From Porticoccaceae bacterium (GTDB lineage: Bacteria; Pseudomonadota; Gammaproteobacteria; Pseudomonadales; Porticoccaceae): a DNA stretch of 64,000 nt. The notes beneath the pieces were generated by a model. It was not told the origin of the DNA. It did no database searches and saw only the letters and a list, made by a program, of their open reading frames with translations. Shown here in pieces: positions 1-64,000 of the stretch (its first letter is position 1; every line of letters begins with the position of its first letter). The stretch spans positions 124,001 to 188,000 of the forward strand of contig JABILI010000097.1 of assembly GCA_018654575.1 (NCBI GenBank), written 5' to 3'. A program made the position numbers and the translations under genes.

Positions 1-1371
1 CAAATCAACATGTAGCAAAAACTGTGAGCATGTTGCACAGAGTTCACCCTCCGCATTTTTCATCTCATGGGCCAGCTTTAGTTTTTTGCCTTCGGCCAAC
101 ATAATTGATGTGAAAACGGCAAGTGCGTCTCCAGCCAAACACTCTGCCAAATAACTAATTTGTAGGTCAACCGTAAAATAACTATACCCTTGCGACACAT
201 AATCTTGATCAGCCCCCATGCCGGCCAATAACTCATCACTGGCCTTAGAAAAGACTTCGCCATAATGGCTGTCATTCATATGCCCGTTATAATCCACCCA
301 GCTAGACGGAACAACACGGCGAGTGGTGCAAACAGAATCGCCTAGCGCGGGCGGTGCAGTGAAGGTGTCCGCTTCTACGCTTAGGGTTTGGTCAACCTGG
401 TTAAGCAGGTTGCCTGCCCCCCAATCTTTGACCTTTAACGCCCGCATCATGCCGACTAAATTGTCGTCGCGAATACGCTCCAATGCTCTGATCGAATATT
501 GTCCAGACTGCTGATCTGATTGACTGGCGATCTTATCGACTAGCTCATCGGTGAGTTCTGGCACGTCCATAAGCTTGGTCCAAGGCCATTTTAAGGCCGG
601 GCCAAATTGCTGTATGAAGTGCGCCATGCCTGCCTCACCACCCGCTATTCGGTAGGTTTCAAACATTCCCATCTGCGCCCAGCGCAGGCCGAAGCCATAA
701 CGGATAGCGTCATCAATTTCCCTCGTTGTAGCAACGCCATCATTGATCAACCAAAGGCCTTCTCGCCACACTGCCTCCAGCAAACGGTCAGCTAGATGGG
801 CATCAATTTCTTTGCGGACTCTTAATGGGTACATCCCAAGATCAGATAAAATGTTGGCAGCATGCTCAGTTGTTTGAGCGTCGCCGACTAGCTCCACTAA
901 GGGAAGCAAGTAAACCGGATTAAAGGGATGAGCAACGATAATTTGTTTGGGATTGGAGGCATGTCTTTGTAATTCTGAGGGTTTAAAGCCAGACGTCGAG
1001 GAGGCAATAATTGCATTTTCTGGGCAGTGAGACTGTATTTCAGTGTAAGCCAAGTGCTTAATATCTAAACGCTCGGGAATACTTTCGCTTATCCACCCAG
1101 CATTTCTAACGGCTTCGGCAATGCTGGGGCAAAATACAAGCTGCCCTTCCTTTGGCAAAACATGTTCGTACAAGCCAGGCAGTGAACGGCGGGCATTTTT
1201 AAGCACCTCATTTATTTTTCTTTCCGCGTCTGGGGCCGTGTCAAAAACACTGACGTCATAGCCCATTAATAAAAAGCGAGCGGCCCAGCCACCACCGATA
1301 ACGCCGCCGCCAATTACAGCGAAATGTATTTTTTTATTACGGCTACTGTGAGAGGTGGCATTCGCCGCCAT
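1..1371 (-). CDS. L-carnitine 3-dehydrogenase fused to a hotdog thioesterase (partial, runs off left edge)
   Basis: The frame is open from an ATG at 1371 to base 1, giving 457 codons with no stop in the window. The N-terminal half is a 3-hydroxyacyl-CoA-dehydrogenase-type NAD protein: Rossmann motif GGGVIGGGWAARF at about residues 21-33 and the family signature AHPFNPVYLLPLVE. After residue ~330 a second domain begins with SSWVDYNGHMND, the start typical of 4-hydroxybenzoyl-CoA-type hotdog thioesterases. This fusion is known from carnitine dehydrogenases. The first half oxidises L-carnitine to 3-dehydrocarnitine, and the second is thought to hydrolyse betainyl-CoA to glycine betaine. The start codon shares one base with the stop of the upstream BKACE gene (TAATG), so the two are almost certainly co-translated. 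Only the hotdog C-terminus is missing. Confidence 0.88.
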   Translation of the reverse strand, partial: MAANATSHSSRNKKIHFAVIGGGVIGGGWAARFLLMGYDVSVFDTAPDAERKINEVLKNARRSLPGLYEHVLPKEGQLVFCPSIAEAVRNAGWISESIPERLDIKHLAYTEIQSHCPENAIIASSTSGFKPSELQRHASNPKQIIVAHPFNPVYLLPLVELVGDAQTTEHAANILSDLGMYPLRVRKEIDAHLADRLLEAVWREGLWLINDGVATTREIDDAIRYGFGLRWAQMGMFETYRIAGGEAGMAHFIQQFGPALKWPWTKLMDVPELTDELVDKIASQSDQQSGQYSIRALERIRDDNLVGMMRALKVKDWGAGNLLNQVDQTLSVEADTFTAPPALGDSVCTTRRVVPSSWVDYNGHMNDSHYGEVFSKASDELLAGMGADQDYVSQGYSYFTVDLQISYLAECLAGDALAVFTSIMLAEGKKLKLAHEMKNAEGELCATCSQFLLHVDL

Positions 1372-2279
1372 TACCGCGGAGCTCGTTTCGTTAGGCCTAA
1401 CTGATCTCGCACTTGCTGGGGAGTCATAATGCTAGACCCCATAGCGTCGATAATGGTGACCGCCTTCTGGACTAAAGCCTCATTAGTCGCAAGGACCCCT
1501 TTTTCTAGCCAAATGTTATCTTCTAGGCCGACCCGCACATTACCGCCCGCCAAAATGGAAGCCGCGACATAAGGCATTTGACTGCGCCCAATAGAGAACG
1601 AAGACCAGTTCCAATCACGGGGGACATTGTTCACCATTGCCATATAGGTGTTCAAATCATTAGGAGCTCCCCAAGGAATTCCCATACACAGTTGGACTAA
1701 AGCCGGGCTATCGAGAACGCCCTCTTCCACTAGTTGTTTTGCAAACCACAGATGCCCCGTATCAAAGGCTTCAATCTCTGGCTTAATGCCCAATTCAGTC
1801 ATCATGCCACCCATCTCCCGCAACATACCTGGGGTGTTGGTCATGACATAATCAGCCTCTGCAAAATTCATCGTGCCACAATCTAGAGTACAGATTTCAG
1901 GCAAGCAATCAGCCATAGGCTCTATTCTGCTTTCAGCGCTGCCCATGTCCGTGCCTTCCTGTAAAGGCAGAGGCGCCGATGAAGGACCAAACACGACATC
2001 GCCCCCCATGCCAGCAGTCAAATTTAGTACCACATCCGTAGATGAATCACGAATCCGCTCAGTAAGCTCTCGATACAGCTTGGGGTCTCGTGAGCCCACG
2101 CCGGTCTTTGGGTCACGCACATGGCAATGCACAATAGCAGCCCCTGCCTTGGCGGCTTTAATAGCGCTTTCTGCAATCTGTTTCGGAGAGCGAGGCACTT
2201 CAGAGCTGCGATCTTGGGTGCTACCAGAGCCCGTAACGGCGCAGGTAATGAAAACATTAGTATTAATAGTTAATGGCAT
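1371..2279 (-). CDS. BKACE (DUF849) beta-keto acid cleavage enzyme, probably acting on 3-dehydrocarnitine
   Basis: The 302-aa protein is full length for the BKACE/Kce family, which condenses a beta-keto acid with acetyl-CoA to give acetoacetate and a new CoA ester, using a metal ion in a TIM barrel. The metal-binding HCHVRDP motif is at residues 51-57 and a conserved VGLEDNIW segment supplies the C-terminal Glu ligand. The start at 2279 has a GAGG ribosome site 6 bases upstream. The gene overlaps the downstream carnitine dehydrogenase by one base, which points to dehydrocarnitine as substrate, giving betainyl-CoA plus acetoacetate. The family has many specificities, so this assignment rests on context. 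Confidence 0.88.
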   Translation of the reverse strand: MPLTINTNVFITCAVTGSGSTQDRSSEVPRSPKQIAESAIKAAKAGAAIVHCHVRDPKTGVGSRDPKLYRELTERIRDSSTDVVLNLTAGMGGDVVFGPSSAPLPLQEGTDMGSAESRIEPMADCLPEICTLDCGTMNFAEADYVMTNTPGMLREMGGMMTELGIKPEIEAFDTGHLWFAKQLVEEGVLDSPALVQLCMGIPWGAPNDLNTYMAMVNNVPRDWNWSSFSIGRSQMPYVAASILAGGNVRVGLEDNIWLEKGVLATNEALVQKAVTIIDAMGSSIMTPQQVRDQLGLTKRAPR

Positions 2280-2667
2280 GAGTGGCCTCAGTGAGTGTCT
2301 CTAGTTCAATAGCTTGGCAAAACCAACGCCTAATACTCTACAATATATGGAATATAAATAGCAATCTACGCAATAAGACAAACAAGGCGGTGGTTAGAGC
2401 GTCAACTTATGTATTGTCTGAGTCATTGCTGAAGCGCTATAAAGTAAAAATCATCTAGGCCTCTGATACTGCGAAACTTGGGTCAAGCGGAACAAGCAAA
2501 CGACGAAGTATTGGCTACGATAGATAGCTAGCCTAAAAAGGAGGAACAGAAAAAACAATGCGAAAAGGTATACACTATAAGCTCAGCGCACTTGAGTTAC
2601 GCCCGCATTAACAGTACCGTGGCAGCATTTGAACAATCATTAAATCGTTTTTGAAAGTGATATCACT
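2280..2667. other. Intergenic region between the divergent carnitine and glmUS operons
   Basis: This 388-base gap must contain the promoters of both divergent operons. I see no convincing sigma-70 pair. A GGAGG at 2540-2544 precedes a 17-codon reading frame at 2558-2611 (MRKGIHYKLS...), but the spacing of 13 bases is long and I cannot support it as a gene. In many gammaproteobacteria atpC lies upstream of glmU; no trace of it is present here. Confidence 0.5.
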
Positions 2668-4044
2668 ATGACGAACACCAACATCATTATTTTGGCGGCA
2701 GGGAAAGGCTCGCGAATGCGTTCCGCGCTGCCCAAGGTGCTGCATAAATTGGCAGGCCGCTCAATGTTGGGCCATGTGGTGGCAGCGACGGAGACAATCG
2801 CGGGCGCAAAAAGAATCATAGTCACCGGTCACGGTGCCGAAATGGTAGAGCAAGGGTTTTCCAATGCAGGACACAGCTTTGTTCAACAAAAAGAACAGTT
2901 GGGTACAGCTCATGCTGTTCAAATGGCGGTGCCATATCTATGCGATCACGCGAAAGTATTGGTTTTATACGGCGATGTTCCCCTTATTTTGCCCTCCACT
3001 ATCACCGACGTTCTTAATGCAGTAACAGACCAATCTATGGGCTTGCTGACTATCCATCTTGACCAGCCAGACGGCTATGGGAGGATTGTTCGAGATCAAG
3101 ATGGTGCAATAGCGTCTATAATCGAACAAAAAGATGCGACAGCTGAGCAACTAGAGATTACTGAGGTCAATACAGGTGTATTGGCTTTAGAAGCCAGCCA
3201 GTTAAGGGACTGGTTACCACAAATAACCAACAATAATGCTCAGGGAGAGTATTATCTAACAGACCTAATCGCTATTGCTCGAGATAATGGTGTTGAGGTT
3301 TGCAGTATTCATCCTAAGTCAGCCACTGAGGTAGAAGGCGTGAATAATAGAATTCAATTGAGCCAATTAGAGCGGGCGCACCAGCGGCAGCAAGCCGAAA
3401 CCCTAATGGCGTCTGGCACTAGCCTTGCCGATCCAGAGCGCTTCGACCAGCGTGGCGAGTTAACCGCCGGCACTGACAACTTTATTGACATTAACTGCGT
3501 GTTTGAAGGCAGCGTTATGATGGGCAGTGGGGTTTCGATTGGGCCCAATTGTATTATCACTGATAGTACTATCGGGGATGGCGTTGAGATTAAGGCTAAC
3601 ACGATCGTTGAAGGGTCTATTGTCGGAGACCGCGCCATCGTGGGGCCTTTCGCGCGACTCCGTCCGGGCACTGTTCTTGACAGTGACACAAAGGTAGGTA
3701 ACTTTGTAGAGACTAAAAAAGCAAAGGTTGGGAAAGGAAGCAAAATCAATCATCTCAGTTACGTCGGAGACGCCGAGCTGGGAGAAAATGTGAATATTGG
3801 CGCGGGTACGATTACCTGCAACTACGACGGCGTTAATAAACATAAGACCACCTTGGGAGACAATGTGTTTGTTGGATCTAATAGCACACTGGTGGCACCA
3901 ATAACGGTCGCCGCCGGCGGGTTTGTCGGCGCCGGCTCCACCCTCACCGGAGATGTCCCCAAAGACGCGTTAGCAGTAAGTCGAGCCAAGCAACGAAATA
4001 TTGACGGCTGGAAGCGGCCAACCAAAAGCGAAAAGGAAGATTAA
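2668..4044 (+). CDS. glmU: Bifunctional GlcN-1-P acetyltransferase / GlcNAc-1-P uridylyltransferase
   Basis: GlmU makes UDP-GlcNAc for peptidoglycan and lipopolysaccharide in the cytoplasm. At 458 aa it has the usual family length. The uridylyltransferase loop LAAGKGSRMRS is at residues 9-19 with PKVLHKLAGR behind it. The C-terminal half from about residue 255 is a left-handed beta-helix of hexapeptide repeats, and contains the acetyltransferase segment ARLRPGTVL...GNFVETKKAKVG...NHLSYVGDAELG. The stop is 3 bases before glmS, so the two form an operon joining consecutive steps of amino-sugar synthesis. Confidence 0.97.
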   Translation: MTNTNIIILAAGKGSRMRSALPKVLHKLAGRSMLGHVVAATETIAGAKRIIVTGHGAEMVEQGFSNAGHSFVQQKEQLGTAHAVQMAVPYLCDHAKVLVLYGDVPLILPSTITDVLNAVTDQSMGLLTIHLDQPDGYGRIVRDQDGAIASIIEQKDATAEQLEITEVNTGVLALEASQLRDWLPQITNNNAQGEYYLTDLIAIARDNGVEVCSIHPKSATEVEGVNNRIQLSQLERAHQRQQAETLMASGTSLADPERFDQRGELTAGTDNFIDINCVFEGSVMMGSGVSIGPNCIITDSTIGDGVEIKANTIVEGSIVGDRAIVGPFARLRPGTVLDSDTKVGNFVETKKAKVGKGSKINHLSYVGDAELGENVNIGAGTITCNYDGVNKHKTTLGDNVFVGSNSTLVAPITVAAGGFVGAGSTLTGDVPKDALAVSRAKQRNIDGWKRPTKSEKED

Positions 4045-4047
4045 AGA

Positions 4048-5877
4048 ATGTGTGGAATAGTTGGCGCTACTGCTCAGCGTAATGTGTATAAGATTCTTAT
4101 TGAAGGGTTACATCGCCTTGAATATCGAGGCTATGATTCAGCGGGACTGTCGATTCTAGATAGTGATAACGTGCTGCAGACACGTAAAACCATTGGCAAG
4201 GTTGCTGACCTAGAGGCTGTCTGCAAAGGCAACTTTGTGTCGGGCAATACCGGAATATCTCATACGCGATGGGCGACCCACGGAGCACCTAGCAGCATAA
4301 ATTCGCATCCCCATGTGTCGGCGGGTATATCGATCGTACACAACGGCATTATTGAAAATCACGATGCCCTCCGAGAGGAACTGCGTCCGGCGGGTTATGA
4401 GAGTCAGTCTGACACTGACAGCGAAGTCATCGCGCACCTTGTCCACCAACAGCTTGAGACTTGCACCGACCTTAGAGACGCGGTACAAAAGACCATTACC
4501 CGCCTCGAGGGCGCCTATGCCTTGGGCGTTATGTCTGATGACTATCCAGGCTTGATCGTAGGCGCTCGGAGCGGCAGCCCTTTAGTGGTTGGCGTTGGTA
4601 TAGATGAGCACTTTCTCGCCTCTGATCAGATGGCTTTACGTCAGGTCACGGATCGCTTTGTGTATCTTGAAGAAGGTGATGTGGTAGAGCTTTCCAGCGA
4701 GGCCTTCAGCGTATTTGGCGCTAACGGCAAAGCGGTTAAACGAGAAATCCACCAGATGAGTGAAACGGACCAGCGAGCCGATAAAGGGCAATACCGTCAT
4801 TTCATGCAAAAAGAAATGTTCGAACAGGCAACTGTGTTGGCCGACACTTTCGCCGGCCGTATTGGGGCTGACCATATTCTCGAGGCGGTGTTTGGGCATC
4901 AAGCTGAGAGCCTTTTTGCACAGACGAAAAACATTCATATTGTTGCTTGCGGAACCAGTTTTCATTCTGGATTAGTGGCAAAGTATTGGCTTGAAGACAT
5001 GGCTGGCGTGCCCTGCCAAGTTGAGGTCGCTAGTGAGTACCGTTATCGCAAAGTTGCAATACCCGATGGAACATTATTTGTCACTATCTCCCAATCAGGA
5101 GAGACGGCAGACACTCTGGCCGCACTTCACAAGGCCAAAGAAAGTAGTTACCTTGGCTTTGTGGCTATTTGTAATGTGGCTAACAGCTCCCTTGTCCGAG
5201 AGTCAGACATTTCGCTGATGACAATGGCGGGCCCTGAGATTGGAGTGGCCTCGACCAAAGCATTTACGACACAGCTTGTGGCCCTACAACTCCTAACGCT
5301 TTCATTAGGAAGACATACTGGCTTGCCAGCTGAGATGGAAGCAGAGTGGGTTAAAAACTTACATCAACTCCCAGGTCTTTGTGAGCGTGTGCTAGCCCTT
5401 GATCCGGTCATTGAAAAGATGTCAGAGGCCTTCGCCAACAAGCATCATGCCCTTTTCTTAGGCCGCGGCGAACAGTTCCCCATAGCGCTTGAAGGCGCGC
5501 TAAAGTTAAAAGAAATCTCCTACATTCATGCCGAGGCTTATCCCTCGGGTGAACTAAAGCATGGGCCGTTGGCGCTGGTGGACGAAGAGATGCCAGTGGT
5601 AACTATTGCCCCCAATAATGAATTACTGGATAAGCTCAAGTCTAATCTTCACGAGGTGCGCGCTCGGGGCGGTGAATTGTTTGTGTTTGCTGATTGCAGC
5701 GCGGACTTTAGCAGTGAGCCGGGCATTATCGTAATTGATATGCCGCCGGTCCCTAAAAGTCTTGAGGCCATAATCTATACCCTGCCCCTCCAGATGCTTT
5801 CATATCGGGTGGCTTTATTGAAAGGCACCGATGTTGATCAGCCAAGGAATTTGGCAAAATCGGTAACGGTGGAGTAA
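4048..5877 (+). CDS. glmS: Glutamine-fructose-6-phosphate aminotransferase (isomerising)
   Basis: GlmS makes glucosamine-6-phosphate from fructose-6-phosphate and glutamine, the entry step to UDP-GlcNAc. The 609-aa protein starts MCGIVGA, so Cys2 is the N-terminal nucleophile of the glutaminase domain. Two SIS domains follow (ACGTSFHSG, SQSGETADT, GRGEQFPIALEGALKLKE). It ends DQPRNLAKSVTVE, the near-invariant C-terminus whose DNA is the recognition target of Tn7 (attTn7). The DNA just downstream is unusual: the last codons and following ~20 bases recur three more times (see repeats). Confidence 0.97.
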   Translation: MCGIVGATAQRNVYKILIEGLHRLEYRGYDSAGLSILDSDNVLQTRKTIGKVADLEAVCKGNFVSGNTGISHTRWATHGAPSSINSHPHVSAGISIVHNGIIENHDALREELRPAGYESQSDTDSEVIAHLVHQQLETCTDLRDAVQKTITRLEGAYALGVMSDDYPGLIVGARSGSPLVVGVGIDEHFLASDQMALRQVTDRFVYLEEGDVVELSSEAFSVFGANGKAVKREIHQMSETDQRADKGQYRHFMQKEMFEQATVLADTFAGRIGADHILEAVFGHQAESLFAQTKNIHIVACGTSFHSGLVAKYWLEDMAGVPCQVEVASEYRYRKVAIPDGTLFVTISQSGETADTLAALHKAKESSYLGFVAICNVANSSLVRESDISLMTMAGPEIGVASTKAFTTQLVALQLLTLSLGRHTGLPAEMEAEWVKNLHQLPGLCERVLALDPVIEKMSEAFANKHHALFLGRGEQFPIALEGALKLKEISYIHAEAYPSGELKHGPLALVDEEMPVVTIAPNNELLDKLKSNLHEVRARGGELFVFADCSADFSSEPGIIVIDMPPVPKSLEAIIYTLPLQMLSYRVALLKGTDVDQPRNLAKSVTVE

Positions 5878-5898
5878 TTTGGAACAGAGAATTAAATG
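5866..5898 (+). repeat. glmS-end repeat, copy A (glmS 3' end and its downstream bases)
   Basis: This copy comprises ACGGTGGAGTAA (the last glmS codons and stop), then AACAG at 5883 and TTAAATG at 5892, with the next ORF's ATG at 5896. It is taken as the reference for the three copies downstream. From GGAG to ATG is 25 bases. Confidence 0.6.
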
Positions 5899-6045
5899 AA
5901 TAAAAAAATAATAATTTCACAATCAATTATGTGGGCAGCAGCAATTCTTGTTGTTTCAATTGTTGAAGAAAAAGAGTTTGCTGTATTGATGCTTGTAATA
6001 TTGGCAACAACTTCTTTGATTACCCTTAGGAAGGGAAATGAATAA
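5896..6045 (+). CDS. Small hydrophobic protein, 49 aa, unknown function
   Basis: The predicted peptide begins MNKKIIISQSIMWAAAILVV. It has a basic N-terminus, a hydrophobic stretch at about residues 8-21, an acidic break (EEKEF) and a second hydrophobic stretch at about 28-42, ending TLRKGNE. This fits a two-span inner-membrane mini-protein. The base composition is much richer in A+T than that of glmS, which ends 18 bases upstream. I do not recognise the family. The ribosome site is poor (GGAACAGAG about 7 bases from ATG). The stop region overlaps the start of another short ORF at 6038. Confidence 0.45.
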   Translation: MNKKIIISQSIMWAAAILVVSIVEEKEFAVLMLVILATTSLITLRKGNE

Positions 6046-6154
6046 AAAAGAAATCGAGGTTTATTTGAAGTTCCATAGAGAGTTCAGAAAAAATCATGAT
6101 CTCAATTCTGCACTCAAACTGAACTCGTCACCGTCGAGTAGAACAGAACAGTGA
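6038..6154 (+). CDS. Possible 38-aa basic peptide, unknown function
   Basis: The ATG at 6038 overlaps the 3' end of the preceding small ORF by 8 bases. The peptide begins MNKKEIEVYLKFHREFRKNH and is charged, with no membrane segment. Its last codons run through glmS-end repeat copy B, so the C-terminus (SSPSSRTEQ) looks like accidental read-through into repeat DNA. It may be a truncated remnant of a longer gene. Evidence for coding is only the overlap with its neighbour and an A-rich start. Confidence 0.25.
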   Translation: MNKKEIEVYLKFHREFRKNHDLNSALKLNSSPSSRTEQ

Positions 6155-6162
6155 ATTAAAGA
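6130..6162 (+). repeat. glmS-end repeat, copy B
   Basis: ACCGTCGAGTAG here reads V-T-V-E-stop like the glmS end (ACGGTGGAGTAA), differing only at third codon positions and in the stop type. AACAG occurs twice (6142 and 6147), then AATTAAA. The base corresponding to the A of the ATG in the other copies lies 25 bases from the GAG block, the same spacing. Confidence 0.5.
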
Positions 6163-6171
6163 GAGGAAATT

Positions 6172-6291
6172 ATGGAAGGATTAGCAATAATGGGATTTAT
6201 TTTTGGTTTGGCAGCATTTGGGAAAGTTCTGCTGCTTGAAAAACAGATGAAAGAAAAGGGAATTCTAGGACAGGGTGACAAGGAAGAGTAA
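6172..6291 (+). CDS. Small single-span membrane protein, 39 aa, unknown function
   Basis: The peptide begins MEGLAIMGFIFGLAAFGKVL. An N-terminal hydrophobic segment of about 20 residues is followed by a charged tail (LEKQMKEKGILGQGDKEE), as in many single-pass mini-proteins with a cytoplasmic coil. A good ribosome site (GAGAGGAAATT) lies directly upstream. It follows repeat copy B by 10 bases, so it has the same position relative to a repeat as the other genes in this AT-rich block. No function can be assigned. Confidence 0.55.
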   Translation: MEGLAIMGFIFGLAAFGKVLLLEKQMKEKGILGQGDKEE

Positions 6292-6315
6292 AGCGCTACA
6301 CCAAAACACCCGAGA

Positions 6316-6348
6316 ACTGTGGAGTCAGTTGAAACAGGGATTTAAATG
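6316..6348 (+). repeat. glmS-end repeat, copy C
   Basis: ACTGTGGAGT at 6316, AACAG at 6333 and TTTAAATG at 6341, with the next gene's ATG at 6346. Aligned without gaps to copy A from GGAGT through ATGAA, 25 of 30 bases match. The GGAG-to-ATG spacing is identical (25 bases). Confidence 0.6.
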
Positions 6349-6828
6349 AAAAAATATACGTTTATATTATCTTTCTTGTTGATAAGCACAAATATTTTTG
6401 GTGAAACTAACATATTTGGTCATTGGTTGACGTCAGGCTCAATTGTAAAGATTGAGAATTGTGATGATTATATTTGTGCAAAAATTGAAACACTTTTTGT
6501 AGAAGACGGTGTTGATCCAAAACAAATACTTGATGATCAAAATAAAGATAAATCTCTTAGATCAAGGCCTCTTGTTGGAATAAACATTTTAGATAATTTT
6601 TTGATTAAGGATATAAATCAGAAAACATTTAAAGGCGGGAAAATCTATGATCCGAGACGCGGGAAAACCTATAAATCTAATCTTTATCTTAACGATAATG
6701 GAATTTTAAGAGTTGAAGGGTGTGTTGCATTTATATGTGATGGAGAGGATTGGAGGCCTCTTGAAGTAACAATTAATGAGGATGGGACCAAGGAGGCGGT
6801 TCTTAAAAATTCTTCTCAAAGTGATTAG
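6346..6828 (+). CDS. Secreted DUF2147 family protein
   Basis: The 160-aa precursor has a signal peptide (MKKYTFILSFLLISTNIFG). The mature part matches the DUF2147 plan: GHWLTSGSIVKIENC near the start, a Cys pair (NCDDYICAKIE), a central LRSRPLVGINIL, then GGKIYDPRRGKTYKSNLYL and a final GCVAFICDGEDWRP. DUF2147 proteins are exported lipocalin-like small proteins without an established activity. The composition is AT-rich and codon use is unlike glmS. The ATG lies inside repeat copy C. Signs of horizontal acquisition are strong; the function is unknown. Confidence 0.8.
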   Translation: MKKYTFILSFLLISTNIFGETNIFGHWLTSGSIVKIENCDDYICAKIETLFVEDGVDPKQILDDQNKDKSLRSRPLVGINILDNFLIKDINQKTFKGGKIYDPRRGKTYKSNLYLNDNGILRVEGCVAFICDGEDWRPLEVTINEDGTKEAVLKNSSQSD

Positions 6829-6873
6829 TGTCTTGGAGTATGTCACAAAATTTAGCGGTAACCTTGCTCGATT

Positions 6874-6907
6874 ATTGTGGAGTAGAAATGGTTGTAACAG
6901 TTAAATG
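6874..6907 (+). repeat. glmS-end repeat, copy D
   Basis: ATTGTGGAGTAG at 6874, AACAG at 6896 and TTAAATG at 6901, with the next ATG at 6905, 26 bases from GGAG. About 25 bases further upstream, AATTTAGC (6849-6856) also resembles the Asn-Leu-Ala codons that precede the glmS end. Confidence 0.5.
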
Positions 6908-7225
6908 GAAGATCTGATAATTTTTGCTACAATTTTGTTTATGTCATTTACTTATCTGTTAATTGGATTTGGGATAAATCAAAAAAACGCCAAATATTTC
7001 CTTGCTGGTTACAATACAATGTCGGCAGAAAAAAAAGAACATTTTGATATAGACAACTATTTAAAATTCTTCAAATCTTTTTTTAAGAAACTCTTTCTAT
7101 TTCCTCCGCTTTCTTTTATTTTATTTTCAATTTTTCGCGAAGGTGATTCTTTAATTGTGATTTGGTCTTTAGCTCAAGTCGTTCCATTTGTTTTGTTTCA
7201 AGCAAAGAGTTCGAAATACCACTAA
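6905..7225 (+). CDS. DUF3784-like membrane protein
   Basis: The 106-aa protein has hydrophobic segments at about residues 4-22, 63-77 and 82-98. Between the first two is AGYNTMSAEKKEHFDIDNYLKF, closely resembling the GYNTMSKEEK motif that defines DUF3784, a small membrane family more familiar from Firmicutes and Bacteroidetes. The gene is very AT-rich and its ATG lies in repeat copy D. It is the last gene of the AT-rich block; GC content rises again from about 7240. The function is unknown. Confidence 0.65.
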   Translation: MEDLIIFATILFMSFTYLLIGFGINQKNAKYFLAGYNTMSAEKKEHFDIDNYLKFFKSFFKKLFLFPPLSFILFSIFREGDSLIVIWSLAQVVPFVLFQAKSSKYH

Positions 7226-7356
7226 ATGAAATAGAAGCGCAAAAACTTGCAGGCCCATCCCTTTAAGGAGTAGCACGCCACCGCTATTGCATCGAGCAAG
7301 TATTGACAGCTACAATGCCAATAGACACAACGCCTAATGATGAGGATAAGACCAGC

Positions 7357-8445
7357 ATGAAAATCTTACGAACACCAGATCACTGTTTTGAGGGTATCCA
7401 AGACTACCCTTTTGAGCCGCATTATACCGTGATCAAAACTCACGATGGTTCTGATTTACGTATTCATCACCTCGATGAGGGCCCAGCAGATGGTCCAATT
7501 TTATTAGCCATGCATGGCCAGCCAGTGTGGAGTTATTTGTACGCCAGAATGATTCCTCATTTAGTAAAGGCCGGCATCAGGGTGATAGCGCCAGATCTGC
7601 CAGGGTATGGTAAATCTGATAAACCTGCTGCCAGAGAAGATTATAGTTACCAGAGTCAGGTCGACTGGATGAATCAATGGCTAGTGCAGAATGATTTTTC
7701 AAATCTTACTTTTTTTGGCCAAGATTGGGGCGGTTTAATTGGCCTACGTATGGTGGCAGATAATGGTGATCGATTTGATCGCGTGGCTATGGGCAATACA
7801 GGGCTGCCCTATAGTCCCGATGTTCCAGACAGCGTTGCCGAAGAAATTTTAGCGTTTAGAGCCAGTTCTCAGAGGCTCAGCATGGCATCGATGATGCAAC
7901 AGGTCCGCAAAATGGATGGCTTTGGAGGCGCTGAAGATCCTTATGGGGGGGTCCGTAAATTTGCCTATTGGCAAAAATATACTTGGGATACGGTTAATGT
8001 TCCAGCTGGCATTATTGCCTCCTCAATGATGGAATCACGACAAAAGTTAGCGATAGCTGCAGAGTTACTAATGGGTAACCTTGGCTTGCAAAAAGTGTCA
8101 CCCTTTAGAACGGATATATCTAGAGCCTTTGAAGCTCCCTTCCCTAGTGCAGCGTTTAAGATGGCGGTGCGCGCCATGCCCAGTCAGGTGCCTAGCATTC
8201 CCGATCAGTCGCTGGATGCACAGAAGAAAGCATGGGAATTCTTCTCTGCATTTGAAAAACCATTTTTGTGTGTCGGTGCTGGGGATGATCCGGTAACTAA
8301 TGGTTTTGAAAAACTGTTTTTAGCCAAAGTGCCAGGGACAAAAGATCAGCCCCACCAGATGATAGGTGGCGGACATTTCTTTCAATGGACCAAAGCCGAG
8401 AAGCTTTCGCAGGTGCTGTCTGCTTTTATTCACATTTGTCTTTAA
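7357..8445 (+). CDS. Haloalkane-dehalogenase-like alpha/beta hydrolase with long cap
   Basis: The start at 7357 (MKILRTPDHCF) matches the family N-terminus and has a GAGG site about 11 bases upstream; the frame is also open to an ATG at 7303. HGQPVWSYLY at residues 53-62 is the oxyanion/halide loop. GQDWGG places the nucleophile at about Asp123 with the halide-stabilising Trp124 next to it. GGGHFFQ near the C-terminus carries the catalytic His. Members cleave carbon-halogen bonds hydrolytically. The protein is 362 aa against ~300 for most of the family; the extra length lies between the nucleophile and the His, in the cap. The true substrate could differ (for example an epoxide). Confidence 0.82.
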   Translation: MKILRTPDHCFEGIQDYPFEPHYTVIKTHDGSDLRIHHLDEGPADGPILLAMHGQPVWSYLYARMIPHLVKAGIRVIAPDLPGYGKSDKPAAREDYSYQSQVDWMNQWLVQNDFSNLTFFGQDWGGLIGLRMVADNGDRFDRVAMGNTGLPYSPDVPDSVAEEILAFRASSQRLSMASMMQQVRKMDGFGGAEDPYGGVRKFAYWQKYTWDTVNVPAGIIASSMMESRQKLAIAAELLMGNLGLQKVSPFRTDISRAFEAPFPSAAFKMAVRAMPSQVPSIPDQSLDAQKKAWEFFSAFEKPFLCVGAGDDPVTNGFEKLFLAKVPGTKDQPHQMIGGGHFFQWTKAEKLSQVLSAFIHICL

Positions 8446-8482
8446 TTAAGGGCTAAGCTAGTGCTGTTCTGTCAGGGAGTGA

Positions 8483-8788
8483 ATGATGAAAACCGGGCTG
8501 CGTGTTTTTGCGTATGTATTGATTTGGACAACGCCACTGCAATTATTGTTGGTGATCTGGGGAGGCTTTATTGTTCTGACCACTGACTATGGTGTTTTAT
8601 CGCTCACCCACAAGGCATTTTTCGTCGACTATGTGCCTGTTTTTATGGTGGTTGTTGATTGGCTATATGGTTGGATGTGGGGGCCATACCTTGATTTTAT
8701 TTTCGGATTACCACTGATTTTTGCTCAAGCGTTTAAGGCTCTTGCCAGTACCTTTTTGGGGTTATGGATCCTAAGGAAAACAGGTTAA
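8483..8788 (+). CDS. Small integral membrane protein, 101 aa, unknown
   Basis: GGGAG lies 4-8 bases upstream of the ATG. The peptide has hydrophobic spans at about residues 8-33, 48-66 and 72-97, with many aromatic residues (DWLYGWMWGPYLDF). I do not recognise a family. It lies 37 bases after the dehalogenase-like gene and before another membrane protein and a periplasmic sugar dehydrogenase, so it may belong to the same transcript. Confidence 0.65.
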   Translation: MMKTGLRVFAYVLIWTTPLQLLLVIWGGFIVLTTDYGVLSLTHKAFFVDYVPVFMVVVDWLYGWMWGPYLDFIFGLPLIFAQAFKALASTFLGLWILRKTG

Positions 8789-8807
8789 AAGCAGAGTGGA
8801 AGAGCCT

Positions 8808-8852
8808 ATGAAAAACATTAAGACACAAAATATGGATAGAGGAGAAACATGA
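8808..8852 (+). CDS. Possible 14-codon leader ORF coupled to the next gene
   Basis: The reading frame MKNIKTQNMDRGET ends in a TGA that overlaps the ATG of the membrane protein at 8849 (ATGA). A GGAAGAG motif stands a few bases upstream. The overlap suggests translational coupling, but a frame this short occurs easily by chance and its GAGGAG segment (8839-8844) is also the ribosome site of the next gene. Confidence 0.2.
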   Translation: MKNIKTQNMDRGET

Positions 8853-9310
8853 TTAAGGGCAGCGTCTCGTTTTTAGTTGCGGTGGCCATCGCCACAGTTT
8901 TATTGGTTACACAAACAACCGCGAGTAACATAGCCTGGCTATCCAGCATGGATATGCCGATCGACACCCCAATGGTGGCTTCAATGTTGATTGGCGATCT
9001 GATTGGCATGAACTTTAAAGGGGAGTTTCCCGTGGCCGCTCTGATTTTTGTCGGAATGCTCATCGCCTTTGTTGTCGCGCGGATTGTTCTTGTTTGGGTT
9101 GATATAGATAAAAGGTACCTTTATGCCTTGGCTGGCGGCGCGGCTCTTTTTGCCATTGTTGGCTTGATGCCTTTGGCCTTTTACAACCTTGATCTTATTG
9201 CCGGCGCAAGAAGCCTTCTCGGCAAGGTGTATTTAATTTGCTCAGGCATGATTGCCGGCTACTATTTTGGCGCTCGTCAAACGGAGGGCAGTACAGATGA
9301 AAATCGTTAA
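8849..9310 (+). CDS. Integral membrane protein, 153 aa, unknown
   Basis: The start has a strong GAGGAGAAAC ribosome site. Four hydrophobic segments are visible: about residues 4-25, 62-83, 89-109 and 123-142. There is no catalytic motif that I recognise. The last 14 bases overlap the start of the PQQ-type sugar dehydrogenase gene, indicating one operon. It could be a membrane partner of that periplasmic enzyme, which is speculation from adjacency. Confidence 0.7.
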   Translation: MIKGSVSFLVAVAIATVLLVTQTTASNIAWLSSMDMPIDTPMVASMLIGDLIGMNFKGEFPVAALIFVGMLIAFVVARIVLVWVDIDKRYLYALAGGAALFAIVGLMPLAFYNLDLIAGARSLLGKVYLICSGMIAGYYFGARQTEGSTDENR

Positions 9311-10403
9311 GTTTTTAAGTCTATTGGGTTGGCAGCTTGTTCTAAGTTCAAGCGCTGGCGCTGGCGACCAGTATGAAACTGAAATTCTGGCCCAGGGATT
9401 AGACCATCCGTGGAGTATGGCCTATATTTCTGACACGCAAATGTTAGTGACCGAGCTTTCTGGTGAATTAAAACTGATTACTGATGGTCAACTACGACCA
9501 ACGCCGATCGAGGGCGTGCCCGAGGTTTTGTTTGCCGGTCAAGGAGGGCTGTCAGAGGTTCTTTTGCACCCAGAATTTGAAGAGAATGGATTTGTGTATC
9601 TGTCCTTTTCTGCTCCCGACACGCAGGAGCCAGCGCTAAACAGCCTCAATGTCGTTCGAGCGCGATTAAAAGGGGACACGCTTGTTGAGCATAAAACTAT
9701 TTTCAAGTCGGATCCACCACGAAAGACCGCGGCCCACTACGGAGCACGGCTAGCCTTTATGGCTGACGGGAGTTTATTGATCACATCTGGCGATGGCTTC
9801 AACTATCGAGAAAAAGCCCAGTCCCTAGATAACCACTTTGGCAAAATTCTGCGTGTTAACGATGACGGTAGCATCCCAGTAGATAATCCCTTTGCTAACA
9901 CCCCGGGGGCGCTGCCTGAGATTTGGTCCTATGGGCATCGCAATTTACAGGGATTGGTTATTCAAGACGACGGGACTGTTTTTGAACATGAGCATGGCCC
10001 GAAGGGTGGTGATGAACTTAACATCATAGTGCCGGGCAACAACTATGGCTGGCCGGCCATCACCTATGGGATTGATTATAGTGGCGCGACTATTTCACCG
10101 TTCACCGAGAAAGTAGGCATGGAACAACCGGTAAAATACTGGGTGCCATCAATAGCCCCTTCAAGCATGGCGCTCTATCAAGGCGATATGTTTCCTAGCT
10201 GGAATGGTGATCTATTTATCTCAGCGATGGTGCCAGGTGATTTAAGGCGGCTAGAGCTTAATGGTGAAAAAGTCGCTGACGAAGAAATATTATTTCCTGA
10301 ACTGGGTAGAATTCGAAATATCATTATTGCCCCAGATGGTAGCCTGATTATTGCCACTGACGGAAAGGACGGGAAACTAGTGAGGGTGTTTGCAGACAAT
10401 TAG
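9297..10403 (+). CDS. PQQ-dependent aldose sugar dehydrogenase family protein (soluble GDH type)
   Basis: The ATG at 9297 has GGAGGG 8 bases upstream and gives a signal peptide (MKIVKFLSLLGWQLVLSSSAGA). The mature part is a six-bladed propeller of the GDH/Yli family: HPWSMAYI carrying the catalytic His, GGLSEVLLHPEF, GDGFNYREKAQSLDNHFGKILR, PEIWSYGHRNLQGL and EHGPKGGDELNII...NNYGWP. Such enzymes oxidise sugars in the periplasm with PQQ, passing electrons to the respiratory chain. The 368 aa length is normal. No pqqA-E biosynthesis genes are near, although a PqqB-like protein lies at 59272. Confidence 0.88.
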   Translation: MKIVKFLSLLGWQLVLSSSAGAGDQYETEILAQGLDHPWSMAYISDTQMLVTELSGELKLITDGQLRPTPIEGVPEVLFAGQGGLSEVLLHPEFEENGFVYLSFSAPDTQEPALNSLNVVRARLKGDTLVEHKTIFKSDPPRKTAAHYGARLAFMADGSLLITSGDGFNYREKAQSLDNHFGKILRVNDDGSIPVDNPFANTPGALPEIWSYGHRNLQGLVIQDDGTVFEHEHGPKGGDELNIIVPGNNYGWPAITYGIDYSGATISPFTEKVGMEQPVKYWVPSIAPSSMALYQGDMFPSWNGDLFISAMVPGDLRRLELNGEKVADEEILFPELGRIRNIIIAPDGSLIIATDGKDGKLVRVFADN

Positions 10404-10442
10404 AGTAGCGGATTGGTGACAGAACCAAGATAGCCCTCTCCC

Positions 10443-11291
10443 CTATTGGCTTCTTAACGATGAAAGGCCAGCTTGAAGTTGTTGAAGATGCTCTTGTAAC
10501 TTCGGACCTTTCTTTTGTGCAACACCGATCGCTAAAACATCAATCACGGCTAAATGGGCAATGCGAGAAGATAATGGTGTGTAGATCTGAATATCCTCTT
10601 TCGCGTCGACCTCAATAGCGATTGTCGCGCTTTTTGCAACGGGTGATGCGCTGGGCGCTAAGCCAATTACGATACCTCCAGCACTTTTAACCAACTCCAT
10701 AGAATCTAGCAATGCTTGGGATCGTCCCGATTGAGAGATAGCGACAACCACATCGCCAGCATTTAGAGAGGCTGCGGACATATTTTGCAGATGCGGGTCA
10801 GAGTAGGCTGCAGAGGTTATTTGAAGCCTAAAAAACTTGTGTTGTGCATCAAAGGCCACTGCGGCAGATGCGCCAAAGCCATAGAACTCAACGCGACCGG
10901 CAGCGCAAATAGCCGCCACAGCCGCTTCAAGATTTTCCAAGATCAGGCTGTCACGAACCTTCAACAAGGCATCAACGGTAGAGTCGAAAACCTTATGAGT
11001 ATATTCTCGGGTGGAGTCCGTATCAGTAACCGCAATCTGGCCATAGCTTGGACTGGATGCAAGCTGTTGAGCAAGCGCCAGCTTAAAGTCTTGAAAGCCG
11101 TGACAACCCACAGCGCGACAAAACCGGACAACGGTGGGTTCACTCACTCCAGCCTTTTGGGCTAAATCTACTATACGCATCCTGATTACATTCAGCGGTG
11201 ATTTGAGAACAAAATCGGCTACTTTGCGCTCTGATTTTCGAAGCGCGGGCAGCGTGTCACTGATGGTTTGGGTCAATTGAGCGGGTTTCAT
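10443..11291 (-). CDS. hexR: RpiR/HexR-type regulator of sugar catabolism
   Basis: The 282-aa protein has the N-terminal RpiR helix-turn-helix (KSERKVADFVLKSP...VSEPTVVRFCRAVGCHGFQDFKLALAQ, residues ~19-78) and a sugar-phosphate-binding SIS domain (~120-255, with ISQSGRSQALLDSM). The helix-turn-helix is very close to that of gammaproteobacterial HexR, which senses KDPG and represses Entner-Doudoroff and related genes. The usual zwf-pgl-edd neighbours are absent. A HexR-like palindrome lies 20 bases upstream of its start. It converges on the sugar dehydrogenase gene. Confidence 0.75.
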   Translation of the reverse strand: MKPAQLTQTISDTLPALRKSERKVADFVLKSPLNVIRMRIVDLAQKAGVSEPTVVRFCRAVGCHGFQDFKLALAQQLASSPSYGQIAVTDTDSTREYTHKVFDSTVDALLKVRDSLILENLEAAVAAICAAGRVEFYGFGASAAVAFDAQHKFFRLQITSAAYSDPHLQNMSAASLNAGDVVVAISQSGRSQALLDSMELVKSAGGIVIGLAPSASPVAKSATIAIEVDAKEDIQIYTPLSSRIAHLAVIDVLAIGVAQKKGPKLQEHLQQLQAGLSSLRSQ

Positions 11292-11310
11292 GGGCCATCC
11301 AAAGTAAGCT

Positions 11311-11327
11311 ATGTAAAAAATTTACAA
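11311..11327. promoter_or_regulatory. Candidate HexR operator upstream of hexR
   Basis: The core TGTAAAAAATTTACA is an inverted repeat with perfect 6-base arms (TGTAAA / TTTACA). It resembles the HexR consensus TTGTARTWWWANTACAA in its outer TGTAA/TTACA blocks, with mismatches inside. A second half-site, TTGTAGT, lies at 11350-11356. The position just before the hexR start suggests autoregulation; uvrD lies on the other side. Confidence 0.55.
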
Positions 11328-11494
11328 GAAAACGGCCTATATTGCCAGTTTTGTAGTAAAAAAAGAGTCATTTGAGGGTTATTTTGACTATTTTGGCCAG
11401 TGATTGATCGTTAGGGTCTTGGATCTCGGTTAAAACGAAAAAGAAATTCAGTTGACCCCGATTTTTGTCTATTAAATTGTTAGACTGCACACCT

Positions 11495-13654
11495 ATGGAC
11501 GTTACCTCAATACTACATAATCTCAACGCCCCCCAAGAACAGGCAGTTACCAGCGACAAACAGCACCTTTTAGTGTTAGCCGGTGCTGGCAGCGGGAAAA
11601 CGCGAGTTCTGGTGCATCGTATCGCCTGGAAGATTCAGGTAGATAACGCGTCTCCTTACGGCATCCTTGCGGTCACCTTTACTAATAAGGCGGCACGCGA
11701 AATGAGAGAGAGAATTGATGAGTTACTGGGCATGTCATTGAGAGGCATGTGGGTAGGAACGTTTCATGGCTTGGCGCATCGGCTGTTAAAAGCGCACTGG
11801 CGCGATGCCAAGTTGCCAGAAAATTTTCAAATTCTAGATTCTGACGATCAGCTACGCTTAGTTAAGCGCGTTATGCGTAGCATGGATTTGGATGAGCAAA
11901 GATGGCCGCCAAAGCAGGCTCAATGGTGGATAAATGGCCAAAAAGATGAGGGCTTGCGGTCTGCCCACATTCAAGAGGGTGGAGATCCCTATTTGGCCAC
12001 CATGTTACGGATCTATAGGGGCTATGAAGAAACCTGCGAACGCTTAGGTGTGATTGATTTCGCGGAACTACTCCTTCGGGCGTTAGAACTGTGGAAGCAT
12101 AATCCGGCGGTACTAGAGCACTACCAGCAGCGCTTTAAGCATATTTTAGTGGATGAGTTTCAAGATACTAACGCCGTTCAATATGCCTGGTTAAGATTGC
12201 TTGCTAGGAAAGTGAGTGCCGTAACTGCGGTAGGCGATGACGACCAATCAATTTATGGTTGGCGTGGTGCTAAGGTAGAAAATATTCTTAGTTATGAGCG
12301 TGATTTTCCTGCCACTGAAATCGTAAAGCTAGAGCAAAACTATCGCTCGACATCAAACATCCTGCTGGCTGCTAATGCGGTGATCGCCAAGAATTCAGGC
12401 CGCCTTGGGAAAAACCTATGGACCGATGCAGGAGAAGGTGAAGCCATAGCGCTGTATTCAGCTTTTAATGAACACGATGAAGCCCGCTATATTGCAGACC
12501 GATTACACAGTTGGAGTACTGATGGGAATCGGCGTGAAGACGCGGCAATTCTTTATCGTTCTAACGCGCAATCAAGGGTCCTAGAGGCTGCGTTGTTGCA
12601 GGCCGAAATCCCCTATCGTATCTATGGTGGGCAGCGTTTCTATGAGCGAATGGAAATTAAAAATGCCCTTTCATATCTGCGCCTCATGTTGAACTGCCAT
12701 GACGATGTAGCCTTTGAACGAGTGGTCAATGTACCGCCGCGAGGCATTGGCGATCGTACCTTAGAGATAGTGCGAGAATTAGCTCGAGACAATAACACGT
12801 CGCTGTGGTCAGCCTCTGTCGCGGTGGTCAGTGAGAAGCGCATGGCGGCAAGAGCAACAAATGCTATTACTGCTTTTATTGAGCTAGTCAATGAAATGAG
12901 TGGACAGTTCGACGAACAACCATTAGCTGAGCAGGCAGAAAACGCGATGCAACACAGCGGGCTGATAGAAATGCATCGGAGGGAAAAAGGCGAACGAGGC
13001 CAAGCTCGTGTTGAGAACCTCGAGGAACTCGTTGGTGCCTGCCGAAACTTTGAGGCTGAAGATAGAGACTTACCGGTACTGCCACAATTTCTAGATCAGG
13101 TTGCCTTAGATTCTGGCGATCGCCAAGCGGATGAAGACCAAGACGCGGTGCAGTTGATGACCTTGCACAGCGCCAAGGGGCTGGAATTTCCATTGGTGTT
13201 TATTGCAGGAATGGAAGAGAATTTATTTCCTCATAAGATGTCGCTGGATGAACCTGGACGGTTAGAGGAAGAGCGGCGGCTGGCTTATGTGGGCATAACT
13301 AGAGCGAAGCAAAAACTCTATATAACGTTTGCAGAGAGTCGATCTATTTATGGAAGCGAATCATTTAATTCAATTTCTAGGTTTGTCCGGGATATTCCAA
13401 AAGAGGTAATAGAAGAAGTTCGGCTGCAAAACACCATAGCGCGGCCGACAAGCTATGCTGCGGGGGCTATGCGCAGTGATCAGGGTGAAGAAACGGGGTT
13501 TCAGTTGGGACAGACGGTTAATCATAATGTTTATGGCGAAGGTGTGATCTTGAATTTCGAAGGCAATGGCCCAAGAGCAAGAGTCCATGTAAGCTTCGAG
13601 AGGGTCGGGACTAAAATTTTAATCTTGGCGTCTGCCAATTTGGCCGCTATATAA
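11495..13654 (+). CDS. uvrD: DNA helicase II
   Basis: This superfamily 1A 3'-5' helicase acts in nucleotide-excision and mismatch repair. I chose the ATG at 11495 (MDVTSILHNLNAPQEQAV), which matches the family N-terminus; an in-frame ATG at 11465 would add 10 residues. Motifs in order: LAGAGSGKT (I), TFTNKAAREMRER (Ia), VDEFQDTN (II), VGDDDQSIYGWRGA (III), EQNYRST (IV), TLHSAKGLEFPLVFIAG (V) and VGITRAKQKLYIT (VI). The C-terminal GYGEGVILNFEG-type tail (VYGEGVILNFEGNG) separates UvrD from Rep. No LexA box was seen upstream. Confidence 0.93.
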   Translation: MDVTSILHNLNAPQEQAVTSDKQHLLVLAGAGSGKTRVLVHRIAWKIQVDNASPYGILAVTFTNKAAREMRERIDELLGMSLRGMWVGTFHGLAHRLLKAHWRDAKLPENFQILDSDDQLRLVKRVMRSMDLDEQRWPPKQAQWWINGQKDEGLRSAHIQEGGDPYLATMLRIYRGYEETCERLGVIDFAELLLRALELWKHNPAVLEHYQQRFKHILVDEFQDTNAVQYAWLRLLARKVSAVTAVGDDDQSIYGWRGAKVENILSYERDFPATEIVKLEQNYRSTSNILLAANAVIAKNSGRLGKNLWTDAGEGEAIALYSAFNEHDEARYIADRLHSWSTDGNRREDAAILYRSNAQSRVLEAALLQAEIPYRIYGGQRFYERMEIKNALSYLRLMLNCHDDVAFERVVNVPPRGIGDRTLEIVRELARDNNTSLWSASVAVVSEKRMAARATNAITAFIELVNEMSGQFDEQPLAEQAENAMQHSGLIEMHRREKGERGQARVENLEELVGACRNFEAEDRDLPVLPQFLDQVALDSGDRQADEDQDAVQLMTLHSAKGLEFPLVFIAGMEENLFPHKMSLDEPGRLEEERRLAYVGITRAKQKLYITFAESRSIYGSESFNSISRFVRDIPKEVIEEVRLQNTIARPTSYAAGAMRSDQGEETGFQLGQTVNHNVYGEGVILNFEGNGPRARVHVSFERVGTKILILASANLAAI

Positions 13655-13688
13655 AAAGAACAGGAAGCACCACAAAAGAGGGTAAAAA

Positions 13689-14777
13689 ATGCGCATTATA
13701 GTAACGGTACTGTTAGCTTTGTTTTTGGTTGGCTGCGGCGGGGGCGACGACAAGACGGCCGCCTCTGGTATAGCGGAGAAACAGCAACACTTCAAATGGA
13801 AGCTAGTCACCACGTGGCCTAAAAATTATCCTGGACTAGGCACGGCGCCCGAAAATTTTGCTAAAAAAGTCCATGCAATGAGCGACGGAAGACTGCAAAT
13901 TAAGGTGTTTGGTGCGGGTCAATTGGTCCCAGCATTTGAAGTGTTCGATGCGGTGTCTCAAGGCACTGCTGAGATGGGACATGGCGCTTCCTATTACTGG
14001 ACCGGAAAGTCGAAGGCCGCTGCATTTTTTACTTCGGTGCCTTTTGGGCTTAACGCTCAAGAGATGAATGGATGGCTGCATTATGGCGGGGGTTTAGAGT
14101 TGTGGAGAGAGCTCTACAGTGAATTTAACTTAGTTCCCTTTGCTGCGGGTAATACAGGCGTGCAAATGGCTGGGTGGTTCAATCGAGAAATAAACTCTAT
14201 GGATGATATTAAGGGATTAAAAATGCGGATCCCGGGAATGGGGGGAGATGTTATAACTCGCGCTGGCGGGGTCTCGGTGACCATCGCCGGTGGTGAGCTT
14301 TATACCGCCATGCAGACGGGGGTCATTGATGCCCTTGAATGGGTGAGTCCTTACAACGATATTGCACTTGGTTTTCATCAGGTGGCCAAATATTACTATT
14401 ACCCCGGCTGGCATGAACCAGGCCCGACCTTGGAGTTAATTGTTAACAAAGACGCTTTAGCGAGCTTGCCGAATGATTTGCAGGCAATTGTTGAGACAGC
14501 CGCTAGGGCCGTTAATCAAGACATGCTCGATGAGTATACGGCGCGAAACAACGAGGCATTAATTAGCTTAGTTGAAACCCATGGCGTGCAGTTGAGAAAG
14601 CTTCCCGATGAAGTAATTACGGAGCTACGCAATATCTCTGCAGAGATGCTTGAAGAGCTGGCGGATGATTCAGATATTTCTCGACGTATTGCCACCTCCG
14701 TTAAAGCTTTTCAGCGGCAGGCAACGGCTTATCACACTATTTCTGAAGAGGCTTATTACCAGGCTCGCAAAGAGTAG
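13689..14777 (+). CDS. TRAP transporter substrate-binding lipoprotein (DctP/TakP-like), orphan
   Basis: The 362-aa protein has a lipobox, LFLVGC, with Cys16 as lipidation site, so it is probably membrane-anchored. The body matches TakP-type solute receptors: FKWKLVTTWPKNYPGLG, AEMGHGASYYWTGKSKAAAFFTSVPFG, AGNTGVQMAGWFNREIN and LKMRIPGMGGDVITRAGGVSV. TakP itself binds 2-oxo acids. The genes for the small and large membrane subunits (DctQ, DctM) are not adjacent, so the partner permease must be elsewhere. It follows uvrD by 34 bases with a GAGGG ribosome site and converges on trkH. Confidence 0.88.
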   Translation: MRIIVTVLLALFLVGCGGGDDKTAASGIAEKQQHFKWKLVTTWPKNYPGLGTAPENFAKKVHAMSDGRLQIKVFGAGQLVPAFEVFDAVSQGTAEMGHGASYYWTGKSKAAAFFTSVPFGLNAQEMNGWLHYGGGLELWRELYSEFNLVPFAAGNTGVQMAGWFNREINSMDDIKGLKMRIPGMGGDVITRAGGVSVTIAGGELYTAMQTGVIDALEWVSPYNDIALGFHQVAKYYYYPGWHEPGPTLELIVNKDALASLPNDLQAIVETAARAVNQDMLDEYTARNNEALISLVETHGVQLRKLPDEVITELRNISAEMLEELADDSDISRRIATSVKAFQRQATAYHTISEEAYYQARKE

Positions 14778-14781
14778 CTAA

Positions 14782-16230
14782 TTAATTCCTCCAAAAAGTG
14801 GGGGTGAATAATACTAGTAGCGAAAATATCTCCAGTCGCCCTAAGAGCATTCCCCAGCTCAGCACTATCTTGGCAAAACTACTAATGTCTGCGTAGTTAG
14901 TGGCGACGCCTCCCAAACCTGGTCCAAGGTTGTTTAGTGCAGCGGCCGTGGCGGACCAGGCGGTTACATAGTCTAGGCCTGAAGCTAACAGTAGCAGTAC
15001 CATTAGATAAAAAATGGCTAGATAAACGCCAAAGAACGCCCAGATAGCATCGACTACTCGCTCGGGAACGCGCTGATTGCGGATTTTAATGGGTAGCAAC
15101 GCATTAGGGTGCACTAGCCGATAAAGCTCGCGAATACCTTGCTGAGCCATAATCAACATTCGACCAATCTTGATGCCGCCACCGGTAGACCCAACGCAAG
15201 CACCGAAAAAGCTCAAAAAGATTAAGAAGAACGGCAAAAAGGTTGGCCAGCTATTAAATTCAGTGGTGGTAAATCCTGTGGTTGTCAGCATTGAAACTAG
15301 TTGAAACACGCCTAAACTAAAGCTGTCTTTCCAACCATAAGTGCCACTGAAGTAGAGGTAAGAACAGGTGATAAACATTCCGAATAATAAAAGATATATG
15401 TACATCCTAGCTTCGGGATCTGCCCAATAGAAATTAAGACGACGGTTATGCCATACGTGGTAATGCAGAGCAAAATTTAGGCCCGAGATGACCATAAAAA
15501 ATGTACAGATAGCCATAATCAAATCGCTATCGAAGAAGCCAATACTGGCGTCATGCGTAGAAAAGCCGCCAATCGCAACGGTAGAAAAACTATGGCCGAT
15601 AGCATCAAAGCCACTCATTCCCGCCCACCAATACGCTAGAGCACAGACTATGGTAAGGGTGAGATAAATTTTAAATAACACATTAGCAGTTTCAGCAATA
15701 CGTGGGGTTAGCTTGGCATCTTTCATCGGCCCAGGTGTTTCCGCACGATATATTTGCATGCCACCGATACCTAACATGGGCAAAATCGCGACGGCAATAA
15801 CCACAATACCAATACCACCGAGCCATTGTAGTTGCTGTCGATAATAGAGGATTGACTTGGGCAATTCATCGAGACCCGATAACACAGTTGCACCGGTGGT
15901 GGTTAACCCTGAGACAGACTCAAACAAAGCATCAACAAATGATAGGTTAGTGGCTTCGGAAAAAATGAGTGGCAAGGTTCCAAAAGAGCTAAGTACCAGC
16001 CAGAAAAAGACAGTTACGAAAAAGCCATCGCGAGTCCTTAGCTCTCCCATGCGACCTCTAGAGGGGAGCCAAAATGCTAGGCCAACGAACTGTGTGATGG
16101 CAAAAGCCAGCAGGAACATCGGAGTCGTATTTTCTTCGTAGATGGATGCGACAAGTATTGGCGAGAGCATGGTCAGGCTGAAGATCATCAGCAACATACC
16201 TAAAACTCGCGATATAACAGCAATATGCAT
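14782..16230 (-). CDS. trkH: Trk potassium uptake system, channel subunit
   Basis: TrkH is the ion-conducting membrane subunit of the Trk K+ system. I chose the ATG at 16230 (MHIAVISRVLGMLLMIFSLT), which matches the family N-terminus, gives 482 aa (E. coli 483) and leaves 13 bases after trkA. The longer frame from 16281 would overlap trkA. Four pore-loop regions are present, including SVSGLTTTGATVL, FSTVAIGGFST and STGGGIKIGRM. It is the last gene of the def-fmt-rsmB-trkA-trkH series. Confidence 0.93.
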   Translation of the reverse strand: MHIAVISRVLGMLLMIFSLTMLSPILVASIYEENTTPMFLLAFAITQFVGLAFWLPSRGRMGELRTRDGFFVTVFFWLVLSSFGTLPLIFSEATNLSFVDALFESVSGLTTTGATVLSGLDELPKSILYYRQQLQWLGGIGIVVIAVAILPMLGIGGMQIYRAETPGPMKDAKLTPRIAETANVLFKIYLTLTIVCALAYWWAGMSGFDAIGHSFSTVAIGGFSTHDASIGFFDSDLIMAICTFFMVISGLNFALHYHVWHNRRLNFYWADPEARMYIYLLLFGMFITCSYLYFSGTYGWKDSFSLGVFQLVSMLTTTGFTTTEFNSWPTFLPFFLIFLSFFGACVGSTGGGIKIGRMLIMAQQGIRELYRLVHPNALLPIKIRNQRVPERVVDAIWAFFGVYLAIFYLMVLLLLASGLDYVTAWSATAAALNNLGPGLGGVATNYADISSFAKIVLSWGMLLGRLEIFSLLVLFTPTFWRN

Positions 16231-16243
16231 AAAAGCCCGTGTC

Positions 16244-17626
16244 CTAGAAGAAAGTGAATCCGACCGAAAAGAGTTTTTCAACGGCCTTCGTGTTTTCTTT
16301 GTCGACGACGAACACTATTACGTGATCGTCGGTCTCTATGACGGTATCATGATGGGCAATGATCACCTTTCCGTTGCGGACTAAGGCCGCTAGTGTAGAT
16401 CCAGGGGGCGACTTAATATCGCCAATGGCGCGACCCACCACTTTTGAAGATTTTGCGTCACCATGAACGATGAATTCCAAGGCTTCAGCAGCCCCGCGGC
16501 GCAGCGAGTGCACACTAACCGTGTCGCCTTGACGAACATGGGCCAGTAACGAACTTATTGTCGCCTGCTGTGGAGAGATGGCGATATCAATTTCCCCGCC
16601 CTGCATTAGGTCGGCATAAACTGGGTTGCTAATAAGTGTCATGACTTTCTTGGCACCAAGGCGCTTGGCGAGAAGAGAAGCCATGATATTAACCTCATCA
16701 TCATTGGTTAAGGCTAAGAACACGTCAGTTTTATCAATATTCTCATCTAACAGCAGTTCTTGGTCTGTTGCTGAGCCATTTAAAACCACGGCGCGATTTA
16801 GCTTTTCAGATAGGTAGTCTGCTCGTTTGGGAGAAAACTCGATGATTTTAATGCTGTAATCTTCTTCAAGGGCTTTGCTTAGTCTAAAGCCGATATTACC
16901 ACCACCAGCAATCACCAGTCTGTGATAAGGCTTTTCAAGACGGCGAAGCTCGCTCATGACCTTACGAATATTTTTCTTTGCGGCTATAAAAAACACTTCG
17001 TCACCATCCTCGATGACGGTATCACCGACCGGGGAAATAGCCCGATCCTTTCGGTAGAGTGCGGCAACGCGCGCATCGGCTTTAGGTATATGCTCTTTTA
17101 GAGTGCGCAACTCTTGTCCGACCAGCGGGCTGTCTTTGACCGCGCGCAAGCCTACTAGCTGAAGAACGCCGTCCGCAAAATCCAGGACCTGAAGAGCGCC
17201 AGGTTGTTCAATTAGTCTACGAATGTAATGAGTGACTGCCTGCTCTGGAGCGATCATTACATCTACCGGCATATTCTTGTCATTAAAAAGAATGCTTTTA
17301 TATTTTGGATTAGTGTAATTGTGGGCTCGAACACGAGCTATTTTAGTCGGCGTTTGGAACAGGGAATAGGCCACTTGGCAGGCGGTAATGTTAATTTCAT
17401 CGCTGCTCGTGACTGCGACCAGCATGTCGGCATCTTCAATTCCGGCTTGGACCAAAACATCTGGATAGCTGCCCGTGCCAACTACCGTTCGAACGTCGAG
17501 GCGATCTTGCAGTCCACGCAACACACCTTCATCAATATCGATCAAGGTTACATCATTGTATTCACGAGCTAGCGTTTCGGCGAGCGTACCGCCAACTTGA
17601 CCAGCACCTACTATAATTATTTTCAT
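16244..17626 (-). CDS. trkA: Trk potassium uptake system, regulatory NAD-binding subunit
   Basis: TrkA is the cytoplasmic gating ring of the Trk system. The 460 aa consist of two RCK halves, each with a Rossmann NAD site: MKIIIVGAGQVGGTLAETLA (residues 1-20) and LVIAGGGNIGFRLSKALEE near residue 235, each followed by a TrkA-C domain. The start is 2 bases after the rsmB stop and the gene is followed by trkH, an arrangement shared by many gammaproteobacteria. Confidence 0.95.
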   Translation of the reverse strand: MKIIIVGAGQVGGTLAETLAREYNDVTLIDIDEGVLRGLQDRLDVRTVVGTGSYPDVLVQAGIEDADMLVAVTSSDEINITACQVAYSLFQTPTKIARVRAHNYTNPKYKSILFNDKNMPVDVMIAPEQAVTHYIRRLIEQPGALQVLDFADGVLQLVGLRAVKDSPLVGQELRTLKEHIPKADARVAALYRKDRAISPVGDTVIEDGDEVFFIAAKKNIRKVMSELRRLEKPYHRLVIAGGGNIGFRLSKALEEDYSIKIIEFSPKRADYLSEKLNRAVVLNGSATDQELLLDENIDKTDVFLALTNDDEVNIMASLLAKRLGAKKVMTLISNPVYADLMQGGEIDIAISPQQATISSLLAHVRQGDTVSVHSLRRGAAEALEFIVHGDAKSSKVVGRAIGDIKSPPGSTLAALVRNGKVIIAHHDTVIETDDHVIVFVVDKENTKAVEKLFSVGFTFF

Positions 17627-17628
17627 CG

Positions 17629-19008
17629 TTATTCCGGGCCTTTATCGGCGTCTTTGCCGACAGATGGTTTTTTACGAAGTCTTGCATAGTAAAACCCATC
17701 AGAGCCATTTATGGTTGGGAATAATTGCCGACCACAATCTGTAGCCGCCCCCCAACTAGCCTCAATGGTCATTATTTCTGCTTCTTTGTGGTTAGCCACA
17801 AAAGCCTTTACTACCTGATCGTTCTCCTCCGGCAAGATTGAGCAAGTTGCATAGACTAAAATACCCTCATTGCTCAGAGTTTGCCAGAGTATTTCTAGCA
17901 GCCTTGCTTGAATATTAGCTAGCTTATCAATATCTGCGGGTTTGCGCAGTATTTTGATGTCTGGGTGGCGTCGGATAACGCCAGTTGCGGAACAGGGGGC
18001 ATCCAATAAAATGCGATCAAAAGACTGATTATCCCACCAGCTATCGAGATCTCCAGCATCAGCAACTTTTAACTTCGCACGGAGCTTTAGTCTTGATAGA
18101 TTTTCTTCTACTCTGGGCATACGTCGAGACTCAGAATCGAGAGCTAAAACAGAGCTGAGCTTGGGCTCAGTTTCAAGAATATGACAAGTTTTGCCTCCTG
18201 GTGCTGAACAGGCATCTAATATAGACAGGCCTGGTTTTAAACACAGCAACCCGGCAGCAAGCTGTGCCGCCTCATCTTGCACGCTTAAATCGCCTTCAGC
18301 AAACCCAGGCAGAGCGGTAACATCGACGGGTGAATCTAGAACGACGCCGTCTTCGCTGTGCATTGTTTTGACTGCACTAATGCCCGCGTCTTCTAGGCGC
18401 TGTATGTAGTCACTACGGAGACCATGCCGCCGATTAACCCGCAAAGTCATTGGGCCACGATCGTTATTGGCTGCGATAATATCGTCAGCTGTGGTTTGAG
18501 TCCAAGCTTGAACGAGCCTGTTCATTAGCCATTTTGGATGAGCAGATTGAAATGTTGTGTTGTTAGCTTGCTCTGCTAGCAGCTCCACTTTTTGCCGCTG
18601 AAAGCTTCTTAATACGGCATTAACTAACCCTTTTGCCCATTTGCGGTTAAGGCCATTGACGGCGGACACGGTTTCATTGACCACAGCATGCTCGGATATT
18701 CGCATGTACATCAGCTGGTAAATGCCACAGGCGATCAGACCTTGAACTTCTAAATCTTTTTCACGCAGAGGCTTTTGGATCAGCTGCTTAAGTAATATTG
18801 AAATTTGAGGGTACCAGCGCAGAGAGCCAAAGCAGATTTCTTTAAATAATGCGCGTTCCTTTTCATCAACGCGGGTGGCGTATTCGGGAAGTAGCATTGA
18901 TAGCGACTGGCCACGAAGGACCTTAGCGACGACTTCTGCGGCCGCGACGCGAATAGGCAGTTGCCTCGAGTTTTTTGGTTTATTGGCCAAGTAATTTCCC
19001 ACTAGCAA
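17629..19008 (-). CDS. rsmB: 16S rRNA m5C967 methyltransferase
   Basis: RsmB has an N-terminal NusB-like RNA-binding domain (VAAAEVVAKVLRGQSL...AVVNETV) and a C-terminal SAM methyltransferase with DACSAPGGKT, the DAPCSATGV catalytic motif and YATCSILPEEND, which carries the second catalytic Cys. The ATG at 19008 overlaps the end of fmt by 29 bases. A TTG at about 18990 is an alternative start with less overlap. Its 459 aa (longest form) is slightly above the E. coli enzyme (429 aa). Confidence 0.93.
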   Translation of the reverse strand: MLVGNYLANKPKNSRQLPIRVAAAEVVAKVLRGQSLSMLLPEYATRVDEKERALFKEICFGSLRWYPQISILLKQLIQKPLREKDLEVQGLIACGIYQLMYMRISEHAVVNETVSAVNGLNRKWAKGLVNAVLRSFQRQKVELLAEQANNTTFQSAHPKWLMNRLVQAWTQTTADDIIAANNDRGPMTLRVNRRHGLRSDYIQRLEDAGISAVKTMHSEDGVVLDSPVDVTALPGFAEGDLSVQDEAAQLAAGLLCLKPGLSILDACSAPGGKTCHILETEPKLSSVLALDSESRRMPRVEENLSRLKLRAKLKVADAGDLDSWWDNQSFDRILLDAPCSATGVIRRHPDIKILRKPADIDKLANIQARLLEILWQTLSNEGILVYATCSILPEENDQVVKAFVANHKEAEIMTIEASWGAATDCGRQLFPTINGSDGFYYARLRKKPSVGKDADKGPE

Positions 19009-19921
19009 ATAACTCTGAACGTGACTTCAATAGCTCTTCAATAGGCATTCGTGGTTTCCCGGCCAACTGTATTTCCTTCAGCAACAATGCATCTTGGCCA
19101 CAGCCAACTAATAGGCCATTAGCATCAAAGGAATTTATATGTCCCGCCGCCGAGCTATTAAGCCCAGCTATAACAGCCGCATCCCAGACTTTGAATCGTT
19201 GCCCATCAATTAATGAAAAAGCGGTTGGTGAAGGATTAAAAGCTCGCACGCAACGATCTATAGTCGTCGCTGGCAGACTCCAATTAATAAGCGCTTCAGC
19301 TTTATCAATCTTGGCAGCGTAGGTACTCTGATTATTATCCTGTTCGATACTAACCGCATTGCCTGCTTCAAGTTTGAAAAGCATGGCGGTTAGTGACGAA
19401 GAGCCTAAGACTGCGAGTCTCTGATGTAAGGTTTTGCTGGTTTCTCCGTTAGCGAGCGAGCACCTTGAGATTGAGAGAATCGCACCGGTGTCTAGGCCTG
19501 AATCCATTTGCATGATGGTGACACCACTTTCAGTGTCGCCTGCTTCAATGGCTCTTTGGATGGGAGCGGCCCCGCGCCATCGTGGAAGTATGGACCCATG
19601 GACATTAATGCAGCCGAGCCGCGGCGTATCTAAGATAGACTGTGGAAGAATTAGGCCATAGGCCACAACAACCATTAGATCTGCCTGCAGATTGGCCACC
19701 AATTCTTGTTGTCCATGTTCTCGGAGGGAGGCGGGTTGCAGCACCTCAATACCGTTTGCCTCAGCTAGTTTTTTTACTGGACTTGCTGAAAGCTTTTTCC
19801 CTCGCCCCGCAGGACGATCTGGTTGGGTATAGGCCGCTAAGATCTGATGGCTGTTATCACTGATAATAGCCTGGAGATGAGATGCAGCAAAATCTGGTGT
19901 TCCAGCGAAAATAATTCTCAC
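18980..19921 (-). CDS. fmt: Methionyl-tRNA formyltransferase
   Basis: Fmt formylates initiator Met-tRNA using 10-formyl-THF. The 313-aa protein starts MRIIFAGTPDFAASHL. The catalytic segment is VVVAYGLILPQSILDTPRLGCINVHGSILPRWRGAAPIQRAI, with the N-H-D triad represented by NVHGS and MQMDSGLDTGAIL. It lies 12 bases after def; the two enzymes act at opposite ends of the N-formyl-methionine cycle. Confidence 0.96.
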   Translation of the reverse strand: MRIIFAGTPDFAASHLQAIISDNSHQILAAYTQPDRPAGRGKKLSASPVKKLAEANGIEVLQPASLREHGQQELVANLQADLMVVVAYGLILPQSILDTPRLGCINVHGSILPRWRGAAPIQRAIEAGDTESGVTIMQMDSGLDTGAILSISRCSLANGETSKTLHQRLAVLGSSSLTAMLFKLEAGNAVSIEQDNNQSTYAAKIDKAEALINWSLPATTIDRCVRAFNPSPTAFSLIDGQRFKVWDAAVIAGLNSSAAGHINSFDANGLLVGCGQDALLLKEIQLAGKPRMPIEELLKSRSELFASGKLLGQ

Positions 19922-19933
19922 TTTACATACATC

Positions 19934-20431
19934 CTATGCCAGCTGTTTTTTCATCTTTTTACGGATCATTTGGCGCTTCAAAGAGGAAAGATAGTCGACG
20001 AACAATTTCCCCTCTAGATGATCAATTTCGTGCTGTATGCAAACGGCTAAAAGGCCGAACGCCTCCTCTTTAAAGGCATTCCCATCACGATCCAAAGCAG
20101 AAATCATGACATGAATTGGGCGGTCTACAGTTTCATAAAATCCTGGAACAGAGAGGCAGCCTTCATCATATGGCTCTGTACTTTCATCTAGGACCTTTAT
20201 TTCAGGATTAATGAAGACTTTGGGTTGAGAGCGGTCTTCAGTCAAGTCCATTACGATAACACGTTGATGCACGTCTACCTGAGAGGCTGCTAAGCCAATA
20301 CCATCAGAAGCGATCATCGTTTCCAGCATATCGTCCACTAGACATCGGATCGAGGCATCTACCTCTTTTACCGGCGAGGCCTTGATGCGCAATCGTGGAT
20401 TTGGGTACTGAAGAATGTCTAGTTTAGCCAT
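19934..20431 (-). CDS. def: Peptide deformylase
   Basis: The deformylase removes the N-formyl group from nascent proteins. All three family motifs are present: [15 protein letters not shown] (metal Cys) and the HEIDHLEG metal-binding helix. I chose the start at 20431 ([15 protein letters not shown]), which matches the family and gives 165 aa. The frame is open for 43 further codons to 20560, but that extension resembles no deformylase, and a TATACT -10 element lies inside it at 20483-20488. It is the first gene of the def-fmt-rsmB-trkAH operon. Confidence 0.95.
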
Positions 20432-20482
20432 GAATTCATTATTCTGAGTGTCACTACATTCATTGATAGGGTTGCAGGTATT

Positions 20483-20488
20483 AGTATA
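20483..20488 (-). promoter_or_regulatory. Candidate -10 element of the def operon promoter
   Basis: On the minus strand the hexamer is TATACT, with a weak TCTTCA 17 bases before it. Transcription would begin near 20476, about 45 bases before the def ATG at 20431. The rest of the 334-base gap between def and purE (20432-20765) shows no other clear signal; TATAGTAGAAT at 20681 may be the purE -10 region. Confidence 0.35.
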
Positions 20489-20765
20489 CATGATCAGCAC
20501 AAAAATGAAGATGAAAGCACACTGAAAATCTATCGCGGGCGTATTAATACTTAGGTGCATTTGGTTGCCCTGGAATTAAAAAATACAATCGTCAATGAAA
20601 ATGGGTTTTACCAAAGGTTAGTTTAGTCCGTAGGGTAATTTGGTTTATCAGAGCTTGAGGTTCCTAAAATTTCACTGACCTATAGTAGAATGGCCCACCT
20701 CTCATAGTTGCACATCGCCAGTGGTTGCGGTAGTCTGCCGAATTATTAGTAAAGTGAATAACGTT

Positions 20766-21272
20766 ATGAACAAACCTTTCGTTGCGATTTTAATGGGCTC
20801 TGATTCCGACTTACCGGTTATGGAAGCGAGCTTTGAAATTTTAAAAAAGTTTGATATTCCTTTTGAGGTTAAAGTCACTTCTGCGCATCGTACGCCGGAA
20901 GCCACCCACAGCTTTGTAACAGACGCCGATGCTCGAGGATGTGTTGCCTTTATATGTGCGGCGGGGATGGCCGCGCATTTAGCTGGAGCGGTTTCCGCGA
21001 CGACATTAAAGCCAGTTATTGGCGTTCCTATTAATGGGTCGTTAGATGGCCTTGACGCGCTTCTTTCAACTGTACAAATGCCGGGTGGTATACCTGTAGC
21101 AACGGTAGCTATTGGCAAGGCGGGGGCGAAAAACGCAGCTTACTTGACAGCTCAAATTATCGGCGCTTCTGATCCTGAAATGCATCAAAAATTGATTGAT
21201 GAACGTGCGGCTAACGCTGCGGCGATTATCGCGAAAGATGCCGCCCTTCAGGAAAAGCTGAAAAACAGCTGA
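20766..21272 (+). CDS. purE: N5-carboxyaminoimidazole ribonucleotide mutase
   Basis: PurE converts N5-CAIR to CAIR in purine synthesis. The start at 20766 (MNKPFVAILMGSDSDLPVM) fits the family; an in-frame ATG at 20721 would add 15 unlikely residues. Class I motifs are MGSDSDLP, SAHRTPE, AGMAAHLAGAVSATT and GVPINGSLDGLDALLSTVQMP. At 168 aa it has the usual length. The partner purK is not adjacent; instead tsaC follows after 7 bases, so purE heads a purE-tsaC-hemF-aroE run. Confidence 0.95.
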   Translation: MNKPFVAILMGSDSDLPVMEASFEILKKFDIPFEVKVTSAHRTPEATHSFVTDADARGCVAFICAAGMAAHLAGAVSATTLKPVIGVPINGSLDGLDALLSTVQMPGGIPVATVAIGKAGAKNAAYLTAQIIGASDPEMHQKLIDERAANAAAIIAKDAALQEKLKNS

Positions 21273-21279
21273 CTACCTT

Positions 21280-21849
21280 GTGAGTGAATGGAGCGGCCAC
21301 GCTCAAATCATCCAAGCGACACAGACCCTTAAGGAAGGGGGTGTCATTGCTTATCCTACGGAAGCTGTTTGGGGCTTGGGGTGTGATCCTTGGTCTGAAG
21401 CAGCCGTCGAAAAAATTCTTCGTTTAAAGAACCGTCATGTTGATAAAGGACTGATCTTAATCGCCGGAGAGACCTCTCAGGTTGAGTCTATGCTCCAGGG
21501 TCTGAATCAACATCAGCGCGATCGTTTCAGTGAACAGCGAGTTAAGCCGACGACATGGCTAGTACCTCATAATGGCTTCGCCCCGGATTGGATTGTTGGC
21601 CGACATACTACCATTGCGCTGCGTGTTACTAAGCACCCGCTGGCGGCGGCACTGTGCAATTTATTTGGTGGGCCGATTGTCTCAACCTCGGCAAACCCGC
21701 AAAGTTTGCCGGCCGCCGCCACAGGGCTTAAAGTACAAGATTATTTTAGCAAAGACATAGATTTCCAGATTGCCGGTGAGATTGGGCTGGCAGCAAAAGA
21801 AAGTGAGATCAGAGACTTACTAACTGGAGGGGTAATTCGGCCAGGATAG
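21280..21849 (+). CDS. tsaC: L-threonylcarbamoyladenylate synthase (tRNA t6A formation)
   Basis: This YrdC/Sua5-family enzyme makes threonylcarbamoyl-AMP for the t6A37 modification of ANN-decoding tRNAs. The 189-aa protein starts with GTG at 21280. Family motifs are [50 protein letters not shown] and [13 protein letters not shown]. It ends 1 base before hemF, in the order tsaC-hemF-aroE known from Pseudomonas and E. coli. Confidence 0.94.
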
Positions 21850-21850
21850 A

Positions 21851-22756
21851 ATGGACACAATCGACAAAGAAAAAGTGAAGGGCTATTTGCTCGGATTGCA
21901 AGACGACATTTGTTCGGCATTGCAGGCTGAGGACAGTGTTGCCTGGCGTGAAGATAATTGGACGCGTGATCAGGGTGGTGGTGGTCGGAGCAGGGTTGCT
22001 GCGGATGGCACTGATTTTGAGAAAGTAGGGGTAAACTTTTCTCATGTGCATGGTGATCAATTGCCGCCTTCAGCCAGCCAGAGCCGCCCCGAACTAGCAG
22101 GGCGAAGCTGGCAGGCCATGGGTGTTTCTTTAGTGATACACCCACAAAACCCTTACGTACCGACTGCGCATGCTAATGTCCGGTTTTTTATTGCAGAGAA
22201 AGAGGGCGCTGACCCGGTATGGTGGTTTGGTGGAGGCTATGACCTTACCCCCTACTATGGAAACGATGAGGATTGTCGGCATTGGCACAGCACAGCCAAG
22301 AAAGCCTGTGATCCATTTTCGATAGAGCTCTATCCTCGGTTAAAGAGCTGGTGTGACGATTACTTTTACTTGCCTCATCGAAGGGAGCCGCGGGGTATTG
22401 GCGGCTTATTCTTTGATGATTTCAACGAGCTTGGATTTGATCAGAGCTTTGCTCTTATGCGTAGCGTTGGCGACAGCTTTTCGTCTGCTTATATGCCCAT
22501 TCTCCAGCGTCGAAGAAAGGCGGCTTACGGGGAAAGGGAGCGAAACTTTCAGCTTTACCGCCGTGGCAGGTACGTAGAGTTCAATCTGGTTCATGATCGG
22601 GGGACCTTGTTTGGCCTTCAAAGTGACGGCCGCACAGAGTCAATTTTAATGTCTCTGCCGCCATTGGTGCGGTGGGATTACGATTGGTCACCAGAACCGG
22701 GCTCTGATGAAGCCGAGCTTTACGATAAATATTTAATTCAGCAGGAATGGGTTTGA
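21851..22756 (+). CDS. hemF: Oxygen-dependent coproporphyrinogen III oxidase
   Basis: HemF decarboxylates coproporphyrinogen III to protoporphyrinogen IX using O2, which marks an aerobic heme pathway. The 301 aa carry the family landmarks RGGGGRSRV-type start ([14 protein letters not shown]), [40 protein letters not shown] and the C-terminal [29 protein letters not shown]-type block. The stop overlaps the aroE start (TGATG). The heme supply is relevant to the oxidase cluster 2 kb downstream. Confidence 0.96.
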
Positions 22757-23577
22757 TGACAGATAAATACGCGGTTTTTGGAAACCCTATCGCTCATACT
22801 CGATCGCCGATGATTCATCAAATGTTTGCTGAGCAGACTGGCCAGCGGATGGAGTATGCTTCTCAGCTGGTCGAAGAAAATAATTTTACTACAGCAGCAG
22901 ACGACTTTTTCTTTAATGGAGGCAAGGGCTTAAATGTTACGGTTCCGTTCAAGCAGGACGCTTTTGATTATGCGTCCAATAAAACCAAAAGAGCGTTATT
23001 AGCGGGCGCGGTAAATACTCTCATCATGCAGCCTGACGGCACCGTGCTTGGTGATACCACTGATGGCGTTGGCCTGGTAGGAGACATTATTAATCAGCTA
23101 GGCTGGACAATAAAAGCTAAGCGAGTTCTGGTATTGGGCGCCGGAGGTGCCGTTAGAGGTGTTTTGGAGCCACTTTTAGCACAGCAGCCCCAACATGTTG
23201 TGATTGCAAATAGAACGCTGAGTAAGGCGCTTAAGCTGTCCAAAGATTTTGCCGAGTTGGGCTATTTGTTGGGCTGTAGTCTGGACATGCTAGATGGCCA
23301 AGAGTTTGACCTGATTATTAATGGCACCAGTGCGAGCCTTAATGGATCGGAGCTTAGCTTGCCGAAGAGCTTAATTGGCCCTGAAGGCTCTGCCTGCTAT
23401 GACATGATGTACGGCTCTTCGCCAACGCTCTTTGTTCAGTGGGCATTAAACGGCGGCGCGACAGCGTCAGACGGTTTGGGAATGTTAGTTGGGCAGGCCG
23501 CTGAGTCATTCTACTCATGGCGCGGAGTCCGGCCGAGCACCACTGAGGTGCTTAAAGCTTTACGAGGCGCGCTTTGA
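22756..23577 (+). CDS. aroE: Shikimate 5-dehydrogenase
   Basis: AroE reduces 3-dehydroshikimate with NADPH. I chose the ATG at 22756 ([18 protein letters not shown]), which overlaps the hemF stop by one base; an ATG 9 bases earlier is possible. Motifs are the substrate-binding NPIAHTRSP, the catalytic Lys in LNVTVPFKQDAF, the NADP site VLGAGGAVRG with NRTLSKA, and DGLGMLVGQAAESF near the end. The 273 aa length is standard. Confidence 0.95.
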   Translation: MTDKYAVFGNPIAHTRSPMIHQMFAEQTGQRMEYASQLVEENNFTTAADDFFFNGGKGLNVTVPFKQDAFDYASNKTKRALLAGAVNTLIMQPDGTVLGDTTDGVGLVGDIINQLGWTIKAKRVLVLGAGGAVRGVLEPLLAQQPQHVVIANRTLSKALKLSKDFAELGYLLGCSLDMLDGQEFDLIINGTSASLNGSELSLPKSLIGPEGSACYDMMYGSSPTLFVQWALNGGATASDGLGMLVGQAAESFYSWRGVRPSTTEVLKALRGAL

Positions 23578-23580
23578 CAT

Positions 23581-24144
23581 TTAATCTTGCTCACGCTCCA
23601 GTAGGTACTGATTTTTTAATTTCACGTAATTGGCGGGGGAGTAGCTAAAAAAGGACTTCTCTTTATCGCTGATCTCACGTAACGGTTTGCAAGGATTGCC
23701 AACATAGACGAAACCGCTGGCGAGTGTTTTTCCTGGCGGCACCATGCAGCCGGCGCCGATAATTACTTCGTCTTCGACGACTGCGCCATCATTCACAATA
23801 GCGCCGTTACCCACCAAAATCCGGTTACCTAAAGTGCAGCCATGAAGGATTGCTCGATGACCAACAACAACGTCCTCACCAATACTTAGGGGCCAGCCTG
23901 CAGGATTAAAATCAGAGGCATGGGTAATATGTAGCACTGCATTGTCCTGGATGTTGGATCGTGCGCCAACACTAATAGAGTGCATATCTCCACGAAGAAC
24001 TGCCCCAGGCCAAACAGACACGTCGTCTCCCAGACAAACATTACCAATAACAGTTGCAGCGGGGTCGACATAAACGCGAAGACCGAGATTAGGAGAAATT
24101 CCCCTGTGAGAGCGAATAGAGAGATCCATATTGAACAATGCCAT
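23581..24144 (-). CDS. Gamma-carbonic anhydrase family protein (YrdA type)
   Basis: The 187-aa protein is a left-handed beta-helix built of hexapeptide repeats (VIGNVCLGDDVSVWPGAVLRGD, IGEDVVVGHRAILHGC). The three zinc-ligand histidines of gamma-type carbonic anhydrases are visible in VLHITH, GHRAILHG. Physiological activity is shown for few YrdA homologues, so function is open. The gene converges on aroE with only 3 bases between stops. An alternative start is Met6 at 24129. In E. coli yrdA is also an aroE neighbour. Confidence 0.88.
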   Translation of the reverse strand: MALFNMDLSIRSHRGISPNLGLRVYVDPAATVIGNVCLGDDVSVWPGAVLRGDMHSISVGARSNIQDNAVLHITHASDFNPAGWPLSIGEDVVVGHRAILHGCTLGNRILVGNGAIVNDGAVVEDEVIIGAGCMVPPGKTLASGFVYVGNPCKPLREISDKEKSFFSYSPANYVKLKNQYLLEREQD

Positions 24145-24178
24145 ATATAATAGAAGTCCCTATTGTGATGATAATGTG

Positions 24179-24421
24179 ATGGTTTTTTCAACTAAAAAAA
24201 GATTTATTGCTGGCGTTACCTGCCCCAAGTGCGCTGTTATGGACAAACTTCAGGCTTTTTCCGAGGATGGAGTCGATTTTCGGGAGTGTGTTAGTTGCGG
24301 CTTTAAAGATGAAATGCGAATTTCGTCGTCGCCAAGAGAAATTCAAACGCGAGTTAATCTCAGTAAAGATGAAATTGATCAACAAACTAGTCCGGTAAAA
24401 ATTCTCGATCTTAAGGAGTGA
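24179..24421 (+). CDS. yheV: YheV-family small zinc-ribbon protein
   Basis: From the ATG at 24179 (MVFSTKKRFIAGVTCPKCAV) the 80-aa product matches the YheV/DUF2387 pattern: KKRFIAG, a CPKC knuckle, the central (V)DFRECVSCGF with a second Cys pair, then a polar tail. A zinc ribbon is inferred; the role is unknown. The frame is open upstream to 24131, but that start would lie inside the divergent carbonic anhydrase gene. Confidence 0.75.
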   Translation: MVFSTKKRFIAGVTCPKCAVMDKLQAFSEDGVDFRECVSCGFKDEMRISSSPREIQTRVNLSKDEIDQQTSPVKILDLKE

Positions 24422-24572
24422 GGCTGCGGATAATTAACCGCCATTTGAAGAGTAATACGGTGCAGCCACGTTCTATCAAAAATATTAAAGGGCTTTTTAT
24501 GCTCAGCATTTAATGCAACCCATTTGGGTTATGGTTTTGATCCCATTCACGCTAGTGAAACGGACCTTTGTT

Positions 24573-24581
24573 TGCTACAAT
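24573..24581 (+). promoter_or_regulatory. Candidate extended -10 promoter of the cox operon
   Basis: TGCTACAAT fits the extended -10 pattern TGnTATAAT with one mismatch, about 90 bases before coxB. No good -35 hexamer stands 17 bases upstream, as is common with extended -10 promoters. Confidence 0.35.
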
Positions 24582-24671
24582 CGCGCCGCGCGAGCTGATG
24601 GGTTATATGGAAGGCCGGCGCTGAAAGGGTGAAATAACCGTATTTTATGAATTACCATGGAGAATGAAGCG

Positions 24672-25814
24672 ATGATGAAAAGAGCGAAAGCGCTTTTCTT
24701 GGGTTTGCTGAGGCCCTCGAGTTTGTTGCTCGCGGGAAGCGTTAGCGCTGAGAGCGTGACGCGGCAACTTAATATGCCCCGAGGAGTTACCGAAGTTAGC
24801 CAGGCGGCTTATGACATTCACATGATCATGATATGGATCTGTACGGTCATCGGTGTTCTTGTGCTTGGCTTTATGTTCTACGTTATGTTTGCCCACCGCA
24901 AATCCAAAGGGGTTACAGCGGCAAACTTTCATGAGAACCTAGTGGTAGAGGTACTTTGGACAGTCATACCGGCGCTCATTCTGATTGTGATGGCAGTGCC
25001 TGCTACGACGGCGTTACTCAAAGTTTATGACACTGAAAACCCTGACATTGACATAAAAGTGACTGGATATCAGTGGAAATGGCAGTATGAGTATATAGGT
25101 GAGGGCGTTAAGTTCATGAGTGAGCTTCGCACATCGCAGGACGAGATCTATGGGCGCGCTCCAAAGGGTGAGCACTATCTCCGTGAAGTAACTCAGCCCC
25201 TGGTTATTCCTACCAATAAAAAAGTTCGCTTTTTAATCACTGGTAACGACGTTATCCATAGCTGGTGGGTGCCTGATTTTGGTGTCAAGCGAGACGCAGT
25301 GCCAGGGCTCTTTACTGCGGCCTGGACTAAGACTGATCAACCCGGAACCTATGTTGGTGAGTGCACCGAACTTTGCGGCTTGGGCCATGCTTTCATGCCT
25401 GTAGTCGTTGAGGTCAAAGAAGAAGCTGAATATGAGGCATGGCTGGCAGGGAAGAAAGAAGAGGCAGCGATCTACGCTTCTACTATTGGCAAGCAATGGA
25501 CTTTTGACGAGTTAATGGTAAAAGGCGAACAAGTTTATGGCCGCTCCTGTGCAGGCTGTCACCAAGTCAATGGCGAAGGCATTACGGGAGTTTTCCCCGC
25601 GCTGAAAGATAGCCCTATTGCATTAGGCCCAGCAGAAGGACATATCGCCATTCTTATTGACGGTGTCGCCGGTTCTGCCATGCAGTCTTTCGCAGAGCAG
25701 CTCTCAGAGGTTGAGATTGCCGCTGTTGTACATTATGAGCGTAATGCTTGGGGTAACGATGTCGGTGATATCGTTCAGCCAATCAACGTTCTTAACTTCA
25801 AACAAAGCCAATAG
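24672..25814 (+). CDS. coxB: Cytochrome c oxidase subunit II with fused cytochrome c domain (caa3 type)
   Basis: Subunit II takes electrons into the oxidase through CuA. The start at 24672 has TGGAGA about 8 bases upstream; an ATG at 24657 would add five residues. After a signal/anchor region there are two membrane spans (~50-75 and ~95-115), then the cupredoxin domain with HSWWVPDFG and the CuA loop GECTELCGLGHAFMPV. A C-terminal class I cytochrome c follows (CAGCH at about residue 298, Met ligand probably in SAMQSF). The fusion marks a caa3-type enzyme able to take electrons from soluble cytochromes. Confidence 0.95.
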   Translation: MMKRAKALFLGLLRPSSLLLAGSVSAESVTRQLNMPRGVTEVSQAAYDIHMIMIWICTVIGVLVLGFMFYVMFAHRKSKGVTAANFHENLVVEVLWTVIPALILIVMAVPATTALLKVYDTENPDIDIKVTGYQWKWQYEYIGEGVKFMSELRTSQDEIYGRAPKGEHYLREVTQPLVIPTNKKVRFLITGNDVIHSWWVPDFGVKRDAVPGLFTAAWTKTDQPGTYVGECTELCGLGHAFMPVVVEVKEEAEYEAWLAGKKEEAAIYASTIGKQWTFDELMVKGEQVYGRSCAGCHQVNGEGITGVFPALKDSPIALGPAEGHIAILIDGVAGSAMQSFAEQLSEVEIAAVVHYERNAWGNDVGDIVQPINVLNFKQSQ

Positions 25815-25826
25815 GGAGTAATTTAA

Positions 25827-27383
25827 ATGGCTCACGGTCCCTCACAAAACTTTTTTAGCCGCTGGCTTTTCAGTACCAATCATAAAGATATTGGCACCCT
25901 ATACCTGTGGTTTAGTTTTGCTATGTTTTTGCTTGGCGGTTTTTTTGCAATGGTTATTCGGGCGGAATTATTCCAGCCAGGAATGCAGTTAATTAAACCA
26001 GAATTTTTCGTTCAAATGACCACCATGCATGGCCTGGTGATGGTTTTTGGTGCGATCATGCCAGCCTTTGTTGGATTAGCTAACTGGATGATTCCAATGA
26101 TGATCGGCGCGCCGGATATGGCTTTGCCGCGGATGAATAATTTAAGCTTTTGGATTTTACCTTTTGCGTTTACCATACTGACCTCGACATTGTTTATGGA
26201 AGGTGGTGGGCCCAATTTTGGCTGGACGTTCTACGCCCCGCTATCGACAACCTACGCCCCCGATACGGTTAACTATTTCATTTTTGGTGTTCATATGATG
26301 GGTGCTTCTTCAATCATGGGCTCGATTAATATTATTGCTACCGTGATGAATATGCGCGCACCGGGCATGACCTATATGAAGATGCCTTTGTTTGTCTGGA
26401 CTTGGGTCATCACTGCGTTTTTGTTAGTCGCGGTAATGCCCGTGTTGGCAGGCGCCGTCACTATGATGCTGATGGATATCAACTTTGGCACTAGCTTCTT
26501 CGATGCTGCTGGCGGCGGTGATCCCGTTCTGTTCCAGCACGTGTTCTGGTTCTTTGGTCACCCTGAGGTTTATATTATTATCTTGCCTGCTTTCGGTGTG
26601 GTTTCGCAGATCATTCCAACCTTTAGCCGCAAGCCGCTGTTCGGCTATTCTTCAATGGTTTATGCTACAGCTTCCATCGCCTTTCTGTCATTTATAGTGT
26701 GGGCTCATCACATGTTTACGGTGGGCATGCCGATTGCTGGCGAGCTGTACTTTATGTATGCGACGATGCTGATTGCGGTGCCAACAGGCGTCAAGGTGTT
26801 TAATTGGATCACCACCATGTACAAAGGTGCCCTAACTTTTGAAACGCCGATGTTGTTTAGTATTGCCTTTGTGATTTTGTTCACCTTCGGTGGATTTACC
26901 GGGATGATGCTGTCGATTGCGGCTGCTGATACTCAGTACCATGACACCTACTTCGTGGTGGCGCATTTTCACTACGTTATGGTAGCCGGCGCGGTGTTCA
27001 GTGGCACGGCCGCAGTCTATTATTGGCTGCCTAAGTGGTGCGGCAGAATGTACGATGAAACCATGGGTAAAGTGCAGTTTTGGATTGCCTTTATCGCGTT
27101 TAACATCACTTTTATGCCTCAGCACTTTTTGGGTCTAGCTGGTATGCCACGTCGATATTCTGACTATGGACTGCAATTTACGGATTGGAATATGGTATCA
27201 AGTATTGGTGCCTTTCTGTACGGCGGAGCCCAGCTATTGTTCTTGTACAATGTTATCCGAACCATTGGCTGGGGTAAGCCGATTGATGACCCCCAAGTTT
27301 GGGAAGGCGCCGAAGGTTTGGAGTGGACTGTGCCTACACCGGCACCATTTCATACTTTCTCAACACCACCTGTTGTTAAGTAG
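25827..27383 (+). CDS. coxA: Cytochrome c oxidase subunit I
   Basis: Subunit I of the aa3-type heme-copper oxidase has 518 aa and 12 expected membrane spans. The low-spin heme His is in TTMHGLVMVFG. The CuB/heme a3 centre is seen in FWFFGHPEVYIIILPAFG, including the His-Pro-Glu-Val-Tyr crosslink, and in WAHHMFTVG; heme ligands follow in DTYFVVAHFHYVM. D- and K-channel residues typical of A1 oxidases appear (NWMIPMMIGAPDMALPRMNN). The start follows coxB by 12 bases with a GGGAG site. Confidence 0.97.
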   Translation: MAHGPSQNFFSRWLFSTNHKDIGTLYLWFSFAMFLLGGFFAMVIRAELFQPGMQLIKPEFFVQMTTMHGLVMVFGAIMPAFVGLANWMIPMMIGAPDMALPRMNNLSFWILPFAFTILTSTLFMEGGGPNFGWTFYAPLSTTYAPDTVNYFIFGVHMMGASSIMGSINIIATVMNMRAPGMTYMKMPLFVWTWVITAFLLVAVMPVLAGAVTMMLMDINFGTSFFDAAGGGDPVLFQHVFWFFGHPEVYIIILPAFGVVSQIIPTFSRKPLFGYSSMVYATASIAFLSFIVWAHHMFTVGMPIAGELYFMYATMLIAVPTGVKVFNWITTMYKGALTFETPMLFSIAFVILFTFGGFTGMMLSIAAADTQYHDTYFVVAHFHYVMVAGAVFSGTAAVYYWLPKWCGRMYDETMGKVQFWIAFIAFNITFMPQHFLGLAGMPRRYSDYGLQFTDWNMVSSIGAFLYGGAQLLFLYNVIRTIGWGKPIDDPQVWEGAEGLEWTVPTPAPFHTFSTPPVVK

Positions 27384-27395
27384 TAGAGAGTAAAG

Positions 27396-27950
27396 ATGAG
27401 TAGAACATCAACACATGGCGGCTTACTAATTAAGCTGTTGATGGGTGCTGTGGCAATGTTTGCCTTTGCAATATTTGTACTGCCCCCGCTTTATGATCTT
27501 TTTTGTGAGGTTACCGGCATTGGAGGCAAGACTGGCGGAGCCTACACGGCAAGTGAAATAACCATCGACACCTCTCGTAAGGTGGAGGTGCAGTTTGTGG
27601 CGACCAACAATGCCACCATTCCTTGGGACTTTTATCCCACGGAGCATAAGGTGTTTGTCCATCCCGGCGAGTCACGTGAGATTACATTTTTTGCGCGGAA
27701 CAAAACGAGTAATGACATGGTTGCCCAGGCAATCCCTAATGTGTTGCCTAATAATGCTGCAGACTATTTTCATAAAACCGAATGCTTTTGTTTTAACAAT
27801 CAGCCGCTGGGCGCTGGTGAGCAGGCAGAGTTAGCTGTCGTGTTTGTTCTTGATCCTGACTTACCCGTCAGCGTCAATGCCGTCACTTTGTCATACACAC
27901 TTTTTGATATAACTGACCGCATACCCATGCAGGTCTCACAAATACAGTAA
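27396..27950 (+). CDS. ctaG: Cytochrome c oxidase assembly protein CtaG/Cox11 (CuB insertion)
   Basis: Cox11-type copper chaperones deliver copper to CuB of subunit I. The 184-aa protein has one N-terminal membrane span (residues ~12-32), then an Ig-like periplasmic domain. Family signatures are LPPLYDLFCEVTGIGGKTGG and the copper-binding pair in FHKTECFCFNNQPLGAGE. The position between coxA and coxC is the usual one. Confidence 0.95.
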   Translation: MSRTSTHGGLLIKLLMGAVAMFAFAIFVLPPLYDLFCEVTGIGGKTGGAYTASEITIDTSRKVEVQFVATNNATIPWDFYPTEHKVFVHPGESREITFFARNKTSNDMVAQAIPNVLPNNAADYFHKTECFCFNNQPLGAGEQAELAVVFVLDPDLPVSVNAVTLSYTLFDITDRIPMQVSQIQ

Positions 27951-27963
27951 ATGGAGATTAACA

Positions 27964-28932
27964 ATGTCATCTGAAAGTTCTTATTACGTACCCGAGCAAA
28001 GCAAACTGCCCCTTATGGCGGCAACGGGTATGGGCGCGATGGGCTACGGAGCGGCTAGCTGGGTAATCGATGGCGGCACATCAACGATTTTTTTGATTGG
28101 TTCGCTAATCATGGCTGCGGCCATGTATAAGTGGTGGAGCCTGGTTATCGAAGAAAATACGAGGGGCATCGTAAGCGACCAGTTAAAACACTCTTACGTA
28201 TTAGGGATGTACTGGTTTATTTTTTCTGAGCTGATGTTTTTCGTTTGCTTCTTTGGTTCCTTATTTTATGTTCGAGTCTTGGTTGGTCCTTGGCTTGATG
28301 GTGAAGCGGCTGTTGGTTGGTTTGATGATACGGCCACCGATGCGGCTATAGCGAATGCAACGCACCTATGGCCTGGTTATGACGCGACCTGGCCTCCATT
28401 AGTGACTCCTGATCAGGTCGTTACATTGGCTGCTAATCCAGATGCGACTGAATTTCAATTTAAAGGCCCTGAGCATGCGATGAGCTTTCCGGGATGGAGC
28501 TTTAGTCAGATATTGGGGTGGTTACCGCTGTGGAATACGATTGTTCTGCTGAGTTCAAGCGGAACGGTACACGTTGCCCATCACGCGCTCAAGGAGGGCA
28601 ACCGGAAGAAATTCGTAACATGGTTGGGACTGACGGTTTTGTTAGGCGTTGTCTTTTTGTTCCTGCAGGCAGAAGAGTATATCCACGCTTATCAAGAATT
28701 AGGACTTACCTTAGAGTCGGGTATCTATGGCACGACATTCTTCCTGCTAACGGGATTCCATGGTGCGCACGTAACCTTAGGCACTATCATGCTGTTGATT
28801 GCTTTTCTTCGTGGGGCTAAGGGACAGTTCACTGATAAAGATCACTTCGGATTTGAAATGGCGGCTTGGTACTGGCACTTTGTAGATGTTATTTGGATCG
28901 GCTTATTTCTTATCGTATATGTGCTTGGCTAG
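27964..28932 (+). CDS. coxC: Cytochrome c oxidase subunit III
   Basis: The 322-aa protein has seven expected membrane spans. Subunit III motifs include SELMFFVCFFGSLFYVR, LLTGFHGAHVTLGTIML and WYWHFVDVIWIGLFLIVYVLG at the C-terminus. It is longer than the common ~270-295 aa. The additional residues lie in a hydrophilic stretch at about 105-160 (EAAVGWFDDTATDAAIANATHL...), between the second and third spans. A terminator follows directly. Confidence 0.95.
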   Translation: MSSESSYYVPEQSKLPLMAATGMGAMGYGAASWVIDGGTSTIFLIGSLIMAAAMYKWWSLVIEENTRGIVSDQLKHSYVLGMYWFIFSELMFFVCFFGSLFYVRVLVGPWLDGEAAVGWFDDTATDAAIANATHLWPGYDATWPPLVTPDQVVTLAANPDATEFQFKGPEHAMSFPGWSFSQILGWLPLWNTIVLLSSSGTVHVAHHALKEGNRKKFVTWLGLTVLLGVVFLFLQAEEYIHAYQELGLTLESGIYGTTFFLLTGFHGAHVTLGTIMLLIAFLRGAKGQFTDKDHFGFEMAAWYWHFVDVIWIGLFLIVYVLG

Positions 28933-28951
28933 GGAATGGACCAGGCACATA

Positions 28952-28980
28952 AACGGCTAGGTAATTCCTGGCCGTTTTTA
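28952..28980 (+). terminator. Rho-independent terminator after coxC
   Basis: A 10-base stem, AACGGCTAGG / CCTGGCCGTT (one G-T pair), with loop TAATT, is followed by TTTTTA. It ends the coxB-A-ctaG-coxC transcript and faces the convergent DUF2909 gene. Confidence 0.8.
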
Positions 28981-28996
28981 TCTTAGGAGTATTATT

Positions 28997-29269
28997 TTAG
29001 TCATCGGCGGGGTTAGGGGCTTGAGGCATTGGCATCGTCGCCTCTGGATGTAATTGTCGATCCCAAGGGGCCTTACTGGTAATCTGTCCGGTATAGGCAC
29101 CATAAATAATTGTGCCCAACAACATAGCCGCTAATGTAATGCGCACTCCTAAGCTGTTGAACAAGCGTCGCTGAGAGTCTCCGAGATCTTTGATCAAAAA
29201 GCGAAGCCCGCCAAAAAGACTAATGACCACTGTGATAAATAGAACGATGATAATTACTTTTAACACCAT
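28997..29269 (-). CDS. DUF2909 twin-transmembrane protein
   Basis: The 90-aa protein has membrane spans at residues ~2-22 and ~40-62, separated by GGLRFLIKDLGDSQRRLFNSLGVR, which matches the DUF2909 layout. Genes of this family commonly sit between coxC and SURF1 in gammaproteobacteria, on the opposite strand as here. Function unknown, with a likely connection to oxidase assembly from context only. Confidence 0.8.
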   Translation of the reverse strand: MVLKVIIIVLFITVVISLFGGLRFLIKDLGDSQRRLFNSLGVRITLAAMLLGTIIYGAYTGQITSKAPWDRQLHPEATMPMPQAPNPADD

Positions 29270-29309
29270 GGGATTAACTGCTCTTCAAAAAAGGTGAATT
29301 TAAACACAA

Positions 29310-30086
29310 ATGGATCAAGACCCCCAATCTTCTGTGCAACAATTTCACTGGCAGCCCAATAAAAAACTATTGGTGCTGATGTTTTTTTTGTTTCCATTGT
29401 TAATTTTCTTGGGGTTTTGGCAGTTGGACCGAGCCGATGAAAAAAGCGCTATCGTCGCGGCTTTTAGTGCTAATCAACAAGCGGCACCCGCTGATGTAAA
29501 GGCGCTGTTAGCAGGCGGCAATCAACAATATAGGTCGGCTTGGCTAACGGGAGCACTCGATTCATCGCGCCAAATAGTGTTGGACAACCGAGTCAAAAAT
29601 GGTCGGCCTGGATACGAGATACTAGAGCCGATGAGTGTTAAGGGGCTTGAGGCAGATGGGCTACCACAGGCCATGTTGGTTAATCGTGGGTGGGTGCCAG
29701 CCCCATTAGACAGAAGTCAGTTGCCTGAGGTAGAGCCAGTGGTTGGCGAGGTTCAGGTGCGTGGGTTTTTGTATCATAACTTACGTGGCGGTTATCGATT
29801 AGACGACCAAATCACAGTGGTGAGGCAGTGGCCGAGTCGGGTCGGGTGGATTTCGGTAGAGCGCGCTGAAGAGTTATTTGGAGAGCCTTTTTATGAGTAC
29901 CAATTACGCCTCGATAGTGACTCTGTAGGATCTTTAGAAACTGGCTGGGTGACCGTTGCTGTGCAGCCTGAAAAGCATACAGCCTATGCTGTTCAGTGGT
30001 TTGTGATGGCTGCGGTACTATTGGTTATGACATTGATCGCCAACTCTAACGTTGGCAGTTGGATTAAACAGTTTAGAAGGCCCTAG
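29310..30086 (+). CDS. SURF1-family cytochrome oxidase biogenesis protein
   Basis: The 258-aa protein has an N-terminal span (LLVLMFFLFPLLIFLGFWQL) and a C-terminal span (WFVMAAVLLVMTLIA) flanking a periplasmic domain. Family signatures are FLGFWQLDRADEK, DNRVKNGRPGYEILEP, LVNRGWVPAP and PEKHTAYAVQWF. SURF1 proteins help heme A insertion into subunit I, so its presence suggests an aa3-type enzyme even though ctaA is missing nearby. Confidence 0.92.
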   Translation: MDQDPQSSVQQFHWQPNKKLLVLMFFLFPLLIFLGFWQLDRADEKSAIVAAFSANQQAAPADVKALLAGGNQQYRSAWLTGALDSSRQIVLDNRVKNGRPGYEILEPMSVKGLEADGLPQAMLVNRGWVPAPLDRSQLPEVEPVVGEVQVRGFLYHNLRGGYRLDDQITVVRQWPSRVGWISVERAEELFGEPFYEYQLRLDSDSVGSLETGWVTVAVQPEKHTAYAVQWFVMAAVLLVMTLIANSNVGSWIKQFRRP

Positions 30087-30111
30087 GGGCCGCATAAAAG
30101 GATAGACGAGT

Positions 30112-30729
30112 ATGACTGATAGCAGCGCAACAACCGTAAAGCAGCGCGGATTTAGATATCAAATTTGGTTGATGCTATTTATCGTCGGCGGCGTTATTTT
30201 GACGGGTTTTATTATGGTGCCTAAGACGGAAGAGCAGCGACAGCAGATGATTGAATTGCTTGGAACCACCAATCTTGGGGCGTTGGTTAAGCCTACGCTG
30301 GACTTTTCGCCAGTCCTAGTTGATTTACCTACAACTGATAAAGCAAAGTGGAAGGTAGTTACGGTCGGTGGTATTGGCTGCGATCAGATTTGTGAGGATA
30401 TGTTGTTTAATAGTCGGCAGGTGCATATGCTGATGGGTAAGCTGACAGGTCGCGTTGAAAGAGTCTTTCTGCCAGATGCCGGTGCCATTGATCCCCAGCA
30501 GATAGATGCACTTAAGGTTGTTCATCCATTTCTTACTATTATGCCGACAGCCCCTAAGTTGGTTGCTCAGATAATCTCAGGAAGCTCTTCTGATTGGGAC
30601 ATGCAAGAACCCAGATATTTCGTGGTTACACCAGATCATAGGGCAATTCTCTATTACACTAAAGATCATGATGGCAGCGGATTACTCGAAGACCTTAAAC
30701 ATCTGCTAAAATATTCTCCAGACCGATAA
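30112..30729 (+). CDS. Membrane-anchored thioredoxin-fold (Sco-like) protein of the cox cluster
   Basis: The 205-aa protein has one N-terminal span (IWLMLFIVGGVILTGFIMV) followed by a periplasmic domain with VVTVGGIGCDQICEDML: a Cys-x3-Cys pair placed like that in Sco/PrrC proteins. The conserved Sco His near the C-terminus is not obvious; the end reads LYYTKDHDGSGLLEDLKHLLKYS. In related genomes this gene lies between SURF1 and ctaA. A thiol or copper role in oxidase assembly is inferred. Confidence 0.7.
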   Translation: MTDSSATTVKQRGFRYQIWLMLFIVGGVILTGFIMVPKTEEQRQQMIELLGTTNLGALVKPTLDFSPVLVDLPTTDKAKWKVVTVGGIGCDQICEDMLFNSRQVHMLMGKLTGRVERVFLPDAGAIDPQQIDALKVVHPFLTIMPTAPKLVAQIISGSSSDWDMQEPRYFVVTPDHRAILYYTKDHDGSGLLEDLKHLLKYSPDR

Positions 30730-30780
30730 TGAACGGCGAGTTAAATTATAGTTACCCGGAAAATTCTGGAGTGAATGTTC

Positions 30781-31695
30781 ATGCCTAACACCGAACTCAA
30801 TAACACTGCCGTTAGTTGGCGTGACTACCTTGAGTTGTGCAAGCCCAATGTCGTGGCTCTGATGATACTCACCTCGGTTATTGGCATGTTGTTAGCCACC
30901 GATCAATCGGTACCTCTAGGCGTGCTTATTTTTGGTAATCTGGGTATAGCTCTTGTCGCCGGATCAGCGGCTGCGGTGAACCACATCGTGGATCGTCATG
31001 TTGACGACAAAATGGCGCGCACACTTAACCGACCGCTAGCCCAGGGCAGGCTCAAGGCACAGCAAGCGACTATTTTTGCTTTAGTCACCGGCATGTTTGG
31101 TATGGCAGTCCTTCTTATTTTCACTAATGTGCTAACGGCTTGGCTCACCTTGGCGGCGCTAGTGGGCTATGCTTTCGTCTATACCATGTATTTGAAACGT
31201 GCTACGCCGCAGAATATTGTTATTGGTGGCCTTGCTGGAGCGGCGCCTCCATTGCTAGGGTGGACCGCGGTGACAGGAGAGATTCACTACAACGCATTGC
31301 TCTTAGTGCTGGTTATTTTTGCTTGGACGCCGCCACATTTTTGGGCTTTAGCAGTGCATCGTAAAGACGAGTACGCGAAGGCGAAAATTCCTATGCTGCC
31401 GGTGACACATGGTGAAAAATACACCAAAATTAATATCCTGCTATACACCTTACTGCTCATTATAGTGACTACCCTGCCATATCTCACCGGTATGTTTGGT
31501 TGGTTATACCTAACGGGTTCGTTACTTTTAGGTGCAGGTTTTTTATATTGGGCGGTGGTTATGTTGCTCAGTGAGGGCGGGAATTCAGGCATGAAAACCT
31601 TTCAGTACTCGATCGTTTATTTAATGGTGTTATTTAGTCTTATGTTGATAGACCACTATCTCATAGAACCAGTGATATATTTACCAGCCGTATAG
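30781..31695 (+). CDS. ctaB: Protoheme IX farnesyltransferase (heme O synthase)
   Basis: This UbiA-type prenyltransferase adds farnesyl to heme B to make heme O. I chose the ATG at 30781, where GGAG stands 9 bases upstream; an ATG at 30775 is only 3 bases from it. The 304 aa include the DxxxD-type motif NHIVDRHVDDKMARTLNRPL, YTMYLKRATPQNIVIGGLAGAAPPLLGWTAV and WTPPHFWALA. It directly follows the Sco-like gene; the usual ctaA between them is absent. Confidence 0.95.
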   Translation: MPNTELNNTAVSWRDYLELCKPNVVALMILTSVIGMLLATDQSVPLGVLIFGNLGIALVAGSAAAVNHIVDRHVDDKMARTLNRPLAQGRLKAQQATIFALVTGMFGMAVLLIFTNVLTAWLTLAALVGYAFVYTMYLKRATPQNIVIGGLAGAAPPLLGWTAVTGEIHYNALLLVLVIFAWTPPHFWALAVHRKDEYAKAKIPMLPVTHGEKYTKINILLYTLLLIIVTTLPYLTGMFGWLYLTGSLLLGAGFLYWAVVMLLSEGGNSGMKTFQYSIVYLMVLFSLMLIDHYLIEPVIYLPAV

Positions 31696-31706
31696 GGAGT
31701 TACTCA

Positions 31707-32348
31707 ATGGCAGATCAGCAGGTTCGCATTCGCCGCACGATTATTATTATTGTGTGCTTTATTGTGGTGGTGATTTTCGGTTTCATTTGGCGTATGAACC
31801 AGCCGGTTATCATGAGTGAGCAAGATCTTCGAATTAATGGCGCTATTATTTTAAACACACCACGAAAATTTAGTGATTTTGATCTTATTGATCACCGAGG
31901 GGATGCCTTTACGCTACAGAGGTTGAAAGGTCAGTGGAGTATGATTTTCTTTGGCTTTACCAATTGTCCTGATGTTTGCCCAACCACCCTTGCCACCCTT
32001 AATGAAACGTATAGCAAGCTAAAAGACAGTGAGAAGGAGAATCTTCAGATTATTATGGTGTCTCTTGATCCTGAGCGAGACACGGTGGAAAAGTTGGGCC
32101 AATACATGCCCTATTTTAATGCTGAATTTATTGGTGTTACTGGCAATAAGCATTTTATTAAACGCTTCACGACAGAGATCAACATAGCCTATAACCAGGT
32201 ACCCTTGGATGGGGACGATTACACGGTCGACCACAGCTCTCAGATCGTATTAGTTAACCCCAATGGACACTATCATGGCTTTTTTAAATCGCCTCATAGT
32301 GCGATTATGCTTCGCAAGACTTGGCGTTCGATCTACGGCACTTTTTGA
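31707..32348 (+). CDS. SCO1/SenC copper chaperone for CuA
   Basis: The 213-aa protein has an N-terminal span (TIIIIVCFIVVVIFGFIW) and a thioredoxin-like domain with FFGFTNCPDVCPTTLATL, the copper-binding Cys-x3-Cys, and the third ligand His in YTVDHSSQIVLVNPNG. It is expected to metallate CuA of CoxB. It follows ctaB by 11 bases and ends the oxidase block, facing the convergent znuB gene. Confidence 0.93.
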   Translation: MADQQVRIRRTIIIIVCFIVVVIFGFIWRMNQPVIMSEQDLRINGAIILNTPRKFSDFDLIDHRGDAFTLQRLKGQWSMIFFGFTNCPDVCPTTLATLNETYSKLKDSEKENLQIIMVSLDPERDTVEKLGQYMPYFNAEFIGVTGNKHFIKRFTTEINIAYNQVPLDGDDYTVDHSSQIVLVNPNGHYHGFFKSPHSAIMLRKTWRSIYGTF

Positions 32349-32350
32349 TT

Positions 32351-33136
32351 TTAAGTTCTCTGACGGTGGCAAAGCGACAGGCTAAATAGGAATGCCGCGC
32401 AGATAACTACTGAAGGCCCCGCCGGAGCGTCACTATACCAAGATATAGCGAGCCCCAAAATCACCGTCAGCATAGCAATAATGCTGGCCATCACCGCCAT
32501 CTGCTCTGGGGTTCTAGTTAGTCGTCGGGCCGTCGCGGCAGGAATAATTAACAGAGCAGTGATCAATAGAACGCCCACTACTTTCATAGCCAGCGCTATG
32601 ACTAACGCAGTGATTAGCATTAAAGCCGTCCGCACTAGGGCGACGTTTGTCCCTTCCACCGCAGCTAACTCAGGGTCGACGGTGATGTTAATAAGCTGCT
32701 GCCATAGCAATGCCAACAGGCCTAATACCACCGCGGATAATCCATAAATAACCCAAAGATCATTTTTAGTGACGGCCAGTAAGTCGCCAAATAGCAGAGA
32801 CATCAAGTCAACTCGCACATCAGGCAACAGAGAGATGATGACTAGACCGGCTGCTAGGGCAGAGTGAGATAAAATGCCGAGCACGGTATCTAAGGCCAAA
32901 AATCCGCGTTGCTCTAAGTAAACAAGCCCGAGCGCCATCAATAATGGCACCGCCGTGACGGTGATACTGAGATTAATATCGAGCATGACGCCAAGCGAAA
33001 CGCCAAGCAGGGCGCTGTGAGCTAGAGTATCGCCAAAGTATGCCATACGCCGCCAAACTACAAAGCAACCTAAGGGCCCTGCTACAAGAGCAACACCAAG
33101 GCCTGCCAATAAAGCATAGATCAAGAAATCAGCCAT
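32351..33136 (-). CDS. znuB: Zinc ABC transporter, permease
   Basis: ZnuB is the inner-membrane permease of the high-affinity Zn(II) importer. The start at 33136 (MADFLIYALLAGLGVALVAGPLG) has GGGGAG about 10 bases upstream and gives 261 aa; the frame is open to 33163. The family signature GCFVVWRRMAYFGDTLAHSALLGV and about eight hydrophobic spans are present. It overlaps znuC by 8 bases. Confidence 0.93.
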   Translation of the reverse strand: MADFLIYALLAGLGVALVAGPLGCFVVWRRMAYFGDTLAHSALLGVSLGVMLDINLSITVTAVPLLMALGLVYLEQRGFLALDTVLGILSHSALAAGLVIISLLPDVRVDLMSLLFGDLLAVTKNDLWVIYGLSAVVLGLLALLWQQLINITVDPELAAVEGTNVALVRTALMLITALVIALAMKVVGVLLITALLIIPAATARRLTRTPEQMAVMASIIAMLTVILGLAISWYSDAPAGPSVVICAAFLFSLSLCHRQRT

Positions 33137-33881
33137 GGTCACAATGCTCCCCATGCCCACCATCTAGAACGTCACCATGTAAGCTATGATCATGGTCGTG
33201 ATGGTGTGAATAAGGCGCCGTGGTTTGGCCAAAAATATCAATATAAGCGGGATCTTGGGTAACGTGCTCCGGGTGGCCTTGGCAGCAAATATGCCGATTT
33301 AAACAAATCACCTGATCGGTGGAAGACATAACTAGATGTAGATCATGGGAGACCATTAACACACCGCAGTTAAGCGTCTTGGCCAAGTCGCTTATCATTC
33401 GATAGAGGGCATTTTGACCATTCACATCAACGCCCTGCACTGGCTCATCTAGGACCAATAGATTTGGTTTTCGTAACACAGCTCTTGCTAGTAAGGCGCG
33501 TTGTACCTCCCCTCCTGAAAGCTCTTGAATGGGCGTAGCGGCTAAGTGTCCAATGCCTACTGATTGCAGAGCTTCATGGCATGTCTGATGAGATGTGTTG
33601 GCCAACTGTAGAAACCGGCATGTTGAAATCGGTAGAGTTGGATCAATGGCCAGTTTTTGTGGCATGTATCCAACTTTAAGGTCAGGCGTCCGAGTGATAT
33701 CTCCTGAGTCTGGCTTTAGCAATCCCAGAACAATCCTCACTAGGGTTGATTTACCCGCCCCGTTGGGACCGATTAAGGTGGTTATCTCGCCTTGATTAAG
33801 ATTTATGCTGACGTCCTCTAGCACCAGCTTGCTGGCAAATCCCTTATTAATTCTGTCTAGTTCTACTAGTAATTTAGTCAT
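33129..33881 (-). CDS. znuC: Zinc ABC transporter, ATPase with His-rich tail
   Basis: The 250-aa ATPase has Walker A GPNGAGKST, the Q-loop MPQK, signature LSGGEVQRALLARA, Walker B LLVLDEPVQGVD and the switch His in MVSHDLHLV. The C-terminal tail is rich in His and Asp (YSHHHDHDHSLHGD, HGEHCDHG), consistent with zinc sensing or buffering. It overlaps zur upstream and znuB downstream by 8 bases each, so zur-znuC-znuB is one coupled unit. Confidence 0.95.
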   Translation of the reverse strand: MTKLLVELDRINKGFASKLVLEDVSINLNQGEITTLIGPNGAGKSTLVRIVLGLLKPDSGDITRTPDLKVGYMPQKLAIDPTLPISTCRFLQLANTSHQTCHEALQSVGIGHLAATPIQELSGGEVQRALLARAVLRKPNLLVLDEPVQGVDVNGQNALYRMISDLAKTLNCGVLMVSHDLHLVMSSTDQVICLNRHICCQGHPEHVTQDPAYIDIFGQTTAPYSHHHDHDHSLHGDVLDGGHGEHCDHG

Positions 33882-34392
33882 ATATTAGGTGCGCCGTATC
33901 TTGGTTTGTGTCTTGGGAGCATTGAGGGCAGAGACCAAAAAGCTCGATATTCTGGGATTCGAGCTTAAATTCGGCTTTTTCGCTAGCATTTTGCAACACA
34001 TCATTTAGAGCACCATGGGCGACCTCGGCGGCACTTCCGCAGCCATTACAGATCATAAACAGATTACTGTGCTCACTGTTGGGGAAAGGGCAACCGATAT
34101 AAGCATTTAAAGATGCCAGCCGATGAACCAAACCGAGATCAGAGAGGAACTCGATAGCACGATAAACTGTCGGGGGAGCGATTGATTTTCCGGTAAGCTT
34201 GGATAGCTGATCCTGGACCTGATAGGCGCCCAGTGGCTGATGACTTTGCCACAGTAGGCGCAATACGGATTCGCGAGTGGGCGTTAACCGCACGCCTTTC
34301 TCTAGGCAGAGGTTGTTGGCTCGAGACAACGCGGCATTGATACAGCGTCCGTGATCATGAGGTTGGTGCACTAAACGAGAATTAGTCAGCAT
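33874..34392 (-). CDS. zur: Zinc uptake regulator, Fur family
   Basis: The 172-aa Fur-family repressor has a winged helix (LTPTRESVLRLLW...IAPPTVYRAIEFLSDLGLVHRL) and the structural-zinc Cys pairs CNGC and CPQC. The His/Cys pattern and its neighbours znuC, znuB and divergent znuA identify Zur, which represses zinc uptake when zinc is plentiful. A perfect Zur-type palindrome lies 23 bases upstream. Confidence 0.94.
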   Translation of the reverse strand: MLTNSRLVHQPHDHGRCINAALSRANNLCLEKGVRLTPTRESVLRLLWQSHQPLGAYQVQDQLSKLTGKSIAPPTVYRAIEFLSDLGLVHRLASLNAYIGCPFPNSEHSNLFMICNGCGSAAEVAHGALNDVLQNASEKAEFKLESQNIELFGLCPQCSQDTNQDTAHLIYD

Positions 34393-34414
34393 AAGCCACC
34401 TTTTTAATTATGTT

Positions 34415-34431
34415 ATGTTATAATATAACAT
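34415..34431. promoter_or_regulatory. Zur box between zur and znuA
   Basis: ATGTTATAATATAACAT is a perfect palindrome with 8-base arms around a central A. It matches the gammaproteobacterial Zur consensus core GTTATAnTATAAC. It sits between the divergent zur-znuCB and znuA genes, so one site can control both. Confidence 0.9.
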
Positions 34432-34453
34432 ATAAATAAAGCATTTCTCTTTT

Positions 34454-35347
34454 GTGGGTGTGAGTGTGAAAAAGATACATTATAACATTTTTAGCTTTTT
34501 AATGCTCTTTTTGATTCTAAATAACGCTTGGAGTAGTAATGAAAGCCCTAAATATACTCAGAGTGTGGGTGCAACTTACCCTTTAGTGGTAACCACTAAT
34601 AAACCGTTAGCCATTATCGCTAGGGCGGCGCTCGGCGATAACGTAAGGGTGGAGTTTTTGCAGTCTGCTAGCCAATCAGCTCATGACCTAACGCTTTCGA
34701 TCTCATCCTTGGGGGAAATTCAAAAAGCTCAATTAGTGATTTTACTCGGCAATGATGTTGAGCCCCGCATGGCCAAAGCGGTTTCGGTTTTACCCAAAAA
34801 CCGCATTATTAGAGTCCTAGATCTACCCTCTCTAAGGTTTAATCTAGAGCCTCACCTGCTTAATCACGCCCATCAACGCGATCCCCACGTGTGGCTTGAT
34901 CCTCAAAATGGCAACCTTATTGCTCATGCAATCCAAGATAGACTTGGAGCGAAGCGTCAAAACATCATTGCTGAAACAGAAATATTGAGGCTGCGTAGCA
35001 TTCTTTCGCCCTATGCTAAAAGCCGCTATTTGACCCATCACGATGCCTTTAGCCATTTTTCCCGTGGATTTGGGCTGTCCTCAGGGCTCTCGATTAGGGA
35101 TGCAAGTGGCGGACAAAAAGGCGCTAGAAGCCAATATCTTCTTCGCAAGAATGCGTTACAAAGCGGTGTTCAGTGTGTTTTTGTGGAACCACAATATGGC
35201 CATAAAGATGCACAAGGAATCGCCCAGTCACTTAATCTACCCATTATAAATATTGATCCTCGAGGAATGAGTCAATCGCTTATAGATAAAGGTTATGAGC
35301 AATTCATGCAGAGATTAGTCGCGCAATTTAGAGCCTGTTTCGGCTAA
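34454..35347 (+). CDS. znuA: Zinc ABC transporter, periplasmic binding protein
   Basis: ZnuA captures periplasmic zinc for ZnuBC. A signal peptide (KKIHYNIFSFLMLFLILNNAWSS) is followed by a cluster A-I binding protein. Likely zinc ligands are the His in SAHDLTLS, the His in RDPHVWLDP, the His pair in LTHHDAFSHF and the Asp in NIDPRG. The start is GTG at 34454, with GTG at 34466 equally possible; neither has a strong ribosome site. The His-rich loop common in other ZnuA proteins is nearly absent (only LNHAHQRD). Confidence 0.9.
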   Translation: MGVSVKKIHYNIFSFLMLFLILNNAWSSNESPKYTQSVGATYPLVVTTNKPLAIIARAALGDNVRVEFLQSASQSAHDLTLSISSLGEIQKAQLVILLGNDVEPRMAKAVSVLPKNRIIRVLDLPSLRFNLEPHLLNHAHQRDPHVWLDPQNGNLIAHAIQDRLGAKRQNIIAETEILRLRSILSPYAKSRYLTHHDAFSHFSRGFGLSSGLSIRDASGGQKGARSQYLLRKNALQSGVQCVFVEPQYGHKDAQGIAQSLNLPIINIDPRGMSQSLIDKGYEQFMQRLVAQFRACFG

Positions 35348-35396
35348 ATACTGTATTCTATATTGAACTCTATAGCGTTTAAAAAGTAGTAAAATT

Positions 35397-38165
35397 ATGA
35401 CTGATCACATTCCACTGGTCCTAGTTGATGGATCCTCTTATCTGTACCGGGCCTATCATGCGTTGCCTCCGCTGACTAACAGTAAAGGCAAGCCCACGGG
35501 TGCGGTGAAGGGCGTCATTAACATGATGCGTCGTCTACAAAAAGATTATCCTCAGAGCACATTAGTGGTGGTCTTTGACGCCAAAGGCAAAACGTTTCGC
35601 GATGACATGTATAGCGAGTATAAAGCGAATCGCCCACCGATGCCGGATGACCTTAGGCTGCAAATTGAGCCTATTCATCAAATCATTCAGGCCATGGGCT
35701 TACCTATGCTAATTATCAATGGCGTTGAAGCTGACGATGTCATTGGCACCCTAGCTGCCCAGGCAACGCTCGCTAAACAACCCGTGGTTGTCTCCACAGG
35801 AGACAAAGATATCGCTCAATTGGTTAATGAGTACATTACCCTAGTAAACACAATGACTAACACTTTTCTGGATAGACAGGGGGTGATTGAAAAGTTTGGC
35901 ATTCCCCCAGAACTAATCATTGATTATTTAGCCTTGCTGGGTGATAAATCTGACAATATTCCGGGGGTACCTGGGGTTGGTGAAAAGACAGCCCTTGGCT
36001 TGCTACAAGGAATTGGCGGGCTTGACGCTATTTACTCTCGATTGGACGAGGTGTCCGGGTTGGAGTTTCGGGGGGCCAAAAAGATGGCGCCTAAGTTAGA
36101 AGAGCATAAAGACCTAGCTTATTTGTCTTATCAGTTGGCAACAATTAAAACCGATGTTGAGATGCCCCAAGACCTTAGCGAGCTCCATAATAGCCCCCCC
36201 GATGAGCAACTACTCGCCACGCTATTTGTGAATATGGAATTTAAGGCTTGGGTTGCAGAGGCGGCCAACAGTCATAGCCCTAAAAGCATAGGACCCGACA
36301 GTTCATCTCAAAACAAACTGGCATTGCCAGAAGTTGAGATTGACCCAGTTGATGTCGTCAAAGAGTATGAGACGGTATTAACAGATGATCAGTTGTCCGC
36401 TTGGATAGAAAAAATAAAAGCCGTAGACTTGATAGCAGTGGATACAGAAACAACTAGTTTGAACTATATGGTCGCTGATTTAGTGGGTATTTCCATCGCC
36501 GTTGATGCTGGCAAAGCTGCCTATATTCCATTTGGGCATGACTATCTAGGCGTCCCTGAGCAATTATCACGTGACAGTGTAATGGCACATTTAAAGCCAT
36601 TATTAGAAAATCCCAATATTAAAAAAGTGGGGCAGAATTTAAAATATGATATGAGTATTTTTGCACAGCATGGTGTTGCGCTAAAAGGGATTGAATTTGA
36701 CACCATGCTTGAATCTTATGTTTTAGACTCGGTGGCGACACGGCATGATATGGATAGCTTAGCGGACAAATATCTTGGTGAGCAGACTATTAAATTCACT
36801 GACATTGCGGGCAAAGGAGCCGGCCAGCTGACATTTAATCAAGTTGCTCTAGAAGAAGCTGGGCCCTATGCTGCTGAAGATGCTGACATTACTTTGCGGT
36901 TGCACCAAGCGCTGTGGCCTAAGGTTTCCGCTGAGGCGACGTTGGCAAGCGTATTTACAGATATTGAGTTGCCACTAATCCCTGTCTTATCACGAATCGA
37001 GCGTACTGGCGCACTGGTAGATGACACACTACTGTTCCATCAGAGCCAAGAACTTGCTGAGCGCATTGCTGAGCTAGAGCGCCAGGCATGGGTATTGGCT
37101 GAGCAAGAATTTAACTTAGCTTCACCAAAGCAGCTTGGTGAGATTTTGTTTACCAAGTTAGAGCTTCCGGTGTTGAAGAAAACCGCCAAGGGGGCGCCTT
37201 CAACCAAAGAAGAGGTACTTCAGGAGCTAGCTCTCGATTATCCTCTACCTAAGGTGTTATTGGAGCATCGTGGACTGGCAAAGCTCAAGTCGACCTATAC
37301 CGATAAGCTGCCAACCATGATTAATCCGTCGACGAAGCGGATACATACCTCTTACCATCAGGCGGGCACAGCCACAGGTCGACTCTCTTCGTCAGATCCT
37401 AATTTACAAAATATCCCCGTGCGGACCGCCGAGGGCCGCCGGGTACGACAAGCATTTATTGCTGCGCCTGGATGCAAGATAGTCGCTGCAGATTACTCTC
37501 AGATTGAGTTGCGAATTATGGCTCATTTGTCTGAGGACCCAAGCCTTTTAGGGGCTTTTGCCGCCGGACAAGATATCCACCGATCAACGGCTGCCGAGGT
37601 TTTTGGCACTGGCACTGAGTCGGTAACAGTAGATCAACGACGTAGTGCCAAGGCGATTAACTTTGGGCTGATTTATGGTATGTCGGCTTTTGGGTTGGCA
37701 CGGCAATTGAATATCGGCCGTAAGCAAGCAGCCGATTATATTGAGCTCTATTTCCAGCGTTACCCCGGCGTACAACATTATATGAACAATATTCGGCACA
37801 GCGCGGCCGAGTTCGGTTATGTCGAAACCTATTTTGGACGCAGACTTTACTTGCCAGAAATTAGCTCTTCCAATGGTATGCGTCGTCAAGCTGCTGAGCG
37901 TACAGCGATTAATGCGCCGATGCAGGGAACAGCGGCAGATATTATTAAGCTGGCTATGATCTCCGTAGATGATTGGCTGCAAAACAGTGATTTGGAGAGT
38001 GTCATGATTATGCAAGTGCATGATGAATTGGTTCTCGAAGTGCCAGAGCAAGAGTTGGAAATAGTCTCGGCTGGGCTTGCTCAGCGAATGGAACTAGCGA
38101 CTAGCCTGAAAGTACCGTTAGTGGTTGATGTAGGCGTTGGCGATAATTGGGATGAAGCTCACTAA
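35397..38165 (+). CDS. polA: DNA polymerase I
   Basis: The 922-aa polymerase acts in repair and Okazaki-fragment processing. The N-terminal 5'-3' nuclease spans residues ~1-290 ([34 protein letters not shown]). The 3'-5' exonuclease begins with [12 protein letters not shown] and keeps DTET and its partners ([23 protein letters not shown]). Polymerase motifs are [14 protein letters not shown] (A), [20 protein letters not shown] (B) and [11 protein letters not shown] (C). The stop overlaps that of the convergent GFA gene by 4 bases. Confidence 0.97.
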
Positions 38166-38563
38166 GCAGGGTTTCGCCACTCTGGATACTCAGGAATATC
38201 CTTGTTGCAAATTGACCAGAGTGGCATTGATGAACAAAAAATACTGTTGTCTACCGACCGAGACGGCTCTTCATCTAGGGTGCCAATAGCGATAGAGATT
38301 TGATCATCTTGCCCTAGGGATTTATAGTAAAGACTTGATCCACAGCATCTACAGAAGCCCCGTTCGGCTGTAACTGATGATTGATAAATGAGTATTAGAG
38401 CCTGACCCTGAAGCCATCTAAAATCTTGGCTTTGCACTTTACCGTAAGTTGCGAACGCCGCACCATGAAATTTTCGGCACATAGCACAGTGGCAATTAGA
38501 GATTTCAGGATTAAAACAAGCAACTTCGTATTTTATCTGGCCACATAGGCAGCTACCGAGCAT
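38162..38563 (-). CDS. GFA/CENP-V family zinc protein
   Basis: The 133-aa protein shows the GFA fold's cysteine layout: [29 protein letters not shown] and [13 protein letters not shown], which bind two zincs. The family includes S-(hydroxymethyl)glutathione-related and unknown enzymes; no substrate can be assigned. A GAGAGGGG ribosome site precedes the ATG. It converges on polA with overlapping stops. Confidence 0.85.
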
Positions 38564-38654
38564 ATTTACCCCTCTCTAATTCAAGAATAGCTGTTAATTT
38601 ATAGGTATTAACAATAGCTATGGAAATTAAAAACACTAAATTTGCAAAATAAAT

Positions 38655-38681
38655 GGAACTTCTTGTTTAAACCGTGTCAAA
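38655..38681 (+). promoter_or_regulatory. Candidate sigma-E/AlgU-type promoter
   Basis: GGAACTT (38655-38661) is an exact -35 element of the RpoE/AlgU class. After 15 bases TCAAA (38677-38681) matches a permitted -10 form. The usual spacer is 16-17, so it is slightly short. Initiation would be near 38686-38688. Confidence 0.45.
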
Positions 38682-38685
38682 GAGT

Positions 38686-38791
38686 AGGCAAGTGATGATT
38701 GCACATAATCTCCCCCGAGATAAAGAAGTAAAAGTAAGACTCCCAAGTAGTAGAGAAAAACCTAATCCAGTTTCTGGATTAGGTTTTTTTT
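38686..38791 (+). ncRNA. Candidate small RNA between polA and engB (Spot 42/ErsA position)
   Basis: The interval downstream of polA and upstream of the convergent engB gene holds Spot 42 (spf) in enteric bacteria and ErsA in Pseudomonas, in this same orientation. Here the plus strand carries a sigma-E-like promoter, then about 105 bases starting GTAGGCAAGTG, a C-rich segment ATCTCCCCCGAG (38708-38719), an A/G-rich stretch, and a strong hairpin ending in eight T. A short reading frame from 38694 runs through the terminator and is unlikely to be coding. Sequence homology to Spot 42 or ErsA is not evident to me beyond the 5' GTAGG; the call rests on synteny and signals. Confidence 0.5.
38758..38791. 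terminator. Bidirectional terminator (candidate sRNA and engB)
   Basis: AACCTAATCCA / TGGATTAGGTT forms an 11-base perfect stem with loop GTTTC. Eight T follow on the plus strand and five on the minus strand, so it can end the plus-strand small RNA and the minus-strand engB message. Confidence 0.85.
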
Positions 38792-38793
38792 GC

Positions 38794-39453
38794 TTAAGAG
38801 ATTTCGTCATTCACCTCTGATATTTCAGCAACACTAAAGCCTGCGCTCAGCCAATGACTCAGCTGTTCCTCAAGTTCCGCCAAGCCCTGTTTCTTTAAAG
38901 CGGAAAATATTTGCGCTGTAAATAAAGTCGCCTGGGGATCCATTTCCCGGAGCAATTTATCTACTTTTAGCAGGGTGCTTTGTGCTGGACCACGCTTTAG
39001 TTTGTCAGACTTTGTCAGCAGAATATGTACTGGCAAGCCCGCTTCTGCTGCCCAGTTCAGCATCTGCTGGTCGTAGTCTTGTAGGGGGTGACGGATATCC
39101 ATGAGTAGAATTAAGCCGCCTAAACTTTTACGTAAACGAAGGTATTCGGCTAGGTGCTTATCCCATTCTACCTTCATGGCCTTGGGGACTTTTGCGTAGC
39201 CATAACCTGGTAAATCCACTAATCTTTTTCCTGGGCTAAGCTGGAAAAAATTTATTAGCTGAGTTCTGCCTGGCGTCTTACTGGTCCGCGCTAAACTCTT
39301 ATTTTTGGTGAGCGTGTTAATGGCACTTGATTTACCCGCATTAGACCTTCCCGCAAAGGCTACCTCACAACCCGTATCCTCAGGGCACTGTTTTAGTGAG
39401 GGGGCACTCGTAGTGAATTCGGCTGATTGAAATTTAATTGTTTGTGTATGCAT
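38794..39453 (-). CDS. engB: Ribosome biogenesis GTPase EngB (YihA/YsxC)
   Basis: This essential small GTPase acts in large-subunit assembly. The 219 aa include G1 [12 protein letters not shown]2 region [17 protein letters not shown]3 [13 protein letters not shown]4 [10 protein letters not shown] and G5 FSALKKQG. The start at 39453 is followed upstream by a divergent cytochrome c4 gene. The order polA, engB, cytochrome c4, dsbA matches Pseudomonas. Confidence 0.95.
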
Positions 39454-39496
39454 AGGAAAATCGACACTACTGGCTTAAAAACTGAATTTATTGGTA

Positions 39497-39502
39497 TATA
39501 AT
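39497..39502 (+). promoter_or_regulatory. Candidate -10 of the cytochrome c4/dsbA promoter
   Basis: A consensus TATAAT lies 89 bases before the cytochrome c4 start, in the divergent region with engB. The -35 region is weak (CTTAAA or TGGCTT). Confidence 0.4.
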
Positions 39503-39590
39503 GCACCGCCTTACTCAATAAGGCTAATGCTCGAAGGCCACGATAACGCCTAGGGGCTTATTCTAACGTATTGCGAGAACCGTATTAACC

Positions 39591-40232
39591 ATGAAAAAAT
39601 CTTTTTTAAGTATCCTCTGTATTCTAGCGAGTTTGGTGGCAACTCAGGCGTTTGCGTCAGGCGACCCAGAAGCAGGAAAGGCTAAGGTTGCTGTATGTGC
39701 TGGATGTCACGGAACAGACGGTAATAGTATGGTGCCGTCCTTTCCAAAGCTGGCTGGCTTGGGCGAAAAATATATGACTGAGCAGCTACGTAATATTAAG
39801 TCAGGGGAGCGGGTTATTCTTGAAATGACCGGCACCTTAAGTTTTTCCTCAGACCAAGATCTACAGGACATGGCCGCTTATTATGACAGCCAAACTAGGG
39901 TGATTTCAGAGGCTTCAAATATTGACTTGATAGGAGTTAGTGGCCCCAAGGAAGCTCTTGCTTATGGTGAAAATATCTATCGCGCCGGTAATATGAAAAC
40001 CGGTGTCGCAGCCTGTATTGGGTGTCACTCACCTTCGGGTAGTGGCAACAATCCAGCTGGTTATCCAGCGCTTGGTGGTCAGTACGCTGGATACATAGAA
40101 AAACAGCTCCTGGGTTATCGGCGTGGGGAGAGAACTAGCGGGACGAATGCGCTCATTATGCGAGGTGTTGCTGCTAATTTAAGTGATAAAGAAATTAAAG
40201 CCGTGGCCAACTACATTGCAGGCCTAAATTAA
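39591..40232 (+). CDS. Diheme cytochrome c4
   Basis: The 213-aa precursor has a cleavable signal (MKKSFLSILCILASLVATQAFA). Two class I cytochrome domains follow, with heme motifs CAGCH (~residue 36) and CIGCH (~143), each with later Met ligand candidates (MTGTLSF, LIMRGVA). Cytochrome c4 is a periplasmic, often membrane-associated electron donor to terminal oxidases. The caa3-like oxidase 12 kb upstream is a possible acceptor. dsbA follows. Confidence 0.93.
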   Translation: MKKSFLSILCILASLVATQAFASGDPEAGKAKVAVCAGCHGTDGNSMVPSFPKLAGLGEKYMTEQLRNIKSGERVILEMTGTLSFSSDQDLQDMAAYYDSQTRVISEASNIDLIGVSGPKEALAYGENIYRAGNMKTGVAACIGCHSPSGSGNNPAGYPALGGQYAGYIEKQLLGYRRGERTSGTNALIMRGVAANLSDKEIKAVANYIAGLN

Positions 40233-40277
40233 TAATAGTCTATGTCATTTGTGGGCTGGTAAAAGTAGGAGATGGAA

Positions 40278-40916
40278 ATGTCAAAGTGGATTAAACGACT
40301 CATGTTTATTGCCTTAGTAGCTCCGATGGCTATGTGCCAGGCACAGACTGAGCAGTACCAAGCCGGTATCGACTATGAGGTTTTACCTCAGGCCATAAGA
40401 ACAGCAAATCCAAGTAAAATTGAAGTCAATGAAGTGTTCCATTACGGCTGCATACATTGCTTTAATTTTGAAAAGACAATTCACCCTTGGACAGAAAAAT
40501 TGGCTGATGATGTTGATTTCCAGCGTACCCCGGCTATTTGGCAGTCTGCCTTGGAGCCTTATGCAAGAGCCTACTACACGGCAAAATTATTAAAGGTTTT
40601 AGATAAGACGCATGTGCCTCTATTTGAAGCAATTCATGTTAATAGGCAACCGATTCGGTCAGAGCAAGATCTGGTTAAGTTCTTCGGTCAGCAAGGTGTA
40701 GACGAGGCTAAATTTACTAAGGTTTATAACTCTTTTGGCGTAAATAGTATGATAGGCCAGGCCAAGGCTAGAGCCATCGGCTATAGGACTCAGGGCACTC
40801 CAGAGATGGTTGTGAATGGCAAATATAGGGTGACCACACGGATGAGCAAAAATTTTAATGGCATGTTAGAAGTTGCAACATTTTTGATTGAAAAAGAGCG
40901 CAAGGCAGCTCTTTAG
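40278..40916 (+). CDS. dsbA: Periplasmic thiol:disulfide oxidoreductase DsbA with CIHC active site
   Basis: DsbA introduces disulfides into exported proteins. The ATG at 40278 lies 6 bases after AGGAG; one at 40272 overlaps that site. After a signal peptide (MSKWIKRLMFIALVAPMAMCQA) the thioredoxin domain has EVFHYGCIHCFNFEK, where DsbA normally has CPHC, so Pro is replaced by Ile. The cis-Pro loop is present (TQGTPEMVVNGKYRV) and the helical insertion is of normal length. The location after cytochrome c4 is the standard one. Confidence 0.92.
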   Translation: MSKWIKRLMFIALVAPMAMCQAQTEQYQAGIDYEVLPQAIRTANPSKIEVNEVFHYGCIHCFNFEKTIHPWTEKLADDVDFQRTPAIWQSALEPYARAYYTAKLLKVLDKTHVPLFEAIHVNRQPIRSEQDLVKFFGQQGVDEAKFTKVYNSFGVNSMIGQAKARAIGYRTQGTPEMVVNGKYRVTTRMSKNFNGMLEVATFLIEKERKAAL

Positions 40917-40943
40917 TCTAGCGGCTTTTACAAAACACTGATG

Positions 40944-40972
40944 AATACGCGGAGATAACCGCGTATTTTTTT
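40944..40972 (+). terminator. Rho-independent terminator after dsbA
   Basis: AATACGCGG / CCGCGTATT is a perfect 9-base stem with loop AGATAA, and a run of seven T overlaps its 3' end. Confidence 0.9.
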
Positions 40973-41104
40973 GTCTGTGATTTAGGACTATGTGAGCACT
41001 ATAACTTTAGGCTATGCGTCTATAGCGTGAAACAACTTTCTTTAATGTGACCCAAACAGTAAAATGAGCGCCCTTTCTGGATACACTTTAAACTGATAAC
41101 AATT

Positions 41105-42232
41105 ATGAGCACTACTGTGAAACCAAGTTTGAAACCGGCTAATCCGAATTTCTCTTCTGGCCCTTGTGCAAAGAGACCTGGCTACGATGTGAGTAATCTT
41201 GACATGATGACGCTTGGTCGCTCCCATCGCTCATCGATCGGGAAGCTCGCGCTGGGGCGTGCTTGTTCTGATACCGCTAAGCTCTTAAAGCTGCCTGAAG
41301 GCTATCGCGTTGGTGTGGTTCCCGCTTCAGATACAGGCGCTGTGGAAATGGTCATGTGGTCGGTGCTAGGAGTACGCCCGGTCGATGTATGTGCTTGGGA
41401 ATCTTTTGGTAGTGGCTGGCTGACTGATGTTGTGAAGCAATTAAAGCTTAGCGATGTTAGTACTCATCTTGCTGACTACGGTTTGCTACCGGATCTAACA
41501 AAGACTAATCCAGATCACGATATTGTGTTTACTTGGAATGGAACAACGTCTGGTGTCAAGGTACCTGACGCGGACTGGATCAGTGATGAGCGCAATGGTC
41601 TCACTATTTGTGATGCGACTTCGGCCGTTTTTGCTATGCAATTACCGTGGGAAAAACTTGATGTTGTAACTTACAGCTGGCAGAAAGTACTTGGTGGTGA
41701 GGGCGCACACGGTATGTTGATTTTGAGCCCGAGAGCAGTGGAAAGGTTAGAGTCTTACACGCCCAACTGGCCGATGCCTAAGATTTTTCGTATGACTAAG
41801 GGCGGTAAGTTAATAGAGGGTATTTTCCGTGGGGAAACCATCAACACGCCGTCTATGCTTTGTGTTGCTGATTACCTTGATGCTTTAGATTGGGTTGGTT
41901 CGATAGGTGGGCTAGACGCAGCGATTGCTAAGTCCGAAGCTAATCTTGAAGTGATTAAATCCTTTGTCGCCCAGAGGTCTTGGATTCACTTTCTGGCTCA
42001 AAAATCGGATCAAATTTCTAATACTAGCGTTTGCTTGACCTTAGATTTAGAGCCGGAGCAAGTAAAGAAGATCGTTAAGTTACTTGATTCGGAGGCGGTC
42101 GCTTTTGATATTGGAGCCTATCGCGATGCGCCAGCTGGGTTGCGAGTTTGGTGCGGTGCCACGGTTGAACAATCTGATTTGGAAGCATTGATGCCATGGA
42201 TTGACTGGGCCTACGGCCAAGTTAGCAAATAG
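41105..42232 (+). CDS. serC: Phosphoserine transaminase (alphaproteobacterial/archaeal type)
   Basis: SerC converts 3-phosphohydroxypyruvate to phosphoserine with PLP. The 375-aa product starts [21 protein letters not shown]-like (residues ~13-32), and has [35 protein letters not shown] and the PLP-Lys motif [16 protein letters not shown]. This is the form first seen in alphaproteobacteria and Methanosarcina, not the enteric form next to pdxB/aroA. Paired with serA 51 bases downstream it makes a two-gene serine module. Confidence 0.9.
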
Positions 42233-42283
42233 TTAAAAGACAAAACAATTACCTTCAATAGATTTTATTACTGAGACTAGATC

Positions 42284-43456
42284 ATGCATAACATACGCAC
42301 CTATAACGCTATCTCCTCCAAAGGATTGGATCGATTCGCTGCTGATAGTTATACCGTCAGTGATGACTGTTCTGCTCCAGAGGGGTTCATCTTGCGTAGT
42401 CAAAAACTGCATGCTGAGCCCGTTCCAGAGAGTTTACTGGCAGTAGCCCGCGCCGGTGCAGGCGTCAATAACATTCCAGTGGCAGATTACACCAAACAAG
42501 GTATTGTTGTCTTTAATACGCCTGGAGCCAATGCCAATGCGGTAAAAGAATTAATCGTCGCTGGGTTACTATTGGGCTCTCGCGACATCTTTGGTGGCAT
42601 GAGCTATGTCCAAGAGCTTGGCCATATGAATGATCCTGCTGAGATGGGAAAGTTACTGGAAAAAGAGAAAAAACGGTTTGCGGGCACAGAGATTGAGGGT
42701 AAAACTCTAGGCGTGGTTGGTCTTGGCGCCATCGGTTCCATTATCGCTAATTTGGCTTTGGATCTCGGCATGGATGTTATCGGCTATGACCCTGCTATTT
42801 CGGTAGAGGCGGCCTGGCAGTTGTCTAGCCGGGTTAAACGCATGGATAGCATAGAGGCGTTGCTAGCAGAGGCAGATTTTCTGACCTTGCATGTACCAGC
42901 GATTCCAGCCACCAAACATCTCATTAACGCTCAGGCCTTATCGGGGATGAAAAGCACGGCTAAGATTCTTAATTTTGCCCGAGAAGAAATTGTGTGTACT
43001 GAGGATATGGTAGTAGCCTTAGATAAAGGGGTTATTGCCGGCTATATTAGTGATTTTCCGGCGCCCGCATTACTTGGGCGTGAAGATGTGCTGCTGATGC
43101 CTCACATTGGAGCAAGTACAGAAGAAGCGGAAGAAAATTGCGCAGTTATGGCTGCCAACCAGCTGATGGATTTCCTCGAAAATGGCAATATCCATAATTC
43201 TGTCAATTATCCGCCGACCAAAATGGGTCGCAATGGTGGAACTCGAATAACATTTAGCAACAACAATGTACCTAAAGTTTTAGGTAGTGTCCTGTCAATA
43301 TTAGCCGATGCAGAACTTAATGTGGTTGATATGGTAAATAAAAGCCGTGGGGAGATTGCTTACAATATCGTTGATCTCGAGGGTGAGATCAGCGCTGAGG
43401 TGCACCAAAATATTTGCGATGTCGAGGGTGTGATGCGAGTCCGACTTCTAAGTTAA
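42284..43456 (+). CDS. serA: D-3-phosphoglycerate dehydrogenase with ACT domain
   Basis: The enzyme oxidises 3-phosphoglycerate in the first step of serine synthesis. The 390 aa include RAGAGVNNIPVADYTKQGIVVFNTPGANANAV, the NAD fold GVVGLGAIGSIIANLALDLG, catalytic Arg in LNFAREEIV, and MPHIGASTEEAEENCA with the catalytic His. A short C-terminal ACT domain (~residue 318 on) suggests serine feedback. NFAREE replaces the more common NFARGG around the catalytic Arg. It follows serC in the same direction. Confidence 0.92.
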   Translation: MHNIRTYNAISSKGLDRFAADSYTVSDDCSAPEGFILRSQKLHAEPVPESLLAVARAGAGVNNIPVADYTKQGIVVFNTPGANANAVKELIVAGLLLGSRDIFGGMSYVQELGHMNDPAEMGKLLEKEKKRFAGTEIEGKTLGVVGLGAIGSIIANLALDLGMDVIGYDPAISVEAAWQLSSRVKRMDSIEALLAEADFLTLHVPAIPATKHLINAQALSGMKSTAKILNFAREEIVCTEDMVVALDKGVIAGYISDFPAPALLGREDVLLMPHIGASTEEAEENCAVMAANQLMDFLENGNIHNSVNYPPTKMGRNGGTRITFSNNNVPKVLGSVLSILADAELNVVDMVNKSRGEIAYNIVDLEGEISAEVHQNICDVEGVMRVRLLS

Positions 43457-43463
43457 TGAAGCT

Positions 43464-44447
43464 TTAATTAAATAGTTTGGCGCGAACTGTTTTGCGGTAC
43501 GCGCTGGGGCTATTCCCCGACCATTGACTGAAGCGTGAAGAGAACCAGCTTGGTTCTGGGTAACCACTATAACTGGCTACGTCTACAATGGGTAAGTCAG
43601 TATTCTTAAGTAAGTCACAGGCAAAAGCCATGCGAGTCTCGGTTAGATAGCTATTAGGGGTGCTACCCGTCGCGGCTATGAAGCGTCGATTGAATGTGCG
43701 CGTAGACATACCAAATTGTGCAGCTAAATCTGGTATAGAGAGTGATTTGCTTAAATGATCTTGGATCCATATTTGGGATTGAGCAATTGATTCATCGTGG
43801 TGCGCGCGGTCGTGATGATCGCTAAAGCCAACGGGACTGGTAATATTGCGAATTTCATGGAAAAAATTACGTTGCGCCTGATGCGCGATAATCCGACCAA
43901 AATACCGCTCTACTTGATACATGATTAATTCAGCCATCGCATTTATGCTGGCCGCACAATAGATGTTGCCTGCCTGTGTCGTAAAGTGTTGACGATCTAA
44001 GTGCACTGCTGGGTAATGTTTTTGTAATTGATCGAAATAATGCCAATGTGTCGTTGCTGGTTTTCCGTCTAAAAGTCCTGCCTCAGCTAAAAAACAAACA
44101 CCAGTACCAACGGCGGTGATGGCGCAGTTACGATGATGTTGCTGTTGAAGCCATGGAATGTACGCTTGATGCTTTTTGACAGCAGGGCGTGGGTTTCGCC
44201 ACAGTGCGGGAATGTGTACTAAGTCGCTACTAAAGTCTTCATTGATGGAATGAGTCGGCGTCAATTCAAAGTCTGCGGACGTGCGCACCGGTAACCCGTC
44301 TGGGCTAACTCTACGAATTTCAACTTCGGGCATTGGGTTTTTATTGGCCCGAGCCATAGCTTCCGCAAAATAAAATATTTCGGCCGCTAAGGTGCTGCTC
44401 GAAACAAGCATGTTATCGCAAAGCATTAGAGTAAGATTAAACGCCAT
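43464..44447 (-). CDS. GlxA-like AraC-family regulator (DJ-1/PfpI plus HTH)
   Basis: The 327-aa protein has an N-terminal DJ-1/PfpI-like domain (~1-190), containing AITAVGTGVCFLAEAGLLDGKPATTHW where the nucleophile-elbow Cys of the fold lies. The C-terminal AraC DNA-binding domain (~225-320) reads LSIPDLAAQFGMSTRTFNRRFIAATGSTP and VASYSGYPEPSWFSSRFSQWSG. It is divergent from fabY, and its start codon lies within a 32-base near-perfect palindrome. The effector is unknown. Confidence 0.88.
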   Translation of the reverse strand: MAFNLTLMLCDNMLVSSSTLAAEIFYFAEAMARANKNPMPEVEIRRVSPDGLPVRTSADFELTPTHSINEDFSSDLVHIPALWRNPRPAVKKHQAYIPWLQQQHHRNCAITAVGTGVCFLAEAGLLDGKPATTHWHYFDQLQKHYPAVHLDRQHFTTQAGNIYCAASINAMAELIMYQVERYFGRIIAHQAQRNFFHEIRNITSPVGFSDHHDRAHHDESIAQSQIWIQDHLSKSLSIPDLAAQFGMSTRTFNRRFIAATGSTPNSYLTETRMAFACDLLKNTDLPIVDVASYSGYPEPSWFSSRFSQWSGNSPSAYRKTVRAKLFN

Positions 44448-44474
44448 AATAAGGTAAATTTACCATAATATGGC
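44443..44474. promoter_or_regulatory. 32-base near-perfect palindrome at the regulator start, upstream of fabY
   Basis: The left arm GCCATAATAAGGTAAA and right arm TTTACCATAATATGGC are inverted copies with 14 of 16 positions paired. The inner GGTAAATTTACC is a perfect 12-base palindrome. It covers the regulator's start codon (44445-44447) and lies ~100 bases before fabY, so it could be an operator for both genes. Confidence 0.5.
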
Positions 44475-44572
44475 TAAATTGCACTATTAAATGGCGTAAA
44501 TACTAAAGAATTGTGTTTTATGCTATTTTACACTGTATGACTAAATATGATCATATAACGAAGGAAGCCCTT

Positions 44573-46474
44573 ATGTCTGAAGCTCTACCCCTTATCGTTG
44601 GATTTGGTGGATTTAATGCCGCTGGACGCAGCTCCTCTCATCAGGCCTTCCGACGTATGGTGCTGGAATCATTGCCTGTGGATGAGCAAAATAAGACGAT
44701 TGCTAGCCTGGCTTGCTTGATGGGTTTTGTGAAAGCCGAGGGCGAAGAGTTTAGTGATGCCGATAATAGAGGTCTGAGTCTGTCTAAGGTTGTTGAGCAA
44801 TATAGAACAGCGGTGATTGAGGGAACCTTAGTTCGTAAGATTGAGCATTTTGATCCGTCTCAGATACCCGGAAATAAAAAGATTGATTTTGATGGTGCCC
44901 AGCCCCCGCATTTTACAATGCTTAAGCGAGACCTGCCTAAAGTGCTACCCGCGGACTGGGTCGTCAGTGATGCTAAAGATGGTTTGGTCGAGGTCAGGAC
45001 ATCTTCTGCTAGCGAATATTTGGTGACTTCTAATTATGAATTGGCCGCAAAAGCTGCGGGACAATTGCCGACAGGGTTTAATCCAGCAGACCATTATAAT
45101 GCTAGATTCCACCCTCGTGGATTGCAGATGACTTTGCTGGGTGCGAGTGACGCCATACATTCCATGGGGATTCCCTGGGAGGTAGTATCCGCAAAGGTAA
45201 ATCCTGATCAGGTTGGCGTCTATTCATCGAGTGTTTTTGGTCAGGTAACTGAAGAAGGCAATGGTGGGCTTCTGCAGGCTCGATTAAGAGGCGACAGAAC
45301 CACGGCCAAGCAGTTAGCATTAGGGCTCAATACTATGCCTGCTGATTTCATCAATGCCTATATTTTAGGTAGTGTTGGGCATACGGAGGCTATTACTGGA
45401 GCCTGCGCTAGTTTTCTCTATGTGCTGCAAGCTGCAGTGAGGGACATCCGTAGCGGCCGTCGCCGAGTAGCCATCGTGGGTAACGCGGAAGCGCCGGTCA
45501 CGCCGGAATGTTCGGAAGGATTTTCAAATATGAGCGCTCTTGCCAGCGATGAAAATCTTTGTAAACTAGACAACTCTGATGTTCCTAATTGGCGTAAAGC
45601 CAGCAGACCCTTTGGGGAGAACTGTGGCTTCACGCTGTCAGAAGGTACCCAGTACATTGTTTTGATGGATGATCGTTTAGCTCTAGAGCTAGGAGCGGAT
45701 GTTCATGGGGCTGTACCGGAAGTATTCATTAATGCTGATGGCGTTAAAAAATCAATTTCTGCACCTGGCGTTGGAAACTACATTTCCTTTGCTAAAGCGG
45801 TTGCTGCTGCCGTTAACATCGTAGGTAAAGAAGGCGTTCAAAAGCGCAGTTTTGTCCACGCCCATGGGTCTAGTACGCCAGCTAATAGAGTAACCGAGTC
45901 AGAATTAATCAGCCGAGTTTCTCAAACCTTTGGAATAGAAGATTGGCCTGTTACCGCCATAAAAGCGTATGTTGGACACAGTCTTAGTGCTGCCAGTGGG
46001 GACCAGTTGATCGCTGCCTTGGGAACGTTTAAACATGGTTTGATTCCTGGTATTAAAACCATTTCTACCGTCGCCTCAGATGTATTTCAAGATGGCCTTG
46101 ATTTCCCGTTGACTGACCTTGATGTGAGCTCCAAATCAATGGAGGTTGCCTTTATTAACTCAAAAGGATTTGGGGGTAACAATGCTACAGCGGTAGTTTT
46201 GTCGGCAGATAAAGCCAGCGCTATGCTTGCCAATAGGTATAGTAGTGGTTTTGCTGCCTACCTTAAAAAGAGAGAAACCACTCGCTCCGAAGCTACTAAA
46301 TATGCGGCTCAAGCAGATGCAGCAGCACTGAACGTTATTTATCGTTTTGGAGAACCTCTAATTGATGAGGCCGGGCTCCATATATCAGAGACAGGCATGT
46401 CCATTCCAGGGTTTGAGCGCGACGTTCAATTTAATCGTGAAAATTCTTGGCAGGATATGCAGAAAACTGATTGA
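44573..46474 (+). CDS. fabY: FabY-type beta-ketoacyl-ACP synthase
   Basis: FabY starts fatty-acid synthesis by condensing acetyl-CoA with malonyl-ACP, replacing FabH in Pseudomonas. I chose the ATG at 44573 (MSEALPLIVGFGGFNAAGRSS), 7 bases after AAGGAAG; it gives 633 aa, close to the 634 aa I recall for P. aeruginosa FabY, with the same opening VGFGGxNAAGRSS. The catalytic Cys is in AITGACASFLYVL; His residues are in VHAHGSSTPANRV and AYVGHSLSAASGDQ. The final 44 bases overlap the convergent protease gene. Confidence 0.92.
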   Translation: MSEALPLIVGFGGFNAAGRSSSHQAFRRMVLESLPVDEQNKTIASLACLMGFVKAEGEEFSDADNRGLSLSKVVEQYRTAVIEGTLVRKIEHFDPSQIPGNKKIDFDGAQPPHFTMLKRDLPKVLPADWVVSDAKDGLVEVRTSSASEYLVTSNYELAAKAAGQLPTGFNPADHYNARFHPRGLQMTLLGASDAIHSMGIPWEVVSAKVNPDQVGVYSSSVFGQVTEEGNGGLLQARLRGDRTTAKQLALGLNTMPADFINAYILGSVGHTEAITGACASFLYVLQAAVRDIRSGRRRVAIVGNAEAPVTPECSEGFSNMSALASDENLCKLDNSDVPNWRKASRPFGENCGFTLSEGTQYIVLMDDRLALELGADVHGAVPEVFINADGVKKSISAPGVGNYISFAKAVAAAVNIVGKEGVQKRSFVHAHGSSTPANRVTESELISRVSQTFGIEDWPVTAIKAYVGHSLSAASGDQLIAALGTFKHGLIPGIKTISTVASDVFQDGLDFPLTDLDVSSKSMEVAFINSKGFGGNNATAVVLSADKASAMLANRYSSGFAAYLKKRETTRSEATKYAAQADAAALNVIYRFGEPLIDEAGLHISETGMSIPGFERDVQFNRENSWQDMQKTD

Positions 46475-47291
46475 GAGTCTCAATCATCTTTTGATCTATT
46501 TTTCGTGCTTGATTGATTAACGTTTCTGGATCGGCTTTCGACCCCCTTAGTATGCTACGACGACGTGACTGTGCATCATCAACCAATAACGTCCCCCCAT
46601 GAACACCCACTAGTTCCCCGGTAAGAGCGTCTAAAACGGCTCCGCCTGAGGCACCATTATTGGCATCGCAGTCATGTAGTAGAAGTTTTTCACTGGCAAA
46701 ATTCTCCGAGCGAAATTGATAGCAACCCTCACTTTGGCTAATGTTGTTCTCGTTGCTGTTGTAACCTATTAGCAGCAATTCACGGCCTATGACATTAACA
46801 ACACTAAAGGTTAAAGTCGGCTGTATTAATCTCTTTTTAAGTCTAATAAAAACAATATCATTTTCCGCCTGCTGCAGTTTGTCCGCTGATTTAGGCTCAA
46901 ATTGGTGAGACGACATGTTGCCAAAACCGACCGTTGTAAGACGTTTATTCTGTGGCCGATAAACGCATTTTTTGAAAGGTTCAGCGGTCTTTTGATCATA
47001 CAAAACATGCGCCGCTGTTGCGATAATTGATCCGGACGTTAAGGTTTTATCTAAAGGGGTGGACACATGTATTGCTGTGCCTCTGAGGCTGCCGTCACAA
47101 AAGATAGTTCCGATCGGCTTAAGGTGCTCTGCCGTCACCTGTTGCCGCTGATCTTCAACACCATTGCTGTGATCTCCGTCGCCAAATACTGCGCCTTGAG
47201 CGTGCCAACTAAATAGCAAGAAGACAAAAATACTAGGATGCATTGGAGGTTGACCTGTCCAAGCGGATAACCTCTGTAATATAGTCATCAC
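46431..47291 (-). CDS. Secreted trypsin-like serine protease
   Basis: The 286-aa protein (from the ATG at 47291) has the S1 catalytic triad: His in ATAAHVLY, Asp in ENDIVFIRL and Ser in NNGASGGAVLDALTGELVGVHGG. Met17 at 47243 would give a cleaner signal peptide (MHPSIFVFLLFSWHAQGA), while the longer form has an AGG site and sits 5 bases after rsmE. Four or more cysteines suggest disulfides. The substrate is unknown. Its 3' end overlaps fabY. Confidence 0.82.
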   Translation of the reverse strand: MMTILQRLSAWTGQPPMHPSIFVFLLFSWHAQGAVFGDGDHSNGVEDQRQQVTAEHLKPIGTIFCDGSLRGTAIHVSTPLDKTLTSGSIIATAAHVLYDQKTAEPFKKCVYRPQNKRLTTVGFGNMSSHQFEPKSADKLQQAENDIVFIRLKKRLIQPTLTFSVVNVIGRELLLIGYNSNENNISQSEGCYQFRSENFASEKLLLHDCDANNGASGGAVLDALTGELVGVHGGTLLVDDAQSRRRSILRGSKADPETLINQARKIDQKMIETLNQFSAYPAKNFHD

Positions 47292-47296
47292 TTTAC

Positions 47297-48028
47297 CTAT
47301 CCCATATCGCCCCAGAGTGACTGCAGAATACTAATTGCTGCCAAGGGGGCGGTCTCGGTTCGTAAAACTCTAGGGCCGAGTGTCAATGGCTCAAAACCAC
47401 TATTTAACGATAAATCAATCTCACTATCACTTAATCCACCCTCGGGACCGACTAACAAAGAGACCAAAGAGTTAGTGTTGCAAAACTCACCTAAGTTTCT
47501 TTCGGTACGGTGATGGAGCACTAGCTTAAGACTATGATTATCAGCAACGACCCATTGTTCAAGTGGCATAGCTGGATTAACGATGGGTACTAGAGTTCTT
47601 TGGCATTGCTCACATGCGCTAATAGCGACATGTTGCCAGTGGCGAGTTTTCTTCTTAAGCCGTTCAGCATTCAGTTTAACTTCCGTTCGCTCCGTGAATA
47701 GGGGTGTAATGGCCGTGACGCCGAGTTCGGTAGCTTTTTGAATAACCCAATCCATCCTGTCTCCACGGGAGACACCGATTGCTAAATGAATCTTTAACGG
47801 AGATTCTCTATCGCAGGCGATAAACGTCGAGATCGATACGGATACGCGGTTCTTTTTCACATTAACCAATTCGCCCGAGTACTCACCACCCTGCCCATTA
47901 AATAATATAACTTGCCGTCCAGCGGGCATACGCAATACAGACGCTAGGTGGCGCGATGAACTTTCATCTAAATCGACAAGAGTGTCACTGGATAAAGCAT
48001 TGGGAGTATAAATTCGCGGAATCCGCAT
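47297..48028 (-). CDS. rsmE: 16S rRNA m3U1498 methyltransferase
   Basis: The 243-aa SPOUT-type methyltransferase has an N-terminal PUA-like domain (MRIPRIYTPNALSSDTLVDL). The C-terminal knot carries GDRMDWVIQKATELGVTAITPLFTERTEVK, LLVGPEGGLSDSEIDL and TLGPRVLRTETAPLAAISILQ. It is 6 bases after metF and precedes the protease gene. Confidence 0.95.
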   Translation of the reverse strand: MRIPRIYTPNALSSDTLVDLDESSSRHLASVLRMPAGRQVILFNGQGGEYSGELVNVKKNRVSVSISTFIACDRESPLKIHLAIGVSRGDRMDWVIQKATELGVTAITPLFTERTEVKLNAERLKKKTRHWQHVAISACEQCQRTLVPIVNPAMPLEQWVVADNHSLKLVLHHRTERNLGEFCNTNSLVSLLVGPEGGLSDSEIDLSLNSGFEPLTLGPRVLRTETAPLAAISILQSLWGDMG

Positions 48029-48034
48029 GTTTCT

Positions 48035-48880
48035 TTAATCCTTAGCTGAAAAGCCAAGGTTACGGCAAATTTGATCAGAAATCTGCCATTTATTCATCGT
48101 ATAAAAATGAAAGCCTGGTGCGCCGCCGGCTAATAATTTCTCGCAAAGCTCACTAACCATTTCAATGCCGTAACTAATGAGATCAGCGCTGTTATGGCTG
48201 CGCTCTTTAAGTTGCCAGCGCAGCCATCGAGGTATTTCTGCGCCACAGTTATCAGAAAAACGTACTAGATTCTCATAATTAGTCAGGGGCATGATGCCAG
48301 GGATAATAGGCTTGTCTATTCCAGTTTTGGCACAAGACTCGATAAACGTAAAATAAGCATCTGGATTGTAAAAATATTGAGTAATCGCACGATCAGCACC
48401 GGCCCTAAATTTCTCGCCTAACCAATATATATCATTGCTATAGCTTTCAGATTCAGGGTGAATTTCAGGATAAGCACCAACATTAATGCTGAAATGATCT
48501 CCGCTATGTTCCCTGATGAGAGAAACTAGCTCATTGGCATGAACCAACTTCTTAGTAGCGTCAACACCGGAAGGAAGATCACCACGAAGAGCGACTAAAT
48601 TTTTTATTCCGGCCTTCTGGTATGAATCAATAAGGTCAAGCACGTCTGACTTACAGTCTCCCCCAATAGAGAGGTGAGGAGCAGTCTGATAGCCTTGATT
48701 TTGAAGATTAAGGACTAAGTCTTTGGTGGTATCGCGGGTGGACCCACCTGCACCATAGGTCACTGAAAACAATTCGGGGTTAAATCTATTTAACTGGCTG
48801 GCGGTCACATTCAGATTTTCAGCTCCTTGCTGCGTTTTTGCGGCAAAGAATTCAAAGCTGAGGTGAGGAGTGTGCGTCAT
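48035..48880 (-). CDS. metF: 5,10-methylenetetrahydrofolate reductase
   Basis: MetF supplies methyl-THF for methionine synthesis. The 281-aa FAD TIM barrel starts with LSFEFFAAKT and has FSVTYGAGGSTRDTTKDLV, NLVALRGDLPSG, GADRAITQYFYNPDAYF and PIIPGIMPLTNYENLVRF. It follows ahcY in the same direction, completing a metK-ahcY-metF activated-methyl-cycle set. Confidence 0.96.
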   Translation of the reverse strand: MTHTPHLSFEFFAAKTQQGAENLNVTASQLNRFNPELFSVTYGAGGSTRDTTKDLVLNLQNQGYQTAPHLSIGGDCKSDVLDLIDSYQKAGIKNLVALRGDLPSGVDATKKLVHANELVSLIREHSGDHFSINVGAYPEIHPESESYSNDIYWLGEKFRAGADRAITQYFYNPDAYFTFIESCAKTGIDKPIIPGIMPLTNYENLVRFSDNCGAEIPRWLRWQLKERSHNSADLISYGIEMVSELCEKLLAGGAPGFHFYTMNKWQISDQICRNLGFSAKD

Positions 48881-48949
48881 GAAAATTTTTCCTTTTTAAA
48901 GCCCCTGACGATGCACGCCAGAGGCTTTGAAGATACTAAGTTTAGGGTT

Positions 48950-50344
48950 TTAGTACTTGTAGCTATCGCCTTTGAACGGTCCTTCCACAGGAACATTAAT
49001 ATAGTCTGCTTGCTCTTGGGTCAACTGGGTTAAAACGCCTCCGAATCCAGCAACCATATGACGCGCAACTTCTTCATCAAGGTGCTTTGGCAAAACTTCA
49101 ACGCGGAGCATTTTAGCTTTTGTGGCGTCGTCCTGAGCGGCAAACTGTTGCTTATATAGATCAATTTGAGCCAGTACTTGATTGGCAAAAGAACCATCCA
49201 TAATTCGACTTGGGTGGCCCGTTGCATTACCTAGATTGACCAGACGACCTTCAGCTAGCAGTAATAAGTGGTCGTTGCTATCACGATCACGGTAGACCTT
49301 GTGTACCTGAGGCTTAATTTCATCCCATTCCCAATTATCACGCATGAAAGCAGTATCAATTTCATTGTCAAAATGGCCAATATTACAGACAACACAACCA
49401 CTCTTAAGCGCGCTTAAGACATTAGAATCGCAGACGTTATAATTACCAGTGCTGGTCACTAGCATGTCAGTATTAGCGAGTAATACGCTATTGACCCCTT
49501 TGCTTGAATCGCCGTCTTTATAGGTCGATACGATTTCAAAACCGTCAAGACAGGCCTGCATAGCACAGATTGGATCGACTTCAGTAACCTTCACAATCAT
49601 TCCTTCTTGACGCAATGATTGGGCTGATCCCTTACCTACGTCACCATAACCAACCACAACCGCTTTTTTTCCAGACAGTAGGTGGTCAGTGGCGCGTTTA
49701 ATCGCATCATTTAAGCTGTGACGACAACCATATTTATTGTCACACTTTGACTTTGTCACAGAATCATTAACATTGATGGCTGGAACCTTTAGCTCGCCTG
49801 CTTTAAGCATCTCGTAAAGACGGTGTACACCGGTAGTCGTCTCTTCGGTAACGCCGTGAATAGCATCAAGCACCTGAGGGTATTTTTCATGTAGCAGCGA
49901 GGTTAAATCGCCACCATCATCTAGAATCATATTGGCATTCCAGGGCTGTCCATCTTTTAATACTTGTTGCTCTAGACACCACTCGTACTCTTCTTCGGTC
50001 TCACCTTTCCAGGCGAAAACGGGGGTGCCATTAGCTGCAACCGCAGCTGCGGCATGGTCTTGAGTAGAAAAAATATTACAAGACGTCCAGCGCACTTCTG
50101 CGCCTAGTTCCTCTAGAGTTTCGATGAGCACGGCGGTTTGAATAGTCATGTGAATACAGCCGAGTATTCGAGCGTCAGCCAACGGCTGCTCGACGCGGTA
50201 TTTTTCACGCAAAGCCATCAATGCGGGCATTTCAGATTCGGCAATGGAGATTTCTTTTTTACCCCAATCGGCGAGCGACATATCGGCAACTTTATAGTCA
50301 TCGAATCCTTTACTACTATCAACGTTTTGTACAACTGCAGTCAT
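48950..50344 (-). CDS. ahcY: Adenosylhomocysteinase
   Basis: AhcY hydrolyses S-adenosylhomocysteine to homocysteine and adenosine, relieving product inhibition of methyltransferases. The 464 aa show [20 protein letters not shown]-like [43 protein letters not shown] site [17 protein letters not shown] and C-terminal [13 protein letters not shown] ending in Lys-Tyr. The 51-base spacer to metK shows no SAH riboswitch structure. Confidence 0.97.
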
Positions 50345-50395
50345 GATTAATTCCTTATTTTTTAATATTAACGCTAGAAAACGGTTTGTTTGTTG

Positions 50396-51550
50396 TTACA
50401 GCGCTTTCTTAAGCAACGCCACTTTGTCTGTATTTTCCCATGTAAAATTTTCTTCCTCTCGGCCGAAATGGCCGTAGGCTGCGGTAGCTTGATAAATTGG
50501 CCGACGCAGGTCTAGCATATCCATTAGACCACTCGGACGCAGATCAAAATGTTCGCGAACTAAGTTAGAGATCTCATGATCAGAAAGTTTTCCCGTGCCG
50601 TAGGTGTCGATACTGATCGACGTGGGCTCAGAAACACCGATTGCATAGGAAATTTGGATTTCACAGCGATCCGCAAGACCTGCTGCGACAATATTTTTTG
50701 CCACGTACCGGCCAGCGTAGGCTGCAGAGCGATCTACCTTAGTGGGATCTTTTCCAGAGAACGCACCACCACCATGATGGGCCATACCACCATAGGTATC
50801 GACGATAATTTTACGACCAGTAAGCCCGCAGTCGCCTACAGGGCCTCCAATAATAAACTGACCAGTAGGGTTGATGTGATATTTAGTCTCTGCATGCAGC
50901 CACTCTTCTGGCAGGATCGGGGCAATAATTTCAGAGCGTACCGCTTCTTGCAAGTCAGCCAAAGCGATATCGGGTGAATGCTGAGTGGACAGCACTACCG
51001 CATCGATAGCGACTGGCTTGCCCTGGTCATATCTAAGCGTGACTTGGCTTTTAGCGTCGGGGCGCAGCCATGGAAGTGTGCCATTCTTACGAACTTCTGC
51101 TTGTCGTTTGACCAACAGATGGGAGTAGTAGATGGGAGCAGGCATAAGCACAGCGGTTTCATTAGTCGCGTAGCCGAACATTAAGCCTTGGTCTCCGGCA
51201 CCAATGTCTTTGTTATCACCAGCATCAACGCCTTGAGCAATATCATTGGATTGTTTGCCTATGGCATTCAATACGGCACAAGTATTACCGTCAAAACCAA
51301 CATCTGAATTGTCGTAGCCGATATCATTAATGGTTTTTCGGACCACTTCTTCCAAATCAACATAGGTGTTAGTTCTTACCTCTCCAGCAATGATGGTCAT
51401 TCCGGTTTTTACCATGGTTTCTACGGCAACTCTAGAGTTGGGATCGTCTTTGATGATAGCGTCAAGGACTGCATCAGAGATTTGATCGGCCATTTTATCT
51501 GGATGCCCTTCTGAAACCGACTCAGAGGTGAATAAATTGTAAGTAGACAT
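50396..51550 (-). CDS. metK: S-adenosylmethionine synthetase
   Basis: MetK makes SAM from methionine and ATP. The 384 aa have the signatures [37 protein letters not shown] and the P-loop-like [19 protein letters not shown]. It lies 14 bases after the ArsR-methyltransferase regulator and before ahcY. Confidence 0.97.
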
Positions 51551-51564
51551 AAGTTTTCCCTTTT

Positions 51565-52560
51565 TTAATTGGCGCCTAAATTAAATTGTCTTAATTGAAT
51601 ACGAAAACCATTGCGCTGGGTGAGGTACTGACTGTTGCCTTCGGTTAAATTAGCCGCCAAGCACCACTGGGATAGCGCTTCCGGTTCAAATCCCAACCAC
51701 AGATCTCCACAGGCTTCTTTTACCCACTCTTGGTCATGGGCACAAAGTTCAGTGATTAATAACGTACCATTTTTGTTCATGAGTTGTGCGCAATCAGCGA
51801 TGATCTCTGCGGGTGTTGGATTGTGATGCAGTACCATATTTAATGAAATAAAGTCAGCTTTAACTCCATTACTAATGGCCCTATCAGTATCCCCGAGCAT
51901 AAAGCTTACGTTAGTTAAGCCTTGAGCAGCAGAGCGACTTCGACACTGCTCCAGCATTTCCTCAGAATTATCTAGCGCAGTCACTCGCTCAAAACCAGCC
52001 GACAAACGAGATAAGAACTGGCCATAACCTGGACCAATTTCCAGAGCTGACTGATTGCCGACGGCATTATCAGGTAAGAAACTTAGGACACTATCGCCAT
52101 AGTCAGACCAGCCAGCAATTAAGTCTTGATTTGCTTCAAAGCGGACAGCATTTTGATTAAAAAATGCAACAGATGCTGCCGCGCGGATGCCATTTATCTC
52201 AGCCAGTCTATTTCGTAGATTTGGATCCAGCGCCGCCTCATCAATAGTATGGAAGAGACTATGTTGTAATCCTTGTAGGTCAGTATCAGGATGCATCTCA
52301 TTGCGACGATAAAAAATAGTCGTCCCTTCTCGTCGAGTTGCTACTAAACCAGCGTTGGCGAGAATTTTAAGGTGGTGGCTCATGGCTGGCTGTCGAATAT
52401 CAAAAACTTGGCACATTTCGAGCACACCATAGGCATTTTGTTGCAGCACTTTTAAAATTTGCATGCGCAGAGGGTCGCCTGCCGCTTTGCACAGCGCTGT
52501 AATAGCGCTGGTGTCAGTAGCTGAACGAGTTTCACCGCTAAACTGGTTTGGTAACAACAT
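51565..52560 (-). CDS. ArsR-type regulator fused to a SAM-dependent methyltransferase domain (SahR-like)
   Basis: The 331 aa begin with an ArsR winged helix (~18-95: [44 protein letters not shown]-type region, then [10 protein letters not shown]). From ~165 a class I methyltransferase follows ([37 protein letters not shown]). It leads the metK-ahcY-metF run. SahR-type ArsR regulators sense S-adenosylhomocysteine and control methionine-cycle genes, so this fused domain may be the SAH/SAM sensor; that is inferred. A palindrome lies 29 bases upstream. Confidence 0.85.
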
Positions 52561-52588
52561 GAGTGCACTATATCACGAGCCGTGTATA

Positions 52589-52606
52589 TATCAAGATATT
52601 TTAATA
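52589..52606. promoter_or_regulatory. Candidate operator between the SahR-like regulator and tkt
   Basis: TATCAAGATATTTTAATA is an inverted repeat with 14 of 18 positions symmetric. It stands 29 bases upstream of the regulator start and ~130 before tkt, as expected for an ArsR-family autoregulatory site. Confidence 0.45.
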
Positions 52607-52738
52607 TAACGATTAGAGTTAAAGTGCCTCTGTTTTATTGGCTATGAGAACCTAATGAATAGCGAATATCGGTTTACTGGAAAGCTTGTCTGAGAGACAA
52701 TGACTCGATCAAATTCCCCCTTTTAGGAGTGACAGACC

Positions 52739-54733
52739 ATGGCCTCACGCAGAGACCTTGCCAATGCTATTCGAGTGCTCAGTATGGATGCCGTACAACA
52801 AGCCAACAGTGGACACCCGGGTGCGCCAATGGGCATGGCAGATATTGCCGAAGTGCTATGGAATGATTATTTAAAACATAACCCATCTGATCCTGAGTGG
52901 GTTAATCGAGATCGATTTGTGTTGTCCAATGGACATGGTTCCATGTTGCTCTACTCTTTACTTCATCTCACGGGATATGATTTACCCATTGAAGAATTGA
53001 AAAATTTTCGGCAGTTACATTCGAAAACGCCAGGACATCCAGAGTATGGGTATGCGCCTGGGGTAGAGACAACCACTGGCCCTCTTGGCCAAGGTATTGC
53101 TAATGCCATCGGCATGGCGCTGGCTGAGAAGGTGCTGGCAGCGCAATTTAATCGACCTGGGCATGACGTCATTGATCATCAAACCTACACTTTTTTAGGC
53201 GATGGCTGTTTGATGGAAGGCATTTCCCATGAAGTTTGTTCTCTGGCGGGTACTTTAGGGCTGGGGAAATTAACGGCGTTCTATGATGACAATGGAATTT
53301 CAATCGACGGTGAGGTTGAGGGCTGGTTTAGTGATGATACGCCCGCTAGGTTTGAAGCCTATGGCTGGCAGGTGGTTGCTGATGTCGACGGTCACGACAG
53401 TGATGCTATCAAAGCGGCAATAGAGCTTGCTCGAGCCGAAAAAACTAAACCAACACTGATCTGTTGTAAAACCATTATTGGATTTGGGTCGCCCAACAAG
53501 CAGGGCAAAGAGGACTGTCATGGCGCACCCCTTGGTACCGACGAAATTATGTTGGCTCGGAAGCAGTTGGGTTGGGATCACGAGCCGTTTGATATACCTG
53601 CAGATCACTACGCTGGATGGGATGCCGTTGATAAAGGCGCTGTCGCTCAGAGCGTTTGGAGTTCTTCGTTAGACGCTTATCGAGATACATACCCTGACTT
53701 AGCTGTTGAACTTGAGCGACGAACAAGGGGTGAGCTTCCAGCAGACTTTAGCACTAAAGCTGATACTTATATTCAGCAGTGTCAAGACAAAATGGAAAAA
53801 GTGGCCTCTCGAAAAGCATCACAGAATTGCTTAAATGCTTATGGTCCAATGTTGCCCGAATTACTGGGTGGTTCGGCAGATTTGGCGGGGTCAAATCTCA
53901 CTATTTGGTCAGGGTCAAAAGGCATCAGTAGTGAAAATGCCGACGGCAATTACATTTACTACGGCGTTCGTGAATTTGGTATGAGCGCGATGATGAATGG
54001 TATCGCCTTGCACGGGGGCTTCATTAATTATGGTGCCACTTTCTTGATGTTTATGGAATATGCGCGCAATGCCGTGCGTATGGCTGCGATAATGAAGCAG
54101 CAGAGTATTTTTGTTTACACACACGATTCTATTGGTTTAGGAGAAGACGGGCCGACTCACCAACCTGTTGAGCAACTGAGCGTCCTTCGGGCGACGCCTA
54201 ACTTAAATACGTGGAGACCATGTGATACGGTAGAGTCGGCGGTATGCTGGAAAAATGCCATTGAGAATCGTCAGGGACCCAGTGCGTTAGTATTTAGTCG
54301 GCAGGGTTTAGCTCCGATGCCAAGAACAGCCCAGCAGGTCGCAGCTATATCTAAAGGCGGCTACGTTTTACAAGATTGTACCGACCCTCAAGCTATTATT
54401 ATTGCGACTGGTTCAGAAGTTGAACTGGCAGTCTCTGCCGCTGATCAGTTAGCCAATCAAAGAGTTAGAGTGCGGGTAGTATCCATGCCCTGCGCGGAAA
54501 TCTTTTCTGCTCAAGATGCTGACTATCGAGATTCAGTATTGATCCCTACGATTAGGGCGAGAGTAGCTGTTGAAGCGCTGCATGCAGATTATTGGCATAA
54601 ATTTGTTGGTATTGATGGTCGGATTGTCGGCATGCGAAGCTTTGGTGAATCGGCACCGGGTGGAGTGCTCATGAAAGAGTTTGGCTTCACGGTTGAGAAC
54701 GTAGTAGTTAATGTCTTGGAGTCACTTGGCTAA
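52739..54733 (+). CDS. tkt: Transketolase
   Basis: Transketolase moves two-carbon units in the pentose phosphate and Calvin pathways with thiamine diphosphate. The 664 aa show [26 protein letters not shown], the ThDP motif [32 protein letters not shown] and the pyrimidine-domain [37 protein letters not shown]. An AGGAG site precedes the ATG. The stop overlaps the epd start (TAATG). Confidence 0.97.
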
Positions 54734-55749
54734 TGTTACGTATTGCTATTAATGGTTATGGTCGCATAGGACGTTCGGTATTACGTGCGCTCTATGAATC
54801 TGGCGCCCGGGACTGGGCTCAGGTGGTCGCCATCAATGAGCCAGCTGAAAGTAAAACTATCGCTCATTTGACCCGTTACGACTCAACCCATGGTAGGTTT
54901 CCTGGCACTGTTGAGTTAGATGGACAGACCTTGATCGTGAATGATGATGCTATACAGGTCATTAATCATAAAGATTTGCGGAAACTGCCTTGGCAAAAGT
55001 TAAAGGTTGATGTGGTGCTCGAATGCAGCGGTAGTTTTTCGGACCGTGGGACCGCCCAGCAACACATAACGAGTGGGGCTAAGCGCGTATTGTTCTCCCA
55101 ACCCGCCGAGACTAGTGTCGATGCAACCATTGTGTATGGCGTCAACCACCAAACCCTTGATGGCTTGGAAACGATTATTTCTAATGCTTCTTGTACCACT
55201 AACTGCGTTGTTCCAGTAATAAAGGTACTTAATGATTACTTTGGTGTGGATGGCGGCGTCATCACTACCATCCATTCTGCTATGAATGATCAGCCGGTTA
55301 TTGACGCCTACCACCATACAGATTTACGTAAAACTCGAGGGTCAATACAGTCTATTATTCCAGTGGAGACAGATTTAGCATTGGGCATTGATCGTCTTCT
55401 ACCTGAGTTAACGGGGCGCTTTCAAGCCCAGGCTATGCGTGTTCCAACTGCCAATGTATCGGCAATTGATTTGTCAGTGATGCTAAATACCCATGTGGAT
55501 ATGGTGGCTGTCAATTCGGCTTTAGCTGAGGCGGCGGCGAAAGGGCTAGAAGGAGTTCTTGGTTATACTGAGGAGCCTTTGGCGTCTTGCGATTTTAATC
55601 ATGACCCACGCAGCGGCGTTGTCGATGCGAGCCAAACACGTGTTAGTCAGCAAAAATTAGTTAAGGTGCTCATTTGGTTTGATAACGAGTGGGGCTATGC
55701 TAACCGTATGCTTGATACCCTGCACTATTGGTGCGGGAGAAACCTTTAA
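54733..55749 (+). CDS. epd: D-erythrose-4-phosphate dehydrogenase
   Basis: The 338-aa protein is a GAPDH homologue with NAD fold [20 protein letters not shown] and nucleophile in [44 protein letters not shown] and [19 protein letters not shown] match Epd more closely than GapA. Epd oxidises erythrose-4-phosphate for pyridoxal phosphate synthesis; here tkt directly upstream can supply that substrate. A role as a glycolytic GAPDH cannot be excluded. Confidence 0.88.
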
Positions 55750-55792
55750 TTTTCACTAGTGAAATTGGATCTACCCAGAAGGAAATAAGGGA

Positions 55793-56956
55793 ATGACCTT
55801 GAAGTTAATGACGGACCTAGACCTAAGTGATCGTCGAGTGTTGATCCGCCAAGATCTAAATGTGCCAATCAAAGATGCTCAAGTAACCAGTGCCGTCCGA
55901 ATAAAAGCGAGCCTGCCAACTATTAAATTGGCCTTGCAGTCAGGCGCTAAGGTCATCTTAATGTCTCACTTAGGTAGACCCAGCGAAGGAACAGTAAGCT
56001 CAGAGCACAGTCTGGCGCCCGTTGCCCAATTTATGAGTGAGCAACTTGGGAGGACGGTTAATCTGGTGAAAGATTGGAGTGAAGGCATCGACCTGACAGA
56101 CGGTGATGTAGTTATGCTAGAGAATGTTCGCTTTAATAAGGGTGAAAAAGATAATGCCGACGATTTAGCCAAGGCCTATGCTCAGTTGTGCGATATTTTT
56201 GTCATGGACGCCTTTGGTACCGCGCACCGCGCACAGGCATCAACTCATGGTGTTGCCAAATATGCGCCGATTGCTTGTGCTGGACCGCTTCTGGCTAAGG
56301 AGCTTGACGCTTTAGCTCATGCACTTGCCACGCCTAAAGCACCTATTGCAGCCATTGTTGGTGGGTCTAAAGTGTCTACTAAGCTAATGGTCTTGGAGAA
56401 TTTGGCAGATAAGGTTGACCAGCTAATTGTCGGTGGAGGGATCGCCAATACCTTTTTGGCAGCAGCGGGAAAACCGGTTGGCAAGTCACTCTATGAGCCA
56501 GATTTAATTCCTGCGGCTCAGGCCCTTATGGAAAAAGTAAGTATTCCACTACCCACAGATGTGGTTGTTGGTAAAGTATTCAGCGAGTCTGCAGAGGCCG
56601 TCGTGAAGCTAGTTGATGAGGTGGCTGATGATGATATGATTTTTGATATAGGGCCTCAATCCGCAGACCAGTTGGCAAAGTTGATGGGGTCGATGGGGAC
56701 TATAATTTGGAATGGTCCAGTAGGGGTTTTTGAGTTTGAGCAATTCGGTGGAGGTACAGAAACCTTAGCCAATGCTATTGCAGCCAGCAGTGGATTCTCT
56801 ATTGCTGGCGGTGGAGATACTCTAGCCGCAGTAGATAAATATGCGATAGCCGACAAAATATCGTATATTTCAACTGGAGGAGGAGCATTTTTAGAGTATG
56901 TTGAAGGAAAGGAACTGCCAGCTGTCACTATCCTTGAGCAGCGGGCCAAAGGTTAG
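55793..56956 (+). CDS. pgk: Phosphoglycerate kinase
   Basis: Pgk interconverts 1,3-bisphosphoglycerate and 3-phosphoglycerate with ATP. The 387 aa show [50 protein letters not shown], the nucleotide loop GGSKVSTKL and C-terminal [27 protein letters not shown]. Ribosome site AAGGAAATAAGGGA precedes the ATG. Confidence 0.97.
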
Positions 56957-57021
56957 CTTTAACATTATTGGATTTACATCTATAACTATATTAGATCAAC
57001 AAGTTAAAAAGGACATTAGCT

Positions 57022-58086
57022 ATGGCACTTATTTCACTACGACAGATGCTTGATCACGCAGCAGAATATAACTACGGTGTACCTGCATTTAATGTTAATA
57101 ATCTTGAGCAGATGAGAGCCATTATGATGGCCGCAGATCAGACAGATAGCCCAGTCATCGTGCAAGCCTCCGCAGGCGCGCGTAAATATGCGGGAGCACC
57201 TTTTTTACGTCACTTAATTCAGGCCGCTGTGGAAGAATGGCCGCATATCCCTGTGTGTATGCACCAAGACCACGGCACCAGTCCAGCTATTTGTCAGCGC
57301 TCTATTCAGCTTGGGTTTACCTCGGTAATGATGGATGGATCTCTTAAAGAGGACGGTAAAACACCATCAGATTATGACTACAATGTTGATGTAACGCGTC
57401 GCACTGTCGAGATGGCTCATGCCTGCGGTGTTTCTGTGGAGGGTGAGCTAGGTTGTCTGGGTTCATTGGAAACAGGCCAAGCGGGCGAAGAAGACGGTGT
57501 GGGAGCAGAAGGAACTCTGTCTCAAGAGCAAATGTTAACCGATCCCGAAGAGGCTGCAGATTTTGTCGCCAAAACTCAAGTGGATACATTGGCTATTGCC
57601 TGCGGTACATCTCACGGAGCCTACAAGTTCAGTCGCCCTCCCACTGGAGACATTCTCGCCATTGATCGAATTAGAGCGATTCATCAGCGTATTCCAGATA
57701 CTCACCTGGTGATGCATGGATCTTCTTCGGTCCCTCAAGAATGGTTGGCGATAATCAATCAGTACGGTGGAGAGATTCCTGAAACCTATGGCGTCCCCGT
57801 TGATCAAATTTGCGAAGGAATTAAACACGGCGTGCGAAAGATCAATATCGACACCGACTTGCGTCTGGCGTCGACTGGTGCAGTCCGCCGTTTCTTAGCG
57901 GAAAATCCTCGTGCCTTTGATCCTCGTGCCTATCTAAAAGAAACTATTACAGCCATGCAGGATATAGCGACTGCACGCTATGAGGCATTTTCAACCGCGG
58001 GTAAGGCTTCGAAAATTCGAGCACTTAGCTTGGACTCTATGACCACGCGCTATCAAAGCGGCGAGCTAGACCCCAAGATTAACTAA
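57022..58086 (+). CDS. fba: Class II fructose-bisphosphate aldolase
   Basis: The 354-aa metal-dependent aldolase has [20 protein letters not shown], zinc-ligand segment [52 protein letters not shown] and C-terminal [23 protein letters not shown]. This is the longer Calvin-cycle subtype also found in pseudomonads. It ends the tkt-epd-pgk-fba series. The 281 bases after it contain a small GCCGC/GCGGC hairpin at about 58147 with no T run. Confidence 0.96.
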
Positions 58087-58367
58087 TTTTGGATTTTGGT
58101 TTCGAGATTATCCGCTATGTGAGTGGCTTTAAAGTTTTCTTAAACAGCCGCGCTTGTTGCGGCAAGCCCACAGTTGGCAAGTTTATTATCTTTAGCCCGG
58201 CCTTAACTAGAAAACATGATCGAAATGTAAATATTTTAGACCCGAGTTTATCGCCCGCTAGGTAATACTCCAACTGCAATATTTAATCCAACTAGGCTTC
58301 CAATTAGATAATATACCCCTAGTAGTTTAGACTTAAACGCATCAGGTAAGGTGTTGGGAGAGAATAG

Positions 58368-59231
58368 TTGCAAGCCATTTCAACAACAACAGTCTATGCC
58401 GTGGGGGTCCCGATTATTTTGGCCCTTATTTTTATTGAGGCTATGACTTCAGCGCGGAAAAATCTCGGTTTTTATGAGCCTAGGGATACTTGGGGAACCA
58501 TTGGCCTGCTTTCCGGCAATATCCTTACCTCGGTTGCAATACAGGGCACTACCCTTGGCTTTTCTTTTTACCTTTATCAATTTAGGGTTTTTACCCTTAA
58601 CGATGCTTTAGAGTCATGGCAGGTTTGGCTCATCAGTTTTTTAATGATAGATTTTATTTTTTATTGGTATCACCGTGCTGCCCATAGAGTTCGGCTCTTG
58701 TGGGCGATTCATATGAATCACCACTCCAGTGTCGAAATGAATTTCTCAGTTGCTTTCCGTCAAGCTTGGTTTGGGCCTATTTCCAAAGCCCCATTCTTCA
58801 TGGTCATGCCGTTGATTGGGTTTGATCCGAGTATTACGGTGGTCGCAGCCTTATGCTCAAGGCTCTGGGGGGTAGTGGGCCATACCCAATGGATTGGGAA
58901 GCTTGGCTGGCTGGATAGCATTTTCAATACACCTTCGACCCACCGAGTCCATCACGGCACTAATCCAGAGTACGTAGACAGTAATTATGGTAATTTATTT
59001 ATATTTTGGGATCGCCTTTTTGGTACCTACTCTAAAGAGCAGGCGCCCGTTATCTTTGGGCTAGTGAAAAACCTAAATACTAATAACCCCCTGAAAATTA
59101 CCTTCCACACTTGGGCTGCTATAGCTAGAGATCTTCGAGACTCCCAGTCTCTATTTGAAATAGCAGGGTATATTTTTGGACCACCAGACTGGATGCCTTC
59201 ACGAGAAAAGACTTATATCGACAAGTCCTAG
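58368..59231 (+). CDS. Sterol desaturase/fatty acid hydroxylase family membrane di-iron enzyme
   Basis: The 287-aa protein starts with TTG at 58368 after GGGAGAG. It has the diiron His clusters HRAAH, HMNHHSS and HRVHHGT in a framework of four to five membrane spans. YHRAAHRVRLLWAIHMNHHS and STHRVHHGTNPEYVDSNYGN are typical of the ERG3/hydroxylase superfamily, which uses O2 on lipid or sterol substrates. The actual substrate cannot be read from sequence. Confidence 0.88.
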   Translation: MQAISTTTVYAVGVPIILALIFIEAMTSARKNLGFYEPRDTWGTIGLLSGNILTSVAIQGTTLGFSFYLYQFRVFTLNDALESWQVWLISFLMIDFIFYWYHRAAHRVRLLWAIHMNHHSSVEMNFSVAFRQAWFGPISKAPFFMVMPLIGFDPSITVVAALCSRLWGVVGHTQWIGKLGWLDSIFNTPSTHRVHHGTNPEYVDSNYGNLFIFWDRLFGTYSKEQAPVIFGLVKNLNTNNPLKITFHTWAAIARDLRDSQSLFEIAGYIFGPPDWMPSREKTYIDKS

Positions 59232-59271
59232 CTCTTTGAGTGCCCTTATTTGCTACTTATGAGACGACCTA

Positions 59272-60201
59272 ATGGCCATATCATTAAAAGTATTTATCCT
59301 TTTGCTAGTTCCAGCAGTCACTTTTTTAACTACTGCTGATGAGACGCCTTATCTCTACGTTCTTGGTGTTGCTCAAGATGCTGGTTTCCCTCAGGCAGGT
59401 TGTTACAAATCTCACTGCATGCCGGGGTGGGACAACCCCGAGACAAAAATTGGCGCTACATCACTAGCTCTAATTGACCCTGCAGGTAAAAAGAAATACA
59501 TGTTTGAGGCAACGCCCAACTTTCCAGAACAGCTTTTTATGCTAGAGCAGGAGGTGTCGACCGATGAATTTAATTTAGGTGGAATTTTTATCACGCATGC
59601 GCATATTGGTCATTACACGGGACTCATGTATCTGGGGAGAGAAGTCATCGGAGCTGATCAAGTACCTGTTTATGTGATGCCAAAGATGAAGCAATATCTG
59701 ATGAATAATGGTCCATGGAGTCAACTAGTTAGTTTGAATAATATAACTTTATCGCCGCTTCGCAATCATGCAGCGGTTCTTTTAAATAATCTTAAGGTAA
59801 CGCCTTTTATAGTGCCCCATCGAGATGAGTTTTCAGAAACTGTAGGATTCTCAATAAAAGGACCTAACAAAACGGCACTTTTCATACCTGATATTAACAA
59901 ATGGTCTCAATGGGAAAAAGATATTGCATCGCAAGTACAGGCCTCAGATTACGCTCTAATCGACGCAACATTTTATGATAATGAAGAGCTACCAGGCCGA
60001 GATATGTCTAAAATACCTCATCCTTTTGTCACCGAAACCATGGCCGCCTTATCAGCGTTATCTAAGCAGCAGCGAGCTAAAGTCTGGTTTATTCATATGA
60101 ATCATACTAACCCATTGCTTAATTTAAACAGTGAACAAGCAATAGTAGTGCGAGCTCAAGGCTTTAATATTGCTAGTACTGGTCTGCGCTTAGGACTATA
60201 G
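59272..60201 (+). CDS. Exported PqqB-like metallo-beta-lactamase-fold protein with variant metal motif
   Basis: The 309 aa begin with a signal peptide (ISLKVFILLLVPAVTFLTTA). The body opens LGVAQDAGFPQAGC, recalling the GGGFPQWNC region of PqqB, then a Cys five residues on. The first metal motif is ITHAHIGHYTGL: Gly replaces the Asp of HxHxDH. Later elements are VPHRDEFSETVGF, FIPDINKW and WFIHMNHTNPLL. Unlike PqqB, it is exported and not in a pqq operon. It may be a non-canonical hydrolase or a binding protein. Confidence 0.78.
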   Translation: MAISLKVFILLLVPAVTFLTTADETPYLYVLGVAQDAGFPQAGCYKSHCMPGWDNPETKIGATSLALIDPAGKKKYMFEATPNFPEQLFMLEQEVSTDEFNLGGIFITHAHIGHYTGLMYLGREVIGADQVPVYVMPKMKQYLMNNGPWSQLVSLNNITLSPLRNHAAVLLNNLKVTPFIVPHRDEFSETVGFSIKGPNKTALFIPDINKWSQWEKDIASQVQASDYALIDATFYDNEELPGRDMSKIPHPFVTETMAALSALSKQQRAKVWFIHMNHTNPLLNLNSEQAIVVRAQGFNIASTGLRLGL

Positions 60202-60238
60202 TAATTTTGAATAGTCATAGTGACATAGAGGTTTTGAT

Positions 60239-60412
60239 ATGCCTTTACCTGCAGTATTAATCTTCGGAACTCTCGCGAGCGCGTACGTTTGTTATATCGT
60301 AGCCAAAGAGCGCCATGCTAATGCGCGTTTTTGGGTCTGGGCAGGTGTTCTGTTAGGGCCTTTTGCGATTCCATTTGTATTTTTCTCGAAGCCTGCAAAG
60401 AGCAACAAATAG
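60239..60412 (+). CDS. Small membrane protein, 57 aa, unknown
   Basis: The reading frame begins MPLPAVLIFGTLASAYVCYI and has hydrophobic spans at residues ~3-20 and ~33-50 around the polar AKERHANARFW. The tail is basic (SKPAKSNK). An AGAGG site lies about 7 bases before the ATG and a terminator hairpin follows 9 bases after the stop. It resembles short two-span proteins common next to transport genes, but no family is recognised. Confidence 0.65.
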   Translation: MPLPAVLIFGTLASAYVCYIVAKERHANARFWVWAGVLLGPFAIPFVFFSKPAKSNK

Positions 60413-60420
60413 GGGCCACT

Positions 60421-60455
60421 AAAAAGCCCCGCAGTCTAATTTCTACAGGGCTTTT
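60421..60455. terminator. Probable bidirectional terminator between the small ORF and pit
   Basis: AAAAGCCC (60422-60429) pairs with GGGCTTTT (60448-60455), with extra pairing inside (GCAG...CTAC is weak). T runs of four to five occur on both strands. It separates convergent transcripts. Confidence 0.6.
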
Positions 60456-60482
60456 GAAGGAATTCTAATGCGTTCTTCAGGG

Positions 60483-61760
60483 TTAGCTAAACACACCTTT
60501 AAAGAAGAAGAAAAACAGAATCGCTAGAGCGGCACCGGCAGGCAAGGTAACCACCCAAGATAGGAAAATTGCTCCTATCATGCGAAGATTAAGGGCGCCG
60601 ATACCGCGAGCAAGCCCAACCCCTAAAACTGCACCGACTAGGGTATGAGTTGTAGAAATTGGCAGTCCAGTTCCCGAAGCAAAAACGACAGTGGCCGCAG
60701 CGCCTAACTCAGCCGCAAAGCCTCGGCTAGGGGTAAGTTCGGTAATTTTTCGTCCTATGGTACCCATTACTTTATAACCATAAGTCGCCAGACCAAACAC
60801 AATGCCAACACCGCCTAGCAAAAGAATCCAAGTCGGCATCACGCTTTTTGCGGCTATATCGCCACCAGAGCTAACCACATTAACCACAGCTGCAAGAGGG
60901 CCAACGGCATTGGCTACGTCATTTGATCCGTGCGCAAAGGCCATACTACAGGCAGTAAATACCATAAGAACAGCAAAGACTCTTTCGACATTTGCAAATC
61001 TGTTTCTAGCTTCAAGAGCTTTGTTTCGCTTTACCTTTGAGAGAAGGAAAGAGCCAAGAAGGGCTACAAAAATACCGAACATCATCGCCCAAACGACAGA
61101 CTCACCAAAGGTCATACTGATACCTATATCTTTAAAGACATGCTTCAGACCTTTGAGTATTGTCACCATTGCCATTAAAAAGCCTACGGCAAACATATAT
61201 ACGGGGGCGTATTGTTTGGCCCTTGCAAAGGGGTCGTCTTGAATCAATATAAGGCGTTGTACACTGCGAAAAATAGCAAATGATATAGTGCCGGCAATAA
61301 CGGGAGAGACCACCCAGCTAGCAACGATAGTAGAGACCTTAGTCCAATTCACCGCGTCAGTGGAGACCCCTACGGCTGCAAAGCCAACGATAGCCCCAAC
61401 AATGGAGTGGGTTGTTGATACCGGCCAGCCCATAAAGCTGGCGATCATTAGCCAGGTACCAGCCGAAAGGAGCGCTGAAAGCATCCCGAAGACGAGTAGA
61501 TCCGGCGAGTCATTGAACACTTCGGCATCAACGATACCTTTACGAATGGTTGACGTGACTTCGCCTCCAGCAAGGTAGGCTCCGGCAAATTCAAACACCA
61601 TTGCAATCAAGATAGCCTGCTTGATCGTTAGTGCTTTTGAGCCAACCGAGGTACCCATGGCATTGGCTACATCATTGGCGCCCACGCCCCAGGCCATGAA
61701 GAAGCCAAATAGACCAGCAAGAATAATAAGCAGCGTGCCGTAGGTAGAGAATAATTCCAT
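60483..61760 (-). CDS. pit: Low-affinity inorganic phosphate transporter, PiT family
   Basis: The 425-aa permease has the duplicated PiT signature: GANDVANAMGTSVGSKALT in the first half and HGSNDVANAVGPLAAV in the second, plus GWPVSTTHSIVGAIVG and LPISTTHTLVGAVLG. About ten membrane spans are expected. PiT proteins move metal-phosphate with protons or sodium. It follows a DUF47 gene by 21 bases, the usual partner. Confidence 0.92.
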   Translation of the reverse strand: MELFSTYGTLLIILAGLFGFFMAWGVGANDVANAMGTSVGSKALTIKQAILIAMVFEFAGAYLAGGEVTSTIRKGIVDAEVFNDSPDLLVFGMLSALLSAGTWLMIASFMGWPVSTTHSIVGAIVGFAAVGVSTDAVNWTKVSTIVASWVVSPVIAGTISFAIFRSVQRLILIQDDPFARAKQYAPVYMFAVGFLMAMVTILKGLKHVFKDIGISMTFGESVVWAMMFGIFVALLGSFLLSKVKRNKALEARNRFANVERVFAVLMVFTACSMAFAHGSNDVANAVGPLAAVVNVVSSGGDIAAKSVMPTWILLLGGVGIVFGLATYGYKVMGTIGRKITELTPSRGFAAELGAAATVVFASGTGLPISTTHTLVGAVLGVGLARGIGALNLRMIGAIFLSWVVTLPAGAALAILFFFFFKGVFS

Positions 61761-61781
61761 AGCTATTGATCTCGATCGTTT

Positions 61782-62468
61782 TTATTTAGCTAGTAGGAGT
61801 TCAAGTTGGTTTCCAACTTGCTCGGCGGCGTCTGCAACCCCGCCAATATTATCAATGATAATGTAGAGAAACATGACATGGACGGGCGGCATTTCAGTTT
61901 CAATTTTAAATAGGCGATGCCGTAATTTTCGCTCTCGTTTATCTACTTTCTGTTCTTGCGCATCAAGATCACGAATTAGCTTTTTAACGAATTTAACTTC
62001 TTGCCCTGTAAAACCGGTTTCTAGAAGTTCATCTAATTCGTCAATGGCCTTGAGTGCTTTTTCGCAGGTCTCAATAGCGCTTTTAATATAGGCAATAAAA
62101 TCTGATTGCAATACAGAGGGGATATCCATTTCTCTGCCAAGCACAATGCCGCAAATATCTTTAGTCGCATTTGCAATATTATCTTGTTGAGCGAGGATGC
62201 CAAGTAGGTCACCGCGAGACATCGGCATAAATAAACTTTTAGGCATGTTCAGGCGAAATTGTTTTTTGAGTTCGTCAGCATGATTTTCATCGTCAGCAAT
62301 CTTGTCAAAAATATCGCTAGCGCTTTTCCAGTCACTGGCAAGCACCGCTTCAAAGAAGGATTCTAATTGAGAGGCGCAGGCAACGACGAGTGACATATGT
62401 TCTTGTAGAGGCCTGATGGGAGACTTCCCAAACAAATTTGAGATTGAATTACTAAACACCATGGTCAT
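61782..62468 (-). CDS. DUF47/PhoU-like protein (TIGR00153) associated with Pit
   Basis: The 228-aa mostly helical protein starts ISNLFGKSPIRPLQEHM and has the metal-type DENHADELKKQFR helix, as in the PhoU-like DUF47 family. It is encoded directly upstream of pit. The family is believed to modulate Pit-type transport; the mechanism here is inferred from context. Confidence 0.9.
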   Translation of the reverse strand: MTMVFSNSISNLFGKSPIRPLQEHMSLVVACASQLESFFEAVLASDWKSASDIFDKIADDENHADELKKQFRLNMPKSLFMPMSRGDLLGILAQQDNIANATKDICGIVLGREMDIPSVLQSDFIAYIKSAIETCEKALKAIDELDELLETGFTGQEVKFVKKLIRDLDAQEQKVDKRERKLRHRLFKIETEMPPVHVMFLYIIIDNIGGVADAAEQVGNQLELLLAK

Positions 62469-62545
62469 TCTCCCTTTTTAGGCATTGTAAAAGCTTATGA
62501 TGAAAATGAAAGAACTTTATTCGATCGGGAGTGATATTTTCTGAG

Positions 62546-64000
62546 TTATGCCTGAGCATATTGTTGATTATGCCCTAGCCAGCGACGAATCAGAGGGTCA
62601 ACGCTTTTAGGGTGGTTTAGAAGTAGCTCTTCAGCGATAAACTTAATCTGTGGAAGCATGTGGGCATCTCTTTGAAGGTCTGCGATCTGCAAACGCATGT
62701 CTCCGGTTTGTCGGGTGCCTAGGACCTCACCTGGGCCTCTGAGCTCAAGGTCTTTTTCGGAAATTTTAAAACCGTCAGTTGTTTCGCGCATAATTTTTAA
62801 CCGAGCATTACCATTGCCCGAAAGTGGAGGGCTATAGAGAAGGACACAGTGACTTGCTTGTGAACCACGGCCTACTCTGCCGCGCAACTGGTGTAATTGA
62901 GAGAGTCCCAGTCGTTCTGAATTTTCGATAATCATTAAACTGGCGTTGGGTACGTCAACACCTACTTCAATGACGGTAGTGGCGACTAGCAAATTTATCT
63001 TGCCGGCTTTAAAGTCATCCATCACAGTCAGTTTCTCTCGCGGTTTGAGCCGACCATGGATCAGGGCAATTGACAATTCTGGGAGCAGCAATTTTAGCTC
63101 ACTAGCGGTAACTTCTGCAGCCTGAGCCTCCAGAACATCTGATTCTTCTATTAGCGTGCAGACCCAATAGGCTTGTCGGCCGGTGACGCAAGAAGCTCGG
63201 ACACGCTCAATAACATCAGGGCGACGCAAGTTACTCAGCACAAGCGTATCGACAGGCGTACGTCCCGGCGGCAGTTCATCAATTACCGAGCAATCAAGGT
63301 CAGCATAAGCACTCATCGCTAACGTCCTAGGTATGGGCGTGGCGGTCATGATCAATTGATGAGGCGCCGAACCATCTATGTTGGCCGAAGGATCTACGCT
63401 AAAACCTTTACTTCGCAAGGCCAATCTTTGATGTACACCAAAACGGTGCTGCTCATCAATAATACTAAGGCCTAGATCCTTAAAGTTGACGCTTTCCTGA
63501 AACAATGCGTGGGTACCAATAACCATTTGAGCGGTGCCATCTGCAATAGCCGCCAGTTGAACGTCACGAGCTTTGCCTTTAACTTTTCCGGTTAACCAAG
63601 CGATTCTGATACCAAGAGGCTGGAGCCACTGCTCAAAGTTAACTCTATGCTGTTCTGCGAGAATTTCGGTTGGTGCCATTAGCGCTACTTGCTTACTATT
63701 AGCGATAGTCTGGACGGCGGCGAGAGCGGCAACGACGGTCTTGCCCGAGCCCACATCACCTTGAACCAAACGGAGCATTGGAACGGAGGTACTAATATCG
63801 GAGCCTATTTCTGCCGACACTTTTTGTTGGGCCTTAGTTAGCTGAAAGCCGAGTTGTTTTAGAAATGTAGTCTTGGCTTTCTGGTCTTCAAGTAAAACGG
63901 GAGCCTGCTGGCGTTGAATTTTTTGTCGCAGTCGTAACAAGCTTAGATTATGAGCAATTAACTCTTCAGCGGCTAGCCGCTGTTGGGCTGGATGTTCACC
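62546..64000 (-). CDS. recG: ATP-dependent DNA helicase RecG (partial, N-terminus beyond right edge)
   Basis: The frame stays open to base 64000, giving 484 codons of a protein of about 690. The visible part begins within the wedge/helicase linker (GEHPAQQRLAAEELIAHNLS). It contains Walker A in VQGDVGSGKTVVAALA, TEILAEQHRVNF, the DEQH box IDEQHRFGVHQRLALR, ATPIPRTLAM, LRGRVGRGSQASHCVLLY and DLELRGPGEVLGTRQTGDM. RecG regresses stalled forks and branch-migrates Holliday junctions. A TTG at 63940 is only an internal codon. Confidence 0.95.
   Translation of the reverse strand, partial: GEHPAQQRLAAEELIAHNLSLLRLRQKIQRQQAPVLLEDQKAKTTFLKQLGFQLTKAQQKVSAEIGSDISTSVPMLRLVQGDVGSGKTVVAALAAVQTIANSKQVALMAPTEILAEQHRVNFEQWLQPLGIRIAWLTGKVKGKARDVQLAAIADGTAQMVIGTHALFQESVNFKDLGLSIIDEQHRFGVHQRLALRSKGFSVDPSANIDGSAPHQLIMTATPIPRTLAMSAYADLDCSVIDELPPGRTPVDTLVLSNLRRPDVIERVRASCVTGRQAYWVCTLIEESDVLEAQAAEVTASELKLLLPELSIALIHGRLKPREKLTVMDDFKAGKINLLVATTVIEVGVDVPNASLMIIENSERLGLSQLHQLRGRVGRGSQASHCVLLYSPPLSGNGNARLKIMRETTDGFKISEKDLELRGPGEVLGTRQTGDMRLQIADLQRDAHMLPQIKFIAEELLLNHPKSVDPLIRRWLGHNQQYAQA

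Follow-up and report, generated by a model that had tools for sequence, protein, structure and literature searches.

The window, a stretch of 64,000 nucleotides from a marine Porticoccaceae bacterium, carries glmS followed by a row of small foreign genes (Table 1). The stretch 5878-7225 belongs to an array in which small gene units have been inserted behind glmS and are separated by copies of the glmS end, here called cores. Direct reading of the sequence places the glmS end of copy A at 5860-5876, followed by ATTTGGAACAGAGAATTAA and then by the ATG at 5896. The C-terminal part of glmS is present in 99 of 114 relatives. The MEGLA-type unit adjoins glmS directly in several relatives, and homologues of the 38-aa ORF (6038..6154) terminate at a core in G025, G047 and G153. 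The closest relative of the window genome is G003. PADLOC gave no match on five ORFs of the window. The sequence-only reading had described gene-sized segments; the first segment of the window contains two small ORFs.

Table 1. Features of the glmS locus in the window.
Feature	Position	Strand	Description
glmS; last codons are the landing site (attB-like)	4048..5877	+	ORF, 609 aa
Site A	5860..5895	+	Core TCGGTAACGGTGGAGTA, 13/13 fixed bases, and right arm ATTTGGAACAGAGAATTAA
49-aa ORF	5896..6045	+	Homologue after the glmS core in G003 contig C21
38-aa ORF	6038..6154	+	3' end passes through site B
Left arm of site B	6104..6123	+	Same arm precedes cores in G025, G047, G153
Site B	6124..6161	+	Core CTCGTCACCGTCGAGTA, 11/13, and right arm
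MEGLA-type ORF	6172..6291	+	39 aa; widespread unit
Site C	6310..6345	+	Degenerate core, 9/13, and right arm AGTTGAAACAGGGATTTAA; ATG at 6346
DUF2147 protein	6346..6828	+	160 aa; PF09917, E 1.8e-23
Site D	6868..6904	+	Core TCGATTATTGTGGAGTA, 11/13, and right arm; ATG at 6905
DUF3784 protein	6905..7225	+	106 aa; final array unit; PF12650, E 3.1e-11
RpiR-type regulator	10443..11291	-	Next genus-conserved gene; far border of variable region

A gapped template taken from copy A (GTGGAGT, AACAG and TTAAA; 17 letters), picked after the copies had been seen, matches the + strand of the 64-kb window at exactly four positions with at least 15 of 17 letters (5869, 6133, 6319 and 6877). These are the four glmS-end copies reported earlier, and there are no others on this strand. 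The three matches observed in 5878-7300 were reached in none of 1000 dinucleotide shuffles (mean 0.017). A fixed-spacing pattern with up to two mismatches did not recover the copies, because the gap between the motif parts varies. The core pattern TCNGTNACNGTNGAGTA, with 13 fixed bases, gives scores of 13 for A, 11 for B, 11 for D and 9 for C. Cores with two mismatches number 44 in the window genome versus 84 for a reversed control pattern, which does not exceed background; B, C and D were therefore weighed by their position and by the relatives, and not by the core alone.

The genomes compared are mostly fragmented MAGs. Extra 17-bp glmS-end cores are present in 14 of 23 delimited glmS-rpiR regions of Porticoccaceae, and no secondary core was found in 9 of the 23 at the threshold used. 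All secondary cores in these delimited regions lie on the + strand (20, and 0 on the - strand). When 26 secondary cores are compared with glmS of the same genome, leaving out G003b, G020, G015, G031, G007 and cores more than 4 kb away, they differ at 82 of 130 wobble positions and at 25 of 312 other positions. Extra ends that are frequent, confined to one strand and biased to wobble differences support the earlier claim that each segment brings its own glmS end. The 3' end of glmS is the attachment site of Tn7, and transposition with target-site duplication, Tn7-like or casposon-like, would agree with this location and with units whose terminal inverted repeats are flanked by direct repeats. 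However, a duplicated host glmS end is not expected to differ mainly at wobble positions. The TnsD/TniQ-like gene that had been suggested in trans was not recovered either: none of 50 genus genomes has TniQ above the cut-off, and G011 has one match below it. Such transposition is very improbable, and the Tn7/TnsD reading was dropped on the TniQ result.

In relatives, the cores are where units enter, leave and swap. G114 and G115 form an empty/filled pair whose difference is one 192-bp unit, embedded in G115 in 98.4% identical DNA. In G006 and G020, blocks with 97% identity flank different units. Different genera have one unit end and its core in common, with 90.6% identity over 96 bp compared to 74.7% for glmS, and in G003 the assembly forks immediately 3' of the glmS stop codon. 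A circular form of a unit was not seen. The relatives thus bear out that segments carrying their own glmS end were added at the glmS 3' end, and the two genome pairs, with breakpoints at the core, that segments between repeats come and go as units. Exchange of the entire glmS-rpiR stretch among strains by homologous recombination, with the repeats as leftovers and no site-specific recombination, would account for a region that is variable in its entirety and for a larger conserved block (7357-10403) common to only some genomes. It is nevertheless quite improbable, as the breakpoints sit at the 17-bp core, every copy is the same short stretch and the insertion in G115 lies inside nearly identical DNA.

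Of 29 segments bounded by cores (segments above 3 kb and cores more than 6 kb away left out), 12 have end arms that form strong inverted repeats with one another. These arms vary from unit to unit and match inside a unit; matching arms come only from opposite ends of one unit, and the within-unit matching was reached by 0 of 20,000 permutations. The arm stem keeps a near-fixed register to the core, its offset being 2-4 bases in each of the 13 aligned cases. Strong matched arms are missing in 17 of the 29 segments, including all three of the window, which for this reason look old or composite. Att-type borders with a dyad are present in G108 and in the 12 of 29 segments, not in the window's own segments.

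No hairpin folding was detected at linear junctions (mean z -0.34, n=23; sites that contain N or whose left sequence is too short, which includes nearly all primary sites, left out). Ordinary integron cassettes (CALIN) at a secondary site would also form a row of small single-gene units with a site between them, but they are not expected to have such unfolded junctions. An integron integrase is above the cut-off in only one of 50 genomes, G011, where it adjoins an ordinary attC array; this contig does not carry glmS, and the attC sites look different by eye. On these grounds the integron reading, which is extremely improbable, was dropped.

A complete 7.47-kb element with matched arms lies between two 13/13 cores in G108, which belongs to another family. 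Its genes include one for a large serine recombinase, located at the far end, together with those for a rolling-circle Rep and for orfA, which is a small DNA-binding protein. Two serine recombinases, of 583 and 203 aa, are recognized by Resolvase/Recombinase domains; the 583-aa protein has both domains and ends 36 bp before the far core. The G108-type recombinase is absent from all other loci examined, so that one element is its sole connection to the small units. PF07508 is above threshold in 6 of 50 genus genomes, the window genome not among them. A candidate enzyme for the array, in which the sequence-only reading saw no integrase, is thus present in G108 but was not found in the window genome by this profile. 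Plasmid matches of the G108 recombinase are distant only (15 records, all below 60% identity).

The orfA product is a stand-alone protein with similarity to the DNA-binding domain found in serine recombinases. Outside the genus it has 13 matches, of which nine were read and four left out (G224, G197, G235 and G076, the G076 match being on a different contig from its glmS). In seven of the nine, it directly follows a glmS core, with five families represented; in the orfA-matching G084 and G179, the ORFs are long (529 and 480 aa) with no core nearby. The profiles used detected neither orfA nor Rep in the window genome. Viral contigs contained 0 matches to two core patterns and no confirmed relative of Rep or orfA. 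Among phage and plasmid records, no relative of Rep was found, and orfA has one weak phage match, annotated as resolvase, and no plasmid match.

We consider it fairly probable that the arrays belong to an SCC-like cassette system homing to glmS, with site-specific recombination by a candidate serine recombinase in trans. A circular unit would carry an att site of dyad symmetry, made of a left arm, a glmS-like core and a right arm. Crossover with the glmS end would place the unit behind glmS and displace the previous end downstream, where it would serve as the next core; GlmS would stay intact because the core encodes SVTVE-stop. The likely catalyst is the serine recombinase of an autonomous element, for which the G108 element is the complete example. 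The orfA product may recognize the site alongside it, and the gene-sized units would be riders depending on the enzyme in trans. The part of PMC6222049 used here describes a dyad in the distal and circular att sites of SCC and ECC and terms it characteristic of serine recombinases.

It is also conceivable, though unlikely, that a rolling-circle (HUH) Rep nicks the glmS-like core as the loop of a stem formed by the arms, and joins single-stranded circles to glmS. The unit-specific arms, matching inside each unit, would suit this, and an HUH Rep (PF23343, above cut-off) lies behind orfA in G003 and G108, with a sub-threshold relative in G150. Folding of the first 45 bases past the core is in the lowest 5% of shuffles at 7 of 17 orfA loci versus 1 of 35 others, and the HUH proteins TrwC and AAV Rep work as site-specific integrases, as stated in an excerpt of PMC6049929. 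However, half-sites of a double-stranded recombinase predict dyad arms equally, and the complete G108 element also encodes the two serine recombinases. Among 112 family genomes, just two hold a relative of the G003 Rep, and in one of these (G115:C2) it belongs to a different element, which has no core. Recombination of the cores in trans by a tyrosine integrase from phages or other elements is rather improbable. PF00589 matches occur in 35 of 50 genus genomes, and tyrosine recombinases are associated with tRNA-end additive islands and tycheposons in the sections of PMC10872708 drawn on; yet by coordinates 0 matches lie within 8 kb of a same-contig glmS, and reading its ORFs gave no PF00589 protein in the complete G108 element.

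Beyond the SCC-like system, we tentatively put forward an integron-independent gene-cassette capture homing to the glmS 3' end in several families of the order. Here orfA, which has no catalytic half, might recognize the site, and a serine recombinase or HUH Rep partner might move single-gene circles with co-varying arms on either side of a core that mimics glmS; the mimic would be held in frame because the host needs the GlmS C-terminus. If the mechanism holds, integron-free bacteria own an integron-like single-gene slot behind a highly conserved gene, with a landing sequence protected by the host's need for GlmS. Such a mechanism would account for a hypervariable spot in marine Porticoccaceae and make many tiny unknown cassette genes testable together. 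It would also provide natural att sites at a safe harbour, a use in which attTn7 is established in engineering.

No report of such glmS arrays was found in the open-access literature searched by titles and abstract starts. Tn7 uses the same gene end as a safe landing site (attTn7), but the arrays produce glmS-end copies, which Tn7 is not known to make, and have no TniQ above the cut-off. Integrons and CALINs share single-gene cassettes in rows with one reading direction behind a fixed entry site; the present arrays differ by the glmS entry site, the lack of an attC hairpin and the lack of IntI at cut-off in 49 of 50 genomes.

Methylophilaceae fGI-2, an additive flexible genomic island with tRNA 3'-end repeats, similarly has gene-end copies recurring between segments of 330 bp-42 kb with mostly unknown genes, according to the portion of PMC10872708 consulted. 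The glmS arrays show recurring gene-end repeats with variable segments between them, as an additive island does, without a tRNA anchor; they differ by their protein-coding anchor, wobble-tolerant core, matched unit-specific arms and orfA.

SCC (Staphylococcus) and ECC (Enterococcus) elements land at the rlmH 3' end, instead of the glmS end, and are 21-78 kb long, whereas glmS units hold one to three small genes. They use ccrAB-type serine recombinases; those of G108 are identified at the level of Resolvase/Recombinase domains. The presence of orfA and a Rep distinguishes the glmS system. As far as the part of PMC6222049 used describes them, SCC and ECC share several traits with the glmS arrays: their landing site is formed by the final bases of a conserved gene, both borders carry att repeats, the distal and the circular site have dyad arms, the complete element encodes a serine recombinase, and several att sites follow one another in a row.

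The four copies of the glmS-end motif described in the sequence-only reading are present in the window when the sequence is read directly. A gapped template derived from copy A gives four matches on the + strand of the 64-kb window, precisely these copies, and at least three matches were reached in 0 of 1000 shuffles of positions 5878-7300. Between the copies lie ORFs of 49 and 38 aa, one of 39 aa, and then those for a DUF2147 and a DUF3784 protein.

A search of 114 relatives recovered the GlmS C-terminal part in 99 (genomes are designated G, contigs C, fetched loci L). The next genus-conserved gene encodes an RpiR-type regulator (rpiR), located from 177 bp (G041, G023) up to about 9 kb (G006) after glmS. 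Secondary cores, i.e., copies of the 17-bp motif downstream of the primary core at the end of glmS, were sought with TCNGTNACNGTNGAGTA (11 or more of the 13 fixed bases matching) in the 23 genomes with an identified rpiR border (49.5 kb). Twenty were found on the + strand, in 14 genomes, versus none on the - strand; nine of the 23 regions contain none at this threshold. An estimated half a match per strand is expected by chance, which leaves room for one or two fortuitous 11/13 matches (e.g., in G021). Beyond the border, the same scan gave three matches in 220 kb. Another 17 loci, in which the border was not defined, added one + match (G059, 3.6 kb downstream) and one - match (G003). Exact cores, mainly glmS itself, occur in 88 of 112 family genomes, and a selection of these revealed second cores in G061, G115, G148, G149 and G153, from two other genera. 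Being present in only eight compared regions, the block between the window's array and rpiR is accessory too (Table).

Table. Loci and contigs observed in the window and its relatives
Feature	Location	Locus	Observation
Block between array and rpiR	window 7357-10403		hydrolase to sorbosone-dehydrogenase-like genes
Cassette between two cores behind glmS	G093 (family f25)	L283	lipoprotein-like cassette (96 aa) known from the window's genus, here in a different family
Exact core away from glmS	G061:C4:137846	L212	next come a promoter-like stretch (73% identity to one after a G025 core) and two large genes resembling a type III restriction-modification pair (by eye)
Sites outside the glmS region	G145:C37, G149:C85	L265, L266	left arm, core (10 and 11 of 13), right arm, orfA remnant; between PpiD-like and lytic-transglycosylase-like genes
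Different mobile element	G115:C2:50000-66000	L233	integrase-like ORF, G003-related Rep, serine resolvase; lacks the glmS core
Ordinary chromosomal integron	G011:C3:150064 to contig end	L227	IntI of 327 aa, row of cassettes with classical attC-like sites
Tyrosine integrase ORF	G048:C3, start	L224	326 aa; between a sigma-factor gene end and an MDYWFLM-type gene, elsewhere a glmS cassette
Assembly breaks behind glmS	G003:C51, G046:C290, G058:C22, G144:C48, G150:C31, G151:C33, G155:C125

The proposal that segments between repeats behave as movable units was borne out, as units are gained, lost and exchanged at the cores in relatives. G114 and G115 have GATTTCATATCT in common after a core; G115 carries one additional 192-bp unit between two cores, with a gene like that of the widespread 39-aa MEGLA-type unit, past which 2813 aligned bp are 98.4% identical between them. 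G006 and G020 have two blocks in common, one of 657 bp at 97.6% and one of 453 bp at 97.4% identity, with different units between them: the first stops just past a core and the second opens with the left arm (flanking sequence) of the next. In G006 this first block immediately follows glmS; in G020, an assembly in which glmS was not found, it follows another short ORF. Relatives of the small ORF before site B end at a core in G025, G047 and G153; G025 and G153, from different genera, have 90.6% identity over the final 96 bp, core included, versus 74.7% for glmS. In G003, the closest relative, two contigs have 55 glmS-end bases in common and diverge right after the stop codon, one branch being the window's 49-aa-ORF unit.

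Contigs of G024 and G015 terminate within the last glmS codons, and in many orfA-bearing genomes (see below) the assembly stops within about 2.2 kb behind glmS. The breaks in the orfA-bearing genomes hint at several element copies or mixed populations. MAGs make up most of the genomes compared; arrays present in genomes of few contigs (G018, G019, G025, G038, G011) argue against an assembly artefact.

Compared with the glmS core of their own genome, 26 secondary cores differ at 82 of 130 wobble positions and at 25 of 312 others, the latter figure being capped by the detection threshold. In the eight cores with zero non-wobble differences, 28 of 40 wobble positions are still changed. Neutral duplication of the host's own glmS end does not fit this bias. 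Two readings fit it: a foreign-host origin, as suggested for copy B in the sequence-only reading, or a frame kept since inserted cores become the GlmS end.

The arms vary in sequence from unit to unit and can match within a unit. In 29 core-bounded segments, the 32 bases after the first core were paired with the 32 before the second, using DNA parameters. Twelve segments pair at -11 kcal/mol or better; the mean is -9.1 for own pairs versus -6.1 for others, and the observed sum was reached in 0 of 20,000 permutations. In these twelve and G038, the stem lies 2-10 bases before and 0-7 after the core, and its offset ranges from 2 to 4 bases in all 13 cases. Among the 29 segments, the three of the window take ranks 19, 28 and 29. 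At linear junctions, folding is no better than in shuffles (mean z -0.34, n=23), as expected when the two arms flanking a core come from different units.

A complete element of 7.47 kb lies behind glmS in G108, bounded by two cores with 13/13 fixed bases and by matching arms: GTTTC-AACTGGTGAAATA and, with one base added, its complement. It encodes OrfA, a resolvase, an HUH Rep that exceeds the PF23343 cut-off, and a 583-aa protein in which Resolvase and Recombinase domains are recognized. Part of this protein matches the A118 serine integrase by sequence, and 36 bp separate the end of its gene from the far core. Desaturase-like and TetR-like genes (named by eye) are also present; homologous DNA follows glmS in G042, in reversed orientation. 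No relative of the 583-aa recombinase is encoded at the other loci examined; small serine-recombinase-like ORFs occur behind glmS in G286 (at 4 kb) and G242 (at 9 kb).

PF07508 was detected in 6 of 50 genus genomes, including short proteins within the G038 and G047 arrays and in G015. These belong to the small orfA family, which resembles the Recombinase domain by which large serine recombinases bind DNA; the G038 and G108 members exceed the Pfam cut-off, and the others fall short of it. Its profile gives 22 matches, spread over 20 of the 112 family genomes: nine directly behind the glmS core, one behind a core that follows an assembly gap (G007), two behind a secondary core, four elsewhere in the glmS region, two next to a complete site that follows a PpiD-like gene and four elsewhere. 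The PpiD-associated sites (G145, G149) probably mark a second location where these elements insert. Among 194 genomes sampled from the order, 14 have orfA matches, 13 of them outside the genus; of nine of these read, seven, from five families, lie directly behind glmS and two are long ORFs lacking a core.

OrfA is followed by an HUH Rep above cut-off in G003 and by a weaker Rep match in G150, and the units might move by rolling circle. The 45 bases after the core fold within the lowest 5% of shuffles at 7 of 17 orfA loci versus 1 of 35 others, and HUH proteins are described as capable of site-specific integration (PMC6049929). We consider this route a less likely alternative, and infer that a serine recombinase probably acts on the small units.

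Of the enzymes suggested from the sequence, no TnsD/TniQ above cut-off is encoded in the 50 genus genomes, and no PF00589 match lies, by coordinates, within 8 kb of a same-contig glmS. PF00589 matches occur in 35 of the 50; G018 (single contig, 98% complete) gave zero, so that XerC/XerD escaped this search there. An integron integrase above cut-off is found, among the 50, only in G011, the sole full IntI, with its ordinary attC array on another contig.

PMC6222049 describes SCC/ECC elements as having a gene-end target, border cores, a dyad in the distal site and circle, a serine recombinase and enzyme-less riders. By this comparison, the glmS arrays and the G108 element appear to have SCC/ECC anatomy: a gene-end target, a core at both borders, a dyad in the distal site and the predicted circle, a complete element with a serine recombinase, and riders lacking one. 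Recurring gene-end repeats with short segments are likewise known from tRNA-anchored additive islands, as covered in PMC10872708, and the glmS arrays are alike in both respects. New here are the use of glmS as target, units of a single gene, orfA, and arms that match each other and are specific to the unit.
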